This document shows, one piece after another, positions 1 to 64,000 of a stretch of 64,000 nt of DNA. The first letter of the stretch is position 1. Each line of letters begins with the position of its first letter. The stretch comes from Cordylochernes scorpioides. Its lineage: Eukaryota; Arthropoda; Arachnida; Pseudoscorpiones; Chernetidae. Under the pieces are notes generated by a model, which saw nothing but the letters and a program-made list of their open reading frames with translations, did no database searches and was not told the DNA's origin. The position numbers and the translations under genes were made by a program. The DNA lies in NCBI GenBank assembly GCA_030710605.1, contig CP092875.1:66464311-66528310 (forward strand), given 5' to 3'.

Positions 1-462
1 AAACTGAGAATAGCTGTTCTAGAGAAACCTAGATGTAAATGGAGCTCATTGTTACCGCAAGTTGTCAAAAATTATAATTCCACACCACATGACGTGACTG
101 GTTTTTCACCGCTTTTCTTAATGTATGGAATCGGTAATGTACCCGAATTTGCCGACCAAACTCCAATTACAATTGAAGAAGCCAGGAAGAAAGCTAGCCT
201 GCGGACAGAACAAAGTAGAAGTAAGTGGAAGATTAAACACGATAGCCATCACCCCAAGTATGTCTTTAAAGAAGGAGACTTAGTCATAAGAAAAATTGCC
301 TTCAACGACCCTCGTCTCATCAAGACATCACCAAAATATGAAGGACCATTTGTCATTCAAAAAAAGATATCTGATGTAACCTACGATATCTCTCTGAAAG
401 ACCAAAAGCAAGCAAGACGCGTTCACATATCTCAACTTCGACCATTTATTACCCGAGAATAA
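1..462 (+). pseudogene. Ty3/gypsy integrase C-terminus (partial, runs off left edge)
   Basis: The frame is open from base 1 to a TAA at 460-462. It begins at the end of the integrase core (YNSTPHDVTGFSPLFLMYG, a motif seen after the catalytic Glu in retroelement integrases). It ends with a GPF/Y module: YEGPFVIQKK, then a short strand-rich stretch, then HISQLRPF. No stop or frameshift is visible in this piece, so the parent element may be fairly young, but the catalytic DDE residues lie outside the window. It differs in sequence from the two gypsy elements further right. I call it a fragment because the rest cannot be seen. Confidence 0.85.
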
Positions 463-467
463 ATGCT

Positions 468-490
468 TCAAGAAGGGGAATATGAGACGT
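468..490 (+). other. Possible polypurine tract and 3' LTR start
   Basis: Eight bases after the integrase stop lies AGAAGGGGAATA, followed at 483 by TGAGACGTTACAAAAAC. A purine tract followed by TG is the expected junction between the coding region and the 3' LTR. The other LTR copy is off-window, so the LTR cannot be confirmed or its end placed. Confidence 0.35.
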
Positions 491-1850
491 TACAAAAACA
501 ATTTTTAATTGTACATAATTTCCTTTAAAATGTTATTTTAATTTTTCATGTGTTTATTTTCATTTTTATTTTCCATTCATTAAAAGTCAATGATGTACAT
601 ACTAAATTAGTAAAAACTCAATAAAAACGATATGTAAAAATACACATAAACAAATGGCTTGTAAAAGAAAGCGGCAATAAAATGAGTTTAGGTAAAATAT
701 CTATTTCATTAACAAACATTTCACTTTTAAAATAATAAACTTTAAAATTAAAGTTTTACAAAACTAAAATTAGCGTTTTAAAAATAAAAACGTGGCAATA
801 TATTTAATGTAAATTTTTATATAATTCAAAATTTAGATATAAGATTTAAAAAATATATTGTCATGTAGAAAAATGAGGGAAGACAAATTTGAGGATGATA
901 AAACAATTTGTTTTGATCAAAATAATTATCAGCTCATTAACAACAAATAGAGATATTTATAACCCAGGTTTTTTCCTTAAGTGATGAACTTATGATAAAA
1001 ACAAATAAGAAAAACAATAAGAGAAATAGGCTGAGTAACAAATTTTCTAAATTAATGATCTGCTGATTTAAAAAAAAAAAAGAATATAATGCTACAATTC
1101 ATTAGAAATTCATTTGAAAAATAATAAATCATAAAAATGATAAGGATACAATATTTAAATATATCATATGTATGAATTATACATTCTAAAATATACCTAT
1201 AGGTGTTCTAAGTATTAAAATTTCTTCTCTATCTATAAATGTTAAAAACTAATTATAGAGTGAAAATAAAACAAAGAAACATGTTATGGAATCTAAAGTC
1301 AGTTTATGAAGTAGTAGCATTTTAAGAGAAAACTAAAACTACGACAAAAAGAAAAACTTGAAAATTATAAATATAATTTTAACGCTTTAAAATAAAATAA
1401 ATATAAACACGTTTTTAACATATTTGATTAAAATATCAAATAATTAAAGTATTTTTGTAATATGGATTGCTAAAACTTGGTACATTTATTGAACGAAATA
1501 TTCATGTGAGTGTTAAAAATATCTATTTCATCTGCTATATATACCAGAATAATATAAAAAGTTAATATATTGCTGTTTGTATTATAACCAAATCTTTTGT
1601 TTTGTGAACTCGAGTTTATATTATGTTTGCAATAAGATATTCTGTTAATACCTGACAGGGCCTCTTGTTGTTGTCGTGTCCAATGAAGAGCCTCAGATGT
1701 CTCCATGCATCTCTATCAAAGCAGCAGCAATGTCCACCCACAGGGCCTCTTTATACACATAGTAACTTTGAACTATCTCAGTGTCCACTGTCTAACCTTA
1801 TGCCTTCTATTGAACGGCCAGTCTAGTGTCCTACCATTGGTGCCATAGAT
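491..1850. other. AT-rich stretch without recognisable gene
   Basis: Low-complexity A/T sequence, probably LTR remnant followed by intron of the LIM gene. No exon with LIM zinc ligands or good splice sites is visible. Only short chance ORFs occur. Confidence 0.5.
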
Positions 1851-1854
1851 GGTG

Positions 1855-2215
1855 ATATAATAATAATAAATCATTTTATTCGCGATCGAACGTTATGGCC
1901 CACTGTACGTATTACTTATGGGTCGTCGGGAGTTTAACTCCTGGTAGGGCCACCCTAGTCGTGAAGGCTGTGCTACATACCTGGCTAATGTAGGAAGATA
2001 TCAATTGGTAGCGTCTATTCTCCATAGAAGCGGCCGACCAAAAGAAGCAAAGTCACACTGAGTGGTACTTCCAGGTCTTCAGACCAACAACAGGTGCACC
2101 CCTCTTTCCTTCTCCATGATATGACCTCTGGGAAAACCCCAGGACTATAATGGAAAAGCTGAGACAATGGAACCTAATGGAGATCGTTTAAATGACTTAA
2201 GGAATAAACAACAAC
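1855..2215. repeat. Moderate-GC patch, probable TE remnant
   Basis: The base composition jumps from AT-rich to balanced and the stretch has no coding frame. It contains the short imperfect palindrome GTCGGGAGTTTAACTCCTGG. It looks like the untranslated end of a retroelement, but I cannot assign a family. Confidence 0.3.
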
Positions 2216-2421
2216 ACACTTATGGGCCTGGCCCATAGCGTCGGATTGCATAGCTTTGTTTCATGTTGTTGGTTCGACATTCATACAATGGGTGTTATAG
2301 GAATTCTATGGTGGGGTTCCTCTCCCTGGATGGTAATAGAAGTTTATAAAAGGCGAAGAGCCCTCGAAGCTGCTCTTGACTACTTGTACACACGAGTTCT
2401 TACATCGTTGGTATGGTGCAG

Positions 2422-2622
2422 ATCATCTTCTCCGGCGAGTACACGAAAGCCCTCGACCAGGACTGGCACCCCGCCCACTTCAGCTGCTGGCAGTGCGACG
2501 AGTCGCTGAGCGGTCAGCGCTATGTCCTGAAGGATGACCACCCCTTCTGTGTCAAGTGCTATCTGCAGGCGTTCGGCAACTCCTGCGTCTCCTGCGGGCA
2601 GGTCATCGGGATCGACTCCAAG
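2422..2622 (+). CDS. Lmpt: LIM gene exon a: second half of one LIM domain and start of the next
   Basis: This 67-codon exon starts in phase 0 after CAG at 2419-2421 and ends at AAG|GTGAGT. It encodes IIFSGEYTKALDQDWHPAHF, then the zinc ligands of a LIM domain (H-P-A-H-F-S-C-W-Q-C, C-V-K-C, and a last C before VSC). The next domain then opens with C-V-S-C and continues to GIDSK. The first Cys pair of the first domain must be in an upstream exon outside the window. LIM fingers bind partner proteins. FHL/Limpet proteins are muscle and sarcomere adaptors that also act as nuclear cofactors (family knowledge). The GC-rich exon stands out from its AT-rich intron. The acceptor has a poor pyrimidine tract. 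Gene assignment rests on domain count, order and exon peptides. Confidence 0.88.
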
Positions 2623-4555
2623 GTGAGTGCCCCTTCATATATCAGATTGTACCGACTCCTAGTCTCTACTAGTCTCTAGTATTGACTCCTAAGTTATATG
2701 TTTCCTACCAAGTGAGTGTCCCCCCCTCCTATATCAGATTGTATCGACTCTTCTAAGGTCTACGTTTTCTTCCAAGATAGCCATTGGTTTGAAGCTTCTT
2801 CACTGCAAATAAAGGAATTAATGAAAATAATTATATAACTGAGATACAAAAATCTTTCATGACCAACCTCACTATGTGATGAACGGTCAACTTTGTCAAA
2901 TATTTGACCTGATATAACCTGATTTTCAAGGAGAGGCCAGCTTCAGGAGAAACCAGGGGTATCTACTGCACAATCTCACCGAAGATCCTTCCGTATCAGA
3001 TTTAGAATCATGTGTATTATAGGAAACTCCTCCAGTAAGAAAATCCACCAATTTACATAGCCAATACACAAAGAAGGTTGAAGGTTGAGTTGAAACTGTT
3101 GCCGTAATTTAGATATATTCCCCAGAAAATCAGCAACACAACCAGGAAAGATTGCAGACGATAATGAAACCTGAATTAAGACGTGGTGTCGGCTGCCCCA
3201 CTTCCGGGATATTTCCGTCTCATCAGCTGATGGTTCTCTCTCAGCAAGGGGAGCTAAAGTTGGGTTCGGGTACCTATAAATACTGGACTATATGTTATAA
3301 GGTTGTCCTAAAAGTTCATGTTTTTCTTATTATTTGGCGAATAATATTATTGCAGCGAATACATAATAATACACATAATACAATTGCTTTATATATTATA
3401 CAAAGACATTATACATAACGACGAATAATATTGGCATTTCAAGATACCAGCACGTATCTTCCACCCATGCACGTATATATTTTCAAAAATTGTTTATAAC
3501 ACACAAAGAAGGTAATATATATATTTTCTCCCCCTTTCAATATCATTAACGTTTAAAATAGGTAAAAATTAATTTGTATATAAAAATAGTATTTATCATC
3601 AATTTATTATCGTGATACTCCTGTTGAAGGACTGACAAGTCCGAAAGCTTGAAAATAAAAATTTGAACAAGAAACTTAACCCTGGAAGCTTTATTTATTT
3701 TATAAAATTGGTATTTCAATTTTTTACATGTGATTACGAACTTTTGGGACAATATTGTAATAATCCCGGTAATAATAATGGAATAACAATCTATGTGATT
3801 TATATGATATATTAGACAAGTATAGTTGTTAAAATATCTAGCCGAAGTATGGCTATGGGGTAGTGTGTCGATGACAATTGTATAGATTCCAAGGTAGAGA
3901 GCGAAAGATTGAGATTGATAAAATAAATAAGATAATAAATAATGATAAATATATGGATAAAAGTTAATTTATATATAAAAATTAATTGATATAATATATG
4001 CATGCAAAGTATTTATTGGTGTCTTTACCGCAGGAAAAACTCTGCCAACGATGGATCACCAGCGTTCTCTCTCGCTGAGCGAACCAGTCGATATAGGGGA
4101 AACCAAACTGAGTGCACAAATCTAAAGAGGCAGTTGGGACGTCTAGCCAAGGAGACAGGCCATAGTTAGTTGTACGAACTCCCTGTAAATGTAGCTAAGT
4201 GGCTAATCTCTCCAAACAGGTAGTTCAAATACTGTTCTAAGAAAGTCAATATCCAGTCTGAATAGATGTTAGAAATCCTACACCAAAACTGAGAGCAAAT
4301 TAAAACCTTGTAGTTCAAGAGGCATAACATCAGTCCTGGACTGGGGTGAGAGGAAATATTCGAAATTTTAAAAATCTGATTCAGCGTGATTCAATACTTA
4401 TATGATATCAAAGAAGGGAGATTAACAAAGGTTATTTTGACCGAAGTATTGCAATTTAGTAGTTGTTAATGTAAATTTATTAAACAAGGAATACTCGAAA
4501 TAATAAATTTTAGAATTAGCTTGGTGTGCGCATTAGATGAATTATTATGAAATTA
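2623..4555 (+). other. Intron a, first part: no gene
   Basis: Intron sequence with a short local duplication of the donor-side text (TATATCAGATTGTA recurs at about 2637 and 2730). A foldback-family half unit with a hammerhead-like motif lies at 3619-3700. The rest is AT-rich, with no exon seen. Confidence 0.6.
3619..3700 (+). repeat. Half unit of a foldback repeat family with hammerhead-like motif
   Basis: CTGTTGAAGGAC, a 6-base loop, then GTCCGAAAGCTTG forms a CUGNNGA / stem II / GAAA arrangement. It is followed by AACAAGAAAC and CCCTGGAAGC. The same order of blocks recurs near 8226, 9656 and 14074, so this is one family. Confidence 0.45.
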
Positions 4556-4558
4556 TGG

Positions 4559-5225
4559 TCTCTCCATATCTCCTTTCTTCAATACCTTCCTCTACTGAGG
4601 GTGGGCCACATGGTCTCTCCATATCTCCCTCCTTCAGTACCTTCCTCTACTGAGGGTGGGCCACATTGTCTCTCCATATCTCTCTCCTTCAGTGCCTTCC
4701 TCTACTGAGGGTGGGCCACATTGTCTCTCCATATCTCTCTCCTTCAGTGCCTTCCTCTACTGAGGATGGGCCCATGGTCTCTCCATATCTCCCTCCTTCA
4801 GTGCCTTCCTCTACTGAGGATGGGCCCATGGTCTCTCTATATCTCCCTCCTTCAGTGCCTACTCTACTGAGGATGGGCCCATGGTCTCTCCATATCTCCC
4901 TCCTTCAGTGCCTTCCTCTACTGAGGGTGGGCCCATGGTCTCTCTATATCTCCCTCCTTCAGTGCATTCCTCTACTGAGGATAGGCCACATGGTCTCTCC
5001 ATATCTCCCTCCTTCAGTGCATTCCTCTACTGAGGATAGGCCACATGGTCTCTCCATATCTCCCTCCTTCAGTGCATTCCTCTACTGAGGATAGGCCACA
5101 TGGTCTCTCCATATCTCCCTCCTTCAGTGCATTCCTCTACTGAGGATAGGCCACATGGTCTCTCCATATATCCCTCCTTGTGCCTTCCTCTACTGAGGGT
5201 GAGCCACATGGTCTCTCCATATCTT
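4559..5225 (+). repeat. 54-55 bp minisatellite, about 12 copies
   Basis: Unit: TCTCCATATCTCCCTCCTTC, then AGTGCCTTCCTCTACTGAGG, then GTGGGCCACATGGTC. Copies start at 4561, 4616, 4671, 4726, 4780 and so on to 5216. Length variation (54 or 55) and point changes are slight, so the array is young or homogenised. Open frames in it are an artefact of the repeat. Confidence 0.95.
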
Positions 5226-5810
5226 CCGACATTCGCTGTATAACCTCATATACGCGACGTTTAGTCCATTGCGAAGATCTTTAAATCACTTTTTTTTCTG
5301 GTCAATATTTATTTTAGTGAATAATCATAGAAAATTAATAAAAATAATAAACAAAACAATATTAGAGAAGCGGTGAGGAATTGGTAAATATCTAATATTT
5401 GTATCAGTTTTAAATTTTGTAAACAAACAAAGTTAAACTTGAATACATGAAAGATAAAAAAGGATGTGAATCATACATATTATGAATTTAAAGGACAAAC
5501 ATCCAATATATTGAAAACTCTATCTTCTGGTAAAAGAGTGAATTATCAGCATTTAAGATGAGAGATATATCCAGGAACCATGGGCTTTTAAAGGATTGAA
5601 AATGTATTTCACTCAGGTGAACGGATTCGCAGGCAAAGAGTCCTCTTACGTGATGAGGGAATATTTAAAACTTTTTCGGGAACGTTCAACATTGTTTAGA
5701 CTTTGATTCGGTTCTTATGGCAAGAGATAGATGTTTTTTTCGGGTGTGGGCGGGCGAGCTCATCCATCTGGAGCCTGATGGAAGTGATAAATCAGGATGA
5801 CTCCACTGAG

Positions 5811-5818
5811 TATAAATA
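5811..5818 (+). promoter_or_regulatory. TATA-like box inside the LIM intron
   Basis: TATAAATA lies at 5811-5818, at the end of a mixed-composition stretch and about 25 bp before the 83-bp array. It would suit an internal promoter for a shorter isoform. No first exon can be defined, so this is only a candidate. Confidence 0.2.
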
Positions 5819-5835
5819 GGTGACGCTAAATCTAG

Positions 5836-6300
5836 CGACAATGTTGGCAGCCCGGCCAGGACAGTTCCTGACCCCACCCCGTGTCTGTCTGTCCTCACAG
5901 GACATCAAGTCTATACGGCAACAATGTTGGCAGCCCGGCCAGGACAGTTCCTGACCCCACCCCGTGTCTGTCTGTCCTCACAGGACATCAAGTCTATACG
6001 GCGACAACAATGTTGGCAGCCCGGGCAGGACAGTTCCTGACCCCACCCCGTGTCTATCTGTCCTCACAGGACATCAAGTCTATAAAGCGACAATGTTGGC
6101 AGCCCGGCCAGGACAGTTCCTGACCCCACCCCGTGTCTATCTGTCCTCACAGGACATCAAGTCTATACGGCGACAATGTTGGCAGCCCGGCCAGGACAGT
6201 TCCTGACCCCACCCCGTGTCTATCTGTCCTCACAGGACATCAAGTCTATACGGCGACAATGTTGGCAGCCCGGCCAAAACAGTTCCTGAACTCTTCCCGT
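5836..6300 (+). repeat. 83-bp minisatellite carrying strong 3' splice-site look-alikes
   Basis: ATGTTGG recurs at 5841, 5924, 6010, 6093, 6176 and 6259, giving an 83-bp unit with one 86-bp unit, about 5.5 copies. Each full unit has a pyrimidine-rich run ending GTCTGTCCTCACAG|GACAT. The 83-bp period is not a multiple of 3, so reading frames rotate. The last copy is degenerate. Confidence 0.93.
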
Positions 6301-6424
6301 ATCGGTTTAAATACCAAATAAACGCTTATATATTTTAGAATATTAACTTAAATATAATTCATAATCACAAGGGGGAAATTCAGACCATCAATACCTCTCT
6401 GATCACCTTGTTAGTTCTTCGAGG

Positions 6425-6610
6425 TACCACGCTGATGAGAGCTAACAGCATTAAATGTGTATGTGGTTGACTTTTCTTGATTCATAAAGATTAAACGATT
6501 TTTGTTAATTCTATGGAATAAAATATTCATGTTTATGTTATATTTATTCCGATAAATGGGGAAATCCATTTGCAAAGCTCAGTTTCACAATCAGGGCCCA
6601 ATTTTCTCTG
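6425..6610 (+). repeat. Hammerhead-bearing short repeat, decayed copy
   Basis: ACCACGCTGATGAGAGC, TAACA and GC are followed by a lost GAAA arm and then a TGTGG stretch that can re-pair with ACCACG. Downstream are TTTCTTGATTCATAAA and ATTTATTCCGATAAATGG, the body of the same unit that carries the intact ribozyme near 39.1 kb. Confidence 0.55.
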
Positions 6611-7479
6611 GAAGTATTTCAAAATAAAATTGCATATACACAATCAATTTATACACAATATTGCCACCTGAAAGAGAATACCTGATCATTATTTGATCAT
6701 CTATGATTCAAATTAGAATCCCCATTTACCATTGCCAACTTTAAACTTCTAAACGCTGCTACTATGTCAGAAGAAACCTACAGCTCCATCTTTCTGCTAC
6801 GGAGATGGGTGACACATATTTCATATTCACATATTTCACATAGATCAAAATGAGAAAACTCACTTCGAAGCAATTTCATGGATGGGAATAATTATTACAA
6901 CTTAACAGAGATAAAAGGTACAGTGAGACAATGATAGAAATATTGGAAATATATCAATACTTTAATAATCTGCGGATAATATAAATATTCTGTTCATATC
7001 TATTTCCACAGTGTATCTCTGACCTGCATCTTTCATCCTTGTCGCTTCTGACATGGATCTTACTTGTGTCTTTCAAGAATTCCTTCAACGCCATTAAAGT
7101 CGGCCATTACTAGCTTTGCTAATTTGTATTTCTGAAGAAAAAGCAGGAGGGTCATCCTGTTGTCAAAAGAGACTGAAAAACAATTATTTGCTTGAAAACG
7201 ACTGAATAATTCTGAGATATTCGCTGCTAAATAGAGTTCATAGCATCCATGGCTTCAAGGTCTGCTTAAGAATCTTCAGTTTGTCTTCCTTATCCTTACC
7301 CAGGGTCGCCATCAAAATGACACAGAAAAAATTAATATAAAAAAAATAAAATAAAAACGTGTTCACTATTTATTCACGTAAATGAAAATCATGGTAACAT
7401 GAAGAATATCCCAATAAGAGTGTTTATAAAATACAATTCTGTTACAGTATCAAACACAATACAATTATGAAAAAAAGAA

Positions 7480-7560
7480 AGGGGCATCATTTATATTTAT
7501 TCCGATAGATGGCGATAGCCATCAGCAACATTCAGTTGCACGATAAGGAAATACCTCCTT
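7480..7560 (-). repeat. Short repeat fragment (body of the hammerhead-bearing family)
   Basis: TTATTCCGATAGATGGCGAT, AGCCATCAGCAACATTCAGT and TGCACGATAAGGAAATACC match in reverse complement the sequence at about 38.98-39.05 kb. No ribozyme motif is present here. Confidence 0.6.
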
Positions 7561-7639
7561 TTCATAATTTATGCACCTTATCCCAGTACAATATCATATT
7601 AGTACTATTTCATTCACAGTACAATAAACTTATATACAC

Positions 7640-7800
7640 TACAATATAATGCGGCTTATATATGACTGTAGAACGAATTTGATAGTTATACGGCAAATGT
7701 TTCTTTTGAACGAAAAATCGAAATTTATCTTAAAGAGAAATAACGAATTTTTCTAACCTTAGGGATGATGTATGATAGGATGAATTGTGAAGAGTAATGA
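7640..7800 (+). repeat. Partial copy of the foldback element that carries a tRNA-like core at 40.2 kb
   Basis: It shares GTAGAACGA, AAATGTTTCTTTTGAACGAA and AAATCGAAATTTAT with the arms at 40180-40260 and 40425-40495. It then continues into the non-tRNA part of the central region, and the tRNA-like segment is absent. Confidence 0.6.
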
Positions 7801-8115
7801 TATTTGTATCTTCAGTAAGGAACCTTAATAGTTATTCCAAACCATTTACCCTATCAGGATGGGTCGGTCATCAGAGAAGTCCAGGATCTCTGTAAACAAG
7901 CCGTGCAAGGGAAGTCCATTTATTTCCTTAATCCTTGGTTGGACCAAGGATTATCCAATTCACCGACCTTCCTCAATTAGGCTTCGATCCTCTAATTAGC
8001 TCAGTTTGTTAATTACAGCAGAACAGCCAGCCTTGACAGGCTTGAACATTGAACCACCTTCACCTCTTGAGGAACATTTAAAACAATAATAGCTTTTCAA
8101 TAATACCTTGTATCA

Positions 8116-8315
8116 ATATTGAGTAAAATATTTCAGGCCTCCAGGGAAAAGTATCTTTCCAAAACATTTTTATTCTTTAGCTTTCGGGCTCGAACGCCCT
8201 TCGATAGGAGAAAATAAGTTTTCTCCTGTAGAAGGGCGTACGTGCCCAAAGCTAGAGAATAAACATGTTTTGAAAATATACTTTTCCCTAGAGGTCTGAT
8301 ATATTTTACTTAAAA
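8116..8315. repeat. Large foldback palindrome
   Basis: Left arm: AAAATATTTCAGGCCTCCAG, GGAAAAGTATCTTTCC, TTCTTTAGCTTTCGGGC. The right arm mirrors it (GCCCAAAGCTAGAGAATAAA, ATATACTTTTCCCTAGAGG). The arms are about 90 bp with a short spacer near 8213. Each arm contains a hammerhead-like block (GAAGGGC...GCCCGAAAGCT). Confidence 0.85.
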
Positions 8316-8689
8316 ATAATAGCATTGTTTCCATGTTTTCTTTTAGAATCTGAGTCCTGGTCGGTATTTTACCTTATATGTTTGGGAAATCTTTCAGATA
8401 AAAAGAGAAAATGATGATAATACTTATAGTTGAAGAGATTCCCCCCCCCCCTTATATATATAAGATGTTGAGTTCTCTCTGTGAAGTTTTCATTTGAGAG
8501 GCTGAAGAAATTATGGAAATAAAGAGCTTTCCTATCTCTCTGTTAGACGTATAAAAAGAAACTGGAATTTTGATTGAATTCAAAATTTAGTATTCAATAT
8601 ATTGAATATTTAATGAATCGCCTTTTGATTTAAATCAAAATTTAGTGTTATACGATGTTCATTTGCTGTTTCAAGAAAATGTTTGGCCA

Positions 8690-8830
8690 ATATTATGGAA
8701 TAAGCCTAAATCAACGTTTAATTGATATTTATTCCGCTAGATGGAGTTCTGCCAACTAATTTGAGCGGTCAGGATATACCTATTTAGTCATTTTACTATC
8801 TGACCGTATCTACTTTACATATTTTACCTT
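8690..8830 (-). repeat. Fragment of the short interspersed family without ribozyme
   Basis: TTTGGCCAATATTATGGAAT, AATCAACGTTTAATTGATAT, TTATTCCGCTAGATGG and GGTCAGGATATACC are shared, in reverse, with copies at 41.9, 46.9 and 39.0 kb. Confidence 0.6.
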
Positions 8831-9410
8831 TTCACGTAGCGAGGGAAAAAAAAGAACAGAAAACGATAAAGAAGACCTAGAAGGTGACTGTAAGGTGAGA
8901 CGGTCTTTCGAGAAATGTCGTCAGAATTCTGGCTAACGACCAAGTCAGTAGGTGGGGAACAATCTTCTGCGACCAAAATACCCTAGTGTCGACACAGGCC
9001 ATCTGCACTGACATTGCTGTAGCCTTCTTTTTCTTCATTGACAGGTTTATTTCTGGTGTTAAACTGTTCTGTATCGATTTTGTTTTATGCAAGAAGAACA
9101 TACACATATATCTTCTACCTAAGTTTTTGTTCATAACCAATATAGTAAAGGAAGCAGTAAACTATTAGTATATTTAGAGACATAGTTTACTTTATATATG
9201 TATAATACCAGAAGAATGAATACAACTTTGCTTTCTCTTCTCGGGAATGCCTGGTGGCATTTATTTAAGTTTGGATAGGACCTCTAACCTATATTTAAGT
9301 CTTTGATGCACAGTAATGAACAAAATGTGATGGGCTATTATCAAATAGAAATAATATAAAAAATTAATATAAACAGCTTGAGTCAAAAGGCGATCCATCA
9401 ATTAAGTGTA

Positions 9411-9565
9411 TATAAAAGGGCGTACCTGGATCTGTGAAGAAAAACTATTTTTTTCTCAAAATATTTCGGGAGATTGCAATAAATTGATAAAGAGGGAGCA
9501 ATCTCTCGAAATATTTTGAGAAAAAATTGTTGTTTCTTTACAGATCCAGGTACGCCTTTTTAAAT
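9411..9565. repeat. Foldback palindrome
   Basis: Left arm: AAGGGCGTACCTGGATCTGT and TCTCAAAATATTTCGGGAGA. Right arm: TCTCTCGAAATATTTTGAGA and ACAGATCCAGGTACGCC. The arms are about 65-70 bp around a spacer of about 20 bp. Confidence 0.9.
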
Positions 9566-9576
9566 AAACTTAATAT

Positions 9577-9730
9577 AAAAAAGGCTTCCAAGGAAGAGTT
9601 TCCTCTTAAGATTTCAGATATCACAAACTTTTCTATAGGAGTATATGATGACATACTTCTGTAGAAGGGTTTGTGATATTCAAGCTTGACAAGAATGTAA
9701 AACAAGAAACACATCCTTGGAAGCCTTTTT
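9577..9730. repeat. Foldback element of the GAAGGGC/AAGCTTG family
   Basis: AAAAAGGCTTCCAAGGA at the left mirrors TCCTTGGAAGCCTTTTT at the right, and ATATCACAAAC mirrors GTTTGTGATAT. The half unit CTGTAGAAGGG...AAGCTTGACAAG is recognisable. Confidence 0.8.
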
Positions 9731-10312
9731 GTTTATTATTTATATGTATTTCAGAGGATTCTACTTTTACGAAATAGTAAAAGTCCAATTTTTAGAAAAT
9801 ATCATTTTATTTATTTGAAGACTCGTGAAAATCAGGAAATAAATCTAATTTTGAGTTCCATCGTGCTGTCCCTGATTCCTCTTCTATCTATTGGTGTTCC
9901 ATTTGTAGGAATCTGAAAGCGACTTTGGATTAAGGGTCTTAGCAAATTTTTCCTAAATTCTATTAGAGATAGATGAAATTTCTGAAACAAACCAAATATC
10001 TCTTGTAAAGATATGACATGATTTAATTGCAACTTTATAGGATCCAAAATATAAAACAAATTTCGGTTTATTCAGTATAGGTTTTATACTTCTATATTTT
10101 TCATTATGATTGACATAAACCTGCCTTTAACAGGGCTCATTAAGTTCCAAACGTTTTGTATGTACATCTCGGGGAACTATATATCCATAAGTCAAACTCT
10201 TTCTACTCGTTGCTATATATCAGATGATTGTGTTGTTTGTTAATGGCGATGGATAACCGAGGGAATAGAAAATTATTAATTACGGAGAACTAATAGGACT
10301 TGGCTGTTCCAG

Positions 10313-10487
10313 GATCTGTCGTACAAGGAGAACCACTGGCACGAGAACTGCTTCTCTTGCTACAAGTGCCAAGCGCCGCTGCTGGAGAAGCCATTCGGCT
10401 GCAAGGGAGACAAGGTCTACTGTGGAAACTGCTATGAGCAGTCCTACGCCGCACGCTGCGATGGTTGCCAGGATCCCTTCAAGCCTG
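10313..10487 (+). CDS. Lmpt: LIM gene exon b: second LIM domain core
   Basis: The exon starts after TTCCAG in phase 0 and ends CCT G|GTGAGT in phase 1. It encodes DLSYKENHWHENCFSCYKC and, after PFGCKGDKVY, C-G-N-C-Y-E-Q-S-Y-A-A-R-C-D-G-C. With the C-V-S-C of exon a this completes a LIM domain (C-C-H-C then C-C-C-C/D ligands). The DGC at its end opens the next domain. The exon is GC-rich in an AT-rich intron and has no stop or frameshift. DLSYK...HWHE is a hallmark of the FHL group. Confidence 0.9.
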
Positions 10488-10654
10488 GTGAGTCCAGCTG
10501 GGACGGTCATAGAACTAGGATGGCTGTGCTGTATGGATCGTTGAGGTTCAAAGGGGTAGACAGTGCAGACTGTCAACTTTTGCATGTATTGACAATATGT
10601 CAATTATTTTAATTGTCAATTGTCAAAGGGGTAGAATCTTCGAGTCTCATGCCA

Positions 10655-11370
10655 TGTTCCTGTTGCCTACTTGGTACACATAGCTATTCAATGAACGCCA
10701 AAAACGGTTAGTTACAGTACAGACCAGTCCATTCCTAATAGAATTTATACATACCGTGGAAAGCTAAGTATGTGTGTGAATGCATATATTGACTATACAT
10801 AGGAATGTAAAGAACGTCCAGAGTACAGTGCAGATAAGTTCATTTGAATGTTAAGTATGAATGCATATTGCTTCTACATGGTACACAAAATGTTTTAAAG
10901 AATGCAAAGCGAAAAGTACACATAAGTTCTCCGTTGGATTCTATGTATGAAAATATATGGTGTCTACTTGGTACACAAAGTGTTAAAAAGAATACCGATT
11001 TTACAGTGCAGATAAGTATAAATACGTATGTTTCTATTTTGTACACAAAGAGTTGCAAAGAACGCCAAGAGAAAGTACAGTAGATAAAGGTTCTGATAAG
11101 AAAGCTGTGCATGAATGTCTATATGGTGTCTACTTGGTGCACAAAGAGTTGCAAAAAAACGCCAAGTAAAAGTACAGTAGATATAAGTTATGATAAGAAA
11201 GCTGTGCATGAATGTCTATATGGTGTCTACTTGGTGCACAAAGAGTTGTAAAGAACGCCAAGAGAAAGTACAGTAGATATAAGTTATGATAAGAAGGCTA
11301 TGCATGAATGTGTATATGGTGTCTACTTGGTACACAAATAGTTACAAAGAAGGCTAAGAGTACAGTAGAC
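10655..11370 (+). repeat. 90-97 bp degenerate tandem repeat running up to the exon c acceptor
   Basis: TCTACTTGGTACACAAAGAG recurs at about 10660, 10872, 10963, 11034, 11129, 11226 and 11322. The last three are 96-97 bp apart and nearly identical, the older ones more worn. The final unit fades into the region ending GTGCGTGCAG at exon c: AGTACAGTAGACATAAGCTG still matches the array. Confidence 0.85.
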
Positions 11371-11411
11371 ATAAGCTGTGATAAGACATCTGAGCACGGA
11401 TGTGCGTGCAG

Positions 11412-11581
11412 GAAGCAAGAAGCTGGAATACAAGGGCCACCAGTGGCACGAGCGGTGCTTCTGCTGCTGCACGTGCAAGGACACCATCGGCACCAAGAGC
11501 TTCATTCCCCGTGACAACTCCATCTACTGCTTGTCCTGCTATGAGGACACCTTCGCCACGCGCTGCGTCAAGTGCAACAAG
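11412..11581 (+). CDS. Lmpt: LIM gene exon c: third LIM domain core
   Basis: The first two bases (GA) complete the Gly codon split by the previous intron. The exon ends AAC AAG|GTACAT in phase 0 after 56 full codons. It encodes SKKLEYKGHQWHERCFCCC, TC, then SFIPRDNSIYCLSCYEDTF and the ligands opening the next domain (C-V-K-C-N-K). The C-F-C-C-C-T-C run supplies the H-x2-C-x2-C knuckle. The exon is enclosed by two minisatellites, one ending at its acceptor and one starting about 60 bp after its donor. Confidence 0.9.
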
Positions 11582-11639
11582 GTACATTATCTTTGACAGC
11601 AGATGTCTAAGATATCTTATATAATAATGTGTTTGTATT

Positions 11640-12660
11640 ATTTCAATTTCAACAAGGTAGTGGTCTTGCTTGGTCTTGGACGTCACTAATCTCAGATCTG
11701 TTTTTGGCCTTGTCTTAGTTTTAACTTGTTTTTATCAGAATCTGTTTGGGTAATTCCCATTTCAACAAGGTAGTGTATTTACTTGGTCTTGGACGTTATT
11801 AATCTCAGATCTGTTTTTGGCCTTGTCTTAGTTTTAACTTGTTTTTATCAGAATCTGTTTGGGTAATTCCCATTTAAAAAAGGTATTGTATTTACTTGGT
11901 CTTGGACGTTATTAATCTCAGATATGTTTTGGCCTTGTCTTAGTTTTAACTTGTTTTTATCAGAATCTGTTTGGGTAATTCCCATTTAAAAAAGGTATTG
12001 TATTTACTTGGTCTTGGACGTTATTAATCTCAGATATGTTTTGGCCTTGTCTTAGTTTTAACTTGTTTTTATCAGAATCTGTTTGGGTAATTCCCATTTC
12101 AACAAGGTAATGTATTTACTTGGTCTTGAATGTTATTAATCTCAGATCTGTTTTGGCCTTGTCTTAGTTTTAACTTGTTTTTATCAGAATCTGTTTGGGT
12201 AATTCCCATTTCAACAAGGTAATGTATTTACTTGGTCTTGAATGTTATTAATCTCAGATCTGTTTTGGCCTTGTCTTAGTTTTAACTTGTTTTTATCAGA
12301 ATCTGTTTGGGTAATTCCCATTTCAACAAGGTAATGTATTTACTTGGTCTTGAATGTTATTAATCTCAGATCTGTTTTGGCCTTGTCTTAGTTTTAACTT
12401 GTTTTTATCAGAATCTGTTTGGGTAATTCCCATTTCAACAAGGTAATGTATTTACTTGGTCTTGAATGTTATTAATCTCAGATCTGTTTTGGCCTTGTCT
12501 TAGTTTTAACTTGTTTTTATCAGAATCTGTTTGGGTAATTCCCATTTCAACAAGGTAATGTATTTACTTGGTCTTGAATGTTATTAATCTCAGATCTGTT
12601 TTGGCCTTGTCTTAGTTTTAACTTGTTTTTATCAGAATCTGTTTGTATGATTTTCATTTC
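11640..12660 (+). repeat. 112-bp minisatellite, about 9 copies, each with a donor-like site
   Basis: TAATTCCCAT recurs at 11751, 11864, 11976, 12088, 12200, 12312, 12424 and 12536. Each unit contains TTTCAACAAGGTA(A/G)TG; some copies read TTTAAAAAAGGTATTG. The later units are almost identical. The motif echoes the true exon c donor, CAACAAG|GTAC. Degenerate flanks continue to about 12785. Confidence 0.95.
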
Positions 12661-12789
12661 AATAAGGTAGTGCACTTGCTTGGCACATCACTCATCACAG
12701 ATTTGTTTTTTGCCTTGGCTTGTCTTGGTTTCAACTTGTTTTTATTAGAATCTGTTTGTATGATTCCCATTTCAACAAAGTACCTACTT

Positions 12790-14030
12790 TGTCATATATG
12801 GAATTTTTCTTTGTTGTGTTTCTAAGGCATCTTTATGATATTTATTTCACTAGGAGACCTTTTGGTAGGAAGGTCCGCTTCCTTGACTTAAACTTCACTT
12901 GTCTATGATGATTTCAAAGGATTTATAGGATTTCGACTTCAACAAATTGTGTCGCCTTAGAAGACTACACTTGTTTATCACATGTTCTCTGAAAGATTTT
13001 CATGATGTCCATTAGTTGGCCATCGTTATAAGTATATATTTTAATTATAATCTCTAATTTTTTTTAGCATTATAAATGGATGGATACAAATGATTCATAA
13101 TAATAGATTTTTCAATATTCATAGAATTGATTTTTATTAAAGTTTTAAAAATAGGCGAAAAAACAATGGATTAATTAAAATAAATGGTTTTATATATATT
13201 TTTTTGACAATCTCTACCATAATTGCAAACGACAGTTTTGAAGTAATTCAATATCTTCAGCTAGTTAATCAAGTTAATTGAGTAAACAGTGGATGTGGGG
13301 GAGGATAAAATAGGAATAATCGTCTGCCTTCGAAATTTCATTAGAATCATCGTCTGTTTTGATAAGGCAATACGCCATTTTTGCTTCAAAATGAAGTGTT
13401 TATCTTTTCAAAATCATTCTAATGATGTTGAACAAGTTAATTGCAAACTTTTGTGATTATTAAAAATTGATTCCTTTTTATTTATAGAAAAATACGGAAG
13501 AAAATAAATAATAATTTGAAAACTAACATATATATTAAAATGAAATATTTTATTTCAATCTCTCTCAAACGTCAAAAGTATATTTATTTAATATACTGTT
13601 TTGAAAACTGTGATTGAATATTTTTAGATTTTTGCCAAATAAAAACTCTTAACCTTTTCTATATATACTTGATTTTCAATAAACATTTCCAATAGGAGCA
13701 TTAATTAAGTTCAAATAATTTGTGGCGAAAATACACAAGAAACAAAAGTGAACTTTCTAGATCAAAATATTTTGTTTGAAAGCGTAGTTTTTGATGATTA
13801 TCAGATCCAGTTTCTAGTGATGATTTTTTCCCACCTATTTCTTATTTTATCTCTATATAAACTATATACTAAAATAATATCTAAGCTAAAACTAAAAAAC
13901 TGAAAATTAAACTAATAAACTAATCTAATACTAAACGTGTAATAAATAAAAAACGGTAATTTATTCAATAATGAATTATTTATGTACATCAGATGAACAC
14001 ATCTCATATAATTTAATGACTTAACTTGAG
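12790..14030. other. AT-rich intron, no gene seen
   Basis: This is the middle of intron c. It contains A/T runs and no splice-flanked open frame with recognisable content. Confidence 0.5.
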
Positions 14031-14073
14031 TTCACATTCGATTTTTTGGCTTTTTAATGGAAAACATTTTCTT

Positions 14074-14160
14074 CCGTAGAAGGGCTTTCTTGCCCGAAAG
14101 CTTGACAAATTTGTGAATAAAATATTTATAAAAGAAACCTTTCCCTGGGAAGGCCTAATC
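14074..14160 (+). repeat. Half unit of the GAAGGGC/AAGCTTG foldback family
   Basis: CCGTAGAAGGGC, TTTCTT, GCCCGAAAGCTTGACAA, then AAAAGAAACC and CCCTGGGAAGGCC. Block order is the same as at 3619 and 8226. Confidence 0.5.
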
Positions 14161-14329
14161 TTCCTATTTTAACATCTCATATAACTATACTGAGTTAGAT
14201 CTCCAGCTCTGAAGTCTAATCGAGACAGAGTTAGAAGATATCTATATTTATAAGAAAGCGTGATATAGTCACACCTGGGTTGTATGCTGTATGTTTTACA
14301 CCTTTTTCTCCAATTGTCTTCTTTCTTAT

Positions 14330-14680
14330 CTCCACTCAATCATGTTAGGGTATCAAGCTTGTAAAGCTTGAGATCATGACTGGGTGAAGTAGAATGCGTC
14401 TGCCTTTGTCATTAAGACTGGGAGCACTACTCAGCGGCAAGGCCGACTTAGCTCTAAAAGAAATGGCCGCCTCTGACATGAGGAACAGTCACCATGTACA
14501 GCCGCTCCTAACATGGAGTACAAGCGCTGCTCATCCTGTATCCCTGGATTAGGAGTCCTTACAGGGTACTATCAGCCGGGCCAGCTGAGCCCAGGTTTTT
14601 TAGCAAGCTTGTTACTGCTCCCCCTCCTCCTTTTTCATCCGGACTTGGGATCGGCAAAGGCGGAGTTAATTAAAATTGTG
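14330..14680 (+). repeat. Balanced-GC TE remnant ending next to the exon d acceptor
   Basis: A sharp composition change spans from ATGTTAGGG to GGCAAAGGCGGAGTTAATTA. It includes blocks resembling non-LTR 3' ends (CAGCGGCAAGGCCGACTTAG; CCGGACTTGGGATCGGCAAA). It stops about 20 bp before the splice acceptor of exon d. The family is not certain. Confidence 0.4.
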
Positions 14681-14696
14681 AATACGTGGTGTGCAG

Positions 14697-14883
14697 TCGA
14701 TCACCACTGGTGGTGTGACCTACCGCAACGACCCCTGGCACCGCGAGTGCTTCACGTGCAGCGAGTGCGCGCGTCCCCTGGCTGGGCAGAGGTTCACGTC
14801 GCGGGAAGATCGCCCCTACTGCTCCGAGTGCTTCGGTCAGCTCTTTGCCAAGCGCTGCGCCGCCTGCTCTCATGCCATCACAG
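14697..14883 (+). CDS. Lmpt: LIM gene exon d: fourth LIM domain core
   Basis: The exon starts in phase 0 after GTGCAG and ends ACA G|GTGCGT in phase 1 (62 codons plus 1 nt). It encodes SITTGGVTYRNDPWHRECF, T-C-S-E-C, then GQRFTSREDRPYCSECFGQL and the ligands opening domain five (C-A-A-C). SGGVTY-type and RFTSR segments are typical of FHL/Limpet. The acceptor lacks a pyrimidine tract (AATACGTGGTGTGCAG), so recognition may rely on exon signals. No lesion is seen. Confidence 0.9.
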
Positions 14884-15530
14884 GTGCGTTGCTCGCTCAG
14901 TACAAATAGGATTATATATCCCCTACAACTTTTCTAATTCTTTATTTCAACGTTTCAACTTGGATTTAAAAGATAACCGGCGAGTCTAAAATACAATTTT
15001 TTTTTTACTTTTCCCTTTGAAAAACCTACATGATAATATTTTGTGAAAATGAGGTCTAAATAAAGGCTGTGTGTTTTTAAAAGAATATAGATACATATAC
15101 AGGTGGGTATGTAGGTGAGTGCGCTTAAAAGAGAGGTCTTTCTCTTAGACCCGCCGATGATATTTTAAACCTAAGCTTGTCAGTTTATAATGAATTTTAA
15201 TACATGTATGTCGTGATCGACTGGAAGGGTGCAACCGTTGTGCATGTAAGCTTCGAAAAATAATTAGTTCCAGCCAAGTGAGTGCAGGCATGCTGCGTGC
15301 CGTAGCATTTGCCTGCGCGCGCTGGCTCCCACGTTTATTTTGTACAGATTTATAGATGGATGAATTTGTATTTATATTTTAACATACTTATTATGGCGAA
15401 AATAAATTATACCTCTTGGGTATTAATCAAATTATGACATGTACATATTCCACATTTACTGTACATATTCCTTTTCTTCAAGTACCTATTTCACATTCTC
15501 TGTTGGCTCCAACAATGTCTGCTTGTTCAG
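14884..15530 (+). other. Intron d
   Basis: A short intron (647 bp), GT...AG, with a good acceptor (TGTCTGCTTGTTCAG). It contains a GC-rich island at about 15270-15335 and no ORF of note. Confidence 0.7.
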
Positions 15531-15688
15531 GAATCGGAGGAACGCGTTTCATATCTTTCGAGGAGCGCTACTGGCATAACGACTGCTTCATCTGCGGCTC
15601 CTGCAACGGCTCTCTGGTTGGCCGGGGCTTCATCGCCGACGGCTCCGACGTGCTGTGCCCCGAGTGCGCCAAGCAGAAGCTGCTCTGA
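15531..15688 (+). CDS. Lmpt: LIM gene terminal exon: fifth LIM domain and stop
   Basis: The GA at the start completes the split Gly. The exon encodes IGGTRFISFEERYWHNDCF, I-C-G-S-C, then GRGFIADGSDVLCPECAKQK and LL before TGA at 15686-15688. The tail AKQKL followed by stop is how Limpet/FHL proteins end. The five exons in the window give 891 nt in one frame, which supports every splice call. The product in view is four complete LIM domains plus the second half of another, without the N-terminus. Confidence 0.92.
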
Positions 15689-15985
15689 ACGCCGCCGTAG
15701 CTCTGCCATTTGCTCAGCCGCAACGCCCCACACTCTCCTCGTCCTTCGCTACGTCTATTTATTTTTAAATAAATATTCAAATTCGCTTTTATCTCTCTCT
15801 TTCTTCTTTTATCTTCTAAGCTTTTGATACCAAAGTTATTTCTCTCTACTTCGCTCAATTCTATCAGAATATAATACAATCTCTTTTCTTCTTTGTTTGA
15901 TGTGAATTTGGCGGGGATAGAAATGTTTGCTTCGATACAATTTATATTGTAATAAGCTAATAAATCTCTTTTTTAGAGAAATATA
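15689..15985 (+). terminator. 3' UTR and poly(A) signals of the LIM gene
   Basis: AATAAA occurs at 15768-15773 and again at 15959-15964. The second is followed about 25-35 bp later by a GT-rich run (GTTGTGTGTGTTGTCTCCG), the expected downstream element, so the main 3' end is probably near 15985. Confidence 0.65.
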
Positions 15986-16194
15986 TGGCGTTGTGTGTGT
16001 TGTCTCCGTTTATTTCCATGAGAGGCTTCAATGAATATTCCCTCACGATGGCTAATCAAATCATTTACATAATGGCATCAATGATTGTATTAATTGAAAA
16101 TGGTACTTAGAAGATCATGCTTGTTGCTGGTTGGAGAATTCTGTAAATGAAAGAATCCTCTACATGATCTAATATCTGGAAAACAAAAATCATT

Positions 16195-16258
16195 GTTGTT
16201 AAGGTGAAAACATCAGGATTCTAGGGATAAGTGAAAACCTGATGTTTTTCACCTTAAT
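16195..16258. repeat. Inverted repeat, near-perfect 20-bp arms
   Basis: TTAAGGTGAAAACATCAGG and CCTGATGTTTTTCACCTTAA flank a spacer of about 22 bp. It is a small hairpin or a MITE remnant. Confidence 0.85.
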
Positions 16259-16679
16259 ATTGACATAAAAAGATTAATTTATTGAACTTTTTCAAATCAT
16301 ATTTTTTGTCCAATAAATACAACAATTTGTAAATATTCTATTTGAATATTTGTACGATTGTTAGGGTTTCTGAATCTTGTCCACCCATTGAGATAAACAC
16401 AGAGAAAGGATAATGATAGGATTTTGAGTAAGATGGATGGCTAGGTGATTTCGATTCATGTCGAAGAGAAAGGATCAAATCTTGGCCAACTCTTGGTGCT
16501 GAAGACATATTTTACAAACCTAGGGAAGAGATAGAATGAAAGTTAACGTTGTAGCTATGCTTTTTGATCGGGGTTTAGGTATAGGCCCTCTATTAAATAG
16601 GAAAAATAGCACAAATAAAATCACAAACTGAAAATTTATCATTCAACACACCTAATCTCCATTTAAAATACAAAAATAA

Positions 16680-16870
16680 AAACCTAAACATTTCTTTTAT
16701 GACGATAAAAAACTGGACTAAGAGCTTTCAAGCCAAAGATTTTTCGTACAGCCCTAAAAACAAAAAATAATGTGAATTCGCATTATTTTTAAGGCTGTAA
16801 GGATAATCTTATTTGACTTGAAAACTCTTAGCCCACTTTTTATCGTCATAAAATAAACGTTTAGGTTTAA
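16680..16870. repeat. Foldback palindrome, about 85-bp arms
   Basis: Left: ACCTAAACATTTCTTTTATG, ACGATAAAAAACTGG, CTAAGAGCTTTCAAG. Right: CTTGAAAACTCTTAG, CCACTTTTTATCGTCATAAA, AACGTTTAGGT. The centre is a second palindrome (AATAATGTGAATTCGCATTATT). It lies 65 bp from the LTR element. Confidence 0.85.
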
Positions 16871-16934
16871 ATTTTGTATTTCCAATAGATCAACGGTTTT
16901 TACATTTAAAAATATTTGACTAAAAATATATATA

Positions 16935-17763
16935 TGTCATAATTTGTATATAATTAAATGCAACCCCGACCCACTATGTATGTATCATGTATGATTTTCA
17001 AAGACTTAATAAAGAACGAGGCAACTGGAGGGAAGCAAGTAACATTAAGATATAGAAAGTAGATCTAAAACTGGCACGACTATTCTGGGCACCCTGTGTC
17101 AATATTGTAAGGGCAGAGACCGGGCGTCTCTAGTGACCGCAGAAGTTATTTTCGCCAAGATGCATTCAATACTTCCGGACAAAACAGGACGTGTCGAGTG
17201 ACCAGAAGTTATAAAAGTTTGAGAGACATCCAGTACTTCCGGCAAAAACAGGACGTGTCTAATATCCTTCGAAACTATAAGCGTCAAGACACCAAACACT
17301 TCCTGACGAAATCAGATATACCAGGCAGGGCACAGCTTTCACCAAAGGAAGCCGCCGGCCTATCAGAAGATAGCACCTTAAGTAGGTCAACCAATAGGGA
17401 AAGATCATGTGAGATCTCTCAACCAATCAGAGAGAAACTGACTCGTGGTGTTAAATCGAAAGACAAGAATGGTTAGTAGTGATTTAGCTTCCAAGAAGGT
17501 GACATCTGCTCTAGACCTCTCTCCCTCTGCTCATCCCACAGCTAAGTACAATCACCGCCATGTGATCAACTAATTAATAAGTCAAATCGCTCAGTTCTTC
17601 TCAAGCTTTCTTTCCTCCAACCCGTTGCCTTATATTTCCAAACTCAATCACGTGTCCTGATTATTCCTAACTGTGTGCTTCACTTACCACTCAACGACTG
17701 CGCTTCAACCAATCCTCACCATTCAAATCCAACAACAAGGAACCCCGCAACGATATTGCCACA
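16935..17763 (+). repeat. 5' LTR of the non-autonomous element
   Basis: TG...CA ends. It contains a CCAAT / CATGTG / CCAAT cluster at about 17390-17435 (CAACCAATAGGGAAAGATCA and CTCAACCAATCAGAG), a likely promoter module. The base after the LTR is not the usual TGG of a primer-binding site: the interior begins GAACGGTTAAGTCGACAG. Confidence 0.92.
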
Positions 17764-17891
17764 GAACGGTTAAGTCGACAGATTCTACAAAAGTGTAATA
17801 CAACAAATATTACAGTGTAATAACAAAAATTGCATCAGCATATTACACAAAGTCGACAGGATAAAGATTATAGAGCTTAATCAGGATAAAG

Positions 17892-18368
17892 ATGGAAATT
17901 AACCCAGGCACCAGCACAACAAAAGGCAATGACAACCCAAGAGAGAAGGAACTGGCAACGAACGGAAAGAAGCTGACAACGAACGAGGCGACAAGACACA
18001 CCCTGGCGACGGTAATTTTAGAACTGACCGCCGCGCTACAAGGGGCGAGATCCACGCAACTGAAAGCGGTCTTCCGGAGCGCCACCCTCGGGACAACCGC
18101 CGCCCGCACCGCCGGTACGTGTCCAAACAGCCTGACACCCACCGAGGAATCACCACCCGCCATGCCGTACCAGTACACACGGAAGCAACCCACGCGACAC
18201 GGACCCAGTGTACCGACAACGCGATCCACTCGAATGGAAGCAGTACAAATGACTAGATTTCCCTTTCAATCGCGCGGACAGTGCAAAAGGTCCCGATCCG
18301 GTTCAACAGATATTCCAAGCCAACCACACCAAGCCGAAGACGCCACAATGGAGACTTTTCGAGACTAA
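17892..18368 (+). CDS. Short gag-like ORF (158 codons)
   Basis: It starts at ATG 17892 and ends TAA 18366-18368. The protein is Thr/Arg/Ser-rich. It lacks both the capsid-like region and the CX2C knuckle of the 330-codon Gag in the relative at 30466-31458. What links it to gag is position, start context (GATGGAAATTAAC) and the 3' end: GAG ACT TTT CGA GAC TAA lies in an overlap with the +1 pol frame, just as in the relative. It probably cannot build particles alone. It could be the product of an internal deletion, since the shared region is short. Confidence 0.55.
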   Translation: MEINPGTSTTKGNDNPREKELATNGKKLTTNEATRHTLATVILELTAALQGARSTQLKAVFRSATLGTTAARTAGTCPNSLTPTEESPPAMPYQYTRKQPTRHGPSVPTTRSTRMEAVQMTRFPFQSRGQCKRSRSGSTDIPSQPHQAEDATMETFRD

Positions 18369-20757
18369 GGTAGGCAATCCACCCAATGACATCATCAAAT
18401 TAACTTTGGACTTGTATCTGACCCAGGACCTACCATGTACCTTTCTCATTGAACCAGACGCAGGTTCGAACATACTGCCGTATCATTTATACAATAGATT
18501 AAAAGCACAACTTCCCAACTTAAGTATTAAAAAACCTTCCCTTGATCTATCCACCCTAAATAGTTTTACGAAAATAATAGGACATTTAACTTTCCCTCTG
18601 ACAATAGGCCAAATAACCCGTAGAGAGAACTTCCACGTGGTAAATGCATCCTTGCCATTTGGAGTTCTTACCTTAAAAACCCTTTATCAATATAAATTAA
18701 AACTAAATTATAATCGCGGCACTATTTTCCAACTTGGCGTCCCATTGTCTAATACTATCTACCACTTTAAACATGTATCAAATGAATGCAAGCACGGGCT
18801 AGGCCAAAACCTGTCCCAAAGGACTCGCACAGCACCCAAAACTTTCACACATGGAAAACCTTGCCTGCATTCATTGCCCAAACCCCAAATATTTACATGC
18901 CACCATTATAATCTCACACCACACAACTTTTCACTCAACCCAATTACCAGTACTATATGCCCACAACATGTAAAGTCACCACGACTTCAATCTACAACTC
19001 CAATAATACCCAAACAAGTGTCCGTACACCGACACAGCTCACCCACTTACCACACAAAATTCACACATGACCACACTTCGCCACACCATAATTACGCAAA
19101 TGTACCTCACAACATACACGCACCCATACGTCACCACGCGACAAACACGCACAACCCGCACAACAAACGCAACACGCACGCCAAAAGACAACAACAACAA
19201 ACAAGCGCATGCACAACCGTTAAGAATAATACAATCATCCCGTCTACACAAAACATAGAAAAAATTCACGACACCAAACAACCACACAATCGAAAAACAT
19301 TACGATCTTTCCTAAAAACTGTGAACGCCTATAAAGAGTTCATTCCGGACCACGCCCGCTTGCGGACGCCACTTGTCAACCTTCTAAAAAAGGATGTCAT
19401 GTGGGTCTGGGATGACGAATGCCAGAAAGCGTTCACTAACCTGAAAGAAAACCTTACCACACACCCCACATTACACCTTTACCAGGAAGGTCTGCCATGC
19501 CAGGTGTACTGTAACGCCTCAACATTCAGCATTACAGGCGTTCTTAAACAAGTCTACCCTGATGGGAAGACATACACCGTTCAACATTTCAGCCGATCTC
19601 TGCGTAATCACGAGCGAAACTATTCAGACTTGGAACTACAATGCCTAGCCATTGTGGAAAGTGTGGATAATTTCCGCACCTGTCTAATGGACAGAAAGTT
19701 TACAATATTTTCTGACCATCCCGCATTGCAGTGGTTGAAAGAGATCAAAGCTCCGTCAGGCAGATTGTTTCGATGGAGGTTAAGATTGTCAAGATACGAA
19801 TATGAGGTCCGTAGCATAAATGGAGCACAACAATATGAAACGGGCGTTGTAACTCGTATCCCATTTTGTGGCTTTCTAGATGCGCCACTCATAAAGAACC
19901 AACAATCTTCTCCACCGGGAAAATCCCGCGTGACTATGGATCCCTATAAACTGCGCACCGTCTCCCGAAAAGGAGTACTTAAAACTATAGTCCCAAATTC
20001 ATTTACAACCAGACTTCTTAAGTCCGTACACACACAACACCACCACCCAAGCATCTCCACGATGACGAGACTCATCTCAGCACAATATTATTGGCAGAAC
20101 ATGACACAAGACATCGCAAAACAGGTAAAAACCTGCCCCACCTGCCGATTCGCTAGAGGAATCGATGAATACAAACAACCTGCACGTAAAAATACCGACA
20201 CAGGTACCCAAACAAAACAAAATTCGTACATAAAGCACAGCGTACACACAACACAAACAATGCCAAAATTACCACATCCACGTCAGAGAAAAGATCACAC
20301 ATTTCAACCTAAACCAATTACCGCCGACATATCTCTAATAAAACCATTGACGATCAAACAGGAGAACTGTAAACCTGACAACCAATCCAATCATATCACA
20401 CCACTCCCTAAAGATATCAAACAGGAGAACTGCGAACCTACCAATCATTCAAATTCTACAATTCATAAGGTTCAAGCAAATATTTCAGAGTCCCCAGTTA
20501 CAAAAATGTGGACGAACATGGGGCAATATCCTATCTTTCATCTGATTTTTATCCTTTGTTTATTAATTCTACCGTACAACTGTATTCCAATTTTATTCAT
20601 TAAGTACTTGTGTATCTATACCATGCCCGCTCGTAAAATCTTCGAACTACAAGAGGCAGTTTTTAATTTTGGACAAGCATTTATAAAACTTCTCCTAATT
20701 TTAGGAACCATCCTCGCAGAAAATCTAAATAAACTCCGCAGAGGTAGCAATAACTGA
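18253..20757 (+). CDS. Chimeric pol-like ORF lacking RT and integrase core
   Basis: The open frame runs 18253-20757; residue numbers count from 18406. Residues 1-110 match the relative's protease, but the active-site D-T-G is replaced by E-P-D (16-18). Residues about 150-300 are a His/Asn/Thr/Pro-rich linker where RT should be. From about 305 the RT connection and RNase H follow, with catalytic Asp changed to N370 and G480; E410 and D437 remain. An HHCC zinc finger follows (C577, C580). The integrase core is absent, replaced by a polar segment with two IKQE repeats (650, 671) and hydrophobic stretches (about 709-732 and 760-775). There is no internal stop in 2.5 kb. I infer a non-enzymatic product made as a gag fusion; its function is unknown. 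Confidence 0.75.
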   Translation, partial: LDFPFNRADSAKGPDPVQQIFQANHTKPKTPQWRLFETKVGNPPNDIIKLTLDLYLTQDLPCTFLIEPDAGSNILPYHLYNRLKAQLPNLSIKKPSLDLSTLNSFTKIIGHLTFPLTIGQITRRENFHVVNASLPFGVLTLKTLYQYKLKLNYNRGTIFQLGVPLSNTIYHFKHVSNECKHGLGQNLSQRTRTAPKTFTHGKPCLHSLPKPQIFTCHHYNLTPHNFSLNPITSTICPQHVKSPRLQSTTPIIPKQVSVHRHSSPTYHTKFTHDHTSPHHNYANVPHNIHAPIRHHATNTHNPHNKRNTHAKRQQQQTSACTTVKNNTIIPSTQNIEKIHDTKQPHNRKTLRSFLKTVNAYKEFIPDHARLRTPLVNLLKKDVMWVWDDECQKAFTNLKENLTTHPTLHLYQEGLPCQVYCNASTFSITGVLKQVYPDGKTYTVQHFSRSLRNHERNYSDLELQCLAIVESVDNFRTCLMDRKFTIFSDHPALQWLKEIKAPSGRLFRWRLRLSRYEYEVRSINGAQQYETGVVTRIPFCGFLDAPLIKNQQSSPPGKSRVTMDPYKLRTVSRKGVLKTIVPNSFTTRLLKSVHTQHHHPSISTMTRLISAQYYWQNMTQDIAKQVKTCPTCRFARGIDEYKQPARKNTDTGTQTKQNSYIKHSVHTTQTMPKLPHPRQRKDHTFQPKPITADISLIKPLTIKQENCKPDNQSNHITPLPKDIKQENCEPTNHSNSTIHKVQANISESPVTKMWTNMGQYPIFHLIFILCLLILPYNCIPILFIKYLCIYTMPARKIFELQEAVFNFGQAFIKLLLILGTILAENLNKLRRGSNN
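18357..18362 (+). promoter_or_regulatory. Candidate +1 ribosomal frameshift site TTT_CGA
   Basis: Gag frame reads ACT TTT CGA GAC TAA. Slipping +1 on TTT (to TTC) moves reading into GAG ACT AAG of the pol frame, which is open from 18253 to 20757. TTT_CGN is a known +1 site (influenza A PA-X, amalgaviruses). The relative has TTT_CGT at the same place. Confidence 0.55.
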
Positions 20758-22509
20758 AAAGATAACCAACCAGTGTCGGAGAAATCACGCTCCAAAAACA
20801 AGATCTGAGCCGCACCAAAAATAAATAGACGGGAGGAAACGAGAATTTGAGACACCACGACGGAAGTGTAGTCCGCAGCGGATAAATTCGGCCTCTCTAA
20901 ACAAAGCGAAGCGCCCTCGTCCGATCTCCAATTTCATTCCCTCCCTTTTGCCCGACACACCCCACTTCCGTATCTCTAATTACAATGAGAAGACCCCCTA
21001 TTGAGGTCGACTGGGAACCTCACTATGCCACCGGTTTTGATTCCAGTTCGAGTCTACATATCGATTTTTACCAACCAATTACACATCCACGAAACAACAC
21101 CTAGAACTAACTCACACAACTCTTACACAACCGACTTCTAACATTTTTCACAACACACACACAAAGACAAAAAATTACACATAAAGGTTATATAGATTTC
21201 CATGTCTCCTGTACACAGCATAAAACGCACTTGAGGGCTAGAATCACGTTTTTCACCTAAGTGTCACTACAGATGAGACAAAAAATTTATAGGGCATAAT
21301 TGAGCAAGTAAAACATTTATAGGGCAAAATGGAACAATCAATACATTTAGATCAGGGCATGTAGATACCAAAGGGTTCCAACCAATACATCTTATTTTTC
21401 ATATCAATCATTTTTATTATTTTTTCTCAATTAAAAGTTAAATATTTAATCAATTTATCAATTTATTCAACTTATTACCACTTTTATCATTAATTATCAT
21501 TTTTTTTTTTCCCAATTAGTTTATATTATCATTTTTATTTATCAATTATCATTCTATTTACCACTTGACTTATATTGTCACAACTCAATTATCAACGAAA
21601 ACACTGGTTTTCGATTAAACTAAAAACATTAAATCACCCTTTGTTGTTGAAACCTTTTTATTTTTCATTTTTTTTTAAACACTCACCTTTGATTTCGTTC
21701 AACTTTTATTTTTATTTTTATTTTGATTTCTCACAAGCCCTAATAAAATTCCCTCGGTTTCCATTCCCAATTCCGAGCTAGAATAAGGTTAGGCATTTTC
21801 CTTTTTTTTTTTCACCATTCAACCAAGCACTCAACTTTGATTTCGCTCAAAAAACTTTTATTTTATTTTTATTTTTGATTTCTCAAAAGACCTTATGAAA
21901 TTTCCTCGAATTCCTTTCCAAAATTCAAGCAAAAAAGTAATTAGGCATTTTTCTTTTTTTTTCTCACCACTCAACCAAACACATTCAATTTTGATTTCAT
22001 TCAACTATTCTTATTTCATTTTGTTTTGATTTCAAAGCACCTTATGAAATTTCCTCGATTCCTTTTTCTCAGAATTCGAGTAAAAAAGTAACTAAGCAGT
22101 TGTCTTTGTCACCATGCAACAAAATATATTTCTTTTTCAACCAAACACATTCAATTTTGATGTCATTCAACTATTTTTATATTATTTTTATTTTGATTTC
22201 AAAGCCTTAATAGAACTCCCTCGAATTCATTTCTTAACTCGAGTAGAATTCGTTTAGGCGCATTTTCTTTGTTTTACCCACTATGTACCATAACATTCAT
22301 TGATTTCTTACAATTAAAAAATTTTTGATTTCTATTAATTATACTCAACCTATATCATCAACCCCATTCTATCTTACTTATGTCACCAGCAATGCTTGTA
22401 TATAGCCCCTCAATACCTACAACTAATTTTCCCACAAAATTATTTTTCATTTTACAGAATTCTCTCAGGCTAACCCCTTCTTGAATTCTTCACATGTAGG
22501 GGGCGCATC
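20758..22509 (+). other. 3' non-coding region of the non-autonomous element
   Basis: No env-like or other long ORF is present. It includes a four-copy imperfect repeat and ends in a G-rich tract, GTAGGGGGCGCATC, directly before the 3' LTR. That tract serves as the polypurine tract and is matched by GATGGGCCCC (reverse sense) in the two relatives. Confidence 0.7.
21680..22290 (+). repeat. 150-165 bp imperfect tandem repeat, 4 copies
   Basis: Units start CACTCACCTTTGATTTCG (21680), CACTCAACTTTGATTTCG (21828), CACATTCAATTTTGATTTCA (21980) and CACATTCAATTTTGATGTCA (22146). Each continues with T-rich sequence and CTTATGAAATTTCCTCGA-like text. They diverge from each other although the LTRs are identical, so the array predates this insertion. 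Confidence 0.8.
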
Positions 22510-23338
22510 TGTCATAATTTGTATATAATTAAATGCAACCCCGACCCACTATGTATGTATCATGTATGATTTTCAAAGACTTAATAAAGAACGAGGCAAC
22601 TGGAGGGAAGCAAGTAACATTAAGATATAGAAAGTAGATCTAAAACTGGCACGACTATTCTGGGCACCCTGTGTCAATATTGTAAGGGCAGAGACCGGGC
22701 GTCTCTAGTGACCGCAGAAGTTATTTTCGCCAAGATGCATTCAATACTTCCGGACAAAACAGGACGTGTCGAGTGACCAGAAGTTATAAAAGTTTGAGAG
22801 ACATCCAGTACTTCCGGCAAAAACAGGACGTGTCTAATATCCTTCGAAACTATAAGCGTCAAGACACCAAACACTTCCTGACGAAATCAGATATACCAGG
22901 CAGGGCACAGCTTTCACCAAAGGAAGCCGCCGGCCTATCAGAAGATAGCACCTTAAGTAGGTCAACCAATAGGGAAAGATCATGTGAGATCTCTCAACCA
23001 ATCAGAGAGAAACTGACTCGTGGTGTTAAATCGAAAGACAAGAATGGTTAGTAGTGATTTAGCTTCCAAGAAGGTGACATCTGCTCTAGACCTCTCTCCC
23101 TCTGCTCATCCCACAGCTAAGTACAATCACCGCCATGTGATCAACTAATTAATAAGTCAAATCGCTCAGTTCTTCTCAAGCTTTCTTTCCTCCAACCCGT
23201 TGCCTTATATTTCCAAACTCAATCACGTGTCCTGATTATTCCTAACTGTGTGCTTCACTTACCACTCAACGACTGCGCTTCAACCAATCCTCACCATTCA
23301 AATCCAACAACAAGGAACCCCGCAACGATATTGCCACA
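22510..23338 (+). repeat. 3' LTR of the non-autonomous element
   Basis: The same 829 bp as 16935-17763 shifted by 5575. Translated segments are identical. It is followed by the TATA duplication. Confidence 0.93.
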
Positions 23339-23342
23339 TATA

Positions 23343-24393
23343 TTTTCCAAACATTATTACAATATTTACCTTTTTATTGCGTATAACTGTAATTTATAAA
23401 TTTTCTAAAAAGAAATGCAAGTATTCTATTAAATCTTATGAAAACAAATTGAGGATAATTTTCGAAGTTCTTACAATTGTTCGAAGTTTGTTTCATCCTT
23501 TGGAAAATCAATCACTATTCTATTATCAATTAGCATTATCTGTCATTCATTACCTTTCATCATTTTAGGCGATAAAGGGAAATTAACCTGTGAGAATATT
23601 AGTTTAAAGTTATAGATTATCTTTCTGTGTTAATCTAATGCGTCTCCCAGGGTTCATTAAGATAAGAATGGTTGCTATAAATGGTTGTTACAATGGTTGC
23701 TGGTGTTAATTTTGAATATAAATGGTTAGATATAATGGTTAAAAATGGTTAATGCTTATAGAATGATAATTTCAAAAAGTATATGTAATATTGTTGCAAA
23801 TGTCGCCGTATGGATGAACTGGCAGTCGTGTACGTGAGGCGAGTGTTGATGATATTCCCACACGCGGACAACAAGAAGCAGAGGCAGGGCTAGATGTTAG
23901 CACATCGAGGGATCGGGGACAGCCCACGGGACAGAGGTAGAGGCCATGACACAAACCTGGATGCTTATCCCCGAGTCATGGAGAGAGAGAGTGTGTGAGA
24001 CAGAAGCCTTCTGCCGAGAAACACCACCTAGAACCATCTGCTGCTGACCCCCTGCCAAAATCTGTCCTGTTTACAGGGGTTGTCTATAAAGAGTCCCTGG
24101 GGGCCCCACATAGGCTGGGCGTTGCCATCTTCCTCCTCTCTCCCCAGCTGTCCCCAGCTGACCTCTCTTTGGATTTTTATTTAGATTTAACCATTTTTAG
24201 TTTAAATACAAATAAGGGTGTACAGGTTATATTAATAAAGATATAGCATATATACAAAATATGGGGGTGGTAGCAAATAGAAACTATACATTTTAATAGA
24301 AGGTTAGAATCTTTTAAGGTATCGGCTATAACTAAATAGAAGATATGTGACTTATACTAAAAGTATCATACAGTTTAAAATATACTATATATA
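23343..24393. other. Spacer between the two LTR elements
   Basis: 23343-23780 is AT-rich with many AATGGTT words (about 23670-23760). 23790-24250 is a GC-balanced patch starting TGTTGCAAATGTCGCCG, with no believable gene. It could be a solo LTR or other TE piece, but I cannot pair its ends. Confidence 0.4.
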
Positions 24394-24397
24394 TATA

Positions 24398-25208
24398 TGT
24401 AATAATGTGTTGAGATCCTGTCGACTCTCTGTAATATTGTTGGGATCCTTATCTGTGATTAGGGATCCTGTCGATTCTCTGTAATAATGCGTTGAGGTTT
24501 GGTAAGCCTGTTGTAGAACCTCGTCGACTCTCGCTATAAGTTGTGGCAACCGAGGGTCAAACCTGTAGTAACCGCGAGGGACAGTCAGGGGTGGAGAGTT
24601 TTCCAGTACCTCGCTGCACCTTGTAGGACCTTTAACAGTTCTCCCAAAGTACAGGCAGTCGTGGTCGAGGCAGAGTGGAAAACTGGGGATGTCCACACAC
24701 AAAAAACGAAGAGACACAGTTGAAAGAAAGTTCCTTGAATAGATAAAAAGCGAGCCAAGAGCAAAGATGGAGATAGGAGATTTCTTACTGTTTTACATCG
24801 TCGATGAGTTGGTGACAACCGGCGACAAGGGGTGACGCTGACCGGGACTGACTAGAGCTGAAAATGGCTGTTGCTACGTGGGGTCCTATTTAAACAACTT
24901 TTTTGGACTAGGAAGTGGACCAGGAAGTATTGCCTTTCTGCACGTGTCCGCAACTCGACTCTGGCAGCGGTCTGGGCTTCCATCTATCTTTAGAAGTTAC
25001 TTTGTAAATCTCTCTCTGGCTCTTAACTCAGTTTTTAATCTATTATATATTTTTATTTATTCATCCTCAGTACATTACATCTGGAGATACAAGGACACAC
25101 GTCAATTATGCGTATAATTAGTTGTAGTTTATAATTAGTTCTATATACAACATGACAATCTTGTTATAAAGATTATAATATATAGGGTTGTTGGTTTAAA
25201 TTATCATA
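24398..25208 (-). repeat. 3' LTR of the autonomous element
   Basis: Matches 31543-32353. It contains the 5' part of an ORF that in the other LTR continues into the interior. Three GATCCTGTCGA(C/T)TCTCTG words lie near its left end. CACGTG is present at about 24940. Confidence 0.9.
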
Positions 25209-27215
25209 GATGGGCCCCGTGAGTGAAAGGGTTTATCCGGGTTTAAGCGGGTAAAGCCTCTCTAACACAGGTAAGTAATTAAAATTTCTTTTAATTAATT
25301 AAAACTGTGAGGGTAAAGGGTTATAACAAGATGTTTATTTGGCTATATCTGAAAATTATAAAAATAAAACTTATGTTTAATTTAAAAGTTATGATATTCA
25401 TTATAAAAGAGAACTGTAGATAAAACCTTTGTTTGCTAAAAAATAATGATGATAAAAAATGATGTTCTAAAAGATTGTTGGCGGGCGTTGGAAAGGGTTA
25501 GGGGTTGAAGAATATGCAATTGTAAGTGTTGCACAGACAATCAAATACTGAGATCCAGGTGCAAAGCGAGGATATAGACTTGTGCGTCTTCCTAGGCAAT
25601 GTTTCACCTGTGATCCTGTATAAGGTTACAGTGCTTTGTCACAATTGTAGGGTTATTGGGTTGAAAAGTTGTTGAAGAAAAAGAATTAATATGATTGAAA
25701 GGGGTGGTAGAGCCATGTGGTACGTAGAATTGTTGTAGCGACAGTAGGTAGTCTGATTTGACTTGAAATCAAAGGTTGATTGTGGTCCGCTAGAGCTGAA
25801 AAAAATTGAAAGTTGAAAAAAGTGAACGCTCTGTGCATGCGTTGGTGATGTGTTCTGCGGATGATTGAAATAAACTTTTGAAACGTGTTCAGACCAAAAA
25901 GTCGAGACTTGTACTTCTGGGGAACGGTGTTTTCAAAGAGTTTGTTGAATTACGAAATCAAAAGAAAAATTGTCAAGCAGTACTGTCGTTTCTCTACGTG
26001 GATGTGAAGCAATGGCGGAGAGAAAGATAGTAGTGTAAAGTACACTGAAGTGGTTAGAGAAATAGATTGTTGTAAACGATTGTTGTATATGCCCGATAGT
26101 TGATGATAAACAAACATTGTCATATAATAAAGTAATTAAACAAAAATATAGTGAATAAAAAGATAAAAATGTGATTGTGGATAAAAAAAGTATAAGTGGA
26201 TAAGATCAAACATGTACTATATGAAAGATATAATAATGAATTAGTAAAATATAAAAGATATAATAATGAGAATTAGTAATATATAAAAGATATAATAATG
26301 AATTAAAAATGATTATTGAAAGAATTAACTGTTTTGCCATTGTTAAAAATAAAGTTGTTAAAATAATGTTGGAATAAAATTTGATTATAATTGAAAAGTA
26401 AAAAAAAATAAAAATAAAAATAATTATTCAAGATTTTATACAAAAAAAAAATAATATAATTAAAGGTTATTAATGATTAGATAAACAAATGGAGCAAAAA
26501 ATGTCTCTTTTGAAGAAAAGTTAAAAGAAAACAAAAATATTCGTTCCTGAAAAAAAAGAAAGGAACATATTCACACAATGTCTAGGTGTAGGTCCAAGAT
26601 TATTGGTGTCTTTAGTTTGACCTATGGGGAGGCAATGTGGTCCTATGTCGCTTTGGTCCGGTCTGAGAAGTTGGTCTTTGCCAGATCTTCCCGATTATAT
26701 TATGTGAGACCAGACGGGGAGAGATCTTGATTCTTAAAATTGGATGGTATTGACGAAGATGATTGTAATATATAACAATAAAGGGTTAACATTATAAAAG
26801 ATGGCGTTCTAGTTTAGAAAAAATATTCCATACTGGGCGTGAAAATAATGTAAAAGTTGTAAAACACACGATGATAATTGAAGATATTAAGTTTTATGAT
26901 ATTTCAATATTAAAATTCAAATTAATAAGTAAATTGGGTAATGATTGGTAAGTCAATTAGTTTTAGGTGCTACAATCTATCCGTCCTGCGAGTTGGATGA
27001 CGTGTCAGGTACAGGCGAACTGCAACTGGAGGTGTCATTTTAACATGGCGGTTTCCCTTTGATGCCGATATCCTTTGATGCCTACCGACATAGCTGGGTT
27101 GTTTATTTACGTAGGCGGTCCTTTGTTGCCGACCCTTTGTTACCGACTGGCACATGATCCCATGTCTGGCTGGAAGAAAATTCCTCTGCCTCCACTCTGG
27201 CAGTTTGTTTCTAGC
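25209..27215 (-). other. 3' non-coding region of the autonomous element
   Basis: 2 kb without a long ORF; there is no envelope gene. GATGGGCCCC next to the LTR is the counterpart of the G-rich tract in the relatives. The stretch 25200-25640 is homologous to 63455-63900 (GGGCGTT(A/G)GAAAGGGTT; CCTAGGC(A/C)ATGTTTCAC; GGTTACAGT). Short CCTTTG(A/T)TGCCGA repeats sit at 27055-27140. Confidence 0.65.
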
Positions 27216-30200
27216 CTAATTGAAAATACTGGGATTTAAATGTAAAAAAGGCTGTGAGCTTGTAGGCGGTATAATTCGGAATAATTGTTTTTCAAAGATA
27301 TCTGGAGTCAAATGATTGAATTCAATGAAATATACATCTTGAGGCAATCGCTGTGGGTGTTGAACGAATCGGAGCTGTGGAGGTGTTATGTACAACACAT
27401 CCTCTGTGTAATATTTTAATTTATTGACATGTATGGTGTCACTATCTCTATTGAGTGGCTGATTTGGGCGATCGATTCGAACGACATTGGGTGAAATAAT
27501 TTGAATTATTTTGTAGGGTCCAGTAAAATATGGTGCTAATTTACCTGTGTCGGGATGTCTGTAATTTTTTACCAAAACAAGGTCATTCTCTTCGAAATGT
27601 GGTGTTCTGTGCTGCTTATCAAATGTTTCTTTATCTTTTTTATGTTTATTTTGAGTACGAGAGTTTGCTATCTCTCGAGCTATTTTTATCTCGGGATATG
27701 GGTTCAGATGAGTTCTTAGATCTGGGGGGATAACATTGAACATTAAGTAGGTAGGTGGAAAACTTGTGACAGAATGGGGTGTGTTATTGTACGTCTGAGT
27801 GACGCGTTTAACTAGTTGAGTCCAGGAAGCTTTCGGATTTTCTAGATAAGCTAGTCTGAGCTTGCCTGTAATGGTCGCATTTAAGCGTTCTATTAAACCG
27901 TTTGCTTGTGGATTATTGCTGGTAGTTAGTAGAGGTTGTATACCATGCATTATTAGAAATTTACGGAATTTTTCTGAGGTAAAAGCAGGCGCTCTGTCAG
28001 ATAACAGACGTTTTGGAGATCCTTGCTGTAGTACAGTCTTGAGGGTTTGAATGTACGTTAGGGTACTGGTGGACTTTGATGGAAAGGTCCAAGCATATCG
28101 CGTTAAATGATCCACTATTACGTGTAGATAGGTCTTGGAGTGTCCATATTTCGAAAATCCAGCTATGGTATCTATAGAGATTAAGTCGAATGGTTGTTGA
28201 GGTGGTGGAATTTGTCCGAGGGCACCATAGGGTTTTCCTTTGGGCCTTTTAATGATTTGGCAGGTGTGACACGACCTGACAAATTTTTCTATAGATTTAG
28301 AGATACCTTTCCAGTAGTACTGGGTAGCAATTATGCGGGTCATCTGAGAGATGCCTGGGTGGTTATACTTTTGGTGAACTTTGTTCATGAGAGAATGTTG
28401 CAGGGTTTCGGGAATTATTATTTTAGTTACACCTTTTCGGGTAATGGTATGTAAGCCGTTTGTATCAATGTTGAAGGGGGATGCTGTTGGTTGATGCTGT
28501 TTTATAATATCAGTACTGATAAATCCTACAAAGGGGTTTCTTGAGAGTAAATCTGCCTCATACTGTTGACTGCCTTTGATGTAGTGTATTTCGTAATTAT
28601 AGGTAGATAGTCTCAGGCTCCATCTAAATAGTCGGCCTGACGGATTTTTTATAGTTTTAAGCCATTGTAAAGCTTGATGGTCTGTGTATATGGTGAATTT
28701 TATACCGGTGAGGTATATTCGGAATTTGTCTACACTTTCGACGATGGCGAGGCACTCAAGTTCGGAAACGGTGTAGTTTCTCTCATGTGCCCTAAGGGCG
28801 CGGCTAAAATATTGCACAGGATGTATTTGTCCGTCTGGGTGTACCTGTTTGAGTATGCCGGCAATCCCTTGGGTGGATGCGTCGCAATAAAGGCGGCATG
28901 GTAAACCGACTTGATACAAGTGTAGTACTGGTTTACTGGTTAAACTCTCTTTGAGAGTGATGAAAGCTTGTTGACAGTCTGTGTTCCAATTCCATTTTAC
29001 ATCCTTTTTAAGTAGTTTATTTAAAGGTGCTCGTAAGCGGGCATAATCTGCTATAAACTTATTATAAACGTTTACTGCTCCTAAAAATGATTGTAGTGTT
29101 TTTTGATTGTTAGGTGTTTTTATGGCATTTATAGTATCAAGGTTGCGCGTCTGCGGTGCATAAGTACCTGCGGTAACAGTGTATCCTAAGAAATCTATTT
29201 TTGTTTTAAAAAATGAACATTTATTATAATTAAGTTTGATGTTTTCGTGTTGACACACTGTTAGAAATTGTTGTAGGTGTTGTAGATGATCCTCTAGGGT
29301 GTCAGAAAAAATAATGAAATCGTCGAAGTAATGGGTAACAAAATTTAGTTTATATTTTTGCATGACCTGGTTTATGGCACGATGGTATATCTGTGGTGAA
29401 TTTTTAAATCCGTAAGGAAGTCTACAAAATTCGTACTGACTATCTAACGTCACGAAAGCTAGTAGATTACGTGAGTTAGGTTCTATTTCCACTTGCCAAT
29501 ATGCGGATGCTATATCTACAGAAGAGTAATATTTGGCTTTTGACAATTTGTCAAGAATGGTTTCTATTAAGGGTAAAGGATGTACGTCTGGCGCGATGAT
29601 TTCATTAAGTTTTCTGTAATCAATACAGAAACGCTTCGTTTGGTCACGTTTGGTAACAAGCGTTATGGGACTGGCATAAGGTGAAACTGACGGGGCAATG
29701 ATTCCATATTGGAGCATTTGTTCTATTTGGGTTTGTATTTCTTGTTGGTCGTGTAGTGGCACTCTATATGGGCGTAATGCTATTATTTTATCTGTGGTGG
29801 TATTGATTTTTACCGGTGGTATGTTCAATTTGGGCACATTGTATTTATTAGTAGAGAACACTTGTGAGAATTCATATAGAATTCGGTGGAGTTCGTGTGG
29901 ACAATGTTCTAACTGAGGTGCCGCATTAGAAGGTATAGAAATCTCAATATCATGGGTAGGAGATATAGGGGGTGAACATATAATTGGAGTAGAGTCCGCC
30001 ACGTGTAAACAGGACTGGTGCGAGGGGAAAGTGGTAAACATATCAGTTTCCCTCGGTTGAGTGGAACATAAATCCTGTTTGCACTTGGTGAACTTATAGA
30101 CATTCGTTGGGAGAGCATCATTATTTTGATAAATTTGGAGATTATTAAAATCTATAATTAATTTAAATATTTTAAGGGTATTAATAGATAAAATACCAAA

Positions 30201-30491
30201 AGGTAGTGAAGCTTCTACTATAAAAAATTTTAGTTTTTGGGTGAGGTTACCGATTTTAAGTTTTAAAAAAATATATCCAAGGGTATTTACATTGTGGGCT
30301 ATTGCATTTATAGTTAAACTGTATTGATGGATAATAATTTTATATGGTAATCTATTTTCTATGGTTCTTAAAATATCTAAGTTAAGTAGGTTTATAGATG
30401 CTCCCGTGTCTATTAAAAAGGGCAAGTTTACATTTGGTGACAATTCAGTCCATATTATTAATTGTTCAACGAAAATAAGTTTCAGGTTTTC
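27216..30491 (-). CDS. pol: Pol polyprotein: protease, RT, RNase H, integrase
   Basis: The frame opens after a TAG near 30492 and runs to 27216; residues are counted from 30443. Domains in order: protease with LIDTGAS (D12-T13-G14); RT with FCIDYRKLNEI, SSVDIASAYWQVEI and the catalytic YFDD (372-375, Phe in place of the common Leu/Ile/Val); RNase H with D521 in YCDAS, SELECLA, TDHQAL and EADLLSR; integrase with an HHCC finger (NHPGISQM...SCHTCQ) and D758, D816, E852, which is DD35E spacing; and a C-terminal GPYKI module. All catalytic residues are present and there is no stop. It lacks its own strong start and is best made by +1 frameshift from gag. Confidence 0.95.
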   Translation of the reverse strand, partial: ENLKLIFVEQLIIWTELSPNVNLPFLIDTGASINLLNLDILRTIENRLPYKIIIHQYSLTINAIAHNVNTLGYIFLKLKIGNLTQKLKFFIVEASLPFGILSINTLKIFKLIIDFNNLQIYQNNDALPTNVYKFTKCKQDLCSTQPRETDMFTTFPSHQSCLHVADSTPIICSPPISPTHDIEISIPSNAAPQLEHCPHELHRILYEFSQVFSTNKYNVPKLNIPPVKINTTTDKIIALRPYRVPLHDQQEIQTQIEQMLQYGIIAPSVSPYASPITLVTKRDQTKRFCIDYRKLNEIIAPDVHPLPLIETILDKLSKAKYYSSVDIASAYWQVEIEPNSRNLLAFVTLDSQYEFCRLPYGFKNSPQIYHRAINQVMQKYKLNFVTHYFDDFIIFSDTLEDHLQHLQQFLTVCQHENIKLNYNKCSFFKTKIDFLGYTVTAGTYAPQTRNLDTINAIKTPNNQKTLQSFLGAVNVYNKFIADYARLRAPLNKLLKKDVKWNWNTDCQQAFITLKESLTSKPVLHLYQVGLPCRLYCDASTQGIAGILKQVHPDGQIHPVQYFSRALRAHERNYTVSELECLAIVESVDKFRIYLTGIKFTIYTDHQALQWLKTIKNPSGRLFRWSLRLSTYNYEIHYIKGSQQYEADLLSRNPFVGFISTDIIKQHQPTASPFNIDTNGLHTITRKGVTKIIIPETLQHSLMNKVHQKYNHPGISQMTRIIATQYYWKGISKSIEKFVRSCHTCQIIKRPKGKPYGALGQIPPPQQPFDLISIDTIAGFSKYGHSKTYLHVIVDHLTRYAWTFPSKSTSTLTYIQTLKTVLQQGSPKRLLSDRAPAFTSEKFRKFLIMHGIQPLLTTSNNPQANGLIERLNATITGKLRLAYLENPKASWTQLVKRVTQTYNNTPHSVTSFPPTYLMFNVIPPDLRTHLNPYPEIKIAREIANSRTQNKHKKDKETFDKQHRTPHFEENDLVLVKNYRHPDTGKLAPYFTGPYKIIQIISPNVVRIDRPNQPLNRDSDTIHVNKLKYYTEDVLYITPPQLRFVQHPQRLPQDVYFIEFNHLTPDIFEKQLFRIIPPTSSQPFLHLNPSIFN

Positions 30492-31458
30492 CTACAGTTG
30501 AGCTGCTCGCGGGGCTTGCAGAGTCGTCTTGGCTTGCAGCTTGGACTTGGGGAACATGGCTCGGAGGTTGGACCTTGGGCTGGGTGTGGGTACCACGTTT
30601 TGGTACAGTGGTTGTGTGTGGTCGGGCGCTGTAGACTGGGCGTGTTTGGTCCCGTGGGAACCGTTGTACACACTGGGAGTGCCAGTGCATGGCATTGCAA
30701 TACTTGCAAGGCGAGGGGGGAGGTGTAACTGGGTATGTTACACGTGATGGCCGCTGGCTGTTGTACCGCGGTGGTGGGTTGTGGTAGGTGGGGTGTGGAG
30801 CCTTGTCTACTTGGCGCTGGTTCACTGCACTGGTGGCACACTGAGTTATTCTTGACACTAGGTCGAACCATTCCTTAATGGTGTTTGGCTGCACAGTTGC
30901 GACTAATCGCTGGTCTGCGACGGGTAGTCCGTCGGTCAGAGATTCAATTAAAATGTCGGCGGGTAGGTCGAGTTTCATACCCATAACAGTTTTGTTTTGG
31001 TAGTAGTTTTCTAGGGACATTTGGGGTGTCATTTTGATTGCCAAAAAGCGTGCAAACGACGCTTCTGTCGTTGCTGGGAATAAGTCTATCAATCTCTGGC
31101 GGGCTTCAATATAATATAACCTATCTAACCGTAGGCTTCGGAAATATTGGAGGGGCTTACCTTGTAGATAGCAGGGTAATTTGCGTAGGCGATCTGTGTA
31201 GGTCAGTTCAGTTCGGTCTGCTTGGACATCGAAGTTGTCGAAAAAGCTTTGGGCTTCAAAAGTACCATCGTATGGACTTACGTCTATCTCCCTAGGAGAT
31301 CGGGCTACTAGTAACTTACTCAGGGCATCGGCGATCTGTGTCAGTGGGTCTGCGGAGGTATCTTGGGGCGGCGCCGTTTCCTCCTCTTCCAATGTCGTTT
31401 CTTGTTTGGGGATAGTTTGTTCGGCTGTATCGTTGGACGGGTTGGTTTGCTCCTCCAT
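30466..31458 (-). CDS. gag: Gag of the autonomous element (330 codons)
   Basis: It starts ATG at 31458 (MEEQTNPSNDTAEQTIPKQ) and ends TGA at 30466-30468. An acidic N-terminus is followed by a capsid-like helical region (ARSPREIDVSPYDGTFEAQ, then SFFDNFDVQADRTELTYTDR, then LRKLPCYLQGKPLQYFRSL). A Pro/Gln/Arg-rich tail carries one zinc knuckle, C-K-Y-C-N-A-M-H-W-H-S-Q-C. Its spacing (CX2CX3HX4C) is one residue shorter than usual, or CX2CX5HX2C if the second His binds. Gag forms particles and packages RNA. The upstream 173-codon ORF overlaps its first 118 bp in another frame. Confidence 0.9.
   Translation of the reverse strand: MEEQTNPSNDTAEQTIPKQETTLEEEETAPPQDTSADPLTQIADALSKLLVARSPREIDVSPYDGTFEAQSFFDNFDVQADRTELTYTDRLRKLPCYLQGKPLQYFRSLRLDRLYYIEARQRLIDLFPATTEASFARFLAIKMTPQMSLENYYQNKTVMGMKLDLPADILIESLTDGLPVADQRLVATVQPNTIKEWFDLVSRITQCATSAVNQRQVDKAPHPTYHNPPPRYNSQRPSRVTYPVTPPPSPCKYCNAMHWHSQCVQRFPRDQTRPVYSARPHTTTVPKRGTHTQPKVQPPSHVPQVQAASQDDSASPASSSTVGKPETYFR
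30469..30474 (-). promoter_or_regulatory. Candidate +1 frameshift site TTT_CGT before the gag stop
   Basis: Minus-strand gag frame reads ACT TAT TTT CGT TGA. A +1 slip on TTT gives GTT GAA CAA, which is the pol frame. Overlap of the two frames is only about 26 nt (30466-30491), so the shift must occur here. The stop codon one codon downstream could add a pause. Confidence 0.65.
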
Positions 31459-31862
31459 CTTGCTTCTTGGCTCTTTTCTATCTGGACAGTTTTTACCTTC
31501 TTCGTTGTGGTCTCCTTCGTTGTGGTAATCCTGTCGACTATCTGTAATAATGTGTTGAGATCCTGTCGACTCTCTGTAATATTGTTGGGATCCTTATCTG
31601 TGATTAGGGATCCTGTCGATTCTCTGTAATAATGCGTTGAGGTTTGGTAAGCCTGTTGTAGAACCTCGTCGACTCTCGCTATAAGTTGTGGCAACCGAGG
31701 GTCAAACCTGTAGTAACCGCGAGGGACAGTCAGGGGTGGAGAGTTTTCCAGTACCTCGCTGCACCTTGTAGGACCTTTAACAGTTCTCCCAAAGTACAGG
31801 CAGTCGTGGTCGAGGCAGAGTGGAAAACTGGGGATGTCCACACACAAAAAACGAAGAGACAC
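31341..31862 (-). CDS. ORF that starts inside the 5' LTR and overlaps gag
   Basis: 173 codons from ATG 31862. The first 107 or so are encoded in the LTR and the rest in the leader and out of frame over gag. The LTR part looks protein-like: RGYYRFDPRLPQLIARVDEV followed by LQQAYQTSTHYY. The segment overlapping gag (Lys/Arg-rich) is probably only a shadow. The LTR of the third element has a related stretch in the same sense (LPPRLHGRVDIEVRLA near 62700-62760). It may be an upstream ORF, a gag leader or chance. The LTR copy at 24385-24717 ends shortly after the LTR. Confidence 0.4.
   Translation of the reverse strand: MSLRFLCVDIPSFPLCLDHDCLYFGRTVKGPTRCSEVLENSPPLTVPRGYYRFDPRLPQLIARVDEVLQQAYQTSTHYYRESTGSLITDKDPNNITESRQDLNTLLQIVDRITTTKETTTKKVKTVQIEKSQEARWRSKPTRPTIQPNKLSPNKKRHWKRRKRRRPKIPPQTH
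31528..31543 (-). other. Primer-binding region without the usual TGG
   Basis: In element sense the LTR ends ATTATTACA and the interior starts GATAGTCGACAGGATTACC. The non-autonomous relative has AAGTCGACAGATTC 7 bp after its LTR. AGTCGACAG is shared, but neither starts with TGG, so the primer may not be a tRNA 3' end. The same junction text occurs twice inside the LTR (31560, 31608). Confidence 0.4.
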
Positions 31863-32353
31863 AGTTGAAAGAAAGTTCCTTGAATAGATAAAAAGCGAGC
31901 CAAGAGCAAAGATGGAGATAGGAGATTTCTTACTGTTTTACATCGTCGATGAGTTGGTGACAACCGGCGACAAGGGGTGACGCTGACCGGGACTGACTAG
32001 AGCTGAAAATGGCTGTTGCTACGTGGGGTCCTATTTAAACAACTTTTTTGGACTAGGAAGTGGACCAGGAAGTATTGCCTTTCTGCACGTGTCCGCAACT
32101 CGACTCTGGCAGCGGTCTGGGCTTCCATCTATCTTTAGAAGTTACTTTGTAAATCTCTCTCTGGCTCTTAACTCAGTTTTTAATCTATTATATATTTTTA
32201 TTTATTCATCCTCAGTACATTACATCTGGAGATACAAGGACACACGTCAATTATGCGTATAATTAGTTGTAGTTTATAATTAGTTCTATATACAACATGA
32301 CAATCTTGTTATAAAGATTATAATATATAGGGTTGTTGGTTTAAATTATCATA
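31543..32353 (-). repeat. 5' LTR of the autonomous element
   Basis: Second copy of the 811-bp LTR, ending in a TA dinucleotide run. It carries promoter and leader sequence in element sense. Confidence 0.92.
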
Positions 32354-33285
32354 TATATATATATATATATATATATTAGATAATTTTAGAATACACGCAC
32401 TACTCTCTTTAAATAATAATAACTTGGTATTTTGAAAAAAGAGACAAAAGGATGTTGAGTGAAGCGGGTCTTGTATTGGTGGAAAAGATGCAAAGCTTCG
32501 CGCACGACGCTCTTCTACTGGGTGCTAGAGTAATTAACGTATTTACAAGGTACTACCATCTATAAATGGTTCTCTTTTTAAATTTTTACCGAAGACCCGC
32601 CACGGAGAGGTCACCACTACCATCTTTACCAGCCATCGCACTTTGGCATCCCAAAAAAAGCCCCAACCTAACCTCAGTGTTCAGAAGATTATCAGACAGT
32701 TAATCACATATTCTTCAGCTATCCTTCTTTTATGAGACAGGATTCAAACAGATATTCTGCTTGGATTGACCCATCTCAATCCTACATCTATGGCCAGCCT
32801 CCCAGATTCGATCTCAGCATAGAACTTCCTGGTCAACTGGTCCTGCTTGGATTGACTCACCTCAACCCTACATCTATGGCCAGACCCCCAGAATCGACCT
32901 CAGCATGAAGTTCTTGGTCAACTGATTCAGCTCAGCAACCTCCTCAGGACGTGATTAAAAGTGTTTAGTACTAGTCTATACCAGTGAGCTGGACACTCCG
33001 GGTAGTTGGCATTTTGCGCTTTAGGAACCTGGGTTATAAATACTCGTATCTCTTTCTATAAATGGGCATTTCGGAGAGCCATCTGGACCATGTGGTCGAC
33101 TCAGCCGTCTGATCTTACTAGCCAACTTTCTCTTCCCTCTCCTCATACTACACCATACAGTTTATTTAAATATCCGTATAAGATATATTTTCTCTACATG
33201 GGGTAATATTATATGACATATATATAGATTCGCCCAACAACTTACTGTTTCTATATTACATCATTTGAAACTTGGAATCAATATT
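32354..33285. other. Spacer with an 85-bp direct duplication
   Basis: CTGCTTGGATTGACCCATCT starts at 32758 and recurs as CTGCTTGGATTGACTCACCT at 32843, followed in both by CTACATCTATGGCCAG and a CTCAGCAT block. The rest is mixed sequence without a supported gene. Confidence 0.6.
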
Positions 33286-34931
33286 AAAAAAAAGGGCCAT
33301 ACATTGAAGCCCTGACGCCGCCACCGGGTTTCCATGTGTCGCATGCCAAGATCCAAATGTTCCAGCCATAGTATTTCCATCAGATTTCACAGCGATCTTT
33401 GGCAAGGGACAGATGTGGAAGATCTGGAACTACAATTAGGTACGTATAAAGGTTATCCACGTGTAAGATTTTGTAGCCCTGGCGTCGCTATTTGGGTCTT
33501 GAAGTCTATGCCAGGTGCCAGATGTTGCAGCCCAAGCGTCTCTTTCACGTTTAACTACGGCATATGACAAGAGCAAGATTTCGATAACCCTGGCGCTGCC
33601 CGCATGCTACGATACGTTCTTTTTAAATGGCTAGATGTTGCAAGTTTCATGCTTCCATCATGAATCTATGCAGCCATGCCACGTAGGGGCAAGATTTTGC
33701 AGCCCAAGCGCGTCCATAAGGTATCAAGATGTAGCGGCTCTGGGGCGCCACCATAATATTTCCATGCAGCTTTTCCCAAGGATCAGATCTTGAAACTCTT
33801 GCATCTCCATTAGCTTTTCATACAGACTATGTATAGATCTAGATTTTGAAGACCTCACGCCAATATTCATTCATTTCAAGCAGATATTCTTCATATTTTC
33901 CGGTCGTATTTTCTAATAAAAATCCAATATATTAATGTAAATTTATAAGGTTCTCTCTCTCCATCTCACAAATTTTAAAATTTGACTTATTACAATTAGA
34001 AATTTTTATTTCGAGCAATAAATATCAATAGTACGATTTGATTAATTTCAATTTAGAATAAAGGTTTTGAATTTGATTCAATAGGTCATAACTTGAAGTG
34101 TTTACGATGAGAAACTATGGATTTCTTATGACACAATAAGATCTTGGTTTTCAGCGCAGTTTCAACATATTACATGGCGATTTAAAATAGCACCATCTTA
34201 TTTTTTTAAAGGAAATTTGCCATCGTGGAACTTATTACAGAGCTTCATTTGATAATCAAATCACTAGAGGAATTGTTCTCCGACTGAGCTCTTTTTCCAG
34301 ATGGTTTCAATTATTTATAAAATGGTACAACATTTGAACAATTTTTCACACCATAATAAAGAACATTTCAATAATATAATAGTATTCATTATATTGGTAA
34401 CCATAAGTTGACATAATTCTGAGCTTCACATAAGAGAAGAGATTGATCTTTGTTTTAATTCAACTTGTATCGGGTGGTATCCATTGTTTCTTTGATGGCG
34501 TAATTTGTACAGTTCTTCTTAATACAGGAACATTTGATATTTGAGGTTTTTATATCGGTAGCCATAGCTCCAGAAGACTTGTCAGCATATTGTTCTTCTT
34601 ATCATCTGATATCTGAATGTCTTATTTGTTTGTTTATAGATTGCGTTATTATTACCAATTTCCTTTGATCTTCTTATCGTCTGATATTATATGGTAATAT
34701 TTGTTTTTAGGATGGAACGTAACTCTCCTGTCACTTTCTTCCAACGACAATATCCACATGAGTTCCAATAGTTTGACACGTTCGCTGGTAGATGTGACAT
34801 TTTTGACAAACATTAAAATTTAGCATGATTCATTACCGAACGAATAAAGATCAAATATAGATTGAATTAATGATATCAAAATGACCAACTAGATTCCATC
34901 AATTATTGTTACTATGGAAAAAAAGTAAAGG

Positions 34932-35238
34932 GGGGTCGGTGGAAGGATGGTCTAAACCATTGGTTTTCGACCGCTATGACCCGGGTTCGATTCCCGCATT
35001 GGGCACTTTTTTATGATTAAAAAAATGCTCCAATGGCCCCCGATTCTTGCAAAAGTCCAACCACACCAGCGAGTGCAAGTAACCAAACGGGGCTCTGGCA
35101 CATTTGTAAGTGCAAAGTCGAACTGCTTTTCACATGTGTAGACATGTGGTGCACTTACAGTAAAAGCAGTCGCCTACTTCTACCCACCATGGTTACAATG
35201 GTCTGTACTACGTGTACTAGGTATAAGCAAAAAAAAAT
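34932..35238 (+). repeat. tRNA-headed SINE, copy 1
   Basis: The head has a pol III B box (GGGTTCGATTCC) and an A-box-like GTGGAAGGATGG. The body has GCACATTTGTAAGTGCAAAG and ACTGCTTTTCACATGTGTAG. The tail is AAGCAAAAAAAAA. The flanks ATGGA(A)nGTAAA and ATGGAGTAAA suggest a target duplication. The empty site is seen in copies B and C of the host repeat. Same family, inverted, at 42971-43277. Confidence 0.8.
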
Positions 35239-35543
35239 GGAGTAAATATATGATGAAATTTCCAAATTTATTTCGTAACATGATAATATAACGACTGATT
35301 ATTTAGAACACTTATAATTGAGAAGTTAAACACTTGATTTATAGTATTTGTATTATTTTGAATTCAATTTCTCACCTTCGTGACACGCCGCGTAGCACTA
35401 TTCTTCTTGTGCTGTGGAACCGCTTGAAAACAATTTTTGAACAAAAAATGTTTATATATATAACGAATATTTTTCAAAATAAAATTTTAAAATTGACTTT
35501 AAAAATAGTTGAACTACCTTGATCTTTTTTAAACCTATATATA

Positions 35544-36012
35544 GTCAGGAAGACAGAGTTTCCTGGTACTTCCTCTTAACTTAGACTGGACGGACTGATC
35601 GGGGAAAACAGTGGCGCAACGAAAAAGAAGGAAAGATCTCAGTTCTCCCCTCTTGCTCTAACGGCTGGGTCGATTTGGCTCATGTAACTCTTATTTTATA
35701 TTTGAAATCTCTCATATAAATGATAAGGCACAATTTGGATTATAGATTAAAAACACAAGGTAATAAGACCAAATCCAAATAAATAGTGTGTGACGTGTTT
35801 CGGTAACAACGTTGTTATCATCTTCAGACAAAAGTATTATATAAAAGCATTCAGTACTTTTGTCTGAAGATGGTAAAAACGCTGCTACCGTAACGTCACA
35901 CACTATTTATTTGGATTTGGTTTTATTTTTTTGTGTTTTTTTTTTATAATCTTTCATATAACTAACTAAAAAAAATATTTAAAGTAATTCAGAAACCTAT
36001 TTTATTATTTTT
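35544..36012 (+). repeat. Dispersed repeat also found at 55428-55682
   Basis: Both start GTCAGNAAGACAGAGTTTCC or close to it, then TGGTACTTCCTCTTAACTT. Both end ATATTTAAAGTAATT...TTTTTCATC.CAACAA. It interrupts copy A of the long repeat between ACTACCTTGAT and CATCAGTATTTT. A foldback is nested inside. Confidence 0.7.
35745..35942. repeat. Foldback palindrome, about 90-bp arms
   Basis: AAGACCAAATCCAAATAAAT, AGTGTGTGACGTGTTTCGGT and ATCATCTTCAGACAAAAGTA mirror TACTTTTGTCTGAAGATGGT, GTAACGTCACACACT and ATTTATTTGGATTTGG. It contains a CTGAAGATG...CCGAAACACGTC block that resembles a decayed hammerhead. Confidence 0.85.
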
Positions 36013-36570
36013 CATCCCAACAATAGCATCAGTATTTTAAAGCACCGTAACTTAGAGATAAAATGGTATATTGAAAAAATCAATTTTCGTGATGTTATTA
36101 CTAAGGTTGTCCTATACTCATAAACTTCTCAATTTTTCGACGAGCTTCGATAAAAATATTTTGTCCTCGAGATGATAAAATAAAACATTCTGACCGAAGT
36201 GTCTTAAATAAAGGAATACAGGCTTATCAACGGCTATCTTTACTATATCATAATTTAAAACCCAATTTGATTCTGTTATTTGCATTCTTTCTTAATGTAA
36301 CAATTATAATGGCCAGAAGTCTATAGATTGGCCTTTGTTTAATTATAACAAAAATGTAAAATTTATGTTTAATCGCATCATATATATTGTAACAAAGTAT
36401 TTATTATTTTTATTAGCAGAGTATTATTTTTAAATTTATATTTTGCTATATTTTTTACACTTCCCTTTTTTGCTTATCTTTTGTTTATCATACATAGTTT
36501 GTTCTTGCCTGAAAAAAATTGTTGTCTCATCCAGAAGTTGGTCTTCCCTAATTTACCACGTGACAATATA

Positions 36571-37890
36571 CGAGGGCCATTCAATAAATAAGTTTCCCTA
36601 TTTTTTTTTCTGCGAACGAAATGTTGTAAAATATAGTTAATAGTGTAAGAAATGGTCACTAGGATGCGTTGGAAACGCGTGACCTTCAAAATCACGCTAC
36701 TCGTACGCGCAAGTCCGTAGCGCTTCAGTTTCCATGGAGCAACCACTGGTGAACGTGTTTACTTGCGAACTCCGTTCTGTAATTCGTTTTTTTTTTCACG
36801 GCGAAAAATGAAACTGCGGTCAATGATGCTCGTATGAGCATCCAAATGGTTTGCCGATGGCGTTCATGGTTCTTGGAAGGACGGCAAAACGTGCATGATG
36901 ACGAGCGAAGCGGCAGGCCCGTTACTGCTACGGACAATGCAGCCGTTGCTGCTGTTCGGAATGTGGTGGAAGCAGATCGCCGCGTCACCATTGACGAAAT
37001 AATGATTCGACTGCCTCCTGGAATCGAAATTGGACGCTCTTCGATTGGAACAATCATGTCAGACGTTTTGAATTTTCGCAAAGTCTGCGCAAGATGGGTC
37101 CCGCGTTTGCTCTCGGAAAATCACAAGCAACAACGGATGGAGGCAGCCAGAGCTTTCCTGGAAATGCATCGAAGAGATGGAGATCAACTGTTTTCCCGTA
37201 TTGTCACTGGAGATGAAAGCTGGGTGCATCATTCAACTCCAGAAACAAAACGACAAAGCATGGTGTGGAAGAAGCCTGAGGAAAGTGCACCAAAAAAGGC
37301 GAAGGTCACAATCTCTGCAGGCAAAGTTATGGCTATCGTTTTTTGGGAATGTAAGGGTGTTTTATTGTTTGACCACCTGCCCCCAAACACTACGGTTAAC
37401 GCTGCGAGGTACTGCGAAGTCATCACTAAACTCAGAGCTGCAATAAAACGGAAACGTCCTGGACTTTTGTCTCGGAAAGTGTTACTCGTCCATGACAATG
37501 CTCGCCCTCACGCAGCTCGAACGACCCAAACGTTGCTGGAAAACTTCAAATGGGAAATTTTCACACATCCACCTTATTCTCCGGAACTAGCCCCAAGCGA
37601 CTTCCATTTTTTTCCAGCATTCAAGTTGCACCTTGGAGGCGGGCACTTTGCGAATGATGACGAAGTGCAGGCGTAGGCGAACCATAGGCTACGAAGACAG
37701 GACACGGCTTGGTACAACAGTATTATTAAAAAATTGCTACAATGGTACCAAAAATGTTTGGACAGAAATGGCGATTATGTAAAGAGGTAGTCTATGAGTT
37801 GTATAATGAAAATAAAATAACTGTATAATTGTAAATAATGTTGTTTATTTGTTTAAAAAATAGGGAAACTTATTTATTGGATGGCCCTCG
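36571..37890 (+). mobile_element. mariner element, nearly complete (1320 bp)
   Basis: The 30-bp terminal inverted repeats start CGAGGGCCATTCAATAAATA (left) and CGAGGGCCATCCAATAAATA (right, reversed), each followed by AGTTTCCCTA. TA target duplications flank it. It sits inside copy A of the long repeat, and the uninterrupted site is seen in copy B. Confidence 0.95.
36740..37800 (+). pseudogene. mariner transposase with two small lesions
   Basis: The main open frame is 36834-37676. Upstream, CELRSVIRFFF (mariner HTH) is in another frame; the shift maps to the A run near 36804-36808. An in-frame TAG at 37674-37676 cuts off the last 40 or so residues, after which DTAWYNSIIKKLLQWYQKCL continues to the natural stop. 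Catalytic motifs are intact: GDESWVHH, LVHDNARPHAA and SPELAPSDFHFF, with 34 residues between the second and third Asp (DD34D). DNA cut-and-paste enzyme of the mariner family, probably inactive now. Confidence 0.9.
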
Positions 37891-38294
37891 TAATATAAAC
37901 ACAAAGAGGCATAGTTATTTTCTAAAAAATCAAAATATTTTGTAATTCTCAAAATCAGACATCTAGAAGATACATTATTATTTTGATTTTAATATTTACG
38001 TTTTTAGAGATTACATTTTATCAAACAGAACAACAATTTAATCAAACCAAATGCTATTCATGACCAAACAAATTGATCAAAATTCGTAACCAAGAGTTTT
38101 AAAAATAAGAAAGAAGGGTAATAAATCAAAAGAATGTCACTTGGGACTTTGCATTTTATTAAGAACAAGATATATTTAGGCTTATTACATTTTAGTATTT
38201 TATCTGTTGATCTGTGTGGTTTGTGTATATATATTGAAATATCTTGGGCAAACATTTATTTAATATTTTCAACTTAATCAATTGTGGGCTCTGT

Positions 38295-38960
38295 GTTTAA
38301 AGATATAGAATTTAAAGCTTTACTTTTTACCACCATCTCTAGTCATCAATTAGACTAATTTACGATATTTATTCTATTTAGAAAATATTTTTTTTTTACC
38401 ATTTTAACGTTTAAAATTTCAATTTTTCTTCAAATAAAAGACACTTCGGCCAGTAAATCTTTTTATTGTCTCGACGAGTCGACAAAAATCTTTTGTCTTC
38501 GTCAGGAGCAAACAAAAATTGAAACATTTGGCAAAGCGTTAAAAATTATTCTAAGGCTGCAAGGGCGTTCTCACGCGGTATTTCAAATTTTGTACAACAT
38601 CTAATGCACGAGTCAAAAACAAATATTTAACTCACAAAATACTATGATCTTTTAAATAAATTATATAAATATATGTATATATATAATGAGAAATTTCATT
38701 TTATTATCAAAAAAGGATTCTTTAAGTGTGATATCATCAATGATCAAAATATAAAAAACATATTCATTATATACGTCTTAATTAGTTGATATGTACTTGT
38801 GTATGTATATATGTATTTGTGTACATTGGTAAGTATCTAGTTTATTCGAACGCTGATTGGTTATCTACTATCACGTGACCTCAATCAGCCAATTAGCGTT
38901 ATGTTTATTAGCCAATCAGCGTGCAGTTTTTTAGTTCAGTAGTTGTATTGGTCAACAAAG
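38295..38960. other. AT-rich spacer with CCAAT/CACGTG cluster
   Basis: Mostly A/T. At 38855-38960 there are GATTGGTTATC, CACGTGACC, CAGCCAATTAGCG, GCCAATCAGCG and TATTGGTC, a dense CCAAT-box cluster like that of LTR promoters. No transcription unit is seen except the hammerhead repeat to the right. Confidence 0.4.
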
Positions 38961-38964
38961 TTCT

Positions 38965-39200
38965 CTATTATGAAAAAAGGCATCTCCTTATCGTGCAACT
39001 GAAAGTTGCTGATGGCTTGCGCTATCTATCGGAATAAATATCAACTATTCTCGTTGATTTTTAATTATTCCAGAATTGGCCAAATACCCATTCTTGATTA
39101 ATCGAGAAAAGCTAACCACGGACGCGTTTCGGGCTGTTGGCCCTCATCAGCGTGGTGCAAGCTGTGCCTCAACGACCGAAAGTTCTCTATGTTAAATATA
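38965..39200 (-). mobile_element. Hammerhead-bearing short retroelement (retrozyme-like unit)
   Basis: The unit holds GGCATCTCCTTATCGTGCAA, GGAATAAATATCAAC, GAATTGGCCAAATACCCATT and TCTTGATTAATCGAGAAAAG, followed by the ribozyme. The same order occurs at 46918-47160 and, reversed, at 6425-6610. In animals, small HHR-bearing elements of this size and Penelope-like elements are the known carriers of such minimal ribozymes; the link is inference. Confidence 0.55.
39115..39156 (-). ncRNA. Hammerhead ribozyme, complete consensus core
   Basis: Minus strand, in order: ACCACG (stem I), CTGATGA, GGGC-CAACA-GCCC (4-bp stem II with loop), GAAA, CGCGTC, CGTGGT (stem I, 6 perfect pairs). The A-C / G-T pairs within ACGCGT form a 2-bp stem III with a 2-nt loop. 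That palindrome would also allow a more stable dimer. The predicted cut follows the C of GTC. All invariant core bases are present. Stem I can extend beyond a small internal loop (GCT/AGC). Confidence 0.85.
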
Positions 39201-40164
39201 TGGTCGCGTGGGTTAATTTCACGGAATTTTTATATTTTATTTTGGAATAATATTAAACATTTAAAATTTATTTTGTTATTCTGTTTTAGAAATATCGAAT
39301 AAAATTCATGTTCCGAAGCATATATATTAATTATTTTGATATTAGTTTATTTATCATGGTATCATATGTGTTTAACCTTGGCTGGAGGCGATGTTCAATT
39401 TACAAATACCAATCCTTATGCCTCCGCCACCTTTTGAGGACTGTAATTGATTTGAGTTGAGGCGATCACTCGTTCACTCCCAAAGGGAGATCTATTCTAT
39501 AAAGAATTCCCACACACGGGCGTAGTTCACAAACACACTGATTTTTATTTAACAAAGCTATCCATTTTTACATACTTGGCACGTGGTAAAAAAATAAAAA
39601 AATATTTTACAATAAAGAAAATTATGCAAAACAGTAGTATTTGACTATCATGCAAAACAGGTAGAATTTAACTATCAATCTGAACAATATGGATCTGACA
39701 GTGTATCTCCTTTTTCAGTAATGGTGAATTTTAGCGGCGTGGGAATATTTATATTTTAGGTTTGATTATTCTTGAACTTCCCGTCACATGTGTGGCTGAT
39801 ATATAGAAACGCTTTCATTGTTGGTATTCTAAAAAGAATCACCAACATTTTCCATCGTATTATGAATTGCTATTGTTAATATTGAAGAAGGGAAAATCTT
39901 AATATAAAACCTCTCACTGTGAGGATATGTAGAACAGTAAAACGCCTCTTTAACGACCATGTCAGGTGTTAGCGACTACTGTTCATGTCCTCAGTGCTTT
40001 AAGACTGTTTCGAATATCGATCTCAAATCTGAGAAGTGACCATTTACATTGCTCTCCAATACTGAAATTTCTTTTATTGAATAGTTATAAATATATATAT
40101 ATATAGGGAACATACTTTTAATCATTTTATATCCGTATTATAATAATTAATAATACAATATAAT

Positions 40165-40500
40165 GCGGCTTATGATTGTAGAACGACATATGACAATTAT
40201 CCCGAAATGTTTCTTTTGAACGAAAAATCAAATTTTATTTAAAGAAGAAATAATGATTATTTCTAACCAGGGTAGCCTAGTGGACATGACATCTGCCCGG
40301 TAAGCGGAACACTGTGGGTTCGATTCCCATCCCTGGCAACTTTATTTTTCCATTTATTACTACTCTTAACAAATTCATCCTTTCATACTTCATCCCTATG
40401 GTTGGAAATAATCGTTATTTCTCCTTAAAATAAATTTCGATTTTTCGTTCAAAAGAAACATTTACGGTATAATTGTCATATGTCGTTCTATAATAATTAA
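40165..40500. mobile_element. Foldback element with tRNA-like core
   Basis: Left arm: GTAGAACGACATATGACAAT, AAATGTTTCTTTTGAACGAA, AAATAATGATTATTTCTAACC. The right arm is its reverse complement (GGTTGGAAATAATCG..., TTCGTTCAAAAGAAACATTT, ATTGTCATATGTCGTTCTA). The arms are about 95 bp and the centre about 155 bp. Another copy without the tRNA-like part is at 7640-7800. Confidence 0.8.
40266..40338 (+). tRNA. tRNA-like sequence, anticodon GGT (Thr-type), possibly pseudo
   Basis: CCAGGG at 40267 pairs with CCCTGG at 40331-40336. The A box TAGCCTAGTGG and B box GGTTCGATTCC are good. Anticodon stem TCTGC/GCGGA has loop CCGGTAA, so position 33 is C where T is nearly universal. The D stem is weak. 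It may be a tRNA-derived pol III promoter captured by the foldback element rather than a working tRNA. Confidence 0.45.
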
Positions 40501-40514
40501 CCTTGCTTTATATA

Positions 40515-41456
40515 CGAGGGTGAGTAGAAAAGTAAGGTCGCCTATTTTTTTTTCATAGAAAAACACATTTAATCACAACTTTTTATACATCATTGTAAAG
40601 GTTGGAGACTTTGCTATATTTCTACATAGTCGCCTTGATGCTCAATCACTTTTTTCATCCTGTCAACCAACTTTGTAATTCCGGTGTTGTACCACTCTCC
40701 CGCCGCCTCTTTGAGCCACTTGTCGACCCACCTGGCGGACATCTTTCTGTAGCCGAGGGTCTCAGACAAAATCTTGTGCACGGAGAAGTGGCTGCAATCT
40801 TCACTCAGGCCATCCTCGATCTCTTCAAGGGTTATCCGCCGGTTTACGGTTGATTCCGGCAAACTCGGCCGCCCAGACCGCTGTTCATCGTGGACGTTTA
40901 TCCGCCCCTCGTTAAACTCCCGGCACCATTTCCGCACATTTTTGATGTCCATGCACTTCTCACCATACACTTCCACTAACTGACGGTGAATTTCGACCGG
41001 AGAATTATTTTTCGCATTTAAAAAGCGTATAACTGAGCGCAACTCGCACTTGGCGGGAGAGCTAAGGGGAAGCTCCATCGCGAACGGCTGCCAGACAGCG
41101 ACTGAGCGTCCCAAGATCACCGGGAAGGTTCTAGACGGTAGAGGGGGAACCAAGGAAGGCAGCGGTGTTGTCGGATTTCACCTAGCAACGCGCGTTCGGA
41201 AATTATCTAGTAGAAGACCTTAGTGTCCGCCAGGTGGGTCGACAAGTGGCTCAAAGAGGCGGCGGGAGAGTGGTACACCACGGGAATTACAAAGTTGGTT
41301 GACAGGATGAAAAAGGTGATTGAGCATCAAGGCGACTATGTAGAAAAATAGCAAAGTGTCCAACCTTTCCAATGATGTATAAAAAGTTGTGATTAAATGT
41401 GTTTTTCTATGAAAAAAATAAATAAATAGGCGACCTTACTTTTCTACTCACCCTCG
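40515..41456 (-). mobile_element. mariner deletion derivative with long inverted ends
   Basis: Ends CGAGGGTGAGTAGAAAAGTA, AGGTCGCCTA; TA duplications on both sides. The first 230 bp or so (40515-40746) are repeated inverted at 41225-41456, including transposase C-terminal coding text (GTGGGTCGACAAGTGGCTCA, AAGAGGCGGCGGGAGAGTGG). The 3' end has thus replaced the original 5' end, giving a foldback structure. Confidence 0.85.
40614..41153 (-). CDS. In-frame fusion: mariner DNA-binding domain plus C-terminal tail
   Basis: 179 codons. After an upstream stretch the true start is probably MELPLSSPAKCELRSVIRFL (ATG about 41078). The HTH pair is complete (EIHRQLVEVYGEKCMDIKNV, then RKWCREFNEG, then HDEQRSGRPS). 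At RKMSARWV it jumps to DKWLKEAAGEWYNTGITKLV and DRMKKVIEHQGDYV, the normal transposase end. The whole DD34D catalytic region is missing, yet the frame is kept. Such a product could bind mariner ends without cutting. That is inference. Confidence 0.7.
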   Translation of the reverse strand: MVPPLPSRTFPVILGRSVAVWQPFAMELPLSSPAKCELRSVIRFLNAKNNSPVEIHRQLVEVYGEKCMDIKNVRKWCREFNEGRINVHDEQRSGRPSLPESTVNRRITLEEIEDGLSEDCSHFSVHKILSETLGYRKMSARWVDKWLKEAAGEWYNTGITKLVDRMKKVIEHQGDYVEI

Positions 41457-41889
41457 TATACACGTGGTCAAATGATAATAGTTTATATATACACTCATGT
41501 AGAAAACTTAAGGAAGTTCTACTTTTTACATGTATATCGGGATTCAGCAAACAATAACTCTGAAAGATATTACAGTGACCTTTATTGAAAACACACGAGA
41601 TAACCAAGTGTGAACAAAATTGTCTCTGTCTCCTTAAATAAAAAAATAAATAAAACAGACGACTGGCTAAATAAAAGGCTTTCCACTTCCTTAAGTTTGT
41701 CCATGAGTGTATTTATGTTGTATATGGTTAATTTTAGAATTGGCAGTTGAGACTTTAACGGCTTAAAATATCCAGATCGCTAACCCTAATCTTACCAACT
41801 TGATACAAAAGACTATTTTAAACTACAGAATATACAAAGGGCCGGTCAATAACACTAATGCACAACGACATATAGAAATATTAAAAATA

Positions 41890-42115
41890 TAAAAGCCATA
41901 ACCCGACCAGGATGTGATTTTCAGATGGCAGAGCGCCATCTGGTGGAAAAGAAATCAACTAAACATTGATTTAGCCTGTTCCCTGATATTTGACCAACCC
42001 AATTTCTTGATAAATCAATGTTTAATTGATTTCTGTTCCACCAGATGGCGCTCTGCCATCTGAAAAGCACATGTGCTTCTGGTCAGGATATGCCTTTTCT
42101 ATTTTTAATATCAAC
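41890..42115. repeat. Foldback copy of the short interspersed family
   Basis: Left and right halves are mirror images: CAGATGGCAGAGCGCCATCT, GGTGGAA, AATCAACTAAACATTGATTT, then GCCTGTTCCCTGATATTTG, then AAATCAATGTTTAATTGATT, TTCCACCAGATGGCGCTCTG. GACCAGGAT and ATCCTGACC form the outer ends. It lacks the ribozyme part. Confidence 0.8.
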
Positions 42116-42239
42116 ACCTGACCTTTTTATTTTTTCTATTATTTTTTTACATATAGAAATATATATATAAATAATTTATCATCAGGGAAATGATGTTTTA
42201 TTTTTTAATAAACATTATTATTTTTATTTCTGCGAACAG

Positions 42240-42780
42240 AAATAAGATTTCCTTTCTATATTTTCAGATATGCAACCTGATATAAACACAAGAATCCGAC
42301 AACGGTCGGTGATGGAGTTCCTGTTTGAGTCCGGAGACATTTCAGCCACTGTAATTCACTATAAGCTAAAGTCTATGTATGGGAATGAAGCCATGGATAG
42401 AAACACAATACAAAGATGGATTCAGCGCTTCCAGACTGGTGATTTTTATATTAGTGAAAAGAAAGGCCAGGTAGATCAACCTTTGTAGTGACGGACCAAA
42501 ATTTGACTCTAACGGAAGAATTGGTCAAGAATAATCGTACAATGACAACTTATCAAATATTAGAGCACTTTCTCTGTCTAAAGGAAGTGTTCTTTAACTT
42601 ATTAATGATTTTTGATATCGAAAATTATGTTTAAAATGGGTGCCAAAACTTCTGACACGAGAAATGATAAAAATTCGGAAAGATATTTGTTTCGACTTCA
42701 TGGAGACTTTTTCTGGAGAACCTTCTCAGGTATTTGAAGATGTGATAACATGTGATGAGACTAGAAGTAGACTAGAGTAG
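42240..42780 (+). pseudogene. Decayed mariner-like transposase, 5' part
   Basis: MQPDINTRIRQRSVMEFLFE and RNTIQRWIQRFQTGDF give the HTH region, open to TAG at 42486. The frame then continues with losses: VTDQNLTLTEELVKNN, WVPKLLTREMIKIRKD, and DVITCDETR at the first catalytic Asp. It is truncated there. No terminal repeats are found. It is a family distinct from the two mariners nearby. Confidence 0.7.
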
Positions 42781-42970
42781 AATATATATTATCTAAGAAT
42801 AGGACATTTATATAAATATATAAGACATGACGATATGACATATCTCTGTTGAGCATATAAATATAATTACATGATAGAATGTTAGTTCAAATTAACAGAC
42901 ATAGGTTTATTATGTAAGGTATTCCACACCTTCATACAACAATTTCTACCGCAAAATTTTATATTAATTT

Positions 42971-43277
42971 CTTTTTGCTTAACTCTAGTACACGTGGTAC
43001 AGGCCATGATGATCATGGTGGGTAGTTAGAGACTGCTTTTACTGTAAGTGCACCACATCTCTACACATGTGAAAAGCAGTTAGACTTTGCACTTAGAAAT
43101 GTGCCAGAGCCCCTTTGGTTACTTGCATTCGCTGGTGGAGTTGGACTTTTGTAAGAATCGGAAGCCATTGAAACATTTTTTTTTTCAAATCAGAAAAAAA
43201 AAGTGCCTAATGTGGGAATCGAACCTGGGTCGTAGCGGTCGAAACAAACGGTTTAGACCATCCTTCCACCGACCCTT
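42971..43277 (-). repeat. tRNA-headed SINE, copy 2
   Basis: Reverse complement of 34932-35238. B box GGTTCGATTCCCACAT; body AAGTGCAAAGTCTAACTGCT; tail GTTAAGCAAAAAG at the left end. The divergence from copy 1 suggests an older family. Confidence 0.82.
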
Positions 43278-43599
43278 TTTTAAAAAATATTTTTACACAC
43301 ACACACTCGAGCGGGCGGCCACGCTTTCGCGAGCTCCGCCGTTTTCGCCTCTGGAGTGTGTGTAAAAGGCGATTACCAGTACGAGTTTGGTATTAAAAGA
43401 ACCCTCTCGATCCGCTGAACAAGTGCCTGAAAGGCCCAGCACTGGATCACAACCAGGCGAGGAGTTTTCGCGGGAAAACCAAAACATGAAAAATACAAAA
43501 GAAAATTCTTCTAAATATATTCTATATAAATTATTGAATATGATTATAACTCTTAAAGATATTTTTTAGAGTCAAGGTTGAACAACGTCCTAAGTTATT
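43278..43599. other. GC-rich patch with CA/TG hairpin
   Basis: CACACACACTCGAG and CTGGAGTGTGTG enclose a CpG-rich core (GCGGGCGGCCACGCTTTCGC). The patch continues to about 43470 and may be the leader of the LINE whose end follows. No gene. Confidence 0.35.
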
Positions 43600-44025
43600 T
43601 TGACTATGTCCGAAAATACCCAAACAGATTATTTTCCAAAAGAAGAAGCCCATGAAGAAGTAGAACACGCACATACCCAGCTGCCTTATGAAGAAGATAA
43701 TGGGGAAGGGAGTAGTAAGAATTCAACGAAAAATAATTCCAAACACATGAAACAAGATGTAGAAAACGAGAGGAAAAATGAAAAGAAAGTTATAGAAAAA
43801 GCTCTCGAGGAAACGAAAGTTAACAAAAATAGATTGTTTATGGATATTGACCATTTTACACGAGCAAAATGTATTGAAGAAAAAGAAAAAGCGAATGATC
43901 ATGAAAAGAGAAAGCAGAACCCGCACAAACTAAGGATCCTTATGAAGAAGAAAAAAAAAAACACGCTCAATTTATACAACAAAGAAATTTACATAACAAT
44001 TTATACAACAAAGAGATTTACATAA
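43600..44025 (+). CDS. Charged hypothetical ORF (141 codons)
   Basis: Starts with TTG, or with ATG at 43606 (MSENTQTDYFPKEEAHEEVE). Strongly charged, Lys/Glu-rich and coiled-coil-prone (KNEKKVIEKALEETKVNKNR). The end reads into a 29-bp tandem repeat, so the natural C-terminus is unclear. I do not recognise it. It lies just upstream of the LINE 3' piece and could be an ORF1-like remnant. Low complexity makes chance openness possible. Confidence 0.3.
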   Translation: MTMSENTQTDYFPKEEAHEEVEHAHTQLPYEEDNGEGSSKNSTKNNSKHMKQDVENERKNEKKVIEKALEETKVNKNRLFMDIDHFTRAKCIEEKEKANDHEKRKQNPHKLRILMKKKKKNTLNLYNKEIYITIYTTKRFT

Positions 44026-44112
44026 CAATTTATACAACAAAGAGATTTACATAACAATTTATACAACAAAGAAATTTACATAACAATTTATACAACAAAG
44101 AGATTTACATAC
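43967..44112 (+). repeat. 29-bp tandem repeat, 5 copies
   Basis: Unit CAATTTATACAACAAAGA(A/G) then ATTTACATAA, almost identical copies. Confidence 0.95.
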
Positions 44113-44168
44113 TTTTTTTTTATCCTAGTTTTAAGTTAAATATATTTGCATAAAATAAAGTTGACTAC

Positions 44169-45083
44169 TTTAGTAGTCGTAACAGCACCCGTCTCCAGCC
44201 CCGCCGTCTCCGGTTGCTGAAGCTGAGGGAGGAGGCCTCCAACATCCTGGGCCTCAACCACCGGGCGGTCCCCACAGCTCAGCTGCTGGACCTCCCCATC
44301 ATCGGCGGCTGCCGGTTCCTCCGCCCTCCCGACCTCCTGGCCCCCGCCCGCTGGCGCGGAGCCCGAGTCCGGGACCTCACTGTGGAGGAACACCTCATCG
44401 CCCGACCTACGCGCTCGGCCCTGGGCGCCTTCTGTCGGAGGCTGACCTCCGACAACGCCGTGGGCTTCGGGGCGGAGTCCACGCCATCATCTAGCTCCCT
44501 AGCTGCGGCCGTGGTGCTGCGGGGGACGGCTACGCCGTTCCTCAACGGCCTCACGACCCGCTCGGCCCGACGGACCCTGGATCGCCCACGCCTCGCCGCC
44601 ACGCTCATCTCAAGGTTCACCTCGAGATGGTCGCCCACCATCGGTCCACCACCATCCAGGATCGACTGGGCCTCGCTGCGGCGCTGCGCCTACTCGGGCC
44701 ACGAGGCCGACGCGGCCCTCAAGTTGGCCCTCCACGCCCTGCCCCATCCGGCCCACCCTGCCTCGGTCGGCCCCTCCTGTCCTGCCTGCGGGTCCATCGA
44801 CCGCTCCCTCAGCCACCGTTACTGGTGCTGTCCCTCCATCAGGCCTCTCATTAGAGAGGCCTTCAACATCATAGGGCGGCCCCCTGACCTGCAGGCTTGG
44901 ACCTTCGGCGGGTCCGGCCTTGAGGACGACGCCCTTTCCATCCTGGCGTCGGCAAAGTTGCGAATTTATCGCTACTTTGTCCAGGTTGGGCTCGGAGAAG
45001 CAGTGGAGGATCCGCTCATCGCCTGGTCCGGGACCCTCCTGCGCCGAGGTTTCTTTCCTCCATCTCCAATTACCATCATGTAA
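44169..45083 (+). CDS. Non-LTR retrotransposon (LINE) C-terminal region, 5'-truncated
   Basis: A GC-rich frame (about 305 codons) stands in an AT-rich neighbourhood, ending TAA at 45081-45083. Upstream codons (STRLQPRRLRLLKLREE) show it is cut at the 5' side rather than starting at a Met. Near residue 189 (from 44214) is a C-terminal knuckle, CPACGSIDRSLSHRYWCC, of the CX2C-X8-HX3C type found after the RT of many LINEs. It is followed by EAFNIIGRPPDLQAW and LRIYRYFVQVGLGEAVEDPL. No RT catalytic motif is present. The same 3' end occurs at 58935-59155. Confidence 0.75.
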   Translation, partial: FSSRNSTRLQPRRLRLLKLREEASNILGLNHRAVPTAQLLDLPIIGGCRFLRPPDLLAPARWRGARVRDLTVEEHLIARPTRSALGAFCRRLTSDNAVGFGAESTPSSSSLAAAVVLRGTATPFLNGLTTRSARRTLDRPRLAATLISRFTSRWSPTIGPPPSRIDWASLRRCAYSGHEADAALKLALHALPHPAHPASVGPSCPACGSIDRSLSHRYWCCPSIRPLIREAFNIIGRPPDLQAWTFGGSGLEDDALSILASAKLRIYRYFVQVGLGEAVEDPLIAWSGTLLRRGFFPPSPITIM

Positions 45084-45230
45084 TATATGTGTCATATATG
45101 TATATATTTTTCTTTCTTTCTCTCTTTCCTATATGTAATATATTTCTTCTCTCTCTTTGATTGGAAAATGTAATATTGTCTAAGATGACAATACATATTT
45201 TTAATTGTCACACACACACACACAAAGCCT
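45084..45230 (+). other. LINE 3' UTR and tail
   Basis: T-rich UTR, then GAAAATGTAATATTGTC, AAGATGACAATACATA and TTTTAATTGTC before an AC microsatellite. The other copy also ends with TTTTAATTGTCAAATTG. The tail is built on AATTGTC and not poly(A). Confidence 0.65.
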
Positions 45231-45724
45231 TTATTAAGACCCCATTGGTCTTAAATAGGTTTACATAACTTAACCCAAATATTGCTTGCAGACATAATTC
45301 TCAGGCCATTTATTCAAAATAAATAAATATCCTTAAAAATCACAACTAAATCTCAAATAATTCTCTCATATATAAAATAAATGCATGTCAGTTTCACGTT
45401 GATCATCGTTAAATATGCAGAACCCTTAAAATAGACTCAACATATATGTGCCACGTGTGAATTACAATAAAATTATTTAAAATAGAATCTAAAACAACTT
45501 ACAAAAATACAGTATAACAAACGGTAGCAATAGCTATCGCCATAGGTAGCTATAGCAATATGTAAAAATGCATCACCTCTATCTTAATCTCTAATAGACA
45601 GAGAATTTACTCATTGCTCCCTTTACAAATTCAAAGAACTAGAACATATAAATTTCTACATTATCTTCGGAAAATTTAGCTCCCCACTATCTTTTATTTA
45701 CATTTATACATATTTAAAATAAAA

Positions 45725-46005
45725 AAAATGGCATATCCTGACCAGGAGCAACATGTGCTTTACAGAAGGCAGAACGCCATCTGGTGGAACAGAAATCAAT
45801 GAATTTAGATACAGTTAAACCTGTCTATAGCGCCCCCTCTTGGGACTCACCAAAATAGGGTGCTATAGAGAGGGGGTGCTATAGACAGGTCACTTTTAAT
45901 GTAAAATGTTTACATTTTATTGTTTAAAATCGGGCGCTTTAGAGAGGAAGGCGCTTCTGTAAAGCACATGCTGCCCCTGGTCAGGATATGCCATTTTTTA
46001 TTTTA
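45725..46005. repeat. Foldback short repeat with nested pogo-like MITE
   Basis: Outer arms: GGCATATCCTGACCAGGAGC, ATGTGCTTTACAGAAGGC at the left; GCGCTTCTGTAAAGCACATG, CCTGGTCAGGATATGCC at the right. Between them from 45812 lies CAGTTAAACCTGTCTATAGC and more of the MITE, truncated near 45948. Confidence 0.75.
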
Positions 46006-46234
46006 ATATCAACACCTGACCTTTTTATTATTTTTTTCTATCATTTTTTCATATGCATATTTATATCTATGATTTTCTCTCTTTTGGTTAAAAAAACCGT
46101 AATTGCCAAACTAGGTATATTTATTTCATTGGTTGGTTGTAAATTCAAGCATGATTTTAATGTCCTTTCCTTTCTTTTCTTCTTTAAACTCTACTCAAAA
46201 CATGTAATTATTCAATTGTTTATGTAAAATAGAA

Positions 46235-46399
46235 CAGTTAAACCTGTCTATAGTGCCCCCTCTAAATAGCGCCTTTCTCTCTATAGCGCCCGATTTTAAA
46301 TATTAAAATGTAAATATTTTACATTAAAAATGACCCGTCTCTCTATAGCACCCTATTTTTGTGAGTCCCAAGAGGGGGCGCTATAGACAAGTTTAACTG
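46235..46399. mobile_element. pogo/Tigger-like MITE (165 bp)
   Basis: Ends CAGTTAAACCTGTCTATAG and CTATAGACAAGTTTAACTG; TA follows on the right, while the left flank has changed to AA. CAGTNNAACC termini with a TA target are typical of the pogo group. No coding. Confidence 0.7.
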
Positions 46400-46917
46400 T
46401 ATATAAATTTAGTGTTGTTTCTTGACGCAAGCATCCCTTGTAGAGATATCGCATCTTATTTGATAAAAAAAAAAGAACAAATCTTTTATTTGGAACATTT
46501 CTATCTCTTCCCGACAGTGAACCAATATCAATTTACAATCCAAATGTTATATAGACTATACACCAACGAATGCAAAAATAGCACAAAAACTAAAAAAATA
46601 CGATATAAGGTTTTTCTTTCGCAGTCCAAGAACTACTGAAAAAATTCTGAGAAACTCTAACACAAAATAGATGAAAAATCGGAACACCAAATAGAAACAG
46701 AATGTCATATATATGGAATCACTTTTAGAATGCCATTCCATTTATAACCAGCAGAATTATAGAAACGATAATCAAGGAACATAAATATAGCATCAAAACA
46801 AAATCATAAATCACGTATTTATCAGACTACTAGTTGAATGACCCGGGCAACTCATTGTTGTTGTTGTACTTTAGCCGGCTCAAATCTTTCTGTACATATG
46901 TAAATACTAAAAATAAA

Positions 46918-47165
46918 AAAGTATATCCTGACCAGAAGCACACGTGCTTTACAGAAGGCAGAGCGCCATCTGGTGGATCAAAAATCAACTATTCATTGAT
47001 TTAGCCTGTTCCCTGATATTTGGCCAACCCGATTTCTTGATAAATCAAGAAAAGCGATCCACGAAGGCGTTTCGCGCTGTTGGCGCTCGTCACAGTGGAG
47101 TAGGCTGTACCACTGCGACCAAAAATATTTTTGGTCCCAGAGGCTTCTTGAAAAACCAAGAAATG
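46918..47165 (-). mobile_element. Hammerhead-bearing short unit, second full-length copy
   Basis: Order as at 38965: ATATCCTGACCAGAAGCACA, GGCAGAGCGCCATCTGGTGG, AAATCAACTATTCATTGATT, GCCTGTTCCCTGATATTTGG, TTCTTGATAAATCAAGAAAA, then the ribozyme relic. Confidence 0.6.
47058..47099 (-). ncRNA. Hammerhead ribozyme relic
   Basis: Same 42-nt length as the intact one: TCCACT, GTGACGA, GCGC-CAACA-GCGC, GAAA, CGCCTT, CGTGGA. The core C3 has become G, which should abolish cleavage. Stem II keeps pairing through two changes relative to GGGC/GCCC (covariation). Confidence 0.6.
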
Positions 47166-47848
47166 GGTATTTATGGCCAAACTTGCGTAAATATGCTTAA
47201 CACATGAAAAATATTTCCTATGTAAATACGTAATTCTTTATTTCCTTAATTCTACTCGCCCTAAGTCAAGGTATTATTTAATCCTCAATTATATCTATCA
47301 GATCAATATTAAAGTAAATAATATTCTAAAATCAACCGAAATCCTTTTTGAAATATATTTAGAAAGAGAGATAGCAACACAAATACCATAATTACCAACC
47401 TGGACAGCCCCACCTACCATTACAGTAACCTATCTATCAAATCAAAAAGGTTTGACTCAGAATCCCTAATATATAAAAGTAAGATCAGTATATTAACAGG
47501 AGAATAAAAACTCCAGAATAGATATTTTATTATCAGAGAGCTCAATATATATAATATAAGCCAATGTCCTTTAATAATATCTCTGTAATTACAAAAAATA
47601 GCATTTTTGTGTTTATCCTTCAATATTTGAACACGCCTTATCTTTAGAGAAATGAGATTTTTATTCAAATTTTGGTATATGTTTACTATAATATATTTAA
47701 ATATCATTTATTACATATTAGAATTAATGATATTTATCTTTGAGAATATTTTTCCTTGTGTAAAATTGAAAATACCGATAGCACAGCTGGATTTAAAATT
47801 CAAATTAATGGATTTTAGAGGGTGAAAGTTTATTATAAATATTTAATA

Positions 47849-48428
47849 CTAGCCGAATTACCCGGGCAACGCCCGGATTTTACCCGATTAAATGTTTTTA
47901 TTCAAATACTATTCGTTACAATTATAAATTGGCGCCGTGGATGTCACTCTTGTGAAACGTCCCGCTCCAAACTTTGTGTGTTTTCAAAATATAAAAATGT
48001 AAATTTTCACAACGATATTTGAAAATTGGGTTATTTTGAATTTTATATGAATATATTTTAAATTTGATATATACATAAAATGATAGAAAGTTATTTCTTG
48101 CGCCTACGCCTTCATTACGTCACTCAAGGTCATTCTTATGAAACGTCCCGCTCCACCAATCCCGTTGCCCCACGTGGTCTATCATCCCCTAACTATAGTT
48201 CTTGCAATTACCGCAGTGAGGCGCTGGTTGCGAGTGAAATGGGAAAATTTGCCAATAATTTGTTAATTACTCCAAGGATATTCGAGATAAAAGCCTGAAA
48301 ATTTGCCTATACGTTTTTCCAGATTCAATTCAATATATTGTTAAAATTTCAGCCAGATTTGTTACGTATTGTGGACGTGTATAGCCGACAAACATATATA
48401 CATAGATACACTGACTTATATATATAGG
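47849..48428 (+). repeat. Dispersed non-autonomous retroelement (ACCCGGGCAACGCCCGG family)
   Basis: Starts ACTAGCCGAATTACCCGGGC, AACGCCCGGATTTTACCC. Contains GAAACGTCCCGCTCCA twice. Ends TATAGCCGACAAACATATAT and CTGACTTATATATATAGGGA. Head fragments recur at 46830 and 49790. It looks like a SINE/RTE-type unit; the class is a guess. Confidence 0.5.
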
Positions 48429-48429
48429 G

Positions 48430-49325
48430 ATGAATGTCGATGTGTATTTAAAAAACATTGACTCTTTTTATGACTCGCAAAATCTGGATTACTATGAATG
48501 AATATTCAAAACGTTATTTATCATTAAAAAGTAATTACATATTTAAAAAAAATAATTTGAAGAGTTTAAATGATATATTTGACTGATGAAGTTTTCAAAA
48601 CATTTTTCATTATTATAAGACATTTATTTTTATCGCGAGAATAAATGTAATTCAATAAAATTCTATGAAGAAATTCAATTGTTTTGTGTAAAACAAATTG
48701 GAGACAAATCTCGAAGTACTGGCAATTCTCCAAAGTTTTTCCAGTCACATGGCAAATCGATCAACATTCTATTTTCAATTGGCATTCTATATTATCATTT
48801 TTTGCGTTATCGGAAGATAAACCTGAAAATATTTGTTGAAAAAGTTGTATATTTGTAAAAGGTTTTTTGCTAGTCTATCGCATCTGGTATATCTCACAGT
48901 TTTCATTGAGATAAGAAACAGCTAAAATTGTGTTTCTGAGTTTCTTATTTTGTATATTAACGGTTTATAATGTTGATTAAATTAATGTTTAAAGAGTATA
49001 TATTTCAGTATTATTCATATTTTAGCTTTTTTAGTAGGTATTAAGAACATACTCTCACCTGGTATGTTTCTTAAAATATAAAGAGAGTAGGTTTTTGGGA
49101 ATCGATCATCGTCTTATAGGTGGATTTCGTAGGTGTCGGCAACCTGCGGCTCATGAGGCACATGCGGCTCTTTGGATGTGAAGCTGCCTATAGTACTAGT
49201 ACTACAATAAAGTTTTTATTTATGCGATTACTAGTTATTGTTGGCAACAACAAAAAAATAAAAAATAATTGTGGCTCTTTAAAAACTTTGAAATTTTATA
49301 AAATATAATTTTTGACTCTTCTGAC
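48430..49325. other. AT-rich spacer, nothing recognised
   Basis: Short chance ORFs only. GCAACCTGCGGCTCATGAGG at about 49139 is a small GC island. Confidence 0.5.
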
Positions 49326-49789
49326 TCAAAGGCTTACCGACCTTTGGTCTATACCAAGGACCAAATATTGAATTCCTAGTGTCGCCTTTGGGTTTCCATG
49401 CGTCCTATGCCTAAAGCTAAATGTTCAAGATGTAGCGCCTTAATCAGGTCTCAAAGAGGCATATGGCAAGGAACAAATGTGGAAAATTTGACACTGTCAT
49501 AAAGGTTTCACGAGGACTGTTCATGGACCACATTTTGGGGCCCTTGTGTCAATATTTGGTTTACTTGCGACCTATACTGAAGGCTGGAGGTTGAAGCTTT
49601 GTAAATGTCATTTGCTTCCATATAGTCTATGCCAGGTGCCAGATATTGAAGCCTAAGCGCCTCCCTCAGTTTACACTGCGGCATATATGTAAAGAGCTAG
49701 ATACCGTAGCCCTGTCCAGCCATTGAGTTTCCGCTAAGTCTATCCCAAAAGCCAGATGTTGAAGTCTAAGCGTTTCCTTTAGATATCAC

Positions 49790-50030
49790 TAGCCGAATGA
49801 CCCGGGCAACGCCCGTGTTTTACCCGATTGAATGTTTTTATTCAAATACTATTTGCTACAATTATAAATTTGGCGCCTTTAATAAATGCATATATTAGTT
49901 AATAACTATAGCCTATGTGCTTTATCTGTCTATGTACTGTTGGCTTCCGTAGGCGTCTCTTACTGGGAAAAAGAAAGAGAGGATTCCATTTAGTTATTAA
50001 CTAATATATGCATTTATTTAAGGAGCGACC
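49790..50030. repeat. ACCCGGGCAACGCCCG head with nested inverted-repeat element
   Basis: CACTAGCCGAATGACCCGGG leads into TTTGGCGCC. It is then interrupted by an element with 30-bp arms, TTAATAAATGCATATATTAG, TTAATAACTA (49878) and its mirror ending near 50022. After it, GGAGCGACCCGCTCC resumes. Confidence 0.6.
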
Positions 50031-50082
50031 CGCTCCAACACAATAGTTACAAAAACGAAAAAGCGAGTGGGGGAGGCATGAT

Positions 50083-50103
50083 GGGGGGGGGGGGGGGGGG
50101 GGG
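50083..50103 (+). repeat. Poly-G run (21 bases)
   Basis: An uninterrupted G homopolymer in otherwise AT-rich DNA. Length could be affected by sequencing error. Confidence 0.9.
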
Positions 50104-52744
50104 CAAAGGTGGCGTGATCGTAGCCAACCAATAGGAGGGCGCCATTCCAAAAAAAAAGCAAACGGTGACAGAGTTGATTGTTTAGGAGATGAGGAATGAC
50201 GCTCGTAACTGTATATAGAATTGTAGCCTATACCTAGGACCAGACTTTTGCAGATCTCCACTGCCTGCATGATCCGAATCGTCCTATGTCAAGGCCGGTT
50301 ATTTAAACTTCCAGGTTTCCATCTTGATTCTATGCAGACATGCCAGGGGTCAAATATTGCGGCCCGAACGCTTTCATAAGAGTTTATTGCGGCATATGGC
50401 AAGGGAATGATGTAGCAGCTTTGACTCAGCCATCATTCCTCCAAGCTGCCCTTACTAAGGATGAAATGTTGCAACCTTTGTTCCCCCCCAAAAGCTTTGC
50501 AAACGGCCAAGAGCCAGATGTTGCAGCCCTTGCGCTGTTTCTTCATACATTACGGTCACTATTTCCAATGGAAATCTTATATTTAAATATCCGTTTATGT
50601 GCGTAATATAGGTGCATCAAATTATCTACATCTCGAAAGTGTAACATTTGAATTTCCAAATTAAAGACCTCTATTGTATATAGTAAGATTTGAATCATTA
50701 TGACTTGAATTAGATATTTGAATTTTGGTTCAATAGGCCATAACTTGAAACTTTCACGCTGAGAACACTACGAAGTTACTATGGGCTAATAAAAAGAGGG
50801 GTCTTGGAATTCAGAGTTGTTTTTGGCATAACATATAAATGGCGATATTAAATAGCTCCATATTATTTTCGAAAATTTGCCATAATGGAATATATTCTTT
50901 AGCTTCTTTTGGCAGCCAATAAATAGCGGAATATTTTCCAAAATGTGCTTATTCCATTTGGTGTATCATCAGTTTCTAAAATATGGTCGAACACTTGAAC
51001 AAAGTCACATAATTATAGAATATAGAAGTTGGAAGATATGACATATTGGTAAATATAATTTCAGCATCATTGAGAGATTAAAGTCGGAGAAATGAATCTT
51101 TGTTTTAACTTCAATATGTGTGCTTCGATTCCTTTGTTGCTACTTTAACGTAATTTGTATAGTTCAACTTAATATTTGAGGTTTTTATATCGGTAGCCAT
51201 AGCTTCAGTGGAATTGCCAAACACATTGATCTTCCTATCGTTTGATATCAGATTGTATTATTTAGTTGTTTCTAAGGTGGCGTATACCTTTTGCCAATTT
51301 CTTGCAACTACAATCCACAAGAGTTTCAAGATTTCGACAGGCGTTACTGGCATTGGGGACTGTTGTAATATAATTTGTGCCACGGAATAATCAAAATAAT
51401 ATTATCATTCACTCCTTTTGTTTACTTTTATATATATGGATCTTAATAAGAATTTTTTGTGAGATATCCCTCTATCTCTTATGTATGTTATGGATCATTA
51501 AAAACAATATCTATTTGTAACAGCGACTTTTCTCTTGAACATCAAAAATCAGCTTGATTCATTACAAAACAAGTAAAGATCAAACATAGGTTGAATCAAT
51601 CCAATCAAAATAGCCTTCAACTAGAAAGTTGTAATTGTTGTTACTATGAATCTAAATATCTAAATAAATGTTTTAATCTTCTAAATTTATTTCGTAACAT
51701 GAAATTATAACGTTTGATAATTTAGAATGCTCATTAATTGAGATGTTTTATTTAAAATATATGTGTTCTTCTGACTCCCTTTATATATTTTTGTTCGTCT
51801 TTCAAAAATGAAAGTATAATAAGGAAATGATCAACCAACATTTTTCTGAAAATTTTTGATAATTCCTGTGGGGACATTAAACCACGCCATTTTTGAATCA
51901 TTCTTTGCTCCCTTTGTAACACGCACGCCACGCAGTTATGGACCTTCCGCCAAGTGAAAAACTGCTTATGGAAAGAATAGAAAAAAAATCATATTTAACA
52001 ATTAATTAAAAAGGCATATATTGGATCAAAATATTATTTATTTTTCTAATATTTCAGTTGGCTGAACGCTAACCTTTATCAAGGTTTTATAACATATATT
52101 TAAATATATATTAAAAATAATTTCTAAAAAATATAATTAATTCTAAAAATTGATAAAAGTATGAACTACCTTGATTATCAAAACTAGGTATTATTAGAAT
52201 CTTGAAGAATCGTAATTTGAAGCTAAAATGGAATATTTAAAATACCGGTTGCATTATTTTACTAATGAGGTTGTCCTCTACTCATACATCTCTCACCTTT
52301 TGAAATCGGTTAAGGGACCATTGATGGACTAATTTGAATAAATTTCGAAATTATATATGTTTTTCACATTATGAAATGTAGATGCAAAGCGATTTCAAAA
52401 TTTTGACTTCGTCATGTCCCCCTCCTGGGTTGATTCTCTATTCATAAACACATTTTTTTATTCAAATCTGTTAAGTAATCTTGGCTAGACAATCTTCACA
52501 CACAATATTTTCAAAATTCAGTTATGTTTTCAAATATTCTGTCCGATATGTGTGAAATGAATTCAAAATTTTGGTTTCGTCATATCACACTTGGGTTGAT
52601 TCATATATACATTTTTTTACTGAAATCGGTTGAATGACCATGGCTCGGTGCACATCTCAAAGGTCTTCATAGTCAGAGTATATATACCATGCTATAAAGA
52701 GAGAGGTATTAAAATTGTTATACTATATTTTGAAGTCACAAATG

Positions 52745-52975
52745 CAAAGTTTGTATGAAAGGCACTACGCATGCTTCGATATATGAAAAAAAAAAGGTCA
52801 GGTGTTGATATTAAAAACAAATTAGGCCTATCCTGACCACTAACATGAGCATCTTTTAGATAGCAGAGCACCATCTGGTGGAACAGAAATCAATTAAATG
52901 TTGATTTAACCTGTTACTTGAAGGTAAAAGCATCGTTTAGTTGATTTCTTTTCCACTAGATGGCTCTCTCTCTCT
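52745..52975. repeat. Foldback copy of the short interspersed family
   Basis: AGGTCAGGTGTTGATATTAA, CTATCCTGACC, GCAGAGCACCATCTGGTGGA, ACAGAAATCAATTAAATGTT, and the mirrored GTTGATTTCTTTTCCACTAG ATGG, ending in a TC microsatellite. Confidence 0.65.
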
Positions 52976-53710
52976 CTCTCTACCATAAAAAAATTCTCAT
53001 GTTAATTCTTCAATATGTGAAATGATTATAATTTCAAACCCAATTTGATTCTGCTATTCGAATTCTCTCTTAATGTAGCAATTTTAATGGCCAGTATTGT
53101 GTTACTCGCGTAAATTTTATTTATGTAAAACTTCAAACTATGCTTTATTTGAATTTATTTGTTGATAATCTATTATATACATATAATTTTATTCAGAAAG
53201 TTCACCTTTAGAAGAACTGAAAAGATCGAAAACTTGCATTAATATGTCGTATTGGAAAAATATACTTTTTGTTATATTGATCGTTTTTTGATTTCAGTTA
53301 AAGGATTCGCGTTTGTCAAATAATATTGTTAATTTGGATTTTTATAGCACAAAATATATAATAATTATAATTATTTCAAAATTTTCTAAAAAATGGAAAA
53401 TATTTTGTATATTTTAAAGTATAACTTATAGAGAATACATATTAGTATATTTGTAATTATTATTATTACAATTTAGATTGAATTTAATGAACAAAAACAA
53501 CACTATCTAACCAAATGCTAATCAAGACCAGTCAAACAAATCAAACTTCGTCTAACCAAGAAGTTTTGAAAGTTGGAAATAGAAGTAATATAAATAAAAA
53601 ACGAATGTCACTTGGGGCTTCGGATTTTTGAAGCAGAAATGTTTACGCTTATCAAACTTGGCATTTTATCTGTTGGTTTGGTAAACACATCCCAAAATAT
53701 CTCTGGTTTA

Positions 53711-54690
53711 AATATATTTTACAACTTGAATATTTTATATTTTATAACTTAAATATATTTTATATTTTTAAAACTTAAATATGTTATACAGTATTTGATA
53801 TTTTTTAAAACTTAAATATGTTTTATTTTATAACTTGAATATTTCATATTTTATATATAACTTGAATATTTTATATTTTGTAACTTAAATTATTAATTTA
53901 AGCTCTCTAAAAATTGAATTAACTTCTTTTAATCGTTTAATTATATAAAAAAAAAAAAATTTCAGAAGGTTAATGCTCTCTCTCCGAAATTTCTCTTCAA
54001 TAGATGATTCTAAAGTTTCTCTGAAATTTTAAATATCATCAATTGCCAATATTTTAGAAATATATTTTCAATTAGATTATTATTTTATTTGACCAATATT
54101 TCTCGATGAACCAATCTTTTATCTTTTCCTAGAATTTTTGTTTTGAAACACACAGCAAGTCCCATGCTTCAGGTGAGCCATGGATGTTTTATAAGCTTAT
54201 TGGGAAAATAAAAAATATATATTTAAAACATCAAAGATACATTTAAACAAAAATATACAAAAGCAAAATAAAAACAATTTAATATATAAAATAGATGGTC
54301 AATAATTAGAGATGAACAATAAATTAAATTTGAATTAAAGAAATATATAAAAATATATCAAAACTTCAACAATGATGAATAGAGCCTCTCTGGGGATATA
54401 TAAATACATTAAATAAATGTGTTGTGTGTGACTATTTGAATAACATGTATCTAAGAGAATTTGAACGGTGTGTATACATCTGGTAAGTCAATTTTCCTAT
54501 ATCAATCCTAATCTCATCTTCAAATGAGCTCCAGCTTTCTAAAAATCAGCGAGAGTGTTTTTCATTGACCTTTTGATATACACTACGTGAAACTTAATTT
54601 GCAAACCTGAAATTAGTGGGAAAAAGTTGTGAAAACCTGAATATAGAGAATAGCAGTAAAGAACAATAAATGATCTTTATTAGAGCAGTT
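53711..54690. other. AT-rich spacer
   Basis: Contains an ATTTTATATTTTATAACTTA-like short repeat (53700-53890). No gene is visible. Confidence 0.5.
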
Positions 54691-54698
54691 CTATTCAC

Positions 54699-55430
54699 CT
54701 ATGCACTGAGAGACGTCCCCGTCCACTCAATATGTTGTGGGACCACCGCTATGTCAACATGTCTTGGTACTGACTCTATGGTGTCCTGAGGGATGGCTGC
54801 CCATATCCTGTCAACCATCAGCCACAGTTCATCTTCTGAACGCGGCTGTGGCAGTACACGTAAACAAATTTCAATTAGATACCAGACGTGTTCTATAGGT
54901 GAGAGATCAGAAGAGACTGGTGGCCATGGAAGCAACGAGGTTCCATACAGGACATGTTGGCTGATGCGTGCTGTGTGAGGTCGGGCGTTATCCTACTGGA
55001 AAATGGCATTTGGGTATCTCTTGTAGGAAGGGTAGCGTCACCGGCCGCAGTACGTCATCCAAGAATCGATGGGCCGTCATAGTAGCATCAATATGAATCA
55101 GAGGTGATCTGCTATCATAGGTGATGGCTCCCCAAACCATAATGCTACGTTGTCGTGAGGTGCGGAGATCCACAGATGCGACCGGATTGGACTTGTCTCC
55201 AAAACGGGACCAAACTCTTACTCGGTGACTGTCATTGCTAAAACAGAAGTGAGATTCATATGAGAACACTATCTTGCGCCATTCCGATGTTCATGTGGCT
55301 CTATCCCGACAAAGTTACAAACGGAGGAATCTGTCGAAGCTAGCAGGCCAACCAATATCTAGCCGGACATCTTCATAAGCTGGTACCCTAAAGACTTGCC
55401 TAACATCTGTTCCAGCGCCTTCATATTGTC
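54699..55430 (-). pseudogene. Tc1-like transposase remnant
   Basis: Minus strand: WRKIVFSYESHFCFSNDSHR, RVWSRFGD, then SIMVWGAITYDSRSPLIHID and DDVLRPVTLPFLQEIP, then (other frame) DNARPHTARISQHVL and SSDLSPIEHVWYLIEICLR. This is the DDE core of Tc1 transposases. The first catalytic Asp is changed (FSYES for FSDES), there is a frameshift near 54998-55010, and a stop just before DNARPH. The N-terminal DNA-binding part is mostly gone and no terminal repeats are found. Confidence 0.8.
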
Positions 55431-55682
55431 AGAAAAACAGAGTTTCCTGGTACTTCCTCTTAACTTGGCTATAAGGACCGATTAGGACAACAGCGGCGCC
55501 ACGTGGAATGGAACGTGCTGGCTCGTGCTGCGTGAAGAACAGTTTACGTCTCTAACTCTTGAGTCGACTCGGCGCATGTATATCATAACCCTATTTTATA
55601 TTTAACATATTTCATATAACTAATTAAATAAATATTTAAAGTAATTACTGAGACTAATTAATTATTTTTCATCGCAACAATT
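55428..55682 (+). repeat. Second copy of the 35544 repeat
   Basis: GTCAGAAAAACAGAGTTTCC, TGGTACTTCCTCTTAACTTG ... TTTCATATAACTAATTAAAT, ATTTAAAGTAATTACT. It directly follows the Tc1 remnant. Confidence 0.65.
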
Positions 55683-55689
55683 TATTAGA

Positions 55690-57185
55690 TTGGATGGAAG
55701 TCCGCGATCTCCACTCGACAAATCAGCATTGGCCAAATGTCGCTGCTGTAGAGCACTCATTACCGATGACTTTCTGTTCCTGATCTAAGTTACAGAATCT
55801 TGTTTTCTCTCCTTAGTTGCTGAAATGACCTGGCTGCTATTGATCCAACCTTCGCCATCTTTGCAGGCTGGACTCCTGGTCTCTCCTTTTTTTGAACTCT
55901 AGGCGTCAGCCAATTTGAAAAGTTGATTACCTTTCGGATATGGTCGGTTTAATTAGTATTTATTTCATATTTTGATATGCAATTTTTATTTTGTGCAGCG
56001 ATTGTTTATAATATAAATTTAAAATTATATTGCAATTTTTTGTTATTTTTCATTGATACCCCGATCACCAAGTATTCTTTCCTATTTAAAATCATACCAT
56101 CCTCTGCCTCATTTTCATCACTATCTTCCAATACCTGAAAGAGTTAGTAGGTTGGAATTTCGCTGTTCTCCCTTAAGCAAAAAACGTACAACTCGTGTCC
56201 CGCGTGGCCGCACGGGTAAGAGAGCGATTATATAAACATTTTATTTAAATAAACTCTAATAATACTTATATAGGGGAAACTAGATGAAGTTCTAGATCCT
56301 TTTTTAGAACAAGAAGTTGGTTAGAATTTTTTAGAACTTTCTCGTCTTTCTTTCTCTACAAAAGTTCTAGGATTCTTAATTAAAGAATATTTTTTCTTAC
56401 TCAGAAAGTAGGATACCTGTAGAAGAAAGATGAATTTTGAAGGCTTGTACGATTGAATATGTTGTATTAAAAAGAAAGGAATATAATATCATTCTAAATT
56501 AACATCGATTGTTTCTTTTAAACCTTTAGTCAAAGAAGTCTTTAATCAGTTCTCTCTATACCTAAAAGATAGAAAATAGGAAAAATAGTATAAAATCAAC
56601 ATAGAGATAGCTTAGAAAATACACACATGCGCAAGTATTTATAAACAAAATTATATTATTGATTAAAATATATTAAAAATGATAACTCAAATTTTGTTCA
56701 AATATATGAAATCCCAATCTTCACGTAAATATTGGCATAAAAATCCATCATATATATTTATAAATAAGTAACGAAATAAAAATGCTTTTGAATATTTACA
56801 AGTTACTATCGCAATATGTAATATATATGCAAATTGTTTTTAATAATATTCTAATTTCACAGCGAAACTTCAGAAATGAAATTTCTATTCAATTTTTGGT
56901 ATGTTTACAAAAATTGTTTATATGTCAATTTTTTACATATATATTAGAATTAATGATATTTATCATCAAATATTTGTATAGGGATAATGAAAATATAGCG
57001 ATTGCAGCTGGGATTCAAATTTGAATAAATGGCTTTTATAGAAAGATAAACTTGATTATGTTTTATATGAATATTGATGTGTGTGTTTTAAAATAGATTT
57101 TGATGTATCTCATGACCCTTTTAAAACGTTATTATTAGAAATGTAAAATCACATGTGATATGTGATATGTTTAACTAATGAAGAG
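55690..57185. other. AT-rich spacer
   Basis: No coding frame supported. 56185-56225 holds a small GC patch (GTGTCCCGCGTGGCCGCACG). Confidence 0.4.
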
Positions 57186-57192
57186 ATAGATA

Positions 57193-57320
57193 CAGTTGAA
57201 CCTGTCTATAGCGCCCGATTTTAAATACGTAGTACGATGCGATTTACATTAAAAGTGACCTGTCTATAGCACCCTATTTTGGTGAGTTCTTAGAGGGGGC
57301 GCATTAGACAGGTTTAACTG
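57193..57320. mobile_element. pogo-like MITE (128 bp)
   Basis: Ends CAGTTGAACCTGTCTATAGC and GACAGGTTTAACTG with TA on both sides. It is a shorter relative of 46235-46399. Confidence 0.8.
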
Positions 57321-57779
57321 TATATATAAAAATCAAGTGTAATTCCATCTGTATCTTAAGTAAAATATATATATAAGAATATACAGAAATAAATAATGAT
57401 TTGGGGGTGAGAAGACCGACCACACCTACTTGTGGTCCCTCCTGGATCCTTGGAATTTTTGACCAAATTCTGGTCCGTTTCCAAGGTGATTAACGTGGCA
57501 ACGGCGCCCCTTTTCTAATGAAGAGCAAAAATATAATGATTTCGTGTGTTGCCCTTGGTCCTTTGCGATACACGGCTATTTTCCGTGGATCACCAACCTT
57601 TGCGCCGTTTCTTTACCTCTACAGCTCTACCCTGCAGACAGTCCAGAGCCTCTGAGAACCACTACTATTGTGGAACCCATTTCTTTCTTCCAGTATCTCT
57701 CAACCTTACTACTGTTGGGGGGACACGAGAGACTTACAGCCGCTACTGTGATGTTGGAGGGAAAATTACAGCAGCAACA

Positions 57780-58212
57780 GGCAACAAGAGAGATAGATGT
57801 TACTCGCCCAAATGGCTTGAGCGCCGCGGTGGTCTCTACGCAGAAGGGCAGCTTGCCGATAGTGGTTTTCTCCACTCTTTTGCGGAAGGGGAAGGTCCTC
57901 AGGAGGGTGCCTTCAATCTCAAGGCTCTCGTCAAATAGTTGCTCAGCCTGTTCTTTTGTGGCGATTCATATTAGGACGTGGCCATTCATCCTGGCCAGCT
58001 GAAGGATGTTTTCACCCCCGATCAGTTAGTCCAGCGCTTGCAGGTACTGGAGAATGGAGAAGTCGAGGAAGTACTCCACGTACGAGTATACGTACATGGT
58101 GAAGCCTACGAGGGAAAGACTCCGCCACCGATGGACCGCTATTGTTATTTTTCACAAAGTGGGCAGGTCGATGAAGTAGCTGGCGTTACCCAACTCAAGA
58201 CCAAGATGGTAC
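57780..58212 (-). pseudogene. LINE ORF1-like remnant
   Basis: Minus strand, in pieces separated by stops: SYVEYFLDFSILQYLQALD, LIGGENILQLARMNGHVLI, then KEQAEQLFDESLEIEGTLLR, TFPFRKRVEKTTIGKLPFCV, ETTAALKPFGRVTSISL. The RMNGH...TLLRTFPFRKR...GKLPF pattern resembles the RNA-binding ORF1 of L1/TX1-like LINEs. The longer plus-strand ORFs here are shadows. At least two in-frame stops are present. Confidence 0.5.
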
Positions 58213-58757
58213 TTGAAAGAGAGAGAGAGTGTGTGTATCCTAATCATTATAATATTTGAACACATTTGTATCATGATTAAATTTAATTTGTGTAAATTCT
58301 ATAAGGAAATTCAAGTAGGTTTTATTCAAACTAATGAAAGTAAATTACGAATTATTATATAGTAGTGGAAATTCTCCAAAGTTTGTTCAACCCCTCAACA
58401 AATCGATCACACAATTCTATTATTAAATCGCATTATCTATTATTGTTCTAGACACACACGAGAGGTTGACCTGGTTCACACACAAAGTTATAGAATTGTT
58501 ATCTATCCGTTAATTATTGGGTCTGGTTATTATTAGAGTTCTCATTGAGATAATAAACTGCTACAATTATCGTGAAGATGTTTATTTTGTGATTAAATGG
58601 TTTCAATGTTGATTAAATTGTTAAATTTTATTCTATTTAAAAAGATAAAGCACGTAAAAATTATAATTTAAAATGTCTATTTATAATATTAAAGGCTGCA
58701 TTACCATTCAAAATAGCCGATAAAACTAAGTATAATTTATTGACCATCTCTGAAAAC

Positions 58758-59213
58758 TAGAAGACTCTGGGCGGTGACAGAGCCACAACACCAGCTTTGA
58801 CAAATTGAGAAGCTCCTTCCTGGAAACTCTGGTTTCGGGGGCTAATAACTTTGTCATTCAAGGCACGCTTTGATTTCATAAGCTACACAAGGAACGAGAG
58901 CTATAAGCAAGAAACAGAGTCTCCAGTTGGACGCCACTTGTCCAGGTTGGGCTCGGTGGGGTGGAGGACCCGCTCATCGCCTGGACGAGGACCCTCGTGC
59001 GCAGGGGATGCCTTCCTTCGTCCTCCACTGCTTAATCTCTGTAAATATTCTAACTCTTCTGCATATATATATTTTTATTATTTTTCCTTCTTAAAATCTC
59101 TTTGATTTTGTAAAATTGTCGAGATGACAATAAATTTGTTTTAATTGTCAAATTGTCCAGTTGGACGCTTCTCAATTTATCAAAAATTGGTGTTGTGGCT
59201 TTGTCACCTACCC
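58758..59213. mobile_element. Inverted-repeat element (MITE) split by a LINE
   Basis: GTGACAGAGCCACAACACCA, GCTTTGACAAATTGAGAAGC at the left is mirrored by GCTTCTCAATTTATCAAAAA, TTGGTGTTGTGGCTTTGTCA at the right. The interior is short and non-coding, apart from the nested LINE. Confidence 0.75.
58935..59155 (+). mobile_element. 5'-truncated LINE insertion (221 bp) with target duplication
   Basis: TCCAGTTGGACGC at 58922-58934 and 59156-59168 is a 13-bp target duplication. The insert encodes the last residues of the LINE at 44169-45083 (CCAGGTTGGGCTCGGTGGGG...) and ends TTTTAATTGTCAAATTG. Confidence 0.88.
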
Positions 59214-59489
59214 AAGTCCGCTAGATTGCGCAGACAGTCAATAGATGGCGCTTAGTTTCAGTATCTATTTTGACGAGAGAGGCGACCTTTATTTTATAGA
59301 TCAATATCCTCACGGAAAATTGCAATCAATATTTCATCAATTCCAAGCTTTGGGAGAAGCTTGTCTTTTTATTGGTGGTATAGACGTAGGTTTTCGAGCA
59401 CGGCCTTCTTTAACTGGCTGTAGAGATATGTATCAGGAATCGTCCAACAGCCTACTGTATTTATATTACGTTATATAAGAACTTGGAAT

Positions 59490-61480
59490 CAATAAGGCCT
59501 ATATAAAATACCATAAATTGCTGCCCTGGGCCCCCCATCGAGTTTATATGCCTTTTTTTGCCAAGAGCCAAGTGCTACAGCTTTAGGGCATCCATCAAAG
59601 AAGCCCATGTCAATGGAGAGATTTGGAAGATCTAGCATTCTCATAATGTTTTCATGAGGAATGTAAATGAGTCAGATCTTACAGTCCTGGCACTAATATA
59701 TGATTTTTTCGAATCATATACTAAAGACCAGAATTTGCATATTTGGTGTCGCTATTTGGTTTCCATGCAGCCTATGCCAAAGTGCCATATGCTGCAGTCC
59801 AAGCGTCTCCTTCATAAACGGCATATACGCAAAGAGTCAGATACTGCATTCTAGCACAACCTTTGAGATTCGTCTATGTCAGATGCCAGATGTTGAAACT
59901 TGAGCGCCTTCTTCAGATTTCAATAGAGCCTATGCCTATAGGCAGGTTTTACACCCCTGCCGCTACCAAGATGCTTCGACACATCCTATTCCAAAGGCTA
60001 GATGCTGAAACTTTCAGGCCTTCATAATTATTCCATGTAGTCATGCCAGTGGCCAGATTTTGCAATCAGAGCATTTTCATAAGGTTTCTTTGCGGCTTTT
60101 GGCAAAGGACAGAAGTAGCGGCTCTGTCTCCACCATCATGTTTCCCAGAAGCCTTTGCCAAGGAACAGATCTTGTAACCCTTGCAGTTCCATCGTCCTAT
60201 GCTAAGAGCCAGATGTTGCAGCCCTCGCGCAGCTTCCTAATCACATTTCAAGTCGATATAGTCTTCATACTTCGCGGTCATATTTTCCAATGGAATTCCT
60301 ATATATAAAATTGTCCTTTTCTTAGTGTTCATTGGAATTACTTTTGTTGAAGAACCTCGTGGTTTGAAAGCTTGTGTTTTATTGCTATAATAAAAATCAA
60401 TATTTTTCTATTCTTTTTTGAAATTTTCATTATATAAATATCTGTTTAGAGGTGAGGATAGCTAGCTCAGATTCTCACCATATCAAAATTTTGAAGAGCA
60501 AGATTTAGAAATAATACTATTCGATTCATTCTGACTTGAGATTGTTATCTGAAATTTGATTCAATAGGCCATATAAAACTTCAACCCTTCACGTCGAAAA
60601 AACCACGAATTTATTATGGGAATAAGGCCTTGGTTTTCAGCACAGTTTCAAGCATAAAATCTCAACATATATATGGCGATATCAAATAGCACCATCTTAT
60701 AAATCTTCGAGATATTTTTCATAATGGAATTTATTCCGCAGCTTCTTTTGTCAGCAAAAAATAAAATGGCGGAATTTTTCCCAGAATGAGCATTTTCTAG
60801 TTGTTATCATTTTTTCCAAAAATGGTCAATCTCGAGCAATTTCGCACAATAAGGATATAGATCAGTTTGATGAAATGACTTTATAATATTGGCAAACATA
60901 TTCCAGCATTATTGTTAGATTAACATTGGAGAAATTGATCTTTGACTTAACTTCAATATGTTTGCTTCGGGTAGTTCCCCTAGTTACATTTATACAGTTC
61001 TGCTTAAGACAGAAACATTTAATTTTTGATGATATTATATCGGTAGCCATAGCTCCAATGGACTTGTCAGAAAATATATCTTCTTTACATCTAATACCAG
61101 ATAGTAATATTTATTTGTTTCCAAGATATGGCGTATAATAATTGCCAATTTCTTGCAAATACAATCCACAAGAGTTTCAATATTTCGACAGACGCTACTG
61201 GGAGTCGCGAATTTTCTTGTAAACATCAAAATTCAGCTTGATTCACTACAAAACAAGTAAAGATCAAATATAGGTTGAATCAATCCCATCAAAATAGTCT
61301 TCTACTAGAATATAGTTATTGTTGTTACTATGGATCTAAATATATAAATAATTTTTATTCTTTAAATTTTTTTTTTCCGTAACATAAAAACATGAAGTGT
61401 TTGATAATTTGAAATGCAATCGTAATTAAGATTCTAAACTTGAATTAATTTGTATTCTATAGCCTCATTGTTCTTTGAAT
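59490..61480. repeat. Dispersed long repeat, copy C (shorter)
   Basis: Colinear with the first part of copies A and B: CCAGATGTTG words; GATTCAATAGGCCATA; TATATGGCGATATCAAATAG; ATCGGTAGCCATAGCTCCAA; GATCAAATATAGGTTGAATC. It fades out near 61480. No gene. Confidence 0.65.
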
Positions 61481-61666
61481 ATATTTTAACATTGTATAAT
61501 TAATTCGAAATATTTCATGATATCAAATTATATGAAGATATTTCGGCCAGTAAATCTTTTTAATTTGAAGAACTATGAATGCCGGCCAGGCAACTTCTAT
61601 ATTTACGATAAATTATATTGAATTATTTGAAATGATCATACAAAATTTTGAAATAACTCCAAATAC

Positions 61667-62674
61667 AAGGTGGGATCAATAAATAAGGTGAATTTCAATT
61701 TATAAAAAAAAAAAAAATAAGAAGGATATTAAAAATTAGGACTTGATTTATTCAAAATAATCACCTTGGCTTTCTATACATCGTCTCCATCGTTCTGGCA
61801 ACTTGTAAATACCCTCTTTATAGGCACTCTTAGGAAGCGTGTGAAAAAAATCTTGCACCACTTTCTGGACATCTTCATCCGAGTCAAATCGCTTTCCCTT
61901 TAACTCCTTCTTTAGTAGTCCAAAAGGAAATAGTCAGAGGGGGCTAGGTCTGAACTATATACAGGATGTTCTAAAACTTCAAAACCTAATTTAATTATTG
62001 TACATTATCATGAAGGAAGAGAACACCTTTACTAAGCTTCCCTCTTCTTTTGTTTCTTATACCGGGCTTCAGCTTATTTACAAGAATGTCACAATAAAGG
62101 TCGCTGTTCATACGTTGCCTTGAGGATAAAAAATCAAGACAGATTGGTCCATCAACATCCCAAAAAATTGTTAGCAAAACTTTACCGGCCGAACGTTGAG
62201 ACCTGATTTTTTTTTTTGGTCTTGGAGAGTCGCCTCGTTTCCATTCCATAGATGCACGTTTTGTCGAAGAATCATAATGATAACACCAACTCTCATCTGC
62301 AGTTACAATTTGGTCAAGGAAATGGTCACCTTATACCGCTTTAACAGAGCCTTTGAAACCCGAATACAGTTAAGTTTTTGGTCCAAATTAAGGAAATGTG
62401 GAATCCATCTGCAGCATATTTTTCTGAATTGCAATTGTTCTTTAATAATGGTGTGCACAGTTCCATAGCTTATATTCAAATTGTCGGCTATGGTAAAAAT
62501 GGATATTTTTCTATCCTCCAAAATTAAGTTTTCAACAGCATTTATCGTGCTTGGCGTCGCTGTAACACTTGGTCGTCCAGGTCGCTCAATATCGGTACAT
62601 GTAATTCGTCCATTTTTGAACTCGTTAACCCATTTATAAATGTTTTTTTTGAGACAAACAAGACTCACCATATA
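61667..62674 (-). pseudogene. mariner-like transposase cut by an LTR insertion
   Basis: Minus strand. The N-terminal part 62303-62671 has KKNIYKWVNEFKNGRITCTD, RPGRPSVTATPSTI and ISYGTVHTIIKEQLQFRKIC. The middle part 61995-62249 has SAGKVLLTIFWDVDGP and GVLFLHDN. The third Asp lies in SSDLAPSDYF further left, followed by the usual C-terminus (WRRCIESQGDYF). Frameshifts separate the parts. The left terminal repeat is near 61667 (AAGGTGGGATCAATAAATAA). The 5' end is lost at 62674, where the LTR begins. Confidence 0.8.
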
Positions 62675-63459
62675 TGTGATATCTTGGGACCTCTGGGACC
62701 AGTTTTACCTGATGCTAGACGAACCTCGATGTCAACTCTACCGTGCAGTCGTGGTGGAAGGCGACACAGCTGGGCCAAAGGTGGAATAAACAAACAGAGA
62801 TTCCACTAAGAAGCGTCTGACGTCAAGAAGGAATGGGATGAGCGGAGGGAGAGATCTTTAGAGCAAGTGTTACCTTGGTGGAATCCAAGCGCAGACTGCC
62901 TAACCTAGGTTCTCGATTTAACACCAAGACCTTTCTTCTTTCTAATTGGTAGGAAGATGTCACGTGGCCGTTTTCTATTGGCTGACCTACTTAGGTATTG
63001 TTTCCTAATTGGTAGGAATATGTCACGTGGCCGTTTGCTATTGGTTGACCTACTTAGGTGTTACCTTCTAATTGGTCTTTGCTGATTTCTTTGTCGGAAG
63101 ATATAACCGGCCTTGCCCAGGAAATACTGGCCGTTAAACTCAACTTTTATGATTTCCGCGATCATAAAATTAGCTGTAATTTTATTAATAGTTGTTCTAA
63201 CTTTAAGCCTCTTTGCTAGGCCTTACTTCTACTCTCACCTAAGCCTGATTATTTTTAACCTTAATTTTCTCCTGTTAGTCTCCATTCCTTCTATCTGTAC
63301 AGTTGCTATACTTTATTAGATTCTTACGCGGTACAGATTGATGTTAGTTGAGGCTTTCTATTTGCAGTACATAAGAAGTTATATACAGTCATGGGGTGGA
63401 ACATGTGGTAGTAGATATCTAGACTATTTACAACAATTCCATGGTCTTAAATCATCACA
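62675..63459 (-). repeat. 3' LTR of a third related gypsy element
   Basis: Starts (plus sense) TGTGATATC after TATA (62671-62674) and ends ATCATCACA before GATGGCCCCGG. It is homologous in reverse to the 829-bp LTR: TTCTCGATTTAACACCA and TATTGG(C/T)TGACCTACTTA. It contains a 63-bp tandem duplication (62942, 63005), each copy with two CCAAT boxes and CACGTG. Confidence 0.8.
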
Positions 63460-64000
63460 GATGGCCCCGGATGTGAGAGGGTTCATATGGAGGGATTTAA
63501 GAGAGCGGAATAGGAAGACTGTTATTAAGGAAGTAATTTTTAAAAATTAATTGAAATGAGTTGGTATATAACATGGGGTTGATTTCTGTATATCCATAAG
63601 AGATAATAAAGCATAAACAACTAATACTAAACATACAAGTAAAAATAAAAATATGAATAAAATATTTAATAGAGAACATATAATGATTATAGGTGAAACT
63701 AAAAACGATTGGATGGGAAAATCATGATCTCTTCGTGATGGGCGTTAGAAAGGGTTGAGGGGTTAGTTATTACTTTGTTGAGGCAATGTCACTTTGACTC
63801 AAGTCCCAAACCATTTAATGTGCACGGCGCGGAAAACCTAGGCCATGTTTCACATGTAAATTTAAGGACCGAATAAAGTTACAGTACCACAATCGAAAAG
63901 TAAGATAAGGGTGATTGTTATGGGTTTTAGTAATTAGTCGTTAAGATGTACGCATGCAGGATAAATGAGGGCGAAGATCAGTGACCAGAAATCAAAGTTT
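63460..64000 (-). mobile_element. Interior 3' end of the third element (runs off right edge)
   Basis: GATGGCCCCGGATGTGAGAG corresponds to GATGGGCCCCGTGAGTGAAA at 25209. Homology with the 3' non-coding part of the autonomous element continues to about 63900. The coding region would lie to the right, outside the window. Confidence 0.75.

Follow-up and report, generated by a model that had tools for sequence, protein, structure and literature searches.

Short repeats with type I hammerheads include the Sm-alpha and Sj-alpha elements of Schistosoma, which the element reported here resembles by description. A newt satellite is described in similar terms (PMC7229834). Closest to the present element are the metazoan non-LTR retrozymes of coral, mussel and axolotl, described in 2020 as tandem units of 170-400 nt with a type I hammerhead, a GC content below 50%, no long open reading frame (ORF), strongly paired RNA and target site duplications (TSDs) longer than 4 bp (PMC7229834). 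The axolotl hammerhead HHR_Amex1 has a weak palindromic stem III, and its cleavage, poor in the monomer, improves in the dimer (PMC7229834).

Penelope-like elements (PLEs) have been named as likely but unproven candidates for moving animal retrozymes (PMC7229834, PMC7761336). A lizard PLE is reverse-transcribed from two neighbouring internal start sites, and this accounts for the 30-40-bp "tail" of its genomic copies; its targets are AT-rich, and its hammerhead mutants still insert in vitro (PMC11167929). The PLE tail is described as optional on one of two inverted pseudo-LTRs (PMC3846280). Here, we describe an insertion in a 64-kb stretch of the Cordylochernes scorpioides genome ("the window") that is very probably a copy of a metazoan non-LTR retrozyme, a noncoding unit of ~340 nt with a type I hammerhead, copied by PLE proteins.

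Results

A complete type I hammerhead at the locus

An earlier note on this DNA had read the pieces of a hammerhead from the minus strand at 39115-39156, and re-reading of the sequence found all of the letters at the positions given. These comprise the stem I 5′ strand ACCACG (39151-39156), the core CTGATGA (39144-39150), stem II GGGC/CAACA/GCCC (39131-39143), the core GAAA (39127-39130), a palindrome ACGCGT in place of stem III (39122-39127), C17 (39121), and the stem I 3′ strand CGTGGT (39115-39120). Outside the earlier coordinates, and across an internal loop, stem I is extended by a 4-bp AGCT/AGCT helix (39160-39163 with 39110-39113), giving a type I hammerhead at 39110-39163 of the minus strand with predicted cleavage between 39121 and 39120. 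Judged on its sequence, the hammerhead at the locus is complete and predicted to be self-cutting.

A permissive scan of 401 nt with the Rfam covariance models gave RF02275 Hammerhead_HH9 as the best match (25.1 bits, E 4.2e-4, 39101-39166, covering model positions 1-77 of 77), a score below the gathering score of 52, and the scan at gathering thresholds found no hammerhead in the window. The window copy scored 97.7 bits with the ribozyme model R1, among whose sequences it was itself included. The window has a single occurrence of the full string CTGATGA-N-GAAACGCGTC, which none of 100 shuffles contained, and the loose core CTGANGA...GAAA is at chance level (six seen, 4.5 expected).

The 339-nt unit to which the hammerhead belongs is predicted to fold strongly, both as a linear RNA (–119.6 kcal/mol, z –9.0 vs. 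shuffles) and as a circle (–113.2 kcal/mol, z –9.5). Stem I, its extension and stem II have pair probabilities of 0.67-1.0 in the unit fold and stem III is absent; the fold of the isolated 85-nt ribozyme is unremarkable (z –0.93). Stem III amounts at most to an A15.1–U16.1 pair capped by the palindrome CGCG. The ACGCGT palindrome, kept in typical copies of the related family B (below), allows pairing between two ribozymes and is a probable dimer contact, and by analogy with HHR_Amex1 the hammerheads probably act in pairs.

Two dispersed families of abutting units

The earlier note had placed the hammerhead in a dispersed repeat, and relatives of 38969-39178 do lie on many contigs of the genome (2.62 Gb, 24 contigs). 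The search for this family (family A), in which 40 of 2801 first-look candidates were scored, returned at least 50 matches; 43 of the matches listed, the window copy included, are near full length at 96-100% identity. A second family (family B), searched with the window copy at 46910-47211, returned at least 51 matches, with 40 of 3179 candidates scored.

The fetched loci show a full family A unit of 339 bp that occurs in tandem and palindromic arrays and as inverted partial copies. The full family B unit is 351 bp, also in tandem, and is 73.7% identical to the family A unit over 331 aligned bases. Units of both lengths directly abut one another in the tandem arrays examined. The longest ORF with an ATG on the tripled unit is 68 aa in A and 33 aa in B, and unit GC is 41%. 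The PLE-anchored loci (126 kb) hold six retrozyme clusters and the window 11 pieces, which suggests, by a rough extrapolation that takes the sampled density as typical, that the genome may hold of the order of 10^5 retrozyme pieces.

The hammerhead is conserved and covaries between families

Other copies that keep the core, whose absence the earlier note would have counted towards a refutation, were found in family A: 32 of 60 hammerhead-spanning stretches in 39 loci show either of two forms in which the core is intact, 26 with the majority sequence and six further ones that differ outside the core only. Between the majority A hammerhead (55 nt) and a B string from locus L090 there are nine differences, consisting of three compensatory pairs, N7, H17, and one internal-loop base. 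N7 and H17 are positions that hammerheads leave free. Only 300 of 2,000,000 random nine-change sets left a valid hammerhead.

Pairing is kept in 95.7% of cells across 25 hand-picked distinct hammerheads (slid controls 28-44%) and in 530 of 574 cells (92.3%) across all 41 non-chance rows (slid controls 29-43%); three pairs change on both sides in either count. The number of double-changed pairs is no higher than in column shuffles (3 vs. 3.1). Double-changed cells number 29 vs. 12.8 in the shuffles, and none of 500 shuffles reaches 29; since the A and B blocks are two lineages, this covariation counts as about three events rather than 29. Because the search pattern that yielded the rows itself requires much of the core, core conservation is partly selected for. 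Within these bounds, the aligned sequences point to a hammerhead that is conserved and covarying between families A and B.

Insertions end at two fixed 3′ sites

The window insertion (38969-39178, minus strand, 210 bp) is 97.6% identical over 208 bp to a 339-bp tandem unit at locus L009. Relative to that unit it is 5′-truncated, and the window copy is thus a family A unit cut short at its 5′ end. It is flanked by a perfect 12-bp direct repeat, AAAGTTCTCTAT on the plus strand, with one TSD copy at the element's 3′ end (38957-38968) and one at its 5′ end (39179-39190). Other TSDs, read by eye, are ~9-14 bp. Insertion targets are frequently AT-rich, and several are (AT)n repeats, so that exact ends and duplications are ambiguous there.

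Two positions recur as 3′ ends. Site 1 lies at unit position ~205-215 (...GATGCCUUUUUC[A/U]UAA) and site 2 at ~251-261 (...ACUAUUUUUUCACA), with 50 nt between the motifs in A and 55 in B. In 39 loci, 42 clusters were scored as insertions, 23 with two arms and 19 with one; these loci were those that best matched a query with its end at site 1, and hence sample recent copies and not random ones. Nineteen of the two-arm insertions have one arm ending at each site, two have site 1 twice (L026, L046), and two have one end elsewhere (L020, L046). Where both ends were called, 19 of 21 are therefore mixed (P ~1e-4 for at least 19 if ends were independent). The one-arm insertions comprise 14 at site 1, one at site 2, three elsewhere and one without a called 3′ end; L021 is "elsewhere" under the counting rule used and was site 1 in an earlier scoring.

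Both insertions with site 1 twice have particular settings, since that at L046 lies inside a larger palindrome and that at L026 may, by eye, be two nested insertions. The flanks of the L046 palindrome are mirrored too; the palindrome is a genuine inverted duplication or else an artefact of the assembly. In family B, the pattern of one arm per site is seen at L082 and in a copy at L038; other, older B loci have unclear, cut or odd ends.

Site 1 of A, of B and of a resident PLE (L080) sits in the loop of a 7-bp stem, and no comparable stem surrounds site 2. The same hairpin criterion is reached by 171, 178 and 282 of 2000 shuffles (A, B and PLE, respectively), making this hairpin suggestive only. 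Between A and B, by eye, one pair of the stem is swapped on both sides and another on at least one side; several of the single A copies fold differently when folded alone. This putative RT-start hairpin is complete in the uninterrupted 339-nt unit, and the window insertion, ending at site 1, holds only its 5′ half (GATAAGG, 38986-38992) and the U-rich loop (38969-38992, minus strand).

The 5′ ends of the arms are not piled up at the cleavage site (2 of 66 vs. 1.4 expected), and cleaved RNA is hence not a visible template. At L011, both arms are ~2.4 units long and have unit-specific variants in common (60T in unit one, 75C in unit two), which makes it probable that one multimeric RNA was copied twice, from two start sites. 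That RNA was probably uncut at its hammerheads, or religated. Taken together with the unclustered 5′ ends, it indicates that cleavage is seemingly not needed at the moment of insertion.

Resident PLEs show the same layout

PLE-type nucleases are abundant in this genome: a search for GIY-YIG, with 150 of 17,015 first-look candidates scored, returned at least 146 matches. A minimal, stem-III-less hammerhead is present in 11 of 30 loci fetched by this search. Fifteen PLE copies with such a hammerhead, including L078 and L080, were scored by eye: nine end at a site 1 (...CUUUUUUCAA-like), four at a site 2 that follows a 40-nt tail, and two continue into the ORF. The PLE at L078 has one arm per site and a 9-bp TSD, TCAGGTAAT. 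Open frames at L078 and L080 encode RVT_1 followed by GIY-YIG.

What the retrozyme and these PLEs share is limited to a layout with two sites, U-rich ends, and a hairpin that encloses site 1. Apart from separate retrozyme copies, no stretch longer than 20 nt matched between the retrozyme and the sampled PLEs. Several PLE loci match the unit over 17 nt next to their GIY-YIG match, and this short match was set aside as chance. Because the retrozyme has two fixed 3′ ends, one per arm, as do the resident PLEs, PLE enzymes very probably mobilise it, to judge from these ends.

Two further loci, L077 and L079, have frames with a GIY-YIG match near the N-terminus; Pfam reports GIY-YIG in L077 only and RVT_1 in neither. 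We take these frames to be a permuted, Naiad-like PLE. A pattern search found no hammerhead at either locus, and L077 is a palindrome with arms of ~4.3 kb.

Related copies and other features of the window

Further retrozyme copies lie in the window. The family B copy at 46910-47211 (minus strand), with a TSD GTATTTACATA read by eye, has its hammerhead at 47045-47113 with C3 changed to G; this copy was in model R1. An old copy with a decayed hammerhead (6421-6595, plus strand) scores 40.7 bits with R1, which does not include it. A 5′-truncated family A fragment (7472-7618, plus strand) ends at site 2, at unit position 260. Family B pieces occur in an inverted two-arm layout at 41877-42147 (ends at unit positions 214 and 255), as two inverted pieces ~155 bp apart at 45718-46056 (ends at 214 and 270), and as two inverted fragments at 52791-52969. 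For another retrozyme fragment (8682-8744, plus strand), a reading as a fully replaced hairpin stem was dropped, since its 3′ part is probably flank.

A solo pseudo-LTR of a canonical PLE (38422-38695, minus strand) lies about 260 bp from the retrozyme insertion. It is 86% identical to the L080 PLE and has a degenerate minimal hammerhead in which GAAA is changed to GACT; a scan against Rfam at E 1 gave no match to it. A further, short PLE piece with a tail lies near 61564-61611.

The window also contains frames of the Ty3/gypsy type at 18253-20757 (plus strand) and 27216-30491 (minus strand), the second of which is open over 1091 aa and has relatives at 95-100% identity on several contigs. Mariner-like transposase frames with DDE or HTH domains are at 36783-37676 (plus strand) and 40614-41177 (minus strand). 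ARAGORN calls a tRNA-Thr gene with anticodon GGT at 40266-40338 (plus strand). This anticodon is unusual for a eukaryotic tRNA gene, and the call may represent a tRNA-like repeat or a foreign piece.

Discussion

Tandem units, a covarying hammerhead, TSDs and PLE-type 3′ ends support the earlier note in its suggestion of a Penelope- or retrozyme-type element with a hammerhead, as far as sequence features can. With its type I hammerhead, units of 339 and 351 bp, GC of 41%, lack of a long ORF, strongly paired RNA, 12-bp TSD and weak palindromic stem III, the pseudoscorpion element is, by the features tested on sequence, a new family of metazoan non-LTR retrozymes as these are described (PMC7229834). 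Its two families are new sequences, in an arachnid. Compared with the retrozymes portrayed in the parts of PMC7229834 on which we draw, pseudoscorpion copies are often single, 5′-truncated or inverted, and have two fixed 3′ ends. Relative to Hammerhead_HH9, stem III is reduced to a palindrome, with a score below gathering.

The element shares two reverse transcription start sites, a tail on one of two inverted ends, AT-rich targets, a start-site hairpin and an upstream hammerhead with canonical Penelope/Poseidon PLEs as described (PMC11167929, PMC3846280). It differs from them in encoding no protein, by ORF length, and in having no reverse transcriptase/GIY-YIG frame, unlike L078 and L080; its hammerhead is fuller, with the stem I extension, and its sites are 50-55 nt apart rather than the 40 nt of the resident PLE.

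We propose that tandem arrays would be transcribed and that the hammerheads, probably paired through ACGCGT, would release units that may be circularised; for this part in the production of units or circles we draw on published retrozymes. A PLE protein with reverse transcriptase and GIY-YIG nuclease would bind RNAs that contain the start hairpin, nick AT-rich DNA, and begin copying either within the U-rich loop of the hairpin (site 1) or, ~50 nt further downstream, at site 2. Single priming would give a simple 5′-truncated copy, as in the window, and priming on both strands would give inverted copies whose two arms begin at different start sites. RNA uncut at the hammerhead could serve as template. 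A more specific version, which we consider evenly balanced between true and false, is that the retrozyme is a parasite of PLEs that mimics their RT-start hairpin, with uncut multimeric RNA copied from one site per strand of a staggered break.

Alternatively, the unit could belong to an unseen autonomous PLE family with this same terminal repeat, as its solo or deleted pseudo-LTR. PLEs carry hammerheads (PMC11167929), a rotifer PLE has a pseudo-LTR of 218 bp and pseudo-LTRs can be direct or inverted (PMC3846280), and the 34 PLE-anchored loci fetched compare with 17,015 first-look GIY-YIG candidates, leaving room for such a family. Against this, units abut in the tandem arrays examined with no ATG frame above 68 aa, and the pseudo-LTRs of resident PLEs have a different, stem-III-less hammerhead and match the unit over no more than 20 nt, separate retrozyme copies apart. 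On these grounds we find a pseudo-LTR origin unlikely, although it is the strongest of the alternatives.

Slightly less probable still is a relic hammerhead, decayed or inactive, in a repeat that spreads through the RT-start hairpin alone. The in vitro insertion of lizard PLE hammerhead mutants (PMC11167929) would fit such a relic, as would the uncut or religated template at L011, the minimal stem III and the low Rfam score. A relic would not be expected to show nine A/B differences that all keep a valid hammerhead, with three pairs covarying and changes at core positions confined to free ones.

The repeat could instead be a LINE-mobilised SINE whose inverted copies result from twin priming and whose hammerhead is a passenger. 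LINE-driven insertion also gives 5′ truncation, TSDs of ~9-14 bp and inverted arms, and the Schistosoma Sj-alpha elements are reportedly called SINE-like in a paper title. The two fixed 3′ ends ~50 nt apart, of which 19 of 21 two-arm insertions use one for each arm, fit PLEs instead, and tandem multi-unit copies fit PLE descriptions, so we regard a LINE-driven origin as improbable. A chance hammerhead-like string in an ordinary repeat, to which the loose core at chance level and the unremarkable isolated fold might point, is negligible beside the absence of the full string from 100 shuffles and the covariation between families.

The new part of a retrozyme moved by PLE enzymes is the PLE link, as published work names PLEs as candidates only. 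A search of titles and abstracts in the open-licence literature returned no report of this retrozyme element, of a PLE tail on retrozymes, or of later proof of mobilisation by PLEs. The occurrence, in one genome, of recent retrozyme copies with a diagnostic PLE scar beside PLEs with the same scar makes the question of mobilisation testable. The L011 insertion suggests that uncut or religated multimeric RNA can be a template, which would separate the job of the hammerhead from the insertion step. If the proposed mechanism is true, the near-strict rule of one site per arm would imply that PLEs integrate by a coordinated reaction on both strands, each strand having its own fixed site. Parasitism of PLEs by the retrozyme would then settle which enzyme moves animal retrozymes.
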